Below are positions 1 through 37,935 of a stretch of 37,935 nt of DNA, one piece after another. The position numbers and the translations under genes are program-made. The notes below the pieces were generated by a model, which saw only the letters and a list, made by a program, of their open reading frames with translations, searched no databases and was not told where the DNA came from. How positions within the stretch are numbered: the first letter of the stretch is position 1; every line of letters begins with the position of its first letter. The stretch is from positions 1 to 37,935 of the forward strand of contig JAIQZU010000067.1 in the NCBI GenBank assembly GCA_021776915.1. Direction: 5' to 3'. Source of the DNA: Candidatus Scalindua sp. Lineage in GTDB: Bacteria > Planctomycetota > Brocadiia > Brocadiales > Scalinduaceae.

Positions 1-1
1 A

Positions 2-361
2 TCTGAGAAGAAAAATCTCTTCTGCAACATAAAATATGAAATGTGTTATGAAGAAGTAAAAAGAACATTCTCAGAATTTAATAATGTAATAATTATTCGT
101 GGAACAGTCCCTGACATACTGCCTCAGATTCAAGCAGAAAAGGTTTCTTTTGTTCATATTGATATGAATTGTGCAGAACCCGAAATTGCTGCTGGCGAAT
201 ATTTCTGGGATAGGCTTATTAGTTCTTGCGCTCTTCTTCTTGACGACTACGCATATCCTGGATATATTGAACAGAAACATGCATGGGATGATTTCGCTAA
301 GGAAAAGGGTGTACAGGTATTGAGCCTACCAACGGGACAAGGTTTGATCCTCAAACCGTGA
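2..361 (+). CDS. TylF/macrocin-O-methyltransferase-like protein, C-terminal part (5' end outside window)
   Basis: The reading frame is open from the left edge of the window to the stop at 361. The first ATG at 41 is probably internal, because codons 2-40 read through as plausible protein. The visible segment carries the pattern of the C-terminal half of TylF-family SAM-dependent methyltransferases: an acidic FVHIDMN segment, a downstream EPEIAAGEYFWDRL helix and a LLLDDYAYPGY strand-loop, where family members bind a metal with Asp residues. Known members O-methylate sugars of antibiotics or glycans. The SAM-binding N-terminal half is not in the window. It is followed after 65 bp by a CmcI-like protein on the same strand, which suggests glycan methylation. 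Substrate unknown. Confidence 0.7.
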   Translation, partial: SEKKNLFCNIKYEMCYEEVKRTFSEFNNVIIIRGTVPDILPQIQAEKVSFVHIDMNCAEPEIAAGEYFWDRLISSCALLLDDYAYPGYIEQKHAWDDFAKEKGVQVLSLPTGQGLILKP

Positions 362-426
362 GTATTTTTTGGTTTTTCAAAAATTTGTTTTACTAATAAA
401 TCAACTTTTATCTAAAAAATTTAAAA

Positions 427-1158
427 ATGCTTCCAATAGAACAATTTGAGAAAGAAAAAAGTGATCGAATTAGAGCAAACAAGGTCAACAATTTACTTAC
501 AAACGCTGCAGACAGATTTATGATTGAATCCATCCTTGCTAAATATTCATACAATTTTTCATGGATGGGTAGGCCAATTATTCAATACCCCCAGGACATG
601 ATTGCCATGCAAGAGATAATTTGGAATCTAAAGCCTGATCTGATTATAGAAACAGGTATTGCTCATGGAGGTTCCATCATATTCTCTGCTTCTCTTTTAG
701 AGATTATTGGTAAGGGTGAAGTGCTGGGAATTGATGTGGATATTCGAGAACACAACCGGGCTGAGATTGAAAAGCATCCTATGTTCAACCGTATTACTAT
801 GATTGGAGGATCATCTGTTCATTCAGAAGTTATTGAACAGGTGAGAACTCACGTTGCAGGCAAATTAACTGTTATGGTAGTACTGGATTCAAATCATACA
901 CATAAGCACGTTCTAAGTGAATTAGAACTTTACTCTCCGTTTGTAACGAAAGATAGTTATATTGTTGTATTTGATACAATATTAGAAGATATGCCTGAGA
1001 ATGCATGTTCTAATAGGCCTTGGGGTAAAGGTAATAATCCAAAGACCGCCGTACATGAATTTCTGAAAACTCATGATGAGTTTGTGATTGATAAAGACAT
1101 CGAAAACAAACTGCTTATTACCGCTGCACCGGACGGGTATTTGAGACGTGTAAAATAG
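427..1158 (+). CDS. CmcI / cephalosporin hydroxylase-family protein (probable sugar O-methyltransferase)
   Basis: This 243-residue protein looks like the CmcI family, named for cephalosporin hydroxylase but including rhamnosyl O-methyltransferases and many glycan-cluster members. Visible features are the pre-motif PQDMIAMQEIIWNLKPDLIIETG (residues about 56-78), the glycine-rich IAHGGSIIFSAS SAM-binding segment, the acidic GIDVDIR strand, and the VVLDSNHTHKHVLSELELY segment with the Asp/His residues typical of the family. The length is normal and the ATG start has no clear ribosome binding site. Its place between a TylF-like methyltransferase and a glycosyltransferase makes O-methylation of a surface sugar more likely than hydroxylation. 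That role is inferred. Confidence 0.8.
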   Translation: MLPIEQFEKEKSDRIRANKVNNLLTNAADRFMIESILAKYSYNFSWMGRPIIQYPQDMIAMQEIIWNLKPDLIIETGIAHGGSIIFSASLLEIIGKGEVLGIDVDIREHNRAEIEKHPMFNRITMIGGSSVHSEVIEQVRTHVAGKLTVMVVLDSNHTHKHVLSELELYSPFVTKDSYIVVFDTILEDMPENACSNRPWGKGNNPKTAVHEFLKTHDEFVIDKDIENKLLITAAPDGYLRRVK

Positions 1159-1211
1159 CAAATTCATATCAAAACATTTATGTTCCTATTTAAAAAGTAT
1201 TTTTTAAGCTA

Positions 1212-2078
1212 TTGACTATATTTAACCCAATTGTCAGTATAGGTATGCCTGTTTATAATGAAGAACAGTTTATAAGAAAATCCTTGGATTCATTATTAGC
1301 CCAGTCATTTAAAGATTTTGAACTCATCATCTCAAATAATGCATCAACGGACAGTACAGGGCAAATATGTCTCAAATATGCAGCTAAGGATAATCGTATT
1401 CGATATAGTCATTACGATGAAAATCTTGGATCTAATGAAAACTTTAATCGGACTTTTAAATTATCGAGAGGGAAGTATTTTCTCTGGGCATCAGGACATG
1501 ATCTTAGGCAGGAAGATTATATATCTAAATGTTTGGAAATTCTAGAAGCTGATGAGACCGTTGTTCTATGTTGCCCGAAGGCAAGGTGGATAAACTCTGA
1601 TGGTGAGCTTGGCGTTTTTATCTCTGGAAATATTGATACAAGGGGTCTAAGCTCTATGTCACAATTTTATAAGACAATATGGGGTCTTGGCTATGGATTC
1701 CCGATTTACGGAATTATAAGATCCTGTTTGTTGAAAAAAACAGGGCTTTTTCCAAGAGCGATTGGAGCAGATATTGTCTTGCTAACTGAATTATCCCTTT
1801 TAGGTGCGTTTGCCCAGGTGTCTGAGTCATGTCTTTATATACGTAAGCTTTCTGATTATGGAAGTTGGGAACATTACATTTTAAAATCCTTTGGACCTGA
1901 AATAAATCGTCGTTCAGTTTGGTATTTATATAATAGATGGATTTACGAACATATACGTGTGATAGCAAGGCATGTAAGAAGTTTTCGAGGAAGATATATT
2001 CGTATGCTTTTAGTAATTATTTGCATTCTTAGAAAATATAGATGGATATTGCTTAGGCTCATAAGAAATTCAAATTAA
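1212..2078 (+). CDS. Family 2 glycosyltransferase
   Basis: This 288-residue protein starts at TTG, because no upstream ATG exists in frame and the first internal Met falls inside the conserved N-terminal strand. The GT-A fold is clear: VSIGMPVYNEEQFIRKSL at the N-terminus, an ISNNASTDST nucleotide-binding segment, and RGKYFLWASGHD, where residues 95-97 (Gly-His-Asp) sit at the usual DxD position. The C-terminal about 70 residues are basic and aromatic, possibly an amphipathic membrane-association region. It would transfer a sugar from a nucleotide donor to a growing surface glycan at the cytoplasmic membrane. Donor and acceptor cannot be read from the sequence. It sits 53 bp after the CmcI-like gene on the same strand. 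Confidence 0.85.
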   Translation: MTIFNPIVSIGMPVYNEEQFIRKSLDSLLAQSFKDFELIISNNASTDSTGQICLKYAAKDNRIRYSHYDENLGSNENFNRTFKLSRGKYFLWASGHDLRQEDYISKCLEILEADETVVLCCPKARWINSDGELGVFISGNIDTRGLSSMSQFYKTIWGLGYGFPIYGIIRSCLLKKTGLFPRAIGADIVLLTELSLLGAFAQVSESCLYIRKLSDYGSWEHYILKSFGPEINRRSVWYLYNRWIYEHIRVIARHVRSFRGRYIRMLLVIICILRKYRWILLRLIRNSN

Positions 2079-2142
2079 AAAATGACGTGATTCTCTTAAG
2101 TGTAACTATAACTATTCTGAAGGAATAGCTTTCAGGTTTATT

Positions 2143-2916
2143 ATGATTTCTGAAAAGTCACAGTCGGCCCCTATACATAGCTTTAATTTGGGCTGCAGGG
2201 TGGCCGTCAGTTCTGCGATAGACTGGTTCTTTGAGAATGTAGATGAGGGCATAATCCTTGAGGACGACTGCTTGCCAAATCAATCGTTCTTCCGGTTCTG
2301 CCAGGAGATGCTTCAAAAGTATCGTGATGATGAGAGAATTATGCAAATTAGTGGCAGCAATTTGCTTGGTCAGAAAACGTTTAATGCAAGCTACTATTTC
2401 TCGAAGCTGAACGACATTTGGGGCTGGGCAACCTGGAGAAGTGCATGGAGTCGGTTTGATATAAATATGAAGAGTTTTCCTCTATTTAAGGAACAGCGAC
2501 AGATAGAAAACTATTTTGAAGACAAAGAAGTACTAAAATGGTTAATGAGTTATTTTCAAGAATCCTTTGACGGCTTGGGAAGCGTATGGACATCACAATG
2601 GTCGTATGCAATATGCTCGCAAAATGGTCTTACAATAGTCCCAACTGTTAACCTGGTAAGCAATATTGGTTTTGGAATGAGTAATAGTACTCATGGTGGT
2701 GGAGATAACTGGAACCTTTATGCTGATACTGAGACTTATGAAATGAGTGAAATAATCCATCCATCTTTTGTTCTACCTGACAAAGAAGCTGATTTATTGC
2801 GGTTTGAAACAATTCGCAAGACGGACCCTCGCCTGTTTCTTACCAGGCGTATAAGATCCGGAATCAAAGCCGTTATGAAAAAGTTTATACCAAGGAGATA
2901 TCATAGAGCGATGTAG
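2143..2916 (+). CDS. GT-A glycosyltransferase-like protein, N-terminally truncated
   Basis: The 257-residue ORF matches, by recall, the middle and C-terminal part of a bacterial GT-A (GNT-I-like) family often annotated as HlpA-like. Visible motifs are NLGCRVAVSSAIDWFFENV, the acidic GIILEDDCLP (metal/nucleotide site), IMQISGSN and the aromatic DIWGWATWRSAW. Full-length members normally carry about 80-90 residues before NLGC, including the first nucleotide-binding strand. Here only about 15 unrelated-looking residues precede it. The in-frame upstream sequence runs to a stop at 2083-2085 without the missing domain. The gene is therefore probably a 5'-truncated remnant or a recombination product and may be inactive. 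It lies between a GT2 gene and a repeat-like spacer. Confidence 0.7.
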   Translation: MISEKSQSAPIHSFNLGCRVAVSSAIDWFFENVDEGIILEDDCLPNQSFFRFCQEMLQKYRDDERIMQISGSNLLGQKTFNASYYFSKLNDIWGWATWRSAWSRFDINMKSFPLFKEQRQIENYFEDKEVLKWLMSYFQESFDGLGSVWTSQWSYAICSQNGLTIVPTVNLVSNIGFGMSNSTHGGGDNWNLYADTETYEMSEIIHPSFVLPDKEADLLRFETIRKTDPRLFLTRRIRSGIKAVMKKFIPRRYHRAM

Positions 2917-3215
2917 CCACCCGCCTGAATGGTGAAGTCGGGCAGGCAGCTTAATTGTTGATTGACGATTGATGATTTTGATTGATTCATATTATACTCT
3001 TGAACAATTTATAATATGCAGCTTGAAAATTGCGAACGTTAAAGTATAGAGAGACATAGCTGCTCTCCATCCATAAGCCCTCCCTGATGAATCCATGCCC
3101 GACAAATGGCAGGCGGGCGTTCAAACGGATCGGGCAGGCCCAAATTACCTAAATTTAAAAAACTACTTTTGACGTCCCGCTAGAGCAATAGTTCACTGCT
3201 TAGCTTCTACAAGTT
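2917..3215. other. Intergenic spacer with short repeated words, no gene seen
   Basis: This space of about 300 bases has no plausible coding sequence. It contains GC-rich words of the type CGGGCAGGC (near 2939 and 3139) with complementary forms (near 2921 and 3110), and a low-complexity stretch built of ATTGATGATT-like words (2955-2990). Similar ATTGATGATTGA words recur at 5113-5140 after the ABC transporter. No clear promoter or terminator could be assigned. Confidence 0.5.
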
Positions 3216-5078
3216 ATGAAATCATCAGGTTTAACGGATTTTCACGCTGAAAAAATATCCTTCACTCTGGTACAAGCCTTTCGTGCTATTTTCAACAGTC
3301 TACCAAAGCAGCGGAAAATGCAATTTCTGGCGCTCTTATTTTTTATGCTGTTTTCTGCCGTGATTGAGACTGTGGCCCTCGGCAGTATCGCATTTTTCGC
3401 CTCCGCTGTATCAGATCCTGATGCAATGTTAAAATCAATATATATTACTACCGCTGGAGAATTCCTGCATGTAGAATTTTTATCGCATAAAAAGGGACTG
3501 ATTGTAACATTAAGTGTTCTTGTAATGGGCCTGGTCGTCTTGAAGAATGTTGTGTTGGCTAATATCACTTACTGGAGTATTCGGTTTGGAGCTGTTGTTG
3601 ATGCGTTTTTTGGTAGTAAAATGTTAAGTGGTTTTATGCGCTTGCCATATGAGTGGCATCTGTATCGCAATTCTGCTGATTTAGTCATTGCTGTAAATTG
3701 GCGCGGGTATTTAGGAACGTATTACATAAATACTATATTACAGTTACTTTGTTGTTGCTTTGTAGTTTTATTCTTATTTATAACGTTGCTTTGTGTTGAA
3801 CCTGTAATTTCTCTATTGTGTATAGTATTCCTGGGAGGCACTGGAGTATTTGTATATAAGATAATACGCAAAAGATTAGATCACGCTGCTGAAATACGAA
3901 ACGAGTATGAGGAAGTTACTAACAGGGAGGTGACCAGGGCAATTCATGGTGTGAAGGATATCAAGGTATTTGGAAGGGAAGGCTTTTTTATTCGGGATTA
4001 TGTGAAGCATGTATATGATCTGGCTCGTCATTTGAGCTTGTTGCAGTTTTTTCAAGGCGCTCCGGCATGGATTTTAGAGACTATCGGTTTTTTTATGATC
4101 ATGGCATCCGTCAGTTTGATGTTTTTTATGGATTTGACGGAAGCCAGAATTACTGGGATTATAGCTTTACTTGTAGTGACAGCATGGAGGGTGCTTCCGG
4201 CTACAAATCGTATTCTGGCTAGTTTTACCACACTACGGAATTCACTGCCCTATATCCAGAGGTTATTTCAATATTTGGCTGAAATAGAAACTATCGCAGA
4301 TAAGAGTGAATTGGCACCATCGAAACCGGGTAAAGTTCCGAAGATTAATTTCATCAAAGAATTACGAGCAGAAAATATCAGTTTTGCATATAATAAGTCC
4401 GAAAGAAAAGTTTTACAGGATATTAATTTTGTCATTGAAAAAGGACAAACGGTCGGAATAATCGGGATATCCGGTGCCGGCAAGAGTACGTTGGTAGACA
4501 TTCTTATCGGGCTTTTAGAACCTACTCAGGGCCGGGTTATGATTGATGGAGCATGTCTTGACAGCAATTCACAGAACAGTTGGACACGAATGATCGGTTA
4601 TGTATCACAAACGCCTTATATTTTTGATGGAACATTGGCAGAAAACATAGCATTTGGCATGGATGATGGGATCATTAATAGAGACAGGGTGTTTGACTGC
4701 TGCTCTATGGCGGCCATAGACTTTCTGGAAGAAATGTCAAGGGGTATAGATACTCATATAGGTGAACGAGGAGTAAGATTGTCGGGGGGGCAGCGGCAGC
4801 GTGTGGCTATTGCCAGGGCGCTCTATCATCGACCACAGGTCATGATCTTTGATGAAGCTACCAGCTCTCTGGATACAATGAACGAAAAGGCAATTCAAAA
4901 GACTATTTACACTTTTAAGGGTAAACTGACATTAATAATTATAGCGCACAGATTGAGTACCGTGGAAGATTGTGATTTGCTGATCTGGATAGATAAAGGT
5001 AGAATTAGGAAGATTGATACACCAGATGAGATTTTAGCTTTATATCATGGCAAAAACGATATGGACAGTGCGGTATAG
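3216..5078 (+). CDS. ABC exporter, fused permease-ATPase (MsbA/PglK-like flippase)
   Basis: This 620-residue half-transporter has an N-terminal membrane domain with about six hydrophobic segments (roughly residues 38-62, 95-116, 173-195, 196-215, 286-306 and 311-330) and a C-terminal nucleotide-binding domain. The ATPase motifs are complete: Walker A GISGAGKST at 417-425, Q-loop VSQTPYIFDG, signature LSGGQ at 522-526, Walker B ending in Asp-Glu at 546-547, and the switch His at 578. Such proteins work as homodimers in the inner membrane. In glycan loci they flip lipid-linked oligosaccharides, as PglK does, or export lipid A precursors, as MsbA does. No Wzx-type flippase is visible in the window, so this is the likely translocator for the lipid-linked unit. 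Substrate is inferred from context. Confidence 0.88.
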   Translation: MKSSGLTDFHAEKISFTLVQAFRAIFNSLPKQRKMQFLALLFFMLFSAVIETVALGSIAFFASAVSDPDAMLKSIYITTAGEFLHVEFLSHKKGLIVTLSVLVMGLVVLKNVVLANITYWSIRFGAVVDAFFGSKMLSGFMRLPYEWHLYRNSADLVIAVNWRGYLGTYYINTILQLLCCCFVVLFLFITLLCVEPVISLLCIVFLGGTGVFVYKIIRKRLDHAAEIRNEYEEVTNREVTRAIHGVKDIKVFGREGFFIRDYVKHVYDLARHLSLLQFFQGAPAWILETIGFFMIMASVSLMFFMDLTEARITGIIALLVVTAWRVLPATNRILASFTTLRNSLPYIQRLFQYLAEIETIADKSELAPSKPGKVPKINFIKELRAENISFAYNKSERKVLQDINFVIEKGQTVGIIGISGAGKSTLVDILIGLLEPTQGRVMIDGACLDSNSQNSWTRMIGYVSQTPYIFDGTLAENIAFGMDDGIINRDRVFDCCSMAAIDFLEEMSRGIDTHIGERGVRLSGGQRQRVAIARALYHRPQVMIFDEATSSLDTMNEKAIQKTIYTFKGKLTLIIIAHRLSTVEDCDLLIWIDKGRIRKIDTPDEILALYHGKNDMDSAV

Positions 5079-5263
5079 CCACTTACCATCGATCTGTGGT
5101 GTAGTCCTTTTTATTGATGATTGAAGACTGACAATTGACTACTTAAGAGGTCCTGAATTTACTACTGCCACTGTTTAATCTAAACAGACCTTTTTGAACA
5201 ACTTAACAATATTGTGGTGGAGTCGGGAATATAATACTAAATTATTAAATGTAATTACAAGAT

Positions 5264-6379
5264 ATGCAGGTAGTTGTAGACGGGATAATTTATCAAAATC
5301 CAAAATGTGGAATTTCAAGGCTTTTTAGTGAAATTCTTCCCCGAGTGTGTTGCAAAGATGATTCATTACGCATAAAATTATTTACTGAGGGGCGCATTAG
5401 ACAGGAGCTGCCTAAGCATCCTCATATTTCACATCTTCCCATCCTTCCTGTTGCAAGGTATATGAATGCATTTGGAGTTTGTAATTCTATCACAAAAACA
5501 ACCAGAAACCTTATGTTGCAAAAATATTTTGGTAGTGGAAAGGAGAAAATATGGCATTCGACCTATTATTCATTACCAAAGCGCTGGTATGGGCCAAAAG
5601 TTGTTAGTGTATATGATATGATTATCGAGTTGTTTAAAAAGGATGTCTCCGTTTCCAAGAGAGACGAAATCGTTGAGAACAAACGAGAATCGGTTCTTTC
5701 AGCCGATGCTGTGATTTGTATATCTCAAACAACCAAGCGTGATGTACAACAGCTTTATAATGTAAACGACGACTCTATCTTTGTTATTCCTTTAGCCTGC
5801 AGTGAAGCTTTCAGGCCATTGACTGAGCATAATGTTAGTTTTGGTGGAAAAGAAATAAACCCGTTTATTCTATATATTGGCGCTCGTAATTCGTACAAAA
5901 ATTTCCATAGCTTGATTAAGGCATATAGTATTTGGGCGCAGAGAAAGGAAGTCGCGCTTGTAACAGTTGGACGTCCATGGTTGAATGACGAAAGAAGCAT
6001 GTTGTTGGAGTTGGGTATTCAGGAGAGAGTACATCTTTTTGAAAATATTGATGACGTTATGTTGTGTCGACTTTATAATCAAGCGGTTGCGTTTGTATAC
6101 CCCTCTCTTTATGAAGGTTTTGGTATTCCTCTCCTGGAGTCCATGGCCTGTGGTTGTCCGATCATAGCTTCCTGTATTCCTTCGACAGTTGAGGTAGCAG
6201 GGGATTGCCCGATTTATTTTGAGCCTACCGAGATAGATGACTTAATCAATGCTTTTGATATTGCTGTGACTGAAGGGCGCAACTATGAACGAGTGAGGTT
6301 GGGACTTGAACGATCAAGAGCTTTTTCCTGGGATCAAACTGCTGCTCAGACACTTGAAGTATATCATACAATTTCATGA
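5264..6379 (+). CDS. Family 4 glycosyltransferase (GT-B), mannosyltransferase-like
   Basis: This 371-residue GT-B protein has an N-terminal acceptor domain beginning VVVDGIIYQNPKCGISR and a C-terminal GT4 domain with FILYIGARNSYKN, VTVGRPW and the diagnostic E-x7-E pair at Glu284 and Glu292 (YEGFGIPLLESMACGCPI). It retains configuration at the anomeric carbon and uses a nucleotide sugar, often GDP-mannose in close relatives. The start is the first ATG of the frame, without an evident ribosome binding site. It lies 185 bp after the ABC transporter and 105 bp before a radical SAM gene, all on the same strand. Length is normal; exact specificity is not readable. Confidence 0.88.
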   Translation: MQVVVDGIIYQNPKCGISRLFSEILPRVCCKDDSLRIKLFTEGRIRQELPKHPHISHLPILPVARYMNAFGVCNSITKTTRNLMLQKYFGSGKEKIWHSTYYSLPKRWYGPKVVSVYDMIIELFKKDVSVSKRDEIVENKRESVLSADAVICISQTTKRDVQQLYNVNDDSIFVIPLACSEAFRPLTEHNVSFGGKEINPFILYIGARNSYKNFHSLIKAYSIWAQRKEVALVTVGRPWLNDERSMLLELGIQERVHLFENIDDVMLCRLYNQAVAFVYPSLYEGFGIPLLESMACGCPIIASCIPSTVEVAGDCPIYFEPTEIDDLINAFDIAVTEGRNYERVRLGLERSRAFSWDQTAAQTLEVYHTIS

Positions 6380-6390
6380 GATTATTGAAT

Positions 6391-6438
6391 TGCCCATTGA
6401 TTTGATTGGGTAAAGAGGGAAAAGTTCACTTTCCCAGT
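6391..6438. other. Two adjacent hairpins between GT4 and radical SAM genes
   Basis: CCCATT (6394-6399) pairs with ATTGGG (6406-6411), and GGGAAA pairs with TTTCCC (about 6418-6436). No clear T-run follows, so a rho-independent terminator is uncertain. It may be an RNA processing or attenuation structure. Confidence 0.3.
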
Positions 6439-6484
6439 GAGTTGTTGTAATGTATAGGTTTTTTTAACATCTAATTCTTTTCCT

Positions 6485-7819
6485 ATGGCAAGAATACTAT
6501 TTGTTCAAAATTGTGATATTGAATTATATGCAATCATGAATATTGCTTCATACATCAAAGAATATCATCAGGTTAAAGTGTCTATAGGGCCAGGTAGAAA
6601 ACCCATTGAAGATTATAAAACATTTAAACCAGATGTAATTGGAGCTTATGTTCTCACCAAAGATCATTCTTACGTCCTGGAGCTATCAAAACAACTAAAA
6701 GAGATTAATAACAAGTGCCTTATTATATTAGGAGGACCACACCCTACATTCTATAAAGATATTATACATGAAGAAAACATTGATGCTATTTGTGTTGGGG
6801 AAGGAGAGAAACCAATATTAAGTTTATTAGACAGAATAGAAAACAATAAGGATTATATAGATATTCCATCAATATGGGTGAAAAAGAATAACAAAATATA
6901 TAAAAATGATCATGGTTCATTTCTGGAATCAGCTGAAATTCCACTGCCAGATAGAACAATATATAATGATTATCCGGAAATTTATTATTCCTCTAAAGTA
7001 AATGTCATTTGTTCACGCGGCTGTCCTTATGATTGTGCTTTTTGCATAAATCATGGAGTGAAAGAGATGTATGGATCACGTTTTTATAGAATAAGAGATA
7101 TAGATGCTATCATCCAGGAAATACTTTTAGTCAAGAAAAACAATAAAAATATAAAAACCATTTCATTCCAGGATGATATTTTTGGCATGAATAAGAAATG
7201 GCTTAGGGAATTCATACAAGAATATAAGAAAAAGATCAACATCCCTTTTTATTGCTTATTGAGGTGTGATGTTGTATCAAACGAAATAATCGGCTTGCTT
7301 AAAGAGGGGGGATGTTTTGAAATTGGCATAGGTGTTGAAACTGGCGATGAAAATCTTCGTAACAAAGTCTTAAAAAAGAGACTAAAAGATAGTATCATAA
7401 CAAAAGCAGTTAGAATATTTAAAAGATATAATGTCAAATTTCATACTTTTAACATGTTTGGCTTACCTGGAGAAAACCTTTCTCTGGCTTATAAAACGGT
7501 AGCATTAAATGTAGCATTAAAGCCTGATGTAGCGTGGTCTGCAATATTTCAACCATATCCCGGCACAGAACACTTTAACGAAGCTTGTAAAGACAAATTA
7601 CTCAGCTCCTCGTTTGGCAGGTTTAAAGTTAATTATGCTTATAATAACGATTATAAGTGTATTCAAAGATTACAAAAGTTTTTTTTACTTGCTACTAAGT
7701 ATAGATTTATCAGGTTGCTTCTTCCAATCTTAATAAGATTACCACTGGATAATTTATACGATAAGCTTTCTGCATATAGCTGGTATAAGCTTTATTATAA
7801 AAGAATATCAAACCAATAA
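6485..7819 (+). CDS. B12-binding-domain radical SAM protein
   Basis: This 444-residue protein has an N-terminal cobalamin-binding-like Rossmann domain (FKPDVIGAYVLTKDH, IILGGPHPTFY, ICVGEGEKPI, about residues 45-115) and a radical SAM core whose CxxxCxxC cysteines are C180, C184 and C187. Further core features are FQDDIFG, the glutamate-rich IGVETGDENL and NMFGLPGE. Relatives (BchE/P-methylase type) catalyse cyclisations, methylations or C-C bond chemistry using SAM with or without cobalamin. The codon use looks more AT-rich and Lys/Asn-rich than in neighbouring genes, which hints at separate acquisition. It sits between two glycosyltransferases, so modification of a sugar, lipid carrier or attached group is plausible. 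Reaction unknown. Confidence 0.85.
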   Translation: MARILFVQNCDIELYAIMNIASYIKEYHQVKVSIGPGRKPIEDYKTFKPDVIGAYVLTKDHSYVLELSKQLKEINNKCLIILGGPHPTFYKDIIHEENIDAICVGEGEKPILSLLDRIENNKDYIDIPSIWVKKNNKIYKNDHGSFLESAEIPLPDRTIYNDYPEIYYSSKVNVICSRGCPYDCAFCINHGVKEMYGSRFYRIRDIDAIIQEILLVKKNNKNIKTISFQDDIFGMNKKWLREFIQEYKKKINIPFYCLLRCDVVSNEIIGLLKEGGCFEIGIGVETGDENLRNKVLKKRLKDSIITKAVRIFKRYNVKFHTFNMFGLPGENLSLAYKTVALNVALKPDVAWSAIFQPYPGTEHFNEACKDKLLSSSFGRFKVNYAYNNDYKCIQRLQKFFLLATKYRFIRLLLPILIRLPLDNLYDKLSAYSWYKLYYKRISNQ

Positions 7820-7862
7820 ATTCTAGGTTCAACTAAAAAGTTAAATCAAATCTCATTAAACA

Positions 7863-8789
7863 ATGCATTGCCCAAATCTGATTGAGCTTCCATCGCCTCC
7901 GTTCGGAAAAACAGGATGGCCCTGGACAGAAGATAACTCTCTAATATCGAATACTATTTCGGATTCTTGGCCTAAAGTCACTATTATTACCCCCAGTTAT
8001 AACCAGGGATATTTTACTGAAGAGACCATTCGCTCAGTGCTTTTGCAAGGATATTCAAATCTTGAGTATATTATTATTGACGGTGGCAGTTCAGACGACT
8101 CAGTAGATATAATTAAAAAATATGAACCATGGCTTACATATTGGGTAAGCGAAGGAGATAATGGTCAGTCACACGCAATAAATAAAGGTTGGAGGAAATC
8201 AACAGGGGACGTTCTAGCTTATCTCAATTCTGACGACACTTATGAGCAAGGTGCGATAATACATGCTGTCAAATATTTACAACAATATTCAGATGTGGAC
8301 ATGGTTTACAGTGATGTTAATTTAATAGATCATGAGAGTAAGATTGTAAGGCCCTTTCCAGCAAGAGAATATGATGTTGAAAGATATATAAAGGATGTTA
8401 GGTATTTTATACCTCAACAGGGCGTATTTTTTAAGCGCAGGGTTTTTGATAAAATAGGCTATCTTGATGAGAAGTTACAATATAGAATGGATCGTGATTA
8501 TTTTATCAGGATAGGGATGTCCGGGAATGTAAGGAAAATCCCTGGATGTTTTTCCAATTTTAGAACACATGCAAATGCAAAATCGACGGCAATAAGTGTA
8601 AAGAAATTATTTGATGAGTCTGTATTTGTTGGAAACCGGTATGGGGCTTCTTACTCTTTTTGGGTATACATACGCTTGTATTTGGAATTGTTTATGCGCT
8701 TGTTAATTGTAAATCCTGTTTCTTCTTCTTCACGTGGAAGAAAGATATTACAGTTTATGAAGAAAAGAAATTTGGCTCTCTGGTCTTAA
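7863..8789 (+). CDS. Family 2 glycosyltransferase (WcaA-like)
   Basis: This 308-residue GT-A protein begins with a short extension before VTIITPSYNQGYFTEETIRSV, the canonical GT2 first strand and helix. Next come YIIIDGGSSDDSVDII and the metal-binding YLNSDD (S123-D124-D125), then a second acidic segment DMVYSDVNLID and YRMDRDYFIRIG, which carries the catalytic-base region. The C-terminus is basic and aromatic but has no strong transmembrane segment. It is a membrane-associated, cytoplasmic-face transferase for surface glycan assembly. The gene follows the radical SAM gene by 43 bp and precedes the polymerase-like gene by about 100 bp. Donor sugar unknown. Confidence 0.88.
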   Translation: MHCPNLIELPSPPFGKTGWPWTEDNSLISNTISDSWPKVTIITPSYNQGYFTEETIRSVLLQGYSNLEYIIIDGGSSDDSVDIIKKYEPWLTYWVSEGDNGQSHAINKGWRKSTGDVLAYLNSDDTYEQGAIIHAVKYLQQYSDVDMVYSDVNLIDHESKIVRPFPAREYDVERYIKDVRYFIPQQGVFFKRRVFDKIGYLDEKLQYRMDRDYFIRIGMSGNVRKIPGCFSNFRTHANAKSTAISVKKLFDESVFVGNRYGASYSFWVYIRLYLELFMRLLIVNPVSSSSRGRKILQFMKKRNLALWS

Positions 8790-8891
8790 CTCTATAAAAT
8801 TACTGATTTGTCCAAACATGTATTTCAAAAAAGGTTTGTGGTACGGCCTGTAGTTAAAGATAAATTACAAAAAAAATAAAGATTTAGCGTA

Positions 8892-10217
8892 ATGGATGAT
8901 ATCGATAATTTTCTGAAAATGCCAATTGTATTATTTTGTGTTGTAGCCATTTTTCTCATAGTCAGAAAATATCCACTAATTATTATTGCAGTTATCATAG
9001 GAGGTTCATTTATAATCAGGGTTATGCTTGATCAAGTAGGTGGCTTAAACCGTGGAGATTTTGTCTCTGCAAAATTTTTGCTACTGGCAATGGGTATTGG
9101 AGGATTTGTATTTATCAAAGAATCTTTAAGAATGCGTAGCATTTTTTATTATTTACCAAAAACCAAAGCATGGAATATTACCCTTATAATGATAGGTTAT
9201 TTCCTGGTCAGCTTGTTATATTCTGCTAGCCCTGATTATGGCAGATTGAAGGCATTAATGTTTGTAGCTGTAAATGTACTTATTATGGCATGTGTTTATA
9301 ATTTCATTAATAGCAAAGTAGATGTGCGAAGATTAATTATTTTGATTTATTTGTTTGGTTTAGCTAATTGTATTATTCTCCATAGTGCTGGATTGACTGG
9401 AGAAGGTTTATATTTCGTAATAGAAGATGAGAATTCTTATCTTACGAGTGTAATGGATTTTAGTATCCCCCTCTCCCGTAAAGTAGGGCTAGCCATTATA
9501 TGTTGTTTGGCATTATTGCAGCTAATTGGGAACAGGATAGTGAAAATTGGTTTAATTGCCAGTTCGTTATATTTGTTCTGGATAATGTTAATTTCCGGCT
9601 CCAAGGGACCGATCTTATCGTTAATAGTTGCGACTACTATTGTATATATCTTTTTAATAAAGAATTTAAAAGTAAGAATAATGTTTGTATTGTTATTTTG
9701 TGGTATACTGGTTTTTGCGCAGTTTATTAGGCTTCCAGAGAAATTAGTAGAGAAAAGATATACCAACATTTATCAGAAGTCTGTTGTTCATTCCCAACGT
9801 CGTAGACTTATTAATAGAGCAATAGATCGTGGCCTACTTTCACCAATAATTGGTATGGGATTTGGTGGATTTTCAGAAACATATAGTGAATATCCTCATA
9901 ATATTCTTGCAGAGTTTTTCTCAGAGTTGGGTTTTTTAGGCTTATTTCTTTTCTTTTTATTTATTTATATAACTATTCGTGAGTACTTCTTGTGTAAACG
10001 TTTAATACCTGCGGAACAGACAGAATGGCATTGTTTAATGAATTGGGGTTTGACAGTATTTATTTATTATCTAGTGAACGCTCAATTTAGTTTTTCAATT
10101 CCAAAGAATGAAGCCATCTGGTTTGCAAGTGCTATGATTTTTCAGATTAGTATTTTACTTAACCGTCAAATTGGTAAAGAATCAAGTAAAGAACAGATAC
10201 CTCTTCATGCCATCTGA
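8892..10217 (+). CDS. O-antigen ligase/polymerase-family (Wzy/WaaL-like) membrane protein
   Basis: This 441-residue protein is very hydrophobic, with about ten or more predicted membrane segments spread over its length. A central basic loop (about residues 290-320) is followed by GMGFGGFSETYSEYPHNILAEFFSELG (about 318-344). The Pro-His-Asn in that loop is the hallmark of the O-antigen ligase family, where the His takes part in glycan transfer. Such proteins polymerise lipid-linked repeat units (Wzy), attach O-antigen to lipid A (WaaL) or act as PglL-type oligosaccharyltransferases. Sequence alone cannot separate these roles. It is the only candidate polymerase or ligase in the window. The ATG start has no obvious ribosome binding site. 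Confidence 0.85.
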   Translation: MDDIDNFLKMPIVLFCVVAIFLIVRKYPLIIIAVIIGGSFIIRVMLDQVGGLNRGDFVSAKFLLLAMGIGGFVFIKESLRMRSIFYYLPKTKAWNITLIMIGYFLVSLLYSASPDYGRLKALMFVAVNVLIMACVYNFINSKVDVRRLIILIYLFGLANCIILHSAGLTGEGLYFVIEDENSYLTSVMDFSIPLSRKVGLAIICCLALLQLIGNRIVKIGLIASSLYLFWIMLISGSKGPILSLIVATTIVYIFLIKNLKVRIMFVLLFCGILVFAQFIRLPEKLVEKRYTNIYQKSVVHSQRRRLINRAIDRGLLSPIIGMGFGGFSETYSEYPHNILAEFFSELGFLGLFLFFLFIYITIREYFLCKRLIPAEQTEWHCLMNWGLTVFIYYLVNAQFSFSIPKNEAIWFASAMIFQISILLNRQIGKESSKEQIPLHAI

Positions 10218-10422
10218 GAAGCTGTTTTAAGCAAGATAGTCCTACATGAACATTGGTAAAAGTAAAGTAATATAACATTTTTACCTGGATTTGATTTAAT
10301 TGCAAAGAAAATTTGGTAAATGTTTACAGCAAGGCCATATTATAACCCTAAAATATTTAGGCACAGAATAGACGCGTCATTTTAACTCCTGACAAAACAA
10401 TAAGAAATTAAAGAGTAAACTA

Positions 10423-11451
10423 ATGATTTTCTCTGCCATCGAAAAGATTATAAGAAATAACAGATTGGTAATAGGTTTTCTCCGAAAGCTTAAATATATT
10501 TATAATAGTATTAGAAGAAGGATCATTAGACTGAGAATGTCAAATGCACAGTCTCAATTAGCTATGATCAAACATGCACAAAAAGACAAGTTTTATATGT
10601 TGAGAAATAACTTTTCAAATATTTACGAGGAAATAGATAAAAACGGTTATTTGAAATATGCAACATCGTTTTGGGCAAATTACAACTTGCAAATTGAAAA
10701 GATCATGCTGCCTGTCCCTCCTTTCTCTTTCCTGGAGAACTCGATTATCAGTCGCACAATGTTTGTGGCTGCAGGAGGAATGTGGCTAAATAAGGAACTG
10801 GCATTTCTTGAAAAAAATGTACCGGTAGAGAAATTAAAAACTGTACTTGAGGAAGATTATGTTGGAGATCCTCTCCTCTTAAACGCGGCTTATCTCACGT
10901 CTCATAATAGTATTCATCATCTACATCATCTTATCCGGTTTATTTATAAAACGCACTGCAATATAGAGCAAATTAATACTGTTGTTGAATGGGGTGGTGG
11001 CTATGGCAATATGGCAAAACTTTTTAAGCGTTTCAAGTCCAGTAAATGTACATATATAATTGTTGATACTCCGCTATTTAGCTGTATTCAATGGCTATAT
11101 CTTGCTTCGATCTTTGGGGAAGAAGATATTAAGATTTTGAAAAATGATGATGATGGAATTGAGAAAAACAAGATTAACTTGATTCCTGTGTGCTTTGTCA
11201 ACCTACATAATATCACTGCAGATTTGTTTATCTCAACATGGGCTTTAAGTGAAAGCTCAAAATATTCATTAGAGTATGTAATATCCAGAAATTGGTTTAA
11301 CTCGAAGCAATTTTTGCTTGCATATAGTTCTACAGGTGTGAACGTGGAAGATTCCTGTAAAATGGAGCATTATATTGAAAAAAACAAAGAAAGATTCATT
11401 GTTGAATCTATTGAATTTATTCAGGGGAATCATTCCTATGCTTTTCGGTAA
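10423..11451 (+). CDS. Putative sugar O-methyltransferase
   Basis: This 342-residue protein resembles the putative sugar O-methyltransferase family (the NanM-type TIGRFAM group). The recognisable features are a VVEWGGGYGNMAKLFKR SAM-binding motif at about residues 187-203, a YIIVDTPLFSCIQWLYL acidic strand-helix, and FISTWALSESS in the substrate-side region. A basic N-terminal 60 residues could be a membrane or partner contact. It follows the polymerase-like gene by 205 bp with no other gene in the gap, and precedes a GT4 gene by 213 bp. It is the third methyltransferase-type protein in this locus and probably O-methylates a sugar of the surface glycan. Substrate and position on the sugar are not known. 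Confidence 0.72.
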   Translation: MIFSAIEKIIRNNRLVIGFLRKLKYIYNSIRRRIIRLRMSNAQSQLAMIKHAQKDKFYMLRNNFSNIYEEIDKNGYLKYATSFWANYNLQIEKIMLPVPPFSFLENSIISRTMFVAAGGMWLNKELAFLEKNVPVEKLKTVLEEDYVGDPLLLNAAYLTSHNSIHHLHHLIRFIYKTHCNIEQINTVVEWGGGYGNMAKLFKRFKSSKCTYIIVDTPLFSCIQWLYLASIFGEEDIKILKNDDDGIEKNKINLIPVCFVNLHNITADLFISTWALSESSKYSLEYVISRNWFNSKQFLLAYSSTGVNVEDSCKMEHYIEKNKERFIVESIEFIQGNHSYAFR

Positions 11452-11664
11452 ATTAGCTTATTATACCTCGGAACTGAAATCGGTGCCTGATGCTAAGACG
11501 TTATTGGGAGTTAAGATACCCAGTTCAATGAAGAAGTGCAACGCATAGGAAAAGTAATCTATTCTATGTGCATGAATATAAGCAATAAAAACAAAATAGT
11601 TTTCGGTTATTTATATGAAATCAAGCGAAAGCAACCAAGACGATGAGAGATTGTCAGAAGTAAA

Positions 11665-12837
11665 ATGAATAAACTTAATGTTCTGTTATTAGTTCCTTAT
11701 TTCTGTGCAGGTGGGGCAGGGAAAAGCTCTCCTACCTCAAATGGATACGAAATGGTGTCGTTTGGCGGGACAGATTTGTCCACGTTATTATTAGCTGATG
11801 GGTTTAAAAAAAAAGGACACAATGTATTTGTGATGTTTGCTGATAGTGGTTTGCCAGAAGAATTTACGGAGCGTGGAATTCCACATGTTCTTGCCAGAGT
11901 AGACAGAAGAACCGTTTGGGGATTATTTCAAGGTGCTTTCGACATACGAAAGGCTATTATTAGAAATCGCATTAGAATAGTTCATTCACAGACTGTTGTC
12001 CCTACGATTATGGCTTACTTAGCTAAGTTAAGCATAAATAAGAAAGCGGAAAATATCAAAATTGTATGGCATTGTAGAGGTATTAAAGACCATAACTATT
12101 TTATTGTTGGAAAGATTTTCAATTGGTTAGTTGATTTTGCAATAGCTAATTGTGATTTTGAAAGAAATAGATTAATAAAAGGAGGGCTTTCTCCTGAGAA
12201 AATTAAAACCGTATATAATTGTTTGAACTTTCCGTTTCCGGATACGATAGACAAGGATTATTCATTAATAGAGCAGCTTGATATCAAGAAAGATGTTCCT
12301 GTTATAGGAACCGTTTCCAGGATGGATTCAGATAGAGGAATCGAATATTTCTTACAGGCAGCTTCAATCTTAAAAAAATCTTTACCTGAAGCAAAATTTA
12401 TTATTGTAGGTGGTGGTCCTCGTACAAATGAGTATAAACAATTGGCGATAGATTTGGGACTGAAGAAAAATATTGTTTTTCTGGGACCGTATCGTGACAT
12501 GGCAAGAATTTACTCCATTCTGGATATATTTATTAACCCGCGACCACTTGAAACAGGTACGGCTAATGTTAATGCTGAGGCTCTTGCTTTTGCCAAGCCT
12601 GTTGTTGCGTGTAATTCCGGAGGAGTTCCCGAGCTAATTGAAAATGGGGTTACTGGAGTTCTGGTTCCTCCAAAGAATCCAGATGAGTTGGCCAGGGCTG
12701 TTGTTTACTTATTGCAAAATAAGGAAATTGCCGATAGTATTGGTCAAAGAGGTCGGCAGCATATAAAAGAATATTTTACGCAGGAAAGGTTGATAGAAGA
12801 GATAGAAGGTATATATATGACGCATATTAATTCATAA
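11665..12837 (+). CDS. Family 4 glycosyltransferase (GT-B)
   Basis: This 390-residue protein has a GT4 N-terminal domain with the usual glycine-rich loop in expanded form (YFCAGGAGKSSPTSNGY, then FGGTDLSTLLLADGFKKKGHNV) and a C-terminal donor-binding domain with PVIGTVSRMDSDRGIEYFL, FIIVGGGPRTNEY and ETGTANVNAEALAFAKPVVA (about 292-311), ending in a C-terminal helix. The insertion of about 15 residues in the first glycine loop is slightly unusual. It would use a nucleotide sugar at the cytoplasmic face of the membrane. The short AGAAG before the ATG is at best a weak ribosome binding site. Specificity unknown. Confidence 0.87.
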   Translation: MNKLNVLLLVPYFCAGGAGKSSPTSNGYEMVSFGGTDLSTLLLADGFKKKGHNVFVMFADSGLPEEFTERGIPHVLARVDRRTVWGLFQGAFDIRKAIIRNRIRIVHSQTVVPTIMAYLAKLSINKKAENIKIVWHCRGIKDHNYFIVGKIFNWLVDFAIANCDFERNRLIKGGLSPEKIKTVYNCLNFPFPDTIDKDYSLIEQLDIKKDVPVIGTVSRMDSDRGIEYFLQAASILKKSLPEAKFIIVGGGPRTNEYKQLAIDLGLKKNIVFLGPYRDMARIYSILDIFINPRPLETGTANVNAEALAFAKPVVACNSGGVPELIENGVTGVLVPPKNPDELARAVVYLLQNKEIADSIGQRGRQHIKEYFTQERLIEEIEGIYMTHINS

Positions 12838-12989
12838 CAATATTATAAGTAAGGGCTTTAAAAAATTTGTCGAATAAAGGTGCTAATGGAGGATATGTGG
12901 TGATGAGCTAATTTACAATTAAAGGTTTGTTATGTAAACTGACAGAGGCATATTTGGAATGTCCTTAGAAGAGAAAGGGATAAGGTGTT

Positions 12990-14081
12990 ATGTTGAAGAG
13001 TTCTTTATTATTTAAGATAAGATATGTTCTCTGGTTGTTCAGCAGGAGGAAATTTAAATTATTATATAATTACTTCTGGATGTACTTTTGGGAGTGGTCT
13101 GAATTCAGTTCGAAACTGTTTCTGATAAGATTTTTTCCCTGGGGTGTGCCCTACCCTCCATCTATTGAGATTGAACCAACAACGGCATGCAACTTAAAGT
13201 GTACCATCTGTGAGCATACCTATTGGGATGAAAAAGCAAGAAATATGTCGTTTGAAGAATTCAAGAGCATTGTAGACCAATTTCCGAAATTGAGATGGAT
13301 TGGGCTCACGGGTATCGGATCAAGCTTCCTGAATAAGGATTTTCTCAAAATGGTTTCCTATGTGAAGGACAAGTCTATATTAGTGGAGCTGATAGATACA
13401 TTCAATCATATCGATGAAAAAACACTTGAGCAGATAATTGACATGGAAGTAGATTTTTATTATATTTCGATTTATGGGACAACGAAAGAGACTTATGAGA
13501 AGGTGTGCGTTGGCTCAAACTTTGATAAAGTAATGAACAACATTAAATATTTAATTAAATTAAAACAGGATAGAAAAACACGTCTTCCGATCCTAAATTT
13601 CCATTATATTGTAAATAAACAAAACGCTCACGAGGTGATTCCATTTCTTGAACAGGTGCACTCACTAAATGCAAAAGAATTTCAAGTATTATTTACTCCC
13701 TTGCTCCATCCATTTGATGAGGCGAAGGATATGTCTATTGATATCCCATCTGAAAAAAGAGTGGAAATCCAGAATAGAGCAAAGGAACTTGGTATCAGGG
13801 TGATTTATAATGATTGTGCTCGCTTGGACAAACCGCTGATCAAGGATTGTACGGCATGGTTGGAACCATTTATCTTCGCTACCGGTCATGTTGTTCCTTG
13901 TTGTGCTGGTAATGAGGCAAATAGAAGGGGGTTCCAAAAAGAAACTGCACTCGGCAATGTATTTGAAAAAAGTTTTCAGGAAATCTGGAATAGTGATCGC
14001 TATACGAAATTCAGAAAGATGGTACATGAGGGAAAAGTTCCAGTACAATGTAGCGGTTGTAGCGTGTATAAAACAAATTAG
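12990..14081 (+). CDS. Radical SAM protein with SPASM domain
   Basis: This 363-residue protein starts with a basic/aromatic N-terminal extension of about 50 residues that could be an amphipathic membrane contact. The radical SAM core follows: IEPTTACNLKCTIC with cluster cysteines C67, C71 and C74. The C-terminal SPASM region has C287, the adjacent pair C304/C305, GNVFEKSFQEIW, and C354/C357, enough to hold at least one auxiliary Fe-S cluster. SPASM enzymes modify peptides, sugars (for example AprD4-like or BtrN-like dehydrogenation) and other small molecules. The next gene, a B12-type radical SAM protein, starts only 10 bp after the stop, so the two are almost certainly co-translated. An AAGG lies before the start. 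A sugar-related substrate is inferred from the neighbours. Confidence 0.85.
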   Translation: MLKSSLLFKIRYVLWLFSRRKFKLLYNYFWMYFWEWSEFSSKLFLIRFFPWGVPYPPSIEIEPTTACNLKCTICEHTYWDEKARNMSFEEFKSIVDQFPKLRWIGLTGIGSSFLNKDFLKMVSYVKDKSILVELIDTFNHIDEKTLEQIIDMEVDFYYISIYGTTKETYEKVCVGSNFDKVMNNIKYLIKLKQDRKTRLPILNFHYIVNKQNAHEVIPFLEQVHSLNAKEFQVLFTPLLHPFDEAKDMSIDIPSEKRVEIQNRAKELGIRVIYNDCARLDKPLIKDCTAWLEPFIFATGHVVPCCAGNEANRRGFQKETALGNVFEKSFQEIWNSDRYTKFRKMVHEGKVPVQCSGCSVYKTN

Positions 14082-14091
14082 GTAATACTTC

Positions 14092-15522
14092 ATGATAAGG
14101 CTTGCATTAATATTTCCGAAAGATTATGGGGAGACGCCAATGGAGGTAGCTCCCCCATTTAATTTAGGCTATCTGGCTAGCTATAGCTTATTGTATGCAA
14201 AGAATAATGACATTCCTTTAGAAGTAAAAATTATTGATGAAGTTGCAGGGCAGGATGTAGAAGGTTCTCTCAATGAATTCAAACCAAATATAATAGGGAT
14301 AACAGCAACTACCCCTTTAATCAAAAGGGCGTATGATATTGCTGCTTATTGCAAATCAAATATAGATGCTGTTATTGTTATGGGTGGACCACATGTAACT
14401 GCTATGCCTGAGGAGGGACTTGAAAATGCACACGTTGTAGTCAAAGGTGAGGGGGAGTTAGCGTTGGCAGAGCTAATTCATAAATATAATCAGGGTACCT
14501 TGGGAAAAGAAGGTTTTATTCTTGAAAAGCCTTATATTGATGAAATAGATGAAGTGCCAATTCCCGCCTTCCACTTAATGGATATGTCTTGCTATACTAA
14601 CAGTAAGAAGAATGTGTTGCATACGTTTAAATTTGCTTCACCAAAAAGCGTAGGGGCTGCGTTATTGACAACTCGAGGATGTCCTTTTAAATGTATTTTC
14701 TGTCATAATAGCAAGAGAACAAAGCCGGTGAGATATCATTCTCCTCAGAGGGTAATCTCGGAAATAAAATACTTAATGACAAATTATGGGGTAAATGCAG
14801 TTTTTTTCTTTGATGACGAATTTTTAACAAACAGAAAGAGAATTAGGGATATTTGCAGTTTGATACGGGAAAATAATTTAAACTTTCAGTGGGCTTGCCA
14901 GGCCAGGGCGGACATAATTAATGAGGAAGTATTATTACTAATAAAAGAGCACGGTTGTACACTTATTGGTTTTGGATTTGAAAGTGGTTGTCAACGCATT
15001 TTGAATATTTTAAAGAAAAGTACTGTTACGGTTGAAGAAAATGCGAGAGCTGTCGAATTGTGTAAAAAGGTTGGTTTGAAAATATATGGTAATTTTATGC
15101 TTGGTACGCCATCCGAAACAAAGGAAGAAATGATGGAGACGATGAGGTTTATAGAAAAATATTCGATAGATAATGTGAGTATTGCCAAAACAACTCCTTT
15201 GCCTGGTACCACTCTTTGGGATGAATGTATAGAGAAAGGCATTATTCCTTTTGATCTAGATTACTCTCGCCTAAATTTGGGCCGAAATGCGATATCCGTA
15301 TGTGATACAATGACAAAAGAGGAATTTGATAAATTTTTTGAAGAAACTGTTCTTAAAACAGTTGTAACTATGCGGGGGAATTCTATAAAGGATTTGCTAC
15401 TTATTGCCGTGAAGAGACCATCCGAAGTAATAAAATTAGTGGGAAATCCCCAAAAAGTGTTAATATTATTAAAATTCATTATTGGAAAATTTAGTACTTT
15501 AATAAGGGGATCTGATAGTTAA
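14092..15522 (+). CDS. B12-binding-domain radical SAM protein
   Basis: This 476-residue protein begins with an extended N-terminal segment (EVAPPFNLGYLASY) typical of B12-type radical SAM proteins. A cobalamin-binding-like domain follows (IIGITATTPL, VIVMGGPHVTAMPEE, VVVKGEGE, about residues 60-125), then the radical SAM core with C197, C201 and C204 in TTRGCPFKCIFCHN. FFDDEF, IGFGFESG and NFMLGTP are core motifs for cluster, SAM and fold. The 80 or so C-terminal residues form an extra helical region. It follows the SPASM radical SAM gene by 10 bp. Relatives methylate unactivated carbons or rearrange carbon skeletons. Together with the SDR and nucleotidyltransferase downstream it may build an unusual branched or C-methylated sugar, which is inference. 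Confidence 0.86.
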   Translation: MIRLALIFPKDYGETPMEVAPPFNLGYLASYSLLYAKNNDIPLEVKIIDEVAGQDVEGSLNEFKPNIIGITATTPLIKRAYDIAAYCKSNIDAVIVMGGPHVTAMPEEGLENAHVVVKGEGELALAELIHKYNQGTLGKEGFILEKPYIDEIDEVPIPAFHLMDMSCYTNSKKNVLHTFKFASPKSVGAALLTTRGCPFKCIFCHNSKRTKPVRYHSPQRVISEIKYLMTNYGVNAVFFFDDEFLTNRKRIRDICSLIRENNLNFQWACQARADIINEEVLLLIKEHGCTLIGFGFESGCQRILNILKKSTVTVEENARAVELCKKVGLKIYGNFMLGTPSETKEEMMETMRFIEKYSIDNVSIAKTTPLPGTTLWDECIEKGIIPFDLDYSRLNLGRNAISVCDTMTKEEFDKFFEETVLKTVVTMRGNSIKDLLLIAVKRPSEVIKLVGNPQKVLILLKFIIGKFSTLIRGSDS

Positions 15523-15544
15523 TGTTTTTGGAGTTAACTGACAT

Positions 15545-15570
15545 AAGGGTTTTTATTAGGGTTTTTATTA
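15545..15570. repeat. Short direct repeat (12-bp unit, two copies)
   Basis: The unit AGGGTTTTTATT occurs twice in tandem, followed by AG, in the 194-bp space before the SDR gene. It could alter spacing of an upstream promoter, but no promoter was identified there. Confidence 0.5.
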
Positions 15571-15702
15571 GTTTTGCTGTTGAGAATGCTAATTTATATA
15601 ATGTTCTTGTTTAGACGGTAAAGACTGAACCTGAAGAAAAATATTGAAACTGAGATTTTTGTTATGATTTATCTGAGATATTTAATGGCCTATATGATTC
15701 AG

Positions 15703-15709
15703 ATGGAGG
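15703..15709 (+). promoter_or_regulatory. Strong ribosome binding site of the SDR gene
   Basis: TGGAGG lies about 8 bp before the ATG at 15717. This is notable because most genes of the glycan locus lack such a site. Confidence 0.6.
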
Positions 15710-15716
15710 TTCACTC

Positions 15717-16742
15717 ATGAAGGTATTTGTTACAGGTGGTTGTGGATTTCTTGGGTCCCATGTTTGTGAGTTTTATATCAGAAGGGGTGCAGAAGTTGTC
15801 AGCTATGATAATATGACAAAACATGAATTAGCAAGGACTGGCTTTGGATCGGAGAAGACAAGAAATTATAACTGGGATTTCCTGAAAGATCTCGGTGTTA
15901 TTATGGTTAAGGGCGATATCAGAAATTTTGAAGAATTACTTGACCATGCCAGTGATTGCGATTACATAGTGCACACGGCGGCTCAACCAGCCATGACCAT
16001 AAGCTGGGAAGACCCTGCTTTGGATATAACTACTAACGTTATAGGCACTTTTAATGTATTGGAAGCTGCACGGAAGCTGAAGATTCCGGTTGCATGTTGT
16101 GCAACTGTTCATGTCTATGGTAATAAGATCAATGAGACGCTCAAAGAGGGAGAAAAGAGGTATATAAGAGATCCGGAAGGTATAGATGAAGATTATCCTA
16201 CACTGCAAGGTACGCTTACGCCTTTACATGCATCCAAGGCTGCGGGAGATGTATATGTCAAAACTTATATTGACACTTATGGGCTTGAGGCTGCCAGTTT
16301 TCGTCTTACAGGAATATACGGTACTCGGCAATTAGGTGGTGAGGATCATGGTTGGGTGGCAAATTTTGCCATACGAAGTGTCTTGGGATGGCCTATAACA
16401 TTGTTCGGAACAGGGAAGCAGGTTAGAGACATAATATATGCTACAGACGTATGTGAGGCATTTGACGCCTTCTATAAAACGAGAAAATCTGGTATTTATA
16501 ACATAGGCGGTGGATCTGCAACCGCTATATCACTTCTTGAGTGTATAGATATTCTTGAAGATTTGAATGGAAAGAGGCCTGAAGTAAATTTCGAGCCTGA
16601 CAGGCACGGAGATCTGAGATATTTTATCTGTGATATAGCCAAAGCAACAAGAGAGCTTGGGTGGGAACCGAAGATTGCACCTCAAGAAGGTATCGGAAAA
16701 TTGATTGATTGGATTAAAGACAATAAAGATTTATTTACTTAA
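15717..16742 (+). CDS. NAD-dependent epimerase/dehydratase, CDP-paratose 2-epimerase-like, with altered active site
   Basis: This 341-residue extended SDR has the NAD-binding GGCGFLG at residues 7-13, a DNMT acidic strand end, and AAQPAMTISWEDP. The region FRLTGIYGTRQLGGEDHGWVANF and GKQVRDIIYATDVCEAF resembles CDP-paratose 2-epimerase (RfbE/TyvE) and its relatives. The usual catalytic Tyr-x3-Lys is not intact: the segment reads TPLHASK, with Leu170 in the Tyr place and Lys174 retained. Thr130 fills the Ser/Thr position (ATVHVYG). The protein therefore either uses another residue as acid/base or performs a different reaction. A strong ribosome binding site precedes it. Downstream after 73 bp is a nucleotidyltransferase, so a nucleotide-sugar substrate is likely. 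Confidence 0.85.
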   Translation: MKVFVTGGCGFLGSHVCEFYIRRGAEVVSYDNMTKHELARTGFGSEKTRNYNWDFLKDLGVIMVKGDIRNFEELLDHASDCDYIVHTAAQPAMTISWEDPALDITTNVIGTFNVLEAARKLKIPVACCATVHVYGNKINETLKEGEKRYIRDPEGIDEDYPTLQGTLTPLHASKAAGDVYVKTYIDTYGLEAASFRLTGIYGTRQLGGEDHGWVANFAIRSVLGWPITLFGTGKQVRDIIYATDVCEAFDAFYKTRKSGIYNIGGGSATAISLLECIDILEDLNGKRPEVNFEPDRHGDLRYFICDIAKATRELGWEPKIAPQEGIGKLIDWIKDNKDLFT

Positions 16743-16815
16743 TCTTAGTAAATTAGCAACAGATACTAATTATTAATGTAAGTTTGTAGAAAATAATAAA
16801 AATAATTCGACAAAA

Positions 16816-17541
16816 ATGAAAGCATTAGTTTTAGCTGGCGGACGGGGGAAGAGGCTTGGAGATGCCTGTGAGAAACAGAATAAATGTATGTTGAAAGTGG
16901 CCGGTAAACCACTGATAGAATATAGTCTGGAATGTGCAATACAGGTTAATATGACAGAGATAGTTATTGTTGTGGGTTATAGAGCAGAGGAAATCATTAA
17001 TACATATGGTAATGCCTATAAAGAGATGCCTGTTAAATATGTGATTCAACAGGAACAAAGTGGCTTGGTTCATGCTATTGAATGTTGTAAAGATACAATA
17101 GGAGAAAGCGAGTTTATGCTAATGTTGGGGGATGAGGTTTTAGTAAATCCAAGGCATAGTGAGATGATTAAAAGATATAGAGAAGATAACATTTTTGGTA
17201 TTTGTGGAATAGTAGATGTCAAAGACAAAAATCTTATAAGTAAAACATATGCAGTCATCCAGGGAGCCGATCAAAAGATCGTCAGATTAATTGAAAAACC
17301 TGAGAATCCCTCGAATAACTGGATGGGAACCGGGAATTGTATATTTAAAAATGAAATTTTTTTATATATTAACAAGACTCCGATAAATCAAAAAAGAGGT
17401 GAAAAAGAGCTTCCCGATTTAATACAGTGTGCTATTGATGATGGTCAATTTGTTAAATCCTTCAATATTTGTAATAACTATGTAAATATTAATTCTTCAA
17501 TGGAATTAAAAGAAGCCACGTCTTATTTCTCACATCTGTGA
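16816..17541 (+). CDS. Sugar-phosphate nucleotidyltransferase
   Basis: This 241-residue protein has the signature of the RmlA/GlmU-type pyrophosphorylase fold: ALVLAGGRGKRLGDACEKQNKCMLKVAGKPLIEY at residues 3-37, which binds the NTP, plus a MLMLGDEVLV strand at the metal site and LIEKPENP. It has no C-terminal left-handed beta-helix, so it is a stand-alone transferase. It would activate a sugar 1-phosphate to a nucleotide sugar in the cytoplasm. Base and sugar specificity cannot be assigned; the upstream CDP-paratose-epimerase-like SDR makes a CDP-sugar one possibility. It is preceded by a 73-bp AT-rich space with no clear ribosome binding site. Confidence 0.85.
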   Translation: MKALVLAGGRGKRLGDACEKQNKCMLKVAGKPLIEYSLECAIQVNMTEIVIVVGYRAEEIINTYGNAYKEMPVKYVIQQEQSGLVHAIECCKDTIGESEFMLMLGDEVLVNPRHSEMIKRYREDNIFGICGIVDVKDKNLISKTYAVIQGADQKIVRLIEKPENPSNNWMGTGNCIFKNEIFLYINKTPINQKRGEKELPDLIQCAIDDGQFVKSFNICNNYVNINSSMELKEATSYFSHL

Positions 17542-17568
17542 TTTTATATAAGTAAATATTAAATCCTT

Positions 17569-17574
17569 GAGGGG
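17569..17574 (+). promoter_or_regulatory. Ribosome binding site supporting a non-canonical ATC start
   Basis: GAGGGG lies 6 bp before the ATC codon at 17581. The GTG codon at 17623 has no such site before it. This is the reason for placing the start of the next GT4 gene at 17581. Confidence 0.45.
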
Positions 17575-17580
17575 CAACTC

Positions 17581-18885
17581 ATCAGAACATTATTCGTAAG
17601 TGATTATCTCCCACATCACCACGTGAAATGGGGAGGAGCAGAACAGGTATGCTATAGGTTAGCCACACTACTGGCCGGAAAGGGGCATGATGTTTCTGTG
17701 CTGACGACAAGACCAGCAAACAATAGGCAGGAGGATTTTGAACTAATACCTTCACCAGCCATTGAAGACTATGTACCTCAAAAAATAAAGAAAATAATAT
17801 TCGATATCAAAAATACCATATTGCCCTGTGATTTACTCTCAAACTTCTATTCACGTAAGGCTTTCAATAAATTTAAGCCTGATATTGTTCATTTGCATAA
17901 CTTTACCAGCCTCTCTTTTTCAGTCATCTCAAGGATAATGAAAACCAAAACTCCTGTTTTAATGTCGGTATATGACTATTGGTTTATTTGTCCTTTAGGG
18001 TTTCTATGGTATATAGATGATTATCTCAAATATTCCGGGACCAATTGCACTCAATATCACAATTCTCATTGCAGTAAATGCATCTCTAAAATGAAAGGAT
18101 TTGGGGGGATATCGGAAAAATTTCTGTCTATACTCCTTTCTTTTAGAAAAGGAATTTTTGATCGGTATTTAAATAGAATTGATGGGTTTGTAGTTTTGTC
18201 TGAGGCGAATGCCAGAGTTTTGGAAAATTATGGTATAGAGAAGAATAAAATATTTGTAGTGCATATTCCATTAGACGTAAACAATCACACAATAGACGAC
18301 GATGTGGAGAAGGACTCTATTTTATATATAGGCTGGTTCCATCCCCGAAAAGGAATGCATGTGTGCGTGGAGTCGATGAAATATATAGTTAAGGAAAGGC
18401 CGAATGTCAGGCTTAATATTATTGGTGGTGATTCCGATGAAAGGTATAAAAGAAAAGTATTACAGATAATCAAGGATAATAATCTTGAAGAGAATGTTTC
18501 AATTTTAGGTAAATTGCCATTTGATAAGGTCAGAGAGTATCTTAACAAGGCAAATATTCTGGTTATACCTGAACAGTGGGAAACAATAGCGCCGAATGCC
18601 TTAACAGAAGGCATGGTTTTCGGAAAGGCTGTCGTGGCAAGCAATATTGGAGGAACACTTGACATTATAAAAGACGGTGAAAATGGTATTTTCGCTAAAT
18701 ATGATGACCCGTTTGATTATTCGGGAAAAATCCTTTCTATTTTAAATAATGAGGCTTTGAGAAATAGTTTAAGCAGACAGGCATATAAGACAGGGAAAAC
18801 GTTATTTTCAAATGAAGCAGTATACAATGAATTATTGGGTAGCTACAAGAAGGTTCTCAAAGAGGTAACGTTACAAGTTCAATGA
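17581..18885 (+). CDS. Family 4 glycosyltransferase (GT-B), possible ATC start
   Basis: The protein has GT4 features: WGGAEQVCYRLATLLAGKGHDV (donor/acceptor glycine loop), VHLHNFTS, SILYIGWFHPRKGM, LNIIGGDS and EQWETIAPNALTEG with the E-x7-E-like acidic pair. With the GTG at 17623 as start, the protein would be 420 residues and would lack the first beta strand. The in-frame upstream codons 17581-17622 encode IRTLFVSDYLPHHH, the usual first strand of GT4 enzymes, and no ATG, GTG or TTG occurs there before the stop at 17560. The most natural start is therefore the ATC at 17581 behind GAGGGG. A sequencing error or point mutation from ATG is an alternative. The stop overlaps the next gene by 4 bp. 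Confidence 0.85.
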   Translation: MRTLFVSDYLPHHHVKWGGAEQVCYRLATLLAGKGHDVSVLTTRPANNRQEDFELIPSPAIEDYVPQKIKKIIFDIKNTILPCDLLSNFYSRKAFNKFKPDIVHLHNFTSLSFSVISRIMKTKTPVLMSVYDYWFICPLGFLWYIDDYLKYSGTNCTQYHNSHCSKCISKMKGFGGISEKFLSILLSFRKGIFDRYLNRIDGFVVLSEANARVLENYGIEKNKIFVVHIPLDVNNHTIDDDVEKDSILYIGWFHPRKGMHVCVESMKYIVKERPNVRLNIIGGDSDERYKRKVLQIIKDNNLEENVSILGKLPFDKVREYLNKANILVIPEQWETIAPNALTEGMVFGKAVVASNIGGTLDIIKDGENGIFAKYDDPFDYSGKILSILNNEALRNSLSRQAYKTGKTLFSNEAVYNELLGSYKKVLKEVTLQVQ

Positions 18886-20054
18886 AAATTCTCTTTTTAA
18901 CCCCTCGCTTACTTTATCCCGTAGATAGGGGTGATAAAGTAAGGCCATTCCATTTTGCACGTGAACTATCAGAGAAACATGAACTACATTTGTTATCTTT
19001 CATTCAGTCTAAAGGTGAAAGTGAATTCGCGCCGTATCTTAAGAAATATTTTAAAACAATCCATACAGTTTATTTGCCGGTAACTAAGTCATATTTTAAC
19101 TTGGGTCTTCGTTTCTGGGACGATAAACCTTTTCAAGTGAATTATTTTAAGTCGAATACGTATCTTAATAAATTGAAGGAGTTGATAATAGCAGAAAGTT
19201 TTGATGTGGTGTACGCATTTCACCTGAGAATGGCTCAGTATCTTCAAATTTGTAGTGAGAGTTATAGAATCCTTGATTTTACGGATGCAGTTTCTCTTTT
19301 TATGAGTAGGTTATGCAAGCACGCTCCCTGGTATAAAAGGTTTGTATATAGTCTGGAAATCGCTAGGATACGAAAATACGAAAAGGAATTGATAGGCCGA
19401 TTCGAAGAGGAATGGATAATATCGGAAGAGGATAAAGCCGCAGTTGAAAATGGTAAATCCTGTAAAAATCTTTATGTTGTAACAAATGGAGTGGAAACTG
19501 ATTACTTCAGCCCTTCAGGCAAGACATACGGTAGAAACATTATTTTTGTCGGTTACATGGGTGTTGAGAGTGTTGATTCGGTTTTACACTTTTACAATGA
19601 AATATGGCCTGAGATTAAGGCTAAAACATCAGGAGTAAAGTTTTACATAATTGGAGCAAATCCTCCTTTAGAAATAAAGAAACTCCATAATGGCGTAAAT
19701 ATTATTATTACGGGATTTGTTTCAGATTTAAGAGAATACTACCGTACGGCATCTGTTATGGTTGCCCCAATGCGCTTTGTAGCAGGAATGCAAAACAAAA
19801 TATTAGAAGCAATGTCAATGGAAGTGCCAGTAGTGACGACATCTTTTGGGAATGAAGGGATAAATGCACAAAACGGCAAGGAAATATTCGTGGAAGACAA
19901 TCCTTTATGTTTTGCTGACAAAGTCTCATTTTTGTTAGATAATAAGGATGTTTGCAGGGGAATGGGTAGAAAGGCGAGGGCGTTTGTTAAAGTCAGGTAT
20001 AACTGGAACAACGTAAATAAACGGATAAATGCCATTGAAAAAATTTTAATTTAG
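18882..20054 (+). CDS. Glycosyltransferase, PEP-CTERM/EpsH-associated type
   Basis: This 390-residue GT-B protein resembles, by recall, the sugar transferase family associated with PEP-CTERM/EpsH1 systems (TIGR03087-like). Visible features are the start KILFLTPRLLYPVDRGDKVRPFHFARELS, LDFTDAVSLFMSRL, ARIRKYEKELIGRFEEEWIISEED, VTNGVETDYF, IIFVGYMGVESVD and APMRFVAGMQNKILEAMSM with the donor-binding Glu. The ATG lies within the ATGA overlap with the previous glycosyltransferase, so the two are translationally coupled. No exosortase gene is present in the window, so any link with protein sorting is not shown here. The role is addition of a sugar to the surface polysaccharide. Confidence 0.85.
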   Translation: MKILFLTPRLLYPVDRGDKVRPFHFARELSEKHELHLLSFIQSKGESEFAPYLKKYFKTIHTVYLPVTKSYFNLGLRFWDDKPFQVNYFKSNTYLNKLKELIIAESFDVVYAFHLRMAQYLQICSESYRILDFTDAVSLFMSRLCKHAPWYKRFVYSLEIARIRKYEKELIGRFEEEWIISEEDKAAVENGKSCKNLYVVTNGVETDYFSPSGKTYGRNIIFVGYMGVESVDSVLHFYNEIWPEIKAKTSGVKFYIIGANPPLEIKKLHNGVNIIITGFVSDLREYYRTASVMVAPMRFVAGMQNKILEAMSMEVPVVTTSFGNEGINAQNGKEIFVEDNPLCFADKVSFLLDNKDVCRGMGRKARAFVKVRYNWNNVNKRINAIEKILI

Positions 20055-20096
20055 TGAGATGTTCTCAAAAGATTGGCAAAATAATAATGAATATCA

Positions 20097-20714
20097 ATGG
20101 AATATATTTATTGTCGACAATCAATAAGATACCGTTTTTTTAAGCGTTTTTTTGACATATTGGGTTCTGGTTTTGGTTTAATCCTGGCAAGTTGGATTAT
20201 TCTGATGGCTTATATTATAGCTGCTATCAATACCGGAAAAAGTGGGTTCTTTCTGCAGTTACGGATAGGAAGGCATGGAAAGCCTTTCAAGGTAATCAAG
20301 ATTAGAACAATGCGTGATATTCCTTCTGTAATTACTACTGTTACAACTGAAAAAGATCCACGTATCACACCCATGGGCCGTTTCTTAAGAAAGACCAAGA
20401 TAGACGAATTACCGCAACTTATAAATATATTTCTAGGTCACATGAGTTTTGTTGGACCACGTCCTGATGTACCTGGGTTTGCGGATAAGTTGAGTGGTGA
20501 TAATAGAATAATTTTATCAGTAAGACCAGGGATAACGGGTCCTGCATCGTTGAAATATCGCAACGAAGAAGAGGTGTTAGTTAAGCAATCAGATCCAGAA
20601 AAGTATAATCGTGAGGTTATCTTTCCGGATAAAGTGAAGTTGAATCGTGAATATGTGGGAAACTATGGATTCTGGAAAGACATGAGATATGTTTGGAAGA
20701 CGATTTTTGGTTAG
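20097..20714 (+). CDS. Small initiating sugar transferase (polyprenyl-phosphate phosphoglycosyl transferase, PglC-like)
   Basis: This 205-residue protein is a single-domain bacterial sugar transferase. It has an N-terminal basic patch (RYRFFKRFFDILGS), one hydrophobic re-entrant segment (about 17-41), FKVIKIRTMRD, then RFLRKTKIDELPQLINIFLGHMSFVGPRPDVPG, which carries the catalytic Asp-Glu and the uridine-binding PRP. The compact length matches PglC-type monotopic enzymes and not the large WbaP/WcaJ type. It transfers a sugar 1-phosphate from a UDP-sugar to undecaprenyl phosphate, starting the lipid-linked unit. The dehydratase and aminotransferase downstream (24883, 23100) suggest a 4-amino-4,6-dideoxy-HexNAc as substrate, which is inference. 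Confidence 0.9.
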   Translation: MEYIYCRQSIRYRFFKRFFDILGSGFGLILASWIILMAYIIAAINTGKSGFFLQLRIGRHGKPFKVIKIRTMRDIPSVITTVTTEKDPRITPMGRFLRKTKIDELPQLINIFLGHMSFVGPRPDVPGFADKLSGDNRIILSVRPGITGPASLKYRNEEEVLVKQSDPEKYNREVIFPDKVKLNREYVGNYGFWKDMRYVWKTIFG

Positions 20715-20775
20715 ACCAGGTCGAAAAAGTAATGAATAATTATAAAGTATTTTTGTTCCTATCAGAGCGTTTTTA

Positions 20776-21765
20776 ATGTATAGAATTGTCATGGTATTTA
20801 TTATTATTTTTCTTCTTGTTGCTTCCTCGGCTGAAGCAGGTAATAACCTTGTGCTCAATGGTAGTTTTGAGATAACTGATACCACAGGGATGCCTTTCGG
20901 GTGGAATATTCAAAGGTCTGGAGATGCCAGCCTTATGCTTGATGCAGATGCTTATGTTGGAGAAAAGGCAATGATGATTGAGACACACAAGACAGAAGAT
21001 GCGCAGGGAAACTACCTCTCATCTGAGAGTGGTCGTCTCGTTCAGACTATTTCAATTGTACCGAATTCGCATTATATCCTGAGTTTCTGGTACAAGTTTG
21101 ACCATATGAGTGGAGACTCGATAAAGTATTATATTTTCGGTGAGGCAAACTATTTAAGATCTTTTACAAGATGGACAAAGACAATGAATCTGTTTGAGTC
21201 AGGGAATGAGAATAGATTGGATTTAACGATAGAGCTTTTTCAACGCACGAGCAAGGTCTGGATCGATCAGGTGAATCTTATAAAATTAAAGCCGAACACT
21301 AATTATCTTTCCAACCCTGGTTTTGATGATGTCAGGAAAGATGGTACCCCGGTTGGCTGGATTATTGATGTACAAGGTTCACCGACTATTAAGGTTGAGA
21401 ATACCCATATTTATGGTGACAGATGTTTAAGTATAGAAGGCCATCCTGGATCAAATGCACCGAAAGGATATCCCACCACAGACAGAGTATCCGTTACTCA
21501 GCCCGTACTACTTAAGACTAACACATTATATAATCTAACATTCTGGTATAAAACTACGAGATTGAGTGATAGATTCAAAGTAGAAATATCTGGAGAGTCA
21601 TATAGACTCCCTGACAGTTTTGAATGGGTTTGTAAAACGGTAACCATAAATTCTAAAGATAACGACAATGCTATCATAAGGTTCATCATGGAAAAAAGGA
21701 CAGGGAAGGTGTGGATTAATGATGTCGAGTTTATAGAATCACCCGTTGATGAAGATGGGCAGTAA
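20776..21765 (+). CDS. Exported protein with two tandem carbohydrate-binding-like domains
   Basis: This 329-residue protein has a signal peptide (about residues 1-22, hydrophobic core then ASSAEA) and two copies of a beta-rich module. Copy 1 (about 24-174) starts NNLVLNGSFEITD and ends KVWIDQVNLI. Copy 2 (about 175-322) starts NYLSNPGFDDV and ends KVWINDVEFI. Each has a GxPxGW segment and an ILSFWYK or NLTFWYK strand. The layout is like CBM4/9-type or discoidin-like carbohydrate-binding modules, but no enzyme domain follows. It is probably a secreted glycan-binding or matrix protein made with the polysaccharide. The stop codon (21763-21765) lies inside a dispersed repeat starting near 21757, so the original C-terminus may have been replaced. 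Confidence 0.7.
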   Translation: MYRIVMVFIIIFLLVASSAEAGNNLVLNGSFEITDTTGMPFGWNIQRSGDASLMLDADAYVGEKAMMIETHKTEDAQGNYLSSESGRLVQTISIVPNSHYILSFWYKFDHMSGDSIKYYIFGEANYLRSFTRWTKTMNLFESGNENRLDLTIELFQRTSKVWIDQVNLIKLKPNTNYLSNPGFDDVRKDGTPVGWIIDVQGSPTIKVENTHIYGDRCLSIEGHPGSNAPKGYPTTDRVSVTQPVLLKTNTLYNLTFWYKTTRLSDRFKVEISGESYRLPDSFEWVCKTVTINSKDNDNAIIRFIMEKRTGKVWINDVEFIESPVDEDGQ

Positions 21766-21806
21766 GAAAGTTAAGCCACAAAAAGGCGCAAGAAATGCAA
21801 AGAAGA
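21757..21806 (+). repeat. Dispersed intergenic repeat, copy A
   Basis: The consensus is GGCAGTAAGAGGGTTAAGCC followed by ACAAAAAGGCGCAAAAGACGCAAAG. Related copies lie at 24252-24280 (partial), 24391-24496 and 26763-26850. This copy supplies the stop codon of the exported protein. Confidence 0.75.
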
Positions 21807-21960
21807 ATACCAATTACACCCCGTAGGTGTAGGATTTTGAACCAGTGACAACAAAAAGACTTCCGTTATTAGAGGGGAATATCTATCATGTTGGTGTGGT
21901 AGATATGTTGGAATTAAAGAAGTTATATTTTATCTAGCTGGTTGAACGCAGATTATCAAG

Positions 21961-22278
21961 ATGTTAAAGGATATTCAAAACTGTTTTAAAGTAGACAAGA
22001 TATTATTTACAAAGCATGCAAGAGACGAAATGGAAGAGGAAGAGTTTGGTGAGATATTAGAAAATGAGGTTTATAATGCTATATTAAATGGAAAGATAAT
22101 TGAGTCTTATCCGGTGGATGAGCCTTATCCAAGTTGCCTTATATATGGAAGAACACCCATAAATAGACCGTTACACATTGTTTGTGCATATGCAAGTGAA
22201 TCTGACTTAGCTATTATAATAACAGCGTATCAGCCGGATCCAAAACAGTGGATAAATTTAGAAAGGAGAAAGACATGA
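21961..22278 (+). CDS. DUF4258 domain protein
   Basis: This 105-residue protein has the DUF4258 pattern: FTKHARDEMEEEEF near the N-terminus with the characteristic His, then the GKIIESYPVDEPYPSCLIYGR loop and PLHIVCAYASESDLAIIITAYQPD, a beta-rich core like that of small RelE/MqsR-type proteins. Genes of this family are very often followed, as here, by a YgiT-type zinc finger gene, and the pair is thought to be toxin-antitoxin-like. The toxin role is not shown for this protein. The stop overlaps the next start (ATGA at 22275-22278), which indicates tight co-translation. Confidence 0.8.
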   Translation: MLKDIQNCFKVDKILFTKHARDEMEEEEFGEILENEVYNAILNGKIIESYPVDEPYPSCLIYGRTPINRPLHIVCAYASESDLAIIITAYQPDPKQWINLERRKT

Positions 22279-22511
22279 AATGTGTGATTTGCAAAAGTTC
22301 AGATATCCAAATGAGAACTATCGAGGAAGAAATCAAATCAGGTAAAGATATCGTGTTAATTTCCCTTGAAGTTTTGGTTTGTCAGAGCTGTGGTGAAAGA
22401 TATTATGACAGAAAAACCATGCGGAAGATTGAAGTTGTCAGATCAAGACTAAAAAAACACGATTTAAAGGTTGAGGAGGTTGGAAGGGTTTTACGTGCAA
22501 ATGTATCATGA
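22275..22511 (+). CDS. YgiT-type zinc finger protein (MqsA N-terminal-like)
   Basis: The start at 22275 is chosen because AAAGGAGAA lies just upstream and the ATG overlaps the stop of the DUF4258 gene. A longer frame from 22248 has no such site. The 78-residue product has two CxxC pairs (MKCVICKSSD and VCQSCGERYY) that bind zinc as in the N-terminal domain of MqsA. A C-terminal helical tail follows (RKIEVVRSRLKKHDLKVEEV), a short segment that may begin the DNA-binding part. It is the probable antitoxin or regulator partner of the DUF4258 protein. No separate full helix-turn-helix domain is visible. Confidence 0.8.
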   Translation: MKCVICKSSDIQMRTIEEEIKSGKDIVLISLEVLVCQSCGERYYDRKTMRKIEVVRSRLKKHDLKVEEVGRVLRANVS

Positions 22512-22554
22512 TTTTGTTAGCTTACAAGTTAGTATCGATAAGGTATATATCTTA

Positions 22555-22740
22555 TTACCAGATTTCTTTAGTTTTGTGCTGTAATTCAACTGATGATTCT
22601 TTTCTAGATTCCAAGGCACCTATCCAGAGGAACTTCTTATTGGGTTTTATCTCTATTGCAACAACGTCTCCCTCTTTTAATTCTTTGACTTTTTCTAAAG
22701 GCATAAATTTACCATCTTTAATTTGTGTTCTAATAGTCAT
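22555..22740 (-). CDS. Small AF2212-like antitoxin-type protein (orphan)
   Basis: This 61-residue protein begins TIRTQIKDGKFMPLEKVKELKEGDVVAIEI, the pattern of the AF2212-like (DUF104/UPF0165) antitoxin family: a beta strand, KFxPLE, then LKEGDxV. The 25 C-terminal residues (WIGALESRKESSVELQHKTKEIW) are the toxin-contact-like tail found in longer members. AAGG lies about 5-8 bases before the ATG. Family members usually precede a PIN-domain VapC toxin, but none follows here: the next gene downstream is the convergent zinc finger gene, 43 bp away. It is an orphan or a remnant of a lost pair. Confidence 0.65.
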   Translation of the reverse strand: MTIRTQIKDGKFMPLEKVKELKEGDVVAIEIKPNKKFLWIGALESRKESSVELQHKTKEIW

Positions 22741-23099
22741 ATCCTTACCTTATGTGGCTGATTATATAAATGTCTATTTTAATAATAAATGCATTTGTAG
22801 TTGCATTTGGAGGATACAATAATTACCATCTTTGGTAAAGGATATAGTTGCGATTTGTAAGATAGGAACAAACACTATTAATTGTAGATTTACGATTCGG
22901 GATTGCGGAATTTTCTAAATGATGATCGCAAATTGATAAAAACAAAAGAAAACCTGGCGTTCTTAGCGGCTACGCGTGAGAAAACAACAGAAAATGAAAA
23001 GACAACTAATAGCCCTATGACGGCGAAAGAGAAACCATAATTTACTTTAGTTCGCTTTAAACTTTAGCTCACTTAGAATACTTTAGTAATTTTAATTTT
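22741..23099. other. Intergenic space of 359 bp, no gene seen
   Basis: It holds a small palindrome TACCATCTTTGGTA (22825-22838), a diverged AACCTGGCGTTCTTAGCGGC stretch (22951-22970) reminiscent of the dispersed repeat words, and ACTTTAGCTCACTT (about 23061-23074), a word that also occurs at about 37097-37110 before the NfeD gene. No promoter could be assigned. Confidence 0.45.
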
Positions 23100-24245
23100 G
23101 TGTCTTCATGTGATATGAATAGACGTATTTATCTATCCCCTCCCCATGTGGGGGACAAGGAATTTGAGTTTGTAAAGGAGGCGTTTGATACTAACTGGAT
23201 CGCACCGGTAGGGCCGCATGTGGATTTATTTGAAAAGGAATTTTGTGAATTAACCGGTTCTAAGTTTGCCGTTGCGCTCAGTTCCGGCAGTGCCGCTATT
23301 CATTTAGCTTTAATCTTATTGAATGTCCAGAGGGATGATGAGGTTATTTGCTCAACCTTTACTTTCTCAGCCACTGCTAATCCTATCGTTTATCAGGGAG
23401 CAACACCGGTATTTGTGGACAGTGAAAATGCTACCTGGAATATGGATGTTAGTTTTCTTGCGGAGGCGATACAAGACAGAATCAAAAAGGGCAAAACTCC
23501 AAAGGCCGTAATTCTGGTTCATCTATATGGGCAAAGTGCTGATATCGACCCCATTTTGACATTATGCAATGAATACGATATCCCTTTAATTGAAGACGCG
23601 GCAGAATCTGTTGGTGCTTATTATAAAGGCAAACATACAGGTACTCTTGGCAAGTTCGGGATCTTTTCTTTTAATGGTAACAAAATTATTACTACCTCTA
23701 CCGGTGGAATGTTGGTTTCTGGTGATGAGGATCTAATACAAAAAGCGAGGTTCCTGGCAACACAGGCAAGAGATCCAGCTCCGCATTATCAGCATTCGCA
23801 TGTTGGATACAATTATCGACTAAGCAATGTATTAGCTGGAATTGGCAGAGGACAGTTACGTGTTTTGGAAGAGAGGGTTAAGAGCCGTCGGGCAAATTTT
23901 AAATTTTATAAAGAGGAACTGGGAAACTTGTCCGGCGTTCAATTCATGCCAGAGGCAGAATTTGGCAGAAGTAATCGCTGGTTGACCTGTTTAACGATAG
24001 ATCCATCCAGATTTGGTGCAACGAGAGAAGATGTCCGTTTGGCCCTGGAGTCTGAAAACATTGAAGCACGCCCGGTTTGGAAACCTTTACATTCGCAACC
24101 TGTTTTCAAGGATTGTCCTAATTATGGTACCGGAGTTTCTGAAGAAATCTTTGATAAAGGGCTTTGTTTGCCGTCAGGGTCAAATTTAAATGGACAAGAC
24201 CTCAAAAGAGTAGTAAAAGTTATACATCAAGTTTGTGGGGGTTAA
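23100..24245 (+). CDS. DegT/DnrJ/EryC1/StrS-family aminotransferase (PglE/PseC-like)
   Basis: This 381-residue PLP enzyme starts at GTG 23100; an ATG at 23115 (MNRRIYLSPPH) is an equally good start and would give 376 residues. It shows NWIAPVGPHVDLFEKEF, the SSGSAAIHLAL phosphate-binding region, IEDAAESVGAYYKGKHTGTLG with the cofactor-ring Asp, and the Schiff-base lysine in FSFNGNKIITTSTGG (K195, or K190 from the second start). The last motif is typical of UDP-4-keto sugar aminotransferases such as PglE. It would convert a UDP-4-keto-6-deoxy-HexNAc to the 4-amino sugar, using glutamate. The matching 4,6-dehydratase is encoded at 24883. Confidence 0.9.
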   Translation: MSSCDMNRRIYLSPPHVGDKEFEFVKEAFDTNWIAPVGPHVDLFEKEFCELTGSKFAVALSSGSAAIHLALILLNVQRDDEVICSTFTFSATANPIVYQGATPVFVDSENATWNMDVSFLAEAIQDRIKKGKTPKAVILVHLYGQSADIDPILTLCNEYDIPLIEDAAESVGAYYKGKHTGTLGKFGIFSFNGNKIITTSTGGMLVSGDEDLIQKARFLATQARDPAPHYQHSHVGYNYRLSNVLAGIGRGQLRVLEERVKSRRANFKFYKEELGNLSGVQFMPEAEFGRSNRWLTCLTIDPSRFGATREDVRLALESENIEARPVWKPLHSQPVFKDCPNYGTGVSEEIFDKGLCLPSGSNLNGQDLKRVVKVIHQVCGG

Positions 24246-24251
24246 GGAGCT

Positions 24252-24280
24252 GAAATCTGGCAGTAAGAAAGTTAGCCACC
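24252..24280 (+). repeat. Dispersed intergenic repeat, partial copy B
   Basis: GAAATCTGGCAGTAAGAAAG followed by TTAGCCACC matches the first 25-30 bases of the repeat family. It is followed by CTGTTAAATAGCTTGAGGG (24282-24300), a word repeated with one change at 27034-27052. Confidence 0.65.
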
Positions 24281-24351
24281 CCTGTTAAATAGCTTGAGGG
24301 TTGGCGTCTGAGGTCTGATATCAGACTTCGGAGATCAGAAGGCGGAATGAT

Positions 24352-24393
24352 ATGAAAATTGAATCTGCAAAGGATTTGCGAGTATATCATAAG
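24352..24393 (+). pseudogene. N-terminal fragment of a four-helix-bundle (23S rRNA IVP-like) protein
   Basis: The codons give MKIESAKDLRVYHK, the usual beginning of the small four-helix-bundle protein family (TIGR02436-type). The frame then runs directly into dispersed repeat copy C (from 24391) and stops at 24448-24450. A matching C-terminal fragment lies at 24636-24764, so the original gene appears to be split by about 240 bp of foreign sequence. Confidence 0.55.
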
Positions 24394-24496
24394 TCTGGCA
24401 GTAAGAGGGTTGAGCCACAAAAAGGCGCAAAAGACGCAAAAAAGTTGTGAAAGATCAAGCTGAAATATTTCGACTGTGCGATCTAATCAGAGCTAT
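24391..24496 (+). repeat. Dispersed intergenic repeat, copy C (long)
   Basis: It matches copy D (26763-26850) over about 88 bases with few changes, including AAGTCTGGCAGTAAGAGGGT, GCCACAAAAAGGCGC and GTGAAAGATCAAGCTGAAAT. The copy C continuation GCGATCTAATCAG reappears near 26962 as GCGACCTAATCAG, as if copy D carried an insertion of about 110 bp. Confidence 0.75.
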
Positions 24497-24600
24497 TACT
24501 TGGTTATCTTCGTGCTTCCAGGATAGAACACGGCATGCTGATAAATTTTGGAGTCCCAAAGCTGGAGGTCAAAAAGTATGTTCTATCGAATTGTAATTAA
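24487..24600 (+). pseudogene. C-terminal fragment of a GxxExxY-family protein
   Basis: The open stretch encodes ELLLGYLRASRIEHGMLINF followed by GVPKLEVKKYVLSN and a stop. This is the conserved end of GxxExxY proteins (predicted PD-(D/E)xK nuclease-like). The rest of the gene is absent; the upstream sequence is the dispersed repeat and an in-frame stop at 24484-24486. Confidence 0.6.
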
Positions 24601-24632
24601 CTTTGCGATTTTTGAGCATTTTTGCGGCCAAC
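24601..24632 (-). repeat. Inverted, diverged copy of the dispersed repeat words
   Basis: CTTTGCGATTTTTGAGCATT followed by TTTGCGGCCAAC aligns with the reverse complement of the GCCACAAAAAGGCGCAAAAG core of copy C. It bounds the GxxExxY fragment on its right side. Confidence 0.45.
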
Positions 24633-24635
24633 TTT

Positions 24636-24764
24636 GCTATGGGGTGCGGATATTTGACAGCAGAACGACATAAGAAATTGACAGACGAATGCTCTTTTTT
24701 TGGTAGCATGCTTAGAAAAATGATTAACAATCCTGATCCTTTTATAATTCAGCAGGTGAAATGA
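24636..24764 (+). pseudogene. C-terminal fragment of a four-helix-bundle protein
   Basis: The frame reads GCGYLTAERHKKLTDECSFF, then GSMLRKMINNPDPF and a stop at 24762-24764. This is like the last helix of TIGR02436-type four-helix-bundle proteins (GYL-x2-E pattern followed by MLxxMI). No start or first helices are attached. With 24352-24393 it may be the other half of one broken gene. Confidence 0.5.
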
Positions 24765-24882
24765 ATTCAGACCTCTGATCTCAGACTTCGAATTATGGAT
24801 ATGAATGATGAGAGGGCAGGCGTGGTGAACAGTGGGAAGCTTGATTGTTAAAACAAGTGGTAGCGCTTAAAGGGAAAGATAA

Positions 24883-26721
24883 ATGAAAAGAAAGCTGGCA
24901 TTAATATTCACAGACATTTTCCTGATTATTCTTTGTTATCTTGCCGCATTTGTTCTGAGATTTGAGTTTGAAGGGGCCTTAATCTACACTCACTTCATTT
25001 ACACTTCCTTACCCATAATAATTGTTGTCACAATTGGAGTATTTATCAGAATTGGTATGTATAAGGCAGTATGGCGTTATGCAAGCATTGATAGTTTCTT
25101 TACGATTGTAAAGGCCGTTACTATCAGTATTCTCATATCGGTTGTCCTGATTTTCTTTTTACAAACGTATAGAATGCCCAGGAGTATATTCATAATATAC
25201 TGGTTCCTTTTCCTGATGGGAGCCGGCGGTATGCGTTTCAGCACAAGAATATATAGACACTATTATACACTGAAAAGTGCAGCAGGAAGACGAATATTGA
25301 TATATGGAGCGGGTGCAGCGGGACAAATGATAGCAAAGGAGATGAGAGGCGAGTCTTCTTTTGGATATGCGCCTATTTGTTTTGTTGATGATGACCCTGC
25401 TAAGGCGGGAATGAGATTGCATGGTCTGCCTATTTATCCGGGAACAACTAAACTGGATGATATAATTAAAGAAAATAGTATTGAAGATGTGTTGATTGCG
25501 GTGCCATATACATCAGGCGACAAGATTAGAAAGATAGTTGAGAGTTGCAAGGCGTCACAGGTTAAATTTAAGACCCTTCCAAGCTTGTCAGAAATTGTTG
25601 ATGGAAAAGTAAACGTTACTCAAATTAGAGAGATAAAGATTGATGACCTTTTAAAACGAGCGCCAAAGGACCTGGATCAGAGACTTATACGGAGTTTTGT
25701 TAAAGGCAAATCTGTTTTAATAACAGGTGCTGGCGGATCTATAGGGTCTGAATTATCAAGACAAGTAGTGCAATGTAGCCCATCTATTGAAATGTTGGTT
25801 GATAATAATGAGTATAGGCTATACAGAATTGATTCTGAATTGAGTGTAAATCATAATGGTGTGAAGATTCACTCTATTCTGGAGAATATAATAAGGCCCA
25901 TTAAAACTGAAGACCATCTGAGAAGGATTAAGACGGACATAATCTTCCATTCTGCAGCGTACAAACATGTCTCACTTGTTGAGACTAATCCATGTGAGGC
26001 AATAATCAATAATATACAGGGGACGGTCAATGCCGCAAAACTGGCGGATAAGCATAAGGTAAAAAAGTTTGCTTTGATATCAACAGATAAAGCTGTTCGG
26101 CCAACAAGTGTGATGGGCGCTACTAAGAGGGTGTGCGAGTTGTACGTTCAAAACTTTAATAATATAAGTGATACCGATTATGTTGCAGTCAGGTTTGGAA
26201 ACGTGCTTGATAGTTCCGGTAGTGTAGTGCCAAAGTTCAGGCAACAGATAAGGAATGGCGGTCCTGTAACGGTATCGCATCCTGAAGCAACTCGTTATTT
26301 TATGCTTATTCCTGAGGCGGTACAACTTGTAATGCAGGCTGCCAGTCTGGGGAAAGGTGGTGAAGTGTTCATATTAGATATGGGAGAACCCGTAAATATA
26401 GAAAATATGGCAAAAGATATGATAAGGATGATGGGCTATAACCCTGAAGAGATAAAGATAGAATATTCCGGATTAAAGCCCGGAGAAAAGCTACGCGAAG
26501 AGTTGTTAGTAGATGATATAGCGGAGAATACAAAATATGAAAGCATAACTATAGCAGGTGTTACAAAAGTAAATTGGGAAGAATTTGAGAGTGATGTAGA
26601 CAAACTTATACACTTTGCATACGAGGGAAATGTTGATGCTGCAATTCAAATGCTGAAGGAACTTGTCCCTGATTATAATTCAATGAACAAGGCGTACCAG
26701 GCTATATTGGGAAGGAAGTAG
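24883..26721 (+). CDS. Membrane-bound UDP-sugar 4,6-dehydratase (PglF/WbpM/CapD-like)
   Basis: This 612-residue protein has four N-terminal membrane helices (about residues 5-110), a first Rossmann-like domain with ILIYGAGAAGQMIAKEM (about 143-159), and a second NAD-binding SDR domain with TGAGGSIGSELSRQV near 281-295. The catalytic segment ALISTDKAVRPTSVMGATK has Met411 in place of the usual Tyr and Lys415, the Ser-Met-Lys arrangement known for the large WbpM/PglF dehydratases. It is therefore expected to be an active UDP-GlcNAc 4,6-dehydratase producing the 4-keto-6-deoxy sugar for the DegT aminotransferase at 23100. GGGAAAGATAA precedes the ATG. Length is normal for the family. Confidence 0.92.
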   Translation: MKRKLALIFTDIFLIILCYLAAFVLRFEFEGALIYTHFIYTSLPIIIVVTIGVFIRIGMYKAVWRYASIDSFFTIVKAVTISILISVVLIFFLQTYRMPRSIFIIYWFLFLMGAGGMRFSTRIYRHYYTLKSAAGRRILIYGAGAAGQMIAKEMRGESSFGYAPICFVDDDPAKAGMRLHGLPIYPGTTKLDDIIKENSIEDVLIAVPYTSGDKIRKIVESCKASQVKFKTLPSLSEIVDGKVNVTQIREIKIDDLLKRAPKDLDQRLIRSFVKGKSVLITGAGGSIGSELSRQVVQCSPSIEMLVDNNEYRLYRIDSELSVNHNGVKIHSILENIIRPIKTEDHLRRIKTDIIFHSAAYKHVSLVETNPCEAIINNIQGTVNAAKLADKHKVKKFALISTDKAVRPTSVMGATKRVCELYVQNFNNISDTDYVAVRFGNVLDSSGSVVPKFRQQIRNGGPVTVSHPEATRYFMLIPEAVQLVMQAASLGKGGEVFILDMGEPVNIENMAKDMIRMMGYNPEEIKIEYSGLKPGEKLREELLVDDIAENTKYESITIAGVTKVNWEEFESDVDKLIHFAYEGNVDAAIQMLKELVPDYNSMNKAYQAILGRK

Positions 26722-26762
26722 GATTGAGGATTGGAGGACAGATGTCGGAGATCAGAAGTCTG

Positions 26763-26850
26763 AAGTCTGGCAGTAAGAGGGTTAAGCCACAAAAGGCACA
26801 AAAAACACAAAGAAAAGTGAAAGATCAAACCGAAATATTTCGATTGTACC
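26763..26850 (+). repeat. Dispersed intergenic repeat, copy D
   Basis: It is nearly collinear with copy C (24391 onward): AAGTCTGGCAGTAAGAGGGT, GCCACAAAAGGCAC and GAAAGATCAAACCGAAATAT. It lies 40 bp after the dehydratase stop. Confidence 0.75.
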
Positions 26851-26872
26851 CATCACAAACAAGTTTGCCAGA

Positions 26873-26907
26873 GTAAAGTCCTCGGCGTCTTTTGTCCGGG
26901 GATAACT
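26873..26907 (+). repeat. CCTCGGCG...GTCCGGGGA repeat, copy 1
   Basis: TAAAGTCCTCGGCGTCTTTT followed by GTCCGGGGATAA also occurs at 30508-30540 with a few changes, and at 35351-35379 on the opposite strand. Confidence 0.7.
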
Positions 26908-27058
26908 GCAACCAAGGTTTGGCATTTAGAAAAGCCAAAAACCAAACCGGTTTTAGTATATGCGACCTAATCAGGGAAACCAGTTTTTCTCTGCATCAAT
27001 ATCTCCGCCATGGTCACCTGGAAAAAGTTTACCCGGTTAAATAGCTTGAGGGCTGCAG

Positions 27059-27109
27059 ATGCTGTATACATACGTTCTTCAAAGCGAGAAGGATGATAAA
27101 TTCTATGTA
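27059..27109 (+). pseudogene. N-terminal fragment of a GIY-YIG endonuclease-like protein
   Basis: The codons give MLYTYVLQSEKDDKFYV, the first strand and turn of the GIY-YIG domain (the usual family continuation is a Gly-Tyr-Thr). The frame then enters the AGTAATAGTGTCAGG repeat and stops at 27140-27142. The catalytic Arg and Glu regions are missing, so the gene is broken. Confidence 0.6.
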
Positions 27110-27128
27110 GAAAAAAGTAATAGTAATA

Positions 27129-27179
27129 GTGTCAGGTCTTGACATAAAAGTAATAGTGTCAGGTCTTGACATCATACAT
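27129..27179 (+). repeat. Two solo copies of the transposase end sequence
   Basis: GTGTCAGGTCTTGACAT occurs at 27129-27145 and 27156-27172, each preceded by AGTAATA. The second copy plus CATACAT is identical over 24 bases to the left end of the transposase element at 28679-28702. Confidence 0.8.
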
Positions 27180-27207
27180 AAGATTAGATGAATTTTCTTC
27201 TTTTCTC

Positions 27208-27236
27208 TTGACATTGTTTAACAAGGGTAGTTAAAT
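27208..27236 (+). promoter_or_regulatory. Possible sigma-70-type promoter
   Basis: TTGACA (27208-27213), a 17-bp spacer and TTAAAT (27231-27236) could drive the ComEA-like gene at 27417. The -35 is perfect and the -10 matches four of six positions. No experimental support. Confidence 0.35.
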
Positions 27237-27416
27237 GAGTTCAGTTTCTAAATGAATTAGTAAATGTTGTTTTCATGTTCATCAGAAATCCAAAATAACC
27301 TTAATTATCTGGAGAGAACAAATGCTTCAGACACATCTTTTATCCGCAACATATATCAAGCGTTAAATTCACGTACAATTTAATATGGGATTCCAGTTTT
27401 GGAAAGGAGAAATAAC

Positions 27417-27698
27417 ATGGATGTTATTCGCAAAGTTTGTTTTGTATTTATGTTTGTAGCCTTAGTATCTTTTGTTAGCGGTTTGGCCAGCGCGGAAGAT
27501 AATGCAAAGGTAAATATTAATACAGCAACTATTGAGGAGTTAGCATCACTGCAGGGTATTGGCGAAAAAAAGGCAAAATCAATAGTTGAACATCGCGAGA
27601 AAGCAGGCTCTTTTGCCACAATTGAAGACTTGATGGATGTAAAAGGTGTTGGAGATAAAATATTTAATAAAATCAAGGACCAGCTTGCGGTTGAATAG
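27417..27698 (+). CDS. Exported helix-hairpin-helix protein (ComEA-like)
   Basis: The start at 27417 is chosen because AAAGGAG lies 7 bp upstream, ahead of a slightly longer frame from 27399. The 93-residue product has a signal peptide (hydrophobic core VCFVFMFVALVSFVSG, cleavage after about ASA) and a ComEA-type domain: VNINTATIEELASLQGIGEKKAKSIVEHREKAG, then DLMDVKGVGDKIFNKI, the two helix-hairpin-helix motifs that bind the DNA backbone. In competent bacteria ComEA binds incoming DNA on the outer face of the inner membrane. Many bacteria have such single-domain secreted forms whose role is not known. No other competence gene lies nearby. Confidence 0.85.
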   Translation: MDVIRKVCFVFMFVALVSFVSGLASAEDNAKVNINTATIEELASLQGIGEKKAKSIVEHREKAGSFATIEDLMDVKGVGDKIFNKIKDQLAVE

Positions 27699-27979
27699 CT
27701 CTCATATTTTAGTATGTTACGTTTAAGTAGGGATTGAACTACTTTTACTTTTCCCAGAATATCATAATAATTTTCGTGCAAAACCAGGAATCCCATATAT
27801 TCTTCTGCTTTGCCGAGAAGTAGTTTTAGTAAATGCCTTAAATTGCAGTTACCAGGAAATAAGATATTTGAAATTGTTGTTGTGTCTTAAATAACCGGGC
27901 TGAACAGGATGTTCGTAAATTGTCCAGTACAATCGCTATCTTAAATTAGTTTAACCAGGCAGGGAAGCATGGTTAAATC

Positions 27980-28675
27980 ATGTACAAAAACAAACACGCC
28001 TTCACTTTAATTGAGATTATATTAGTTATATTCATCATTGTTGTAATTACAGGCTTATTGTTTCCCGTCCTTTCCAGGATCAGAGAAAAATCAAATCAGG
28101 CGGTATGCATAAGTAATATGGGGCAGATGTTTAAGTGCCTTGTTCAATATACAATTGAAAACGGTGGATATCTTCCATTAGAAGACAATAGTGCGAAAAG
28201 TGATAGTGGCGCTCCATGTAGTGGTGAGGTCTGGTTTAAGGCAGTTGACAGATATATAATAACGGATACATTACCTGAGAATCAGACCGAGATTTCAACA
28301 AAGGAAAGGCTTATACGAATAAAGCAGGACCCTGTTTTTAAGACTATATCTCAAGACAAAAAGGATAATGCCCGCACTATAAAAATGAATAGTCAGCTTT
28401 CCAAAGAGTCGATGTGCCGTCGTATGATTGATTCGATCAGATTTCCATCCAGGACCGTCTTGTTGTTTGATGGCAGGGTTAATAATCCAACTGTCGCAAG
28501 CAAATATGACGGCTCCTATGGCAGCGTTGCACAGCGGCATTCAAAAGGTGCAAATATACTTTTTGCAGATGGCCATGTCGAGAGAATTCGGAATGGAGAT
28601 AGTGACGGAACTACAAATGAGGGATGGCCAAATGGCGATGCTGGACAGGGAATAATATGGGACCCAGACCAGTAA
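27980..28675 (+). CDS. Prepilin-type protein with H-X9-DG domain
   Basis: This 231-residue protein has a class III signal: a short basic leader then HAFTLIEIILVIFIIVVITG, in which the hydrophobic stretch forms the pilin helix and Glu is the conserved fifth-position-type residue. The C-terminal part has HSKGANILFADG, an exact H-x9-D-G motif, followed by HVERI. This combination is characteristic of the very large prepilin-like families of Planctomycetes, Verrucomicrobia and Lentisphaerae, thought to be processed by a type II secretion/pilin peptidase. The function is unknown. The gene ends just before the transposase element (the repeat starts at 28679), so the 3' flank has been altered. Confidence 0.85.
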   Translation: MYKNKHAFTLIEIILVIFIIVVITGLLFPVLSRIREKSNQAVCISNMGQMFKCLVQYTIENGGYLPLEDNSAKSDSGAPCSGEVWFKAVDRYIITDTLPENQTEISTKERLIRIKQDPVFKTISQDKKDNARTIKMNSQLSKESMCRRMIDSIRFPSRTVLLFDGRVNNPTVASKYDGSYGSVAQRHSKGANILFADGHVERIRNGDSDGTTNEGWPNGDAGQGIIWDPDQ

Positions 28676-28678
28676 ATG

Positions 28679-29769
28679 GTGTCAGGTCTTGACATCATAC
28701 ATGATATTTGGTACTTTTTTCCAATTTTCTACTATACTGAAAAACAGTAATTTTACTTTTAAGCTATATGTCCAGGCCATTAAGGATTGAATATAATAAT
28801 GCAATATATCACATAACAGCGAGAGGAAATGAAAGGAAAAACATTTTCTTAGATAAGAAAGACTTTGAAAAGTTTCTTTATTATCTGAATGTCGTATATG
28901 AACGCTACAGGACAATAGTTTATAGTTTTGCTTTGCTGGATAACCACTATCATCTTTTGATTGAAACACCCTATGCTAATTTGAGCAAAATGATGCGAGA
29001 CCTTAACGGGCACTATACTATATATTTCAATAAACGTCATAAGAGGAATGGCCATTTGTTTCAAGGTAGATTTAAATCTATTCTTGTAGACAAGGATAAT
29101 TATCTTTTGGCTCTTTCCAGATATATTCATCTAAACCCTGTAAGGGCTGGTATCACATCTAAACCGGAAAATTATAGTAATAGCAGTATGTCTTATTATA
29201 TGTGCAAAAGCGGAATCCCTCCATGGCTGAATGTGGATTTTGTATTAGAACCGTTTGGTGATAATTTCCAGGAAAAACGAAATGCCTATAGGAGATTTGT
29301 ATGTGATGGAAGCGAAGGCTTAGATAATCCTTTTAAGAATATTTATGCACAATGCATATTAGGATCAGAGGGCTTCGTCAGAGAGATAGTGGCCAAATAT
29401 TTGAGAAAGAAAAACATTTCCACTCAAGTTCCAAGGTCTAAGAAGTTGAAATATTGTAAGGATTTAAATGATATAGCCATGATCGTAACAGAATATTACG
29501 GTATAGACAAAACTACGTTGCGTGTAAAAAAGGTTAGAGACAACAAAGGTCGAAAGGCGTTCGTATATCTTGCAAGAAGGTTCACAGATAATAATCTAAA
29601 TGAAATAAAGAGTTTTCTGGGTAATAGTGTAACAGAAGTAGCGGTAAGTAAGTTGTTTGGTCGTACACAAGAAGAACTGGGACGAAATACCGATTTAAGA
29701 AATGACGTGAAAAAAATAGAGAGAATACTGATTGGTAATTCGCCTATGTATCATGTCAAGACCTGACAC
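28679..29769 (+). mobile_element. REP-associated tyrosine transposase element with 17-bp inverted ends
   Basis: GTGTCAGGTCTTGACAT at 28679-28695 and its exact inverse at 29753-29769 bound a single transposase gene. Each end is itself an imperfect palindrome (TGTCA...TGACA). The left end begins 3 bp after the prepilin-like gene's stop, and the right end contains the transposase stop codon. Solo copies of the end lie at 27129 and 27156. The overall size is about 1.1 kb. Confidence 0.75.
28768..29766 (+). CDS. REP-associated tyrosine transposase (Y1, IS200-like) with DnaA-like C-terminal domain
   Basis: This 332-residue protein begins MSRPLRIEYNNAIYHITARGN, the standard start of RAYT/TnpA_REP proteins. 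The HUH motif is seen in DNHYHLLIE (about 58-66), followed by GHLFQGRFKSILVD and YLLALSRYIHLNPVRAGI, which carries the probable catalytic tyrosine region. Residues about 225-325 (DLNDIAMIVTEYYGID, RKAFVYLARRFT, SVTEVAVSKLFGR) look like the DnaA domain-IV-type DNA-binding part found in the longer RAYT class. The last residues (MYHVKT) are encoded by the right end repeat. Its likely role is to move or process the palindromic end sequences. Confidence 0.88.
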   Translation: MSRPLRIEYNNAIYHITARGNERKNIFLDKKDFEKFLYYLNVVYERYRTIVYSFALLDNHYHLLIETPYANLSKMMRDLNGHYTIYFNKRHKRNGHLFQGRFKSILVDKDNYLLALSRYIHLNPVRAGITSKPENYSNSSMSYYMCKSGIPPWLNVDFVLEPFGDNFQEKRNAYRRFVCDGSEGLDNPFKNIYAQCILGSEGFVREIVAKYLRKKNISTQVPRSKKLKYCKDLNDIAMIVTEYYGIDKTTLRVKKVRDNKGRKAFVYLARRFTDNNLNEIKSFLGNSVTEVAVSKLFGRTQEELGRNTDLRNDVKKIERILIGNSPMYHVKT

Positions 29770-29800
29770 TCATGCTGCTCCTCGCCAGATTAGGTTTGCC

Positions 29801-30406
29801 ATGAATTCAACAATAATTACGTGGAAAAATTCCTTAGAGAATTTGATGGGTTTTTACGAGGCAAAGAGAGGGAGTCTTTATACCTTTTATCCCGCTCTGT
29901 TTCTGTTCTTTGTGCTGATAAATATTGCGTGTTACTGGTGGGCAATGTTTACTGCCTTTCCAGAGCTTACACGCGGTAGCGCCGGGTATCATTACTTTAA
30001 GGTACAATTCCCTGTTGGTTTTTTAGGTGCACTTTTCGATAGCCTCTCATTTTTTGTTACCATATTTATTGTTCGCCGCGCGCTACGTGCCGAAAAAAAC
30101 ATGGAGTATGTTTCACACCTTTCGCTTGATCTTGTGATTGCAATATTAGCGACCTTCTGGGTATTATTTGTTTTCTCCTTTTCCGGTTGGATAGTTCATC
30201 TGCTTGATTCAGTACAACAGGATTTGGCTGGTAGAAACGAGGATTACAAAAGAATGCTGGTGGATGCACTGGCAAGGCCTTATGCTAACAAACGTAACAT
30301 TTACTTTGGCATCATTATGGGCGTCTCTGCGATGTTGCCTACATGTGGACATCTATTTATTTTTCTGCGATCATTTTTTCGTACAATATTCTTGCAGAAA
30401 GCATAG
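29801..30406 (+). CDS. Hypothetical multi-pass membrane protein
   Basis: I do not recognise a family. The frame is open from 29732, but the part before 29801 includes the transposase element end (MSRPDT), so the ATG at 29801 (MNSTIITWKNSL) is the more natural start, giving 201 residues. About four hydrophobic segments are visible (roughly YPALFLFFVLINIACYWW, VGFLGALFDSLSFFVTIFIV, LVIAILATFWVLFVFSF and IYFGIIMGVSAMLPT), separated by charged loops such as DSVQQDLAGRNEDYKRM. The upstream regulatory region has been replaced by the mobile element, so expression may be altered or lost. No neighbour suggests a function. Confidence 0.6.
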   Translation: MNSTIITWKNSLENLMGFYEAKRGSLYTFYPALFLFFVLINIACYWWAMFTAFPELTRGSAGYHYFKVQFPVGFLGALFDSLSFFVTIFIVRRALRAEKNMEYVSHLSLDLVIAILATFWVLFVFSFSGWIVHLLDSVQQDLAGRNEDYKRMLVDALARPYANKRNIYFGIIMGVSAMLPTCGHLFIFLRSFFRTIFLQKA

Positions 30407-30463
30407 ACGGGAAGCAATGGACAGATGATACAAGATAGACGACTGTCGTCTGAGGCGATCTAA

Positions 30464-30590
30464 TTTAATGCATAGGAATTTCAATGTTGTAACAAAATGT
30501 AGGGGCGTAAAGTCCTCGGCGCAGTTTGTCCGGGGATAATTATACGCCCCTACGCAACGACAAAAAGTCGCCGAAGGCCTAACTTGTATA
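30464..30590. repeat. Composite repeat with palindromic core, copy 1
   Basis: Left flank TTAATGCATAGGAATTTCAA followed by TGTTGTAACA, right flank GGCCTAACTTG. Both flanks recur at 34525-34640. The core here is an inverted pair GTAGGGGCGTA / TACGCCCCTAC (about 30499-30555) enclosing the CCTCGGCG...GTCCGGGGA repeat. Confidence 0.65.
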
Positions 30591-30617
30591 CGACTAGATG
30601 ATATGTTGAAACGAAGC

Positions 30618-31787
30618 TTACGTTTTTTCTAGATGGTCAAGAGTTAATTTTGCTGTTTCAGCAAGGAATGCGGCTCCCACGCCTAATGCATTTTCGTCAA
30701 AATCGAAGGTAGAGCTGTGAGCTGGAATGTTCGCAAAGCCTTCCTTCTGCGCTCCTAACCTTACAAGGCATCCAGGAATCTTTTCCAGATAGAAAGAGAA
30801 ATCTTCCCCTCCCATGCTTGCAAACTGAGTATCGACAAGCGCTTCTTCTCCAATAATGTTCTTCACTGCCGTTCTTGCAATTTCTGACTCATAACTGGTA
30901 TTAGTGACAGCAGGGTAGCCTTCGATAATCTTCACTTTCACATCGGCATCGTGAAGCCTTCCAGCCGCATTGACGATACGCTTGATGCCTGCTATTATCT
31001 GCTTTCTTACGTGCTCCTCAGTTGTACGTATCGTACCATTCAGCCATGCTTTTTCTGCAACGGCATTTGGCACAGTACCTCCCTCGATCTGCCCTACAGA
31101 CACAATTGATGGATGCATAGGATTAACTTCTCTTGATACTATTGTTTGTAGTGACATTACGATAAGACTGGCGACTACTATGGCGTCTATTGTGTCATGC
31201 GGTTGGGCGGCATGTCCACCCCTGCCCTTAATCGATATCTCAAATCTATCGGTAAAGGCTGAAATTGTACCTTCCTGTACAACCAATTGCCCAACCTTGA
31301 AATGCCTGTCCAGGTGGCAGGCATAAATTGCCTTCGCCTCATCAAGGAGTCCTGATTCCATAATTTTCAGCGCACCACCTTCACCTTCCTCTGCAGGCTG
31401 GAAGACAAGTATTACGCTTCCTGCCTTTAGTGTCTGTTTCAGTATTGTAGCGGCTCCAATTAGCATTGCAACGTGTCCGTCGTGGCCGCAGGCATGCATT
31501 ACACCCTTTACCTCAGACGCAAACTCAAGCCCTGTTTCTTCCTGTATAGCTATTGCATCCATGTCAGCCCTCAAGGCTACTACGGGTCCTGTATTGTTTG
31601 TTGTGTCAATTCGTCCTACTACACCTGTTTTTGCAATTCCGGCAGTTGCCTTTATGCCAAGCCTTTTCAGTTCTTCGGTTATGATGGCCGCTGTGTTTTC
31701 TTCCTGGTATCCAAGCTCCGGATGCTTGTGTATCTGGCGGCGTATGCGTACCATGTGTTGAAATAGTTCCTTTGATACAATTTTCAT
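30618..31787 (-). CDS. M20 family metal-dependent amidohydrolase (N-acyl-amino-acid/hippurate hydrolase type)
   Basis: This 389-residue protein is a complete M20D peptidase/amidohydrolase. The N-terminus has RIRRQIHKHPELGYQE. The metal-binding motifs are RADMDA at 73-78 and HACGHDGH at 98-105, then QPAEEGEGGA with the catalytic Glu, and a dimerisation lid domain with ISIKGRGGHAAQP. The C-terminal half has GGEDFSFY and the final metal-binding His in AHSSTFDF. It hydrolyses N-acyl amino acids or related amides in the cytoplasm, likely with two zinc or cobalt ions. The start has no clear ribosome binding site. It is divergent from the DNA polymerase gene, separated by the MITE-like element and the octamer repeat. 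Confidence 0.92.
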   Translation of the reverse strand: MKIVSKELFQHMVRIRRQIHKHPELGYQEENTAAIITEELKRLGIKATAGIAKTGVVGRIDTTNNTGPVVALRADMDAIAIQEETGLEFASEVKGVMHACGHDGHVAMLIGAATILKQTLKAGSVILVFQPAEEGEGGALKIMESGLLDEAKAIYACHLDRHFKVGQLVVQEGTISAFTDRFEISIKGRGGHAAQPHDTIDAIVVASLIVMSLQTIVSREVNPMHPSIVSVGQIEGGTVPNAVAEKAWLNGTIRTTEEHVRKQIIAGIKRIVNAAGRLHDADVKVKIIEGYPAVTNTSYESEIARTAVKNIIGEEALVDTQFASMGGEDFSFYLEKIPGCLVRLGAQKEGFANIPAHSSTFDFDENALGVGAAFLAETAKLTLDHLEKT

Positions 31788-31839
31788 GTTATCATTTTAT
31801 AAAGTTCTACGGTAAATATCCAAGTTAAAATAAATGTAA

Positions 31840-31975
31840 TAATTGGTCAATATCAAGTGGAGGTTAAGTATCCTTCCTTTCGGAAGGATTCCAGTGTCAG
31901 CTCTTGGAATCACTGCGAAAGCGGGGTTAATACTCTCGTTAAACAGCCAAAATTCCACTTGATATTGACCAATTA
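31840..31975. repeat. 136-bp MITE-like element with 22-bp terminal inverted repeats
   Basis: TAATTGGTCAATATCAAGTG + GA at 31840-31861 is perfectly inverted at 31954-31975. The terminal TA on both sides could be a duplicated target. The inside carries the palindrome CCTTCCTTTCGGAAGG (31872-31887) followed by ATTCC. No protein is encoded. It lies between divergent genes. Confidence 0.7.
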
Positions 31976-32072
31976 AGTTGATCTGTTGCAAATAAAATAC
32001 AGTTTCTTCGTAATGAGAAAAAAGGTTTATTTCTACTGGACAAAAATGAACTGAGACATAAAATACTCATTT

Positions 32073-32136
32073 AGGGATTCAGGAATTCAGGGATTCAGGG
32101 ATTGAGGGATTCAGGGATTGAGGGATTCAGGAATTT
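32073..32136. repeat. Octamer tandem repeat (8 units of AGGGATTC-type)
   Basis: Eight consecutive 8-bp units alternate among AGGGATTC, AGGAATTC, AGGGATTG and AGGAATTT. The array lies just upstream of the DNA polymerase gene; a change in unit number would alter the spacing to any upstream promoter. Confidence 0.85.
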
Positions 32137-32171
32137 CTGAATTACCTTAACAAGGAGGGTGTGAGTTTCAA

Positions 32172-34412
32172 ATGGATCTGAAATTTAAAAAGGTAATATT
32201 TCACGAAAACGAGATTCTTTTTGGCCGTGATTCTACACCGTTTATAACGGCTGTTGAGTTTGATAGCAACAATGTTGTGGAGATATTCTTTCGTAAAGGA
32301 AAGCAGGTCACATCAAAGAGAGAAGCCTTCAAGCCATTTATTTTCCTGGAAGATACTATATATATGGATGACTGGAATGGAACGTATGAGGCAAAGAGGC
32401 TTAAGGGAGAGGCATTTTATAAATACCTGATATGTCTGGACGATTGGGCGGATTTACAGAGGTTGTTGAAGTATTTTAAGAAAACTACAGGCGCAACTCC
32501 TGCAAGGCTGAACGCCCCTTTCTTTTATCTAAATGATCCTGTTCATCAATATCTTCTCGTTTCAGGACGCACACTTTTTAAGGAATTGCCATTTAATGAT
32601 CTGGCCAGGCTCCAGCTTGACATTGAGACATATTGTGCAGAGGGATATGAATTTTCAAATCCTCATAGAGAAGAAGACAGGATTACTGTGATATCTCTTT
32701 CAGACAGCAGCGGTTGGGAATATGCAATTTCAGGTAGAGAATATAGCGAGAAAGAGATGCTGGAGATTATGGTTGAACAGATAAATTTAAGAGATCCTGA
32801 TGTAATAGAGGGGCATAATATATTTAATTTTGATTTGACCTATATAGAGGCACGTGCCAGAAGGTTTAAAGTTCCTCTGGCTGTGGGACGCAACATGCAG
32901 AATCTCAAGTCTCACCCATCCCGTTTAAATATTGCAGAACGAACAATATCGTACAGGAAATATGAGGCGTATGGCCGTCACATTGTAGACACGTATTTAC
33001 TGGCACAGATGTATGATGTTACTGCGAGGAATCTGGAAAGCTACGGCCTGAAGAATATTGCCAGACACTTCAATGTTGCATCGCCGGAGAGGACGTACAT
33101 AGAACCGGATAAAATAAATTGGTATTATGATAACAAGCCGGATGAGCTTCTAAAATATGGAATGGATGACGTCAGAGAGACAAGGGCTATCAGCGAAATA
33201 CTGAGCCAGAGTTTTTATTACCAGACACGGATATTTCCGTATTCGTTCCAGAATGCTATTATAAGAGGTAATGCGACGAAGATAGATTCACTCTTCATAA
33301 GAGAATACATAAACTCAAATCACTCAATTCCGAAAACACCTCAAGCCAGAGAATATTCCGGCGGATATACTGATATATTTTACCAGGGGGTAGTTAAAAG
33401 GATTTTGTATTGCGATGTCCAATCATTGTACCCATCCATAATGTTAGCCTTTAAATATTTTCCGAAGGATGATGCGCTTAATATCTTTCGTTCGTTGTTA
33501 GAGGACCTGGTAGATTTCAGATTTAAGGCTAAGGAGATGGTAGCGGTTGCAGAGTCAAAGTCGGAAAAGATGTATTTTGATGCGCTGCAGGCCACTTTCA
33601 AGGTGCTTATAAATTCGTTTTACGGATATATGGGGTTTGCCTACGGCCACTTTAGTGATTTTGATAATGCAAATAAGGTAACGGAGAAGGGGAGAAGCAT
33701 TATTAAATCCATGATTCAATGGCTGGAGGGTAAAGATTGTAAAGTGATAGAGATTGATACTGACGGCATCTACTTTGTTCCATCGGATGGTATTAAAAAA
33801 AAGAAAGATGAGGAAGAGCTTATTAATGAGTTATCAAACGCACTTCCTGCAGGGATAAATCTTGAACTGGCCGGACGGTACAAGGCCATGTTCAGCTATA
33901 AGATTAAAAACTATGTACTCCTTGATTATGATGACAAGATAATTATCAAGGGATCTGGTCTGCGTTCCAGAGGTTTAGAACTCTTCCAACGCAAATTCAT
34001 GGAAGAGATGTTTCTTCACCTGCTTAAGGGAGAGAATAAGAAAGTAGATAATCTTCTGGAAAAGTACACTGATGATCTCATGAACCATAAGTGGGACAAG
34101 AAGATGTTTATCAAGACGGAAACTTTACAGGAGTCTCTTGCCACCTATACTGAGAAGATAAGTAAGAAGAAAAGAAGCGCTGCTGCCGCATACGAATTAG
34201 CTATTAAGTCAGAACGCAACCACCAGCCGGGTGACCAAATCTCCTATTATGTAATCGGTGATAAGAGCAGGGTAAGGGTGTTCGACAATTGTAAACTCGC
34301 TTCACAGTGGGACCATGAAAAACCGGATGAGAATATAGAATACTATAAGAAAAAGCTTATAACCCTGTACGATAAATTTAAGCCCTTCTTTATTGATGAA
34401 ACAGGGACATGA
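32172..34412 (+). CDS. Family B DNA polymerase with 3'-5' exonuclease domain (DNA polymerase II-like)
   Basis: This 746-residue protein has the family B layout: an N-terminal domain, a DEDD exonuclease domain (Exo I LDIETY with D150/E152, Exo II IEGHNIFNFDLTYIEAR, Exo III YGMDDVRETRAI), then the polymerase domain with motif A YCDVQSLYPSIM (Asp415), motif B KVLINSFYGYMGF and motif C IDTDGIYFV (D529-T-D531, with Gly where many have Ser). All catalytic acids are present, so it should be active as a proofreading repair or translesion polymerase. It is close to Pol II size (about 780). An AAGGAGGG lies 12-15 bp before the ATG, a rather long spacing. An octamer tandem repeat is directly upstream. 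Confidence 0.92.
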   Translation: MDLKFKKVIFHENEILFGRDSTPFITAVEFDSNNVVEIFFRKGKQVTSKREAFKPFIFLEDTIYMDDWNGTYEAKRLKGEAFYKYLICLDDWADLQRLLKYFKKTTGATPARLNAPFFYLNDPVHQYLLVSGRTLFKELPFNDLARLQLDIETYCAEGYEFSNPHREEDRITVISLSDSSGWEYAISGREYSEKEMLEIMVEQINLRDPDVIEGHNIFNFDLTYIEARARRFKVPLAVGRNMQNLKSHPSRLNIAERTISYRKYEAYGRHIVDTYLLAQMYDVTARNLESYGLKNIARHFNVASPERTYIEPDKINWYYDNKPDELLKYGMDDVRETRAISEILSQSFYYQTRIFPYSFQNAIIRGNATKIDSLFIREYINSNHSIPKTPQAREYSGGYTDIFYQGVVKRILYCDVQSLYPSIMLAFKYFPKDDALNIFRSLLEDLVDFRFKAKEMVAVAESKSEKMYFDALQATFKVLINSFYGYMGFAYGHFSDFDNANKVTEKGRSIIKSMIQWLEGKDCKVIEIDTDGIYFVPSDGIKKKKDEEELINELSNALPAGINLELAGRYKAMFSYKIKNYVLLDYDDKIIIKGSGLRSRGLELFQRKFMEEMFLHLLKGENKKVDNLLEKYTDDLMNHKWDKKMFIKTETLQESLATYTEKISKKKRSAAAAYELAIKSERNHQPGDQISYYVIGDKSRVRVFDNCKLASQWDHEKPDENIEYYKKKLITLYDKFKPFFIDETGT

Positions 34413-34435
34413 AAAATGCAGAGGATTTTGTATTA

Positions 34436-34522
34436 TGGTGCCAGAGGTGGGAGTTGAACCCACACCCCCTTGCGGGGACCGGATTTTGAGTCCGGCGCGT
34501 CTGCCAATTCCACCACTCTGGC
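34436..34522 (-). tRNA. tRNA-Leu (anticodon CAA)
   Basis: On the minus strand the sequence begins GCCAGAG and ends CTCTGGCACCA, so the acceptor stem pairs fully and CCA is encoded. The anticodon stem CCGGA/TCCGG holds the loop CTCAAAA, giving anticodon CAA. A long variable arm (CCCCGCAAGGGG) and GGTTCAACTCC in the T arm fit a class II leucine tRNA. The length of 87 nt is normal. Confidence 0.95.
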
Positions 34523-34524
34523 TG

Positions 34525-34640
34525 TTTTAATGCATAGGAAATTCAATGTTGATAACACTTCGACTTCGCTCAGTGTGACGTCATCCTGAGCGGAGTCGAA
34601 GGAGAGTCTTTTGTCGCTATAGAGACCTAACTTGATTTAG
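34525..34640. repeat. Composite repeat with palindromic core, copy 2
   Basis: The flanks are shared with 30464-30590 (TTTTAATGCATAGGAAATTC, TGTTGATAACA on the left; GACCTAACTTG on the right). The core differs: CTTCGACTTCGCTCAG paired with CTGAGCGGAGTCGAAG (about 34558-34601), a palindrome type seen in many bacterial genomes. Confidence 0.65.
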
Positions 34641-34690
34641 GGAGAACTTGCCAACCCATGTAAATCCATTCGGACTGGTATAGCGTCAGT

Positions 34691-34738
34691 CCTCTCTTTC
34701 GAGAGGACTCCAATACTGGAATCCTCTCGAAAGAGAGG
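34691..34738. repeat. Double palindrome, CCTCTCTTTCGAGAGG type
   Basis: The left arm CCTCTCTTTCGAGAGG + ACTCC and right arm GGAATCCTCTCGAAAGAGAG + G are inverted with one mismatch around AATACT, and each arm is itself a hairpin. A single copy lies at 35283-35303 and a variant at 31872-31892. Confidence 0.7.
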
Positions 34739-34777
34739 AACATGTCAATAAGTTAGTTATTGTAAGGAGCTATTTTG

Positions 34778-35248
34778 TTAAAACAACCTGTGACTTTTCC
34801 TTTTAGAAATTGGAGGCCCAAGTATCTCTGCAAAGATTACGGCATTCTTAAGGTTTTTTCCTGATAAAGTGTTTAATGGAAATTTTGCATGGTAAATGTC
34901 TGCCTTCTCAGCGCAAGGCGATTTCTGTTTCTCTTCATATTCTTTATCTAATGGCGAGTCGTGCTGACCAACCATTTCTTCACTTTCTGGTTCCGGGTCT
35001 GGCTCAACTCTATTTTCTAACAGTTCCGGTACTTTTTCCTCTGCTCTTCTTTGTCGCTCAGTCCTTGGTATTTCGATGCCAAGTATCTCTTCCAGATATC
35101 TGCCGAGTTTATCACGGTTTTCCTCTGTTTCATGCTCTGTATCTGACGTCCTGTCTGTAGAAGTGTCTGGTTTGTTTCTTGCCCGGTTTTTCAGGGCCGT
35201 AAATATTACAAAGATAATAATTATTATTGCCCAGACTAATTGTTCCAT
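34778..35248 (-). CDS. Hypothetical membrane-anchored protein with acidic linker
   Basis: This 156-residue protein has one N-terminal membrane helix (LVWAIIIIIFVIFTAL, about residues 4-19), a basic patch, then a long charged low-complexity linker rich in Glu, Asp and Pro (about 28-110). It ends in a conserved-looking segment LKNAVIFAEILGPPISKR. I recall similar LGPP-type endings in small proteins of planctomycetes and some other bacteria, without a known function. The cytoplasmic linker and tail would face inside if the N-terminus is outside. It lies downstream of floA on the same strand, with 197 bp of repeat-bearing sequence between, so co-transcription is possible but not shown. Confidence 0.65.
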   Translation of the reverse strand: MEQLVWAIIIIIFVIFTALKNRARNKPDTSTDRTSDTEHETEENRDKLGRYLEEILGIEIPRTERQRRAEEKVPELLENRVEPDPEPESEEMVGQHDSPLDKEYEEKQKSPCAEKADIYHAKFPLNTLSGKNLKNAVIFAEILGPPISKRKSHRLF

Positions 35249-35282
35249 TCCTGTTTCCTTTTAGTTATGTACACATGACTGG

Positions 35283-35303
35283 CCTCTCTTTCGAGAGGAT
35301 TCC
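35283..35303. repeat. Single palindrome, CCTCTCTTTCGAGAGG type
   Basis: CCTCTCTTTCGAGAGGATTC + C, identical to the inverted form of the right arm at 34718-34738. Confidence 0.7.
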
Positions 35304-35350
35304 AATTCAAACTTCCTGCCGGAATAGATTTTTTGTGGATTCGCTTTGCT

Positions 35351-35379
35351 TCCCCGGACAAAAGACGCCGAGGATTTTA
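35351..35379 (-). repeat. CCTCGGCG...GTCCGGGGA repeat, copy 3 (inverted)
   Basis: The reverse complement matches 26873-26907 almost exactly (CCTCGGCGTCTTTTGTCCGG). It lies in the space between floA and the small membrane protein gene. Confidence 0.7.
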
Positions 35380-35445
35380 ATCCATCCTACGCCTGTTCAA
35401 TCCTTCAATTCCTTAATCTTTTCATTTTAGACACTTATTCACTGA

Positions 35446-36474
35446 CTATGTCTTCGGAGTATCATCACTTGTTTTAGAAATAGAGGTTCTCATTTCTGTG
35501 TCTGCCTGAATATTTTTCAGATGGTAATAGTCCATTATTCCGAGGTTACCCTCCCTGAATGCCTGAGAAATTGCCTTTGGAATTTCGGCTTCTGCCAGAA
35601 CAACCTTTGCTCTGTTTTCTGCTACCAGGGCCGTCATTTCCTGCTCTCTCGCTACGGCCATTGCCCTGCGTTTTTCTGCCTCCGCCTGTGCTACTCTTTT
35701 ATCGGCCTCAGCTTGTGCGCCCTGAAGTTTGGCGCCAATATTTTCACCTACGTCAATGTCGGCAATATCGATGGATAATATCTCAAACGCAGTACCTGAA
35801 TCAAGGCCTTTTTCCAGTACTCTTTTTGATATTGAGTCGGGGTTTTCAAGTACCTTCTTATGTGTTTCTGCAGAGCCAATTGTGGTTACTATACCTTCGC
35901 CAACACGTGCAATTATGGTCTCTTCGGTAGCGCCGCCTACCAGGCGTTCAATGTTTGCCCTTACAGTCACTCGTGCCTTTGCCTTGAGCTGGATACCATC
36001 CATTGCTACCGCATCAATTGTTTGTCTTCCCTTGGTTGGGTCAGGACAATCGATTACCTTAGGATTAACGCTTGTTCTAACCGCGTCGAGAACATCCCTG
36101 CCTGCGAGATCTATCGCGCAAGCCATATCGAAACCAAGGTCAATCTTAGCCTTATCAGCCGCAATTAATGCCCTGATTACGTTAGGCACATTACCTCTAG
36201 CCAGGTAATGTGCTTCTAGTTGAGGGGTATCATAGTCTAAACCTGCCTTTTTGGCCATTATGCGTGAATCAACAATAATCCTTGCGTTAACGCGCCTGAA
36301 AGTCATTCCGATTAATTGTAAAAGTGCTACATTGGCGCCGGATGCTAATGCCTGTATATACAACCAACCATATTTAAATATTAAGAGAAGTAACAGAATT
36401 GAAATAATGGCAACAACTACAATACCAATCGTTAAGACTTCACTGGAAACGGCAAGTAAAGGTATATTAATCAT
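35446..36474 (-). CDS. floA: Flotillin-like protein FloA
   Basis: This 342-residue protein matches FloA (formerly YqfA/UPF0365). It has an N-terminal hydrophobic membrane insertion (about 13-38), then [42 protein letters not shown], the [31 protein letters not shown] core, and the long alanine/glutamate-rich helix [27 protein letters not shown] that drives oligomerisation, ending [18 protein letters not shown]. Flotillins organise functional membrane microdomains. A very good ribosome binding site (AAGGAGAG) lies 6 bp before the ATG. The gene follows the NfeD gene by 20 bp, the classic nfeD-floA operon order, so they are co-transcribed. Confidence 0.95.
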
Positions 36475-36494
36475 ATTTTCTCTCCTTCAATATT

Positions 36495-36956
36495 TCAGGT
36501 TTTTACGGGTTTAACAACTATTCTATTTCCCTTTACGTCTGTTACCTTAATCTTTGTGTTCTTTAATATCATTTCACCTTCTGAAATAACGTCTATCTTG
36601 TCACCATTGATATTTGCCGTTCCGGATGGCCTCAGTGTTGTAATGGCAAACCCTTCAGCTGATAATAAGCCGTCCAGTTTGTCTCTGGCAGATGAGAAAC
36701 CCTCTTCAGAAGCATTTACGGCAAATGTCTTAGTCAGTAGTTTATACCATGTTATAAAAAATACAGGAATAAAGCAAATGCCGATACCAAGTAAAATATA
36801 CCCCATTAAATTTGATACGTATAAAAAGGCGAATATTATACTTATAATTACACAGCCGGCGCCGCAAATCCCGATTATTGCTCCTGGAATGAACAGTTCT
36901 ATAGTTATTGCAGTTAACCCAATTATAAACAGTGTTATTATTCCTGATGTACTCAT
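36495..36956 (-). CDS. NfeD family membrane protein
   Basis: The start at 36956 (MSTSGIITLFIIGLTAITIELFIPG) is preferred because it matches where NfeD proteins normally begin; a longer frame from 37016 adds 20 atypical residues and has no better ribosome binding site. The 153-residue product has three or four membrane helices (about 5-22, 27-50, 53-78) and a C-terminal OB-fold (LRPSGTANINGDKIDVISEGEMI, KVTDVKGNRIVVKPV). NfeD proteins work with flotillins or with stomatin-like partners at the membrane. It sits between floA and the large NfeD/protease gene on the same strand, with a 15-bp inverted repeat around its 5' end. Confidence 0.88.
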   Translation of the reverse strand: MSTSGIITLFIIGLTAITIELFIPGAIIGICGAGCVIISIIFAFLYVSNLMGYILLGIGICFIPVFFITWYKLLTKTFAVNASEEGFSSARDKLDGLLSAEGFAITTLRPSGTANINGDKIDVISEGEMILKNTKIKVTDVKGNRIVVKPVKT

Positions 36957-37125
36957 AATAAGTTTAAAGTGCCTAAAGTTATAGTTAAAAATAACGTCTT
37001 TAATAAAAGGACGCATCTTCTGGTTGTAATTTTAGAATTCGGATATTCAGGAATTATTTGATTTTGTCGCAATATAGAAGCACCTCAACTTTAGGCACTT
37101 TAGCTCACTTCACACTTTAGTCACT

Positions 37126-37935
37126 TTATACAGTCTTCACCACTATTCTATTTCCTCTGATTTCTATTATCTCAACCGCTTGTCCTTTTGCAATAAATTC
37201 GCCATCAGTCACCACATCAAGTGTGCTATTGTTTACTTCTATTTTTCCTGTCGGGTGCAAAGCCGTTAATGCAATGCCCTTCGCGCCGGTCAAATCGCTT
37301 CCACCTGCCGGTTGAGATGTGACAACAAAACCGCCTTGAGAGGTCTCTGTAGCTGTTAATACTAAACGATTAAATAATGGCATACCAGGCATAAATTTAA
37401 ACAACAAGAAAACGGCAATTCCACTCCCGACAAGACTACACATTACGGTGAAAATATTCATTATAAATAGATCAACATCATAAGGAGTCCTCGGGATTGT
37501 AAAATCCTGAAACGATAAAATTGCTCCAACAAGTATTAAAATTATTCCGGATATTCCTGCAATACCAAAACCCGGAATTAGAAGTATTTCTACAGCGATC
37601 AGGGCAATACCCACAAAGAATATGATAATTTCAGGCGTCTCTGCCAGGCCAACAAGGTGCTTGCTCAAGAAAACGGTTGCGAGGCAAAGAATCCCAACTA
37701 TTCCGGGTAACCCGAAACCCGGGCTTTTGAACTCCATCCATAAGGCGGCCAATCCAATGCCAAGCAAGACAGGCGCTATTCTTCCTAAAAATCTTACCAT
37801 TTCTTCAGACCAGTTTGTTTCTAACAAAGTTGTTTCAACCTTGTCTATATTGAGATGTTTTAATAAACTTTTACGATCTTCTATAATTCCTTTTGCGAAC
37901 CGGTATTCATAAGCTTCTTTTGCATGCATGGTGAG
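37126..37935 (-). CDS. NfeD-type ClpP-class membrane protease, C-terminal part (N-terminus outside window)
   Basis: The frame remains open to the right edge; the ATG at 37927-37929 is preceded by in-frame codons reading Leu-Thr, matching the LLTMHAKEAYEYRFAKG junction that follows the ClpP-like protease domain in long NfeD proteins. The visible part therefore contains the end of the protease domain, a linker (SLLKHLNIDKVETT), four to five membrane helices (about residues 48-200 of the visible part) and the C-terminal OB-fold (ALHPTGKIEVNNSTLDVVTDGEFIAKGQAVEIIEIRGNRIVVKTV). The catalytic Ser and Lys lie outside the window. It is the first gene of the nfeD-nfeD-floA operon and likely cleaves membrane-associated substrates. 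Confidence 0.88.
   Translation of the reverse strand, partial: LTMHAKEAYEYRFAKGIIEDRKSLLKHLNIDKVETTLLETNWSEEMVRFLGRIAPVLLGIGLAALWMEFKSPGFGLPGIVGILCLATVFLSKHLVGLAETPEIIIFFVGIALIAVEILLIPGFGIAGISGIILILVGAILSFQDFTIPRTPYDVDLFIMNIFTVMCSLVGSGIAVFLLFKFMPGMPLFNRLVLTATETSQGGFVVTSQPAGGSDLTGAKGIALTALHPTGKIEVNNSTLDVVTDGEFIAKGQAVEIIEIRGNRIVVKTV

Follow-up and report, generated by a model that had tools for sequence, protein, structure and literature searches.

An SDR lacking the family tyrosine, coupled to a nucleotidyltransferase and radical SAM genes, marks a candidate surface-glycan sugar cassette of an anammox planctomycete

Four neighbouring genes in a Candidatus Scalindua contig belong, in the reading that we cautiously favour, to a mobile pathway for the supply and remodelling of a single unusual surface-glycan sugar. 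The genes encode two radical SAM proteins (rSAM1 and rSAM2), an SDR and a nucleotidyltransferase (NTP). They lie in the window, the whole 37,935-nucleotide stretch of DNA that was analysed, together with two further genes considered below.

6485-7819, + strand: B12rSAM0, the second B12-type and third radical SAM gene of the window, with kin in other SDR loci
12990-14081, + strand: rSAM1, 363 aa, Pfam Radical_SAM and SPASM, above cut-off
14092-15522, + strand: rSAM2, 476 aa, Pfam B12-binding and Radical_SAM, above cut-off
15717-16742, + strand: SDR, 341 aa, Pfam Epimerase/GDP_Man_Dehyd, above cut-off
16816-17541, + strand: NTP, 241 aa, Pfam NTP_transferase (PF00483), above cut-off
17581-18885, + strand: GT4 glycosyltransferase beside NTP; the ORF-caller start is GTG at 17623, while the homologous N-terminus reaches 17581

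Coordinates and Pfam matches agree with the original prediction of four same-strand open reading frames within a glycan locus, the radical SAM genes being 10 bp apart; the rSAM2-SDR and SDR-NTP gaps are 194 and 73 bp. The locus around the cassette encodes Wzy, GT2 and GT4 enzymes, a PglC-type sugar transferase, a CapD-like protein, a LegC-like aminotransferase, an ABC exporter and two O-methyltransferase-like proteins. The functional unit probably extends past 12990-17541 to include the GT4 gene at 17623. A hydrazine synthase alpha domain encoded in the genome, and a relative within the same order, Candidatus Anammoxibacter (Brocadiales), identify the host as an anammox planctomycete. As this genome holds about 70 radical SAM genes, two adjacent ones are weak evidence by themselves, and the claim of a linked cassette is based on comparative data and not on their adjacency.

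The SDR had been described as resembling CDP-paratose-2-epimerase but with an altered active site, a view that structural and sequence comparisons support. Among solved structures it is closest to two CDP-tyvelose 2-epimerases, 9rl0 and 1orr, and the AF2 model (pLDDT 91.4) has 1orr as its top PDB match (TM 0.88). The catalytic triad of TaTyvE consists of Thr124, Tyr164 and Lys168, and the N125A mutation abolishes activity (PMC13098431). Thr124, Asn125, Tyr164 and Lys168 correspond to Thr130, Val131, Leu170 and Lys174 in the window SDR, in which the following positions are of particular relevance.

16110-16112, + strand: SDR His132 (H132), invariant
16224-16226, + strand: SDR Leu170, in place of the catalytic Tyr (alignment with TaTyvE Tyr164)
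16227-16229, + strand: SDR His171 (H171), invariant
16347-16349, + strand: SDR His211 (H211), invariant

In an alignment of 84 rows, in which two loci occur twice, Leu170, His171, His132, His211, Ser173 and Lys174 are invariant (84/84), position 130 is Thr or Ser, position 131 is Val or Ile, and the NAD-binding glycines G7, G10 and G13 are invariant where present. The enzyme therefore retains the extended-SDR fold, the NAD-binding glycines, the Ser/Thr and Lys of the triad and the counterparts of Trp213 and Phe217 found in CDP-tyvelose (paratose) 2-epimerase (TyvE/TaTyvE), but lacks the complete Thr-Tyr-Lys triad. Relative to TaTyvE, Tyr164 is replaced by Leu, Gly165 by His, Asn125 by Val/Ile, Lys126 by His, Gln205 by His (His211) and Trp210 mostly by Asn (position 216); the roles of Asn125, Gln205 and the CDP-binding Trp210 are taken from PMC13098431 and PMC7851689. 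These residues, namely the lost triad Tyr and the changed Asn125, Gln205 and Trp210, rule out a TyvE-type epimerase as defined. The partners also differ, being a PF00483 nucleotidyltransferase for the SDR and the CDP-paratose pathway for TyvE. The invariant Leu170/histidine pattern indicates that the set shares an active site distinct from that of TyvE and, as Leu occupies the position of the family Tyr, one of the invariant histidines is probably the acid/base.

A contig scan with the peptide patterns MTISWED and GCGFLGSH, neither of which spans the Leu170 or histidine positions, identified 181 SDR relatives, the best 80 of which display 55-84% identity. These 80 derive from Bacteria (Nitrospirota, Planctomycetota, Spirochaetota, Elusimicrobia, Acidobacteria and CPR) and Archaea (Methanoperedenaceae, Lokiarchaeota, Hadarchaeum and Nanoarchaeota). 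Methanospirillum stamsii (L095) is a carrier that can be cultivated. Judged by sequence, the SDR forms its own clade spanning both domains at this level of identity. A plasmid collection yielded no SDR match at ≥60% identity, the best among the matches listed being about 37%. We tentatively propose that the clade may be a nucleotide-sugar enzyme that has so far gone unrecognised, working by histidines in place of the Tyr and making a sugar not yet described; it would be common to Bacteria and Archaea, CPR and DPANN lineages among them, and in many of these organisms a radical SAM sugar enzyme dedicated to the task may convert the sugar further. The loss of the catalytic Tyr, and of the Asn whose replacement inactivates TaTyvE, could instead signify a catalytically dead SDR that serves the nucleotidyltransferase as a structural or regulatory partner. 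This is very improbable, however, as the NAD-binding glycines, D31, Ser/Thr130, K174 and the three histidines are near-invariant across the two domains, unlike a decaying enzyme.

The assignment of NTP as a stand-alone sugar nucleotidyltransferase is upheld by its PF00483 score (110.7 bits against a cut-off of 21.2) and by the intact motifs of that family: GGxGxR, the catalytic Lys (K23), the metal-binding Asp (D106 of LGDE), EKP and N224/N226 show little or no variation across 17 homologs. The full motif set is shared with AglF/RmlA-type nucleotidyltransferases, and the best models are AglF (166 bits), archaeal GlmU-like and RmlA-long. NTP differs from these enzymes in scoring under every NCBIfam curated cut-off, in its tight SDR partner and in its fusion, in some lineages, to glycosyltransferases, namely a GT4 (Nanoarchaeota, L080) or a GT2 (Leptospiraceae, L077).

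The original prediction was to fall if the genes were not conserved together in related genomes. In 199 genomes of relatives of JdFR-86 (G147; Nitrospirota), the main co-occurrence sample, the SDR is present in 14 and NTP in the identical 14 (p=9e-22). rSAM1 occurs in 16, comprising 13/14 SDR genomes against 3/185 others (Fisher p=9e-17), and rSAM2 in six, 5/14 against 1/185 (p=5e-6), with orthologs defined by ≥340 bits, where the scores drop from 348 to 219 bits. Among 147 relatives of the window genome the SDR clade is found in four, the host included, and rSAM1 in eight, with three shared (p=4e-4). These p-values assume independent genomes, which genomes are not, and the wide spread over phyla is the stronger point. 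rSAM1 was also coupled to the SDR in position. Of 45 genomes chosen only for SDR presence, 24 contain a total of 25 rSAM1 matches, 24 of which are no further than about 15 kb from an SDR copy: 22 are <10 kb away, one adjoins a second SDR-NTP pair (L133) and one is ~13 kb distant (L134), with the one remaining match at a different locus (L136). rSAM2 has five orthologs (E<1e-90) in the same 45 genomes, each of them less than 15 kb from the SDR. All four genes occur together in Nitrospirota (L036/L127), BMS3Abin06 (L042), Parcubacteria (L114) and Nanoarchaeota (L080 and L102). The grouping is not a matter of chance.

The predicted four-enzyme set is thus conserved, although not as a flat unit. 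Among 81 distinct SDR loci NTP is near in at least 60 and rSAM1 in at least 24, counts that are lower bounds owing to contig ends; rSAM1 accompanies the SDR in about 30% of the distinct loci, and rSAM2 does so even less often. When 40 SDR genomes, most of them lacking a linked rSAM1, were searched with a profile, rSAM1 was detected in only six, which shows that SDR and NTP form the core, often without either radical SAM gene, and that rSAM1 is an add-on. A strict nesting of SDR, rSAM1 and rSAM2 was considered and dropped, as G317 and G324 have rSAM2 with no rSAM1 detected. Glycan loci readily exchange genes. The four genes could therefore merely co-reside in a fast-reshuffling locus, with SDR and NTP making an ordinary sugar nucleotide and the radical SAM proteins catalysing unrelated glycan or lipid steps. 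While the frequent absence of radical SAM genes beside SDR-NTP, and the presence of rSAM1 and rSAM2 away from the SDR, are consistent with such a scenario, we consider it rather unlikely because rSAM1 follows the SDR across genomes even when the two are on separate contigs, four-gene sets recur in distant phyla, and rSAM1 and the SDR have one GT4 subfamily as a common neighbour.

About 29 SDR/rSAM1 loci contain a member of this GT4 subfamily, usually adjoining rSAM1 or SDR-NTP, and a member also adjoins rSAM1 in L149 and L150, where the SDR is on another contig. The window contains no match to the subfamily and carries a different GT4, encoded at 17623, similar versions of which lie beside SDR, NTP and rSAM1 in L126, L128 and L129. 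At window position 17581 this gene has ATC in start position, behind GAGGGG. In L149 and L150 rSAM1 directly adjoins a GDP-mannose-4,6-dehydratase-like gene, one of which is also nearby in L031. This arrangement, together with the occurrence of rSAM1 without the SDR in 5/143 relatives of the window genome, indicates that rSAM1 does not necessarily act on what the SDR makes. For a mutual exclusion between rSAM1 and a DPM-like GT2 there was no more than a trend (2/24 versus 21/57, p=0.014).

rSAM1 had been classed as a SPASM radical SAM protein, and the following cysteines bear on this.

13188-13211, + strand: rSAM1 CxxxCxxC motif, C67/C71/C74, invariant in 25 homologs
13848 (C287), 13902 (C305), 14049 (C354) and 14058 (C357), + strand: rSAM1 auxiliary-cluster cysteines, invariant in 25 homologs

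All seven residues are invariant in 25/25 homologs from Bacteria and Archaea. The classification is right in so far as Pfam SPASM matches and the protein contains both CxxxCxxC and auxiliary-cluster cysteines, as do twitch/SPASM radical SAM enzymes. It does not extend to the seven-cysteine SPASM motif with two auxiliary clusters (defined in PMC6231123), as only four auxiliary cysteines are kept. These predict one fully ligated, twitch-like cluster, similar to that of the cyclitol dehydrogenase BtrN (PMC6231123, PMC9012708). The AF2 model (pLDDT 88.9) has significant PDB fold matches to SkfB (the best), DesII, SuiB, viperin, BlsE and BtrN, which span sugar, nucleotide and peptide enzymes, and the fold consequently cannot choose between substrates; in this subfamily neither fold nor function can easily be read from sequence networks (PMC6231123). 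BtrN, DesII and BlsE, which act on cyclitols, NDP-sugars and sugar derivatives, speak for a sugar pathway, as does AprD4, the closest solved relative of rSAM2; the identity of BtrN, DesII and BlsE to rSAM1 is 14-18%, however, and their genomic setting is different.

The best NCBIfam model for rSAM1 is TIGR04317, a radical SAM maturase of a tungsten-cofactor oxidoreductase, an enzyme absent from the annotated gene neighbourhood. That this protein maturase is the top model, and the peptide enzyme SkfB the top fold, counts against a sugar pathway. The radical SAM proteins might accordingly be peptide or metalloenzyme maturases of the RiPP or cofactor type, and SuiB is also among the top folds. 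This explanation is quite unlikely, given that rSAM1 scores 140 bits against a TIGR04317 cut-off of 380 and that the genes coupled to rSAM1 encode nucleotide-sugar enzymes and glycosyltransferases. A scan for small open reading frames beside rSAM1 gave no convincing conserved sense-strand peptide that could be a RiPP precursor, the recurrent ones listed being mostly antisense shadows of conserved genes. A defence function for rSAM1 was likewise rejected, as the viperin-like similarity is weak and no defence system is present. In the rSAM1 tree the window copy groups with Nanoarchaeota copies (support 100/99), which, as far as the sequences indicate, is a sign of transfer between domains. Within the family, the Brocadiaceae relatives that lack the SDR make up a clade of their own.

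rSAM2 combines a B12-binding domain (Pfam) with a CxxxCxxC motif, as in B12-dependent radical SAM enzymes.

14680-14703, + strand: rSAM2 CxxxCxxC motif, C197/C201/C204, cysteines invariant in 8 sequences

AprD4 and HpnJ, the latter being the closest NCBIfam model (157 bits against a cut-off of 577.6), have the same domain architecture, but the annotated genes flanking rSAM2 include none for aminoglycosides or hopanoids. The orthologs from SDR loci proved to be conserved as a group: a single clade (100/97) unites the cassette members with two copies from L087, where SDR and rSAM1 are present as well, in a tree that excluded the later-found transketolase-adjacent orthologs. These latter sit beside a transketolase gene, unlinked to the SDR, in five Nitrospirota genomes, four of which carry the SDR, an observation that counts against the pathway.

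Gene content, motif conservation, coupling, linkage and fusions were observed directly, while the substrates of all the cassette enzymes are those that we infer. In the proposed pathway NTP, consistent with its motifs, would activate a sugar-1-phosphate by attaching a nucleotide, UDP or dTDP being the probable one. The NAD-holding SDR would then oxidise or isomerise the sugar of this nucleotide sugar, with H132, H171 or H211 the probable acid/base, as the residue pattern suggests. A dedicated glycosyltransferase would transfer the product, consistent with the NTP-GT4 and NTP-GT2 fusions in relatives. These three steps require no radical SAM enzyme, as SDR and NTP are widespread without them. 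In a fourth step the 5'-deoxyadenosyl radical of rSAM1 may take a hydrogen from the sugar, leading to dehydrogenation or epimerisation, with the single auxiliary cluster probably accepting an electron, as in BtrN. A further radical step by rSAM2, such as methylation or deoxygenation, may follow in a minority of lineages. Any modification of the sugar by rSAM1, and sometimes rSAM2, may precede or follow its transfer; the coupling is the one line of evidence that points to the SDR/NTP sugar as their substrate. The original view, in which the four genes make and activate an unusual sugar that might be branched, C-methylated or radically epimerised, is partly supported.

The nucleotide-sugar module, whose SDR keeps 55-84% identity from Nitrospirota to Nanoarchaeota, suggests a glycan building block in wide use, which no searched model or open-access paper names. 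In keeping with the original statement that no named pathway has this exact set, open-access literature on the set and on radical-SAM glycan topics contained no description of it. With so few genes involved, two matters can be approached in vitro: extended SDR chemistry in the absence of the tyrosine, for which this SDR is a test case, and the radical editing of surface sugars, for which rSAM1 is a defined candidate. The cassette also bears on the surface glycans of anammox bacteria, whose chemistry has been worked out only in part: the Kuenenia S-layer glycan contains a 174-Da residue left unidentified (PMC5088730), to which no link with the cassette has been shown.

B12rSAM0 forms a clade (100/100) with B12 radical SAM proteins of Nanoarchaeota (L080), the SDR loci L049 and L067, and another genome of the host's order (L117). 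It is possibly a member of a wider glycan unit.

A transketolase gene directly adjoins the ortholog of the B12-type radical SAM gene, rSAM2, in five Nitrospirota genomes (L144-L148), where the SDR is located elsewhere. The window itself holds a third radical SAM gene, also of the B12 type (6485-7819), and its clade takes in genes of other SDR loci, a Nanoarchaeal one among them. At a separate locus of the same genome (L035), a B12 radical SAM gene lies near a canonical SDR resembling CDP-tyvelose 2-epimerase (G000:C44:6431-7432). The SPASM/twitch-type rSAM1 overlaps a GDP-mannose-4,6-dehydratase-like gene (TIGR01472) at L149:9437-10420, where the TIGR01472 score is slightly below the cut-off, and at L150:10290-11273; at both loci a GT4 glycosyltransferase gene comes after rSAM1.

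In a Leptospiraceae locus (L077:8523-9998) the nucleotidyltransferase and a GT2 constitute one fused gene, which adjoins the SDR. A further Leptospirales/Spirochaetes SDR subgroup (L097, L098, L099, L100 and L104) retains the same motif without a nucleotidyltransferase gene nearby, the upstream gene being acyltransferase-like as assigned by eye.

Within window positions 17569-17623, homology places the N-terminus encoded by the window's own GT4 gene at an ATC codon (17581) preceded by GAGGGG, the position at which its relatives display an ordinary start; either this ATC serves as an uncommon initiation codon, or the assembly differs there by a base. An ORF at 28768-29766 resembles, as judged by eye, a REP-associated tyrosine transposase.
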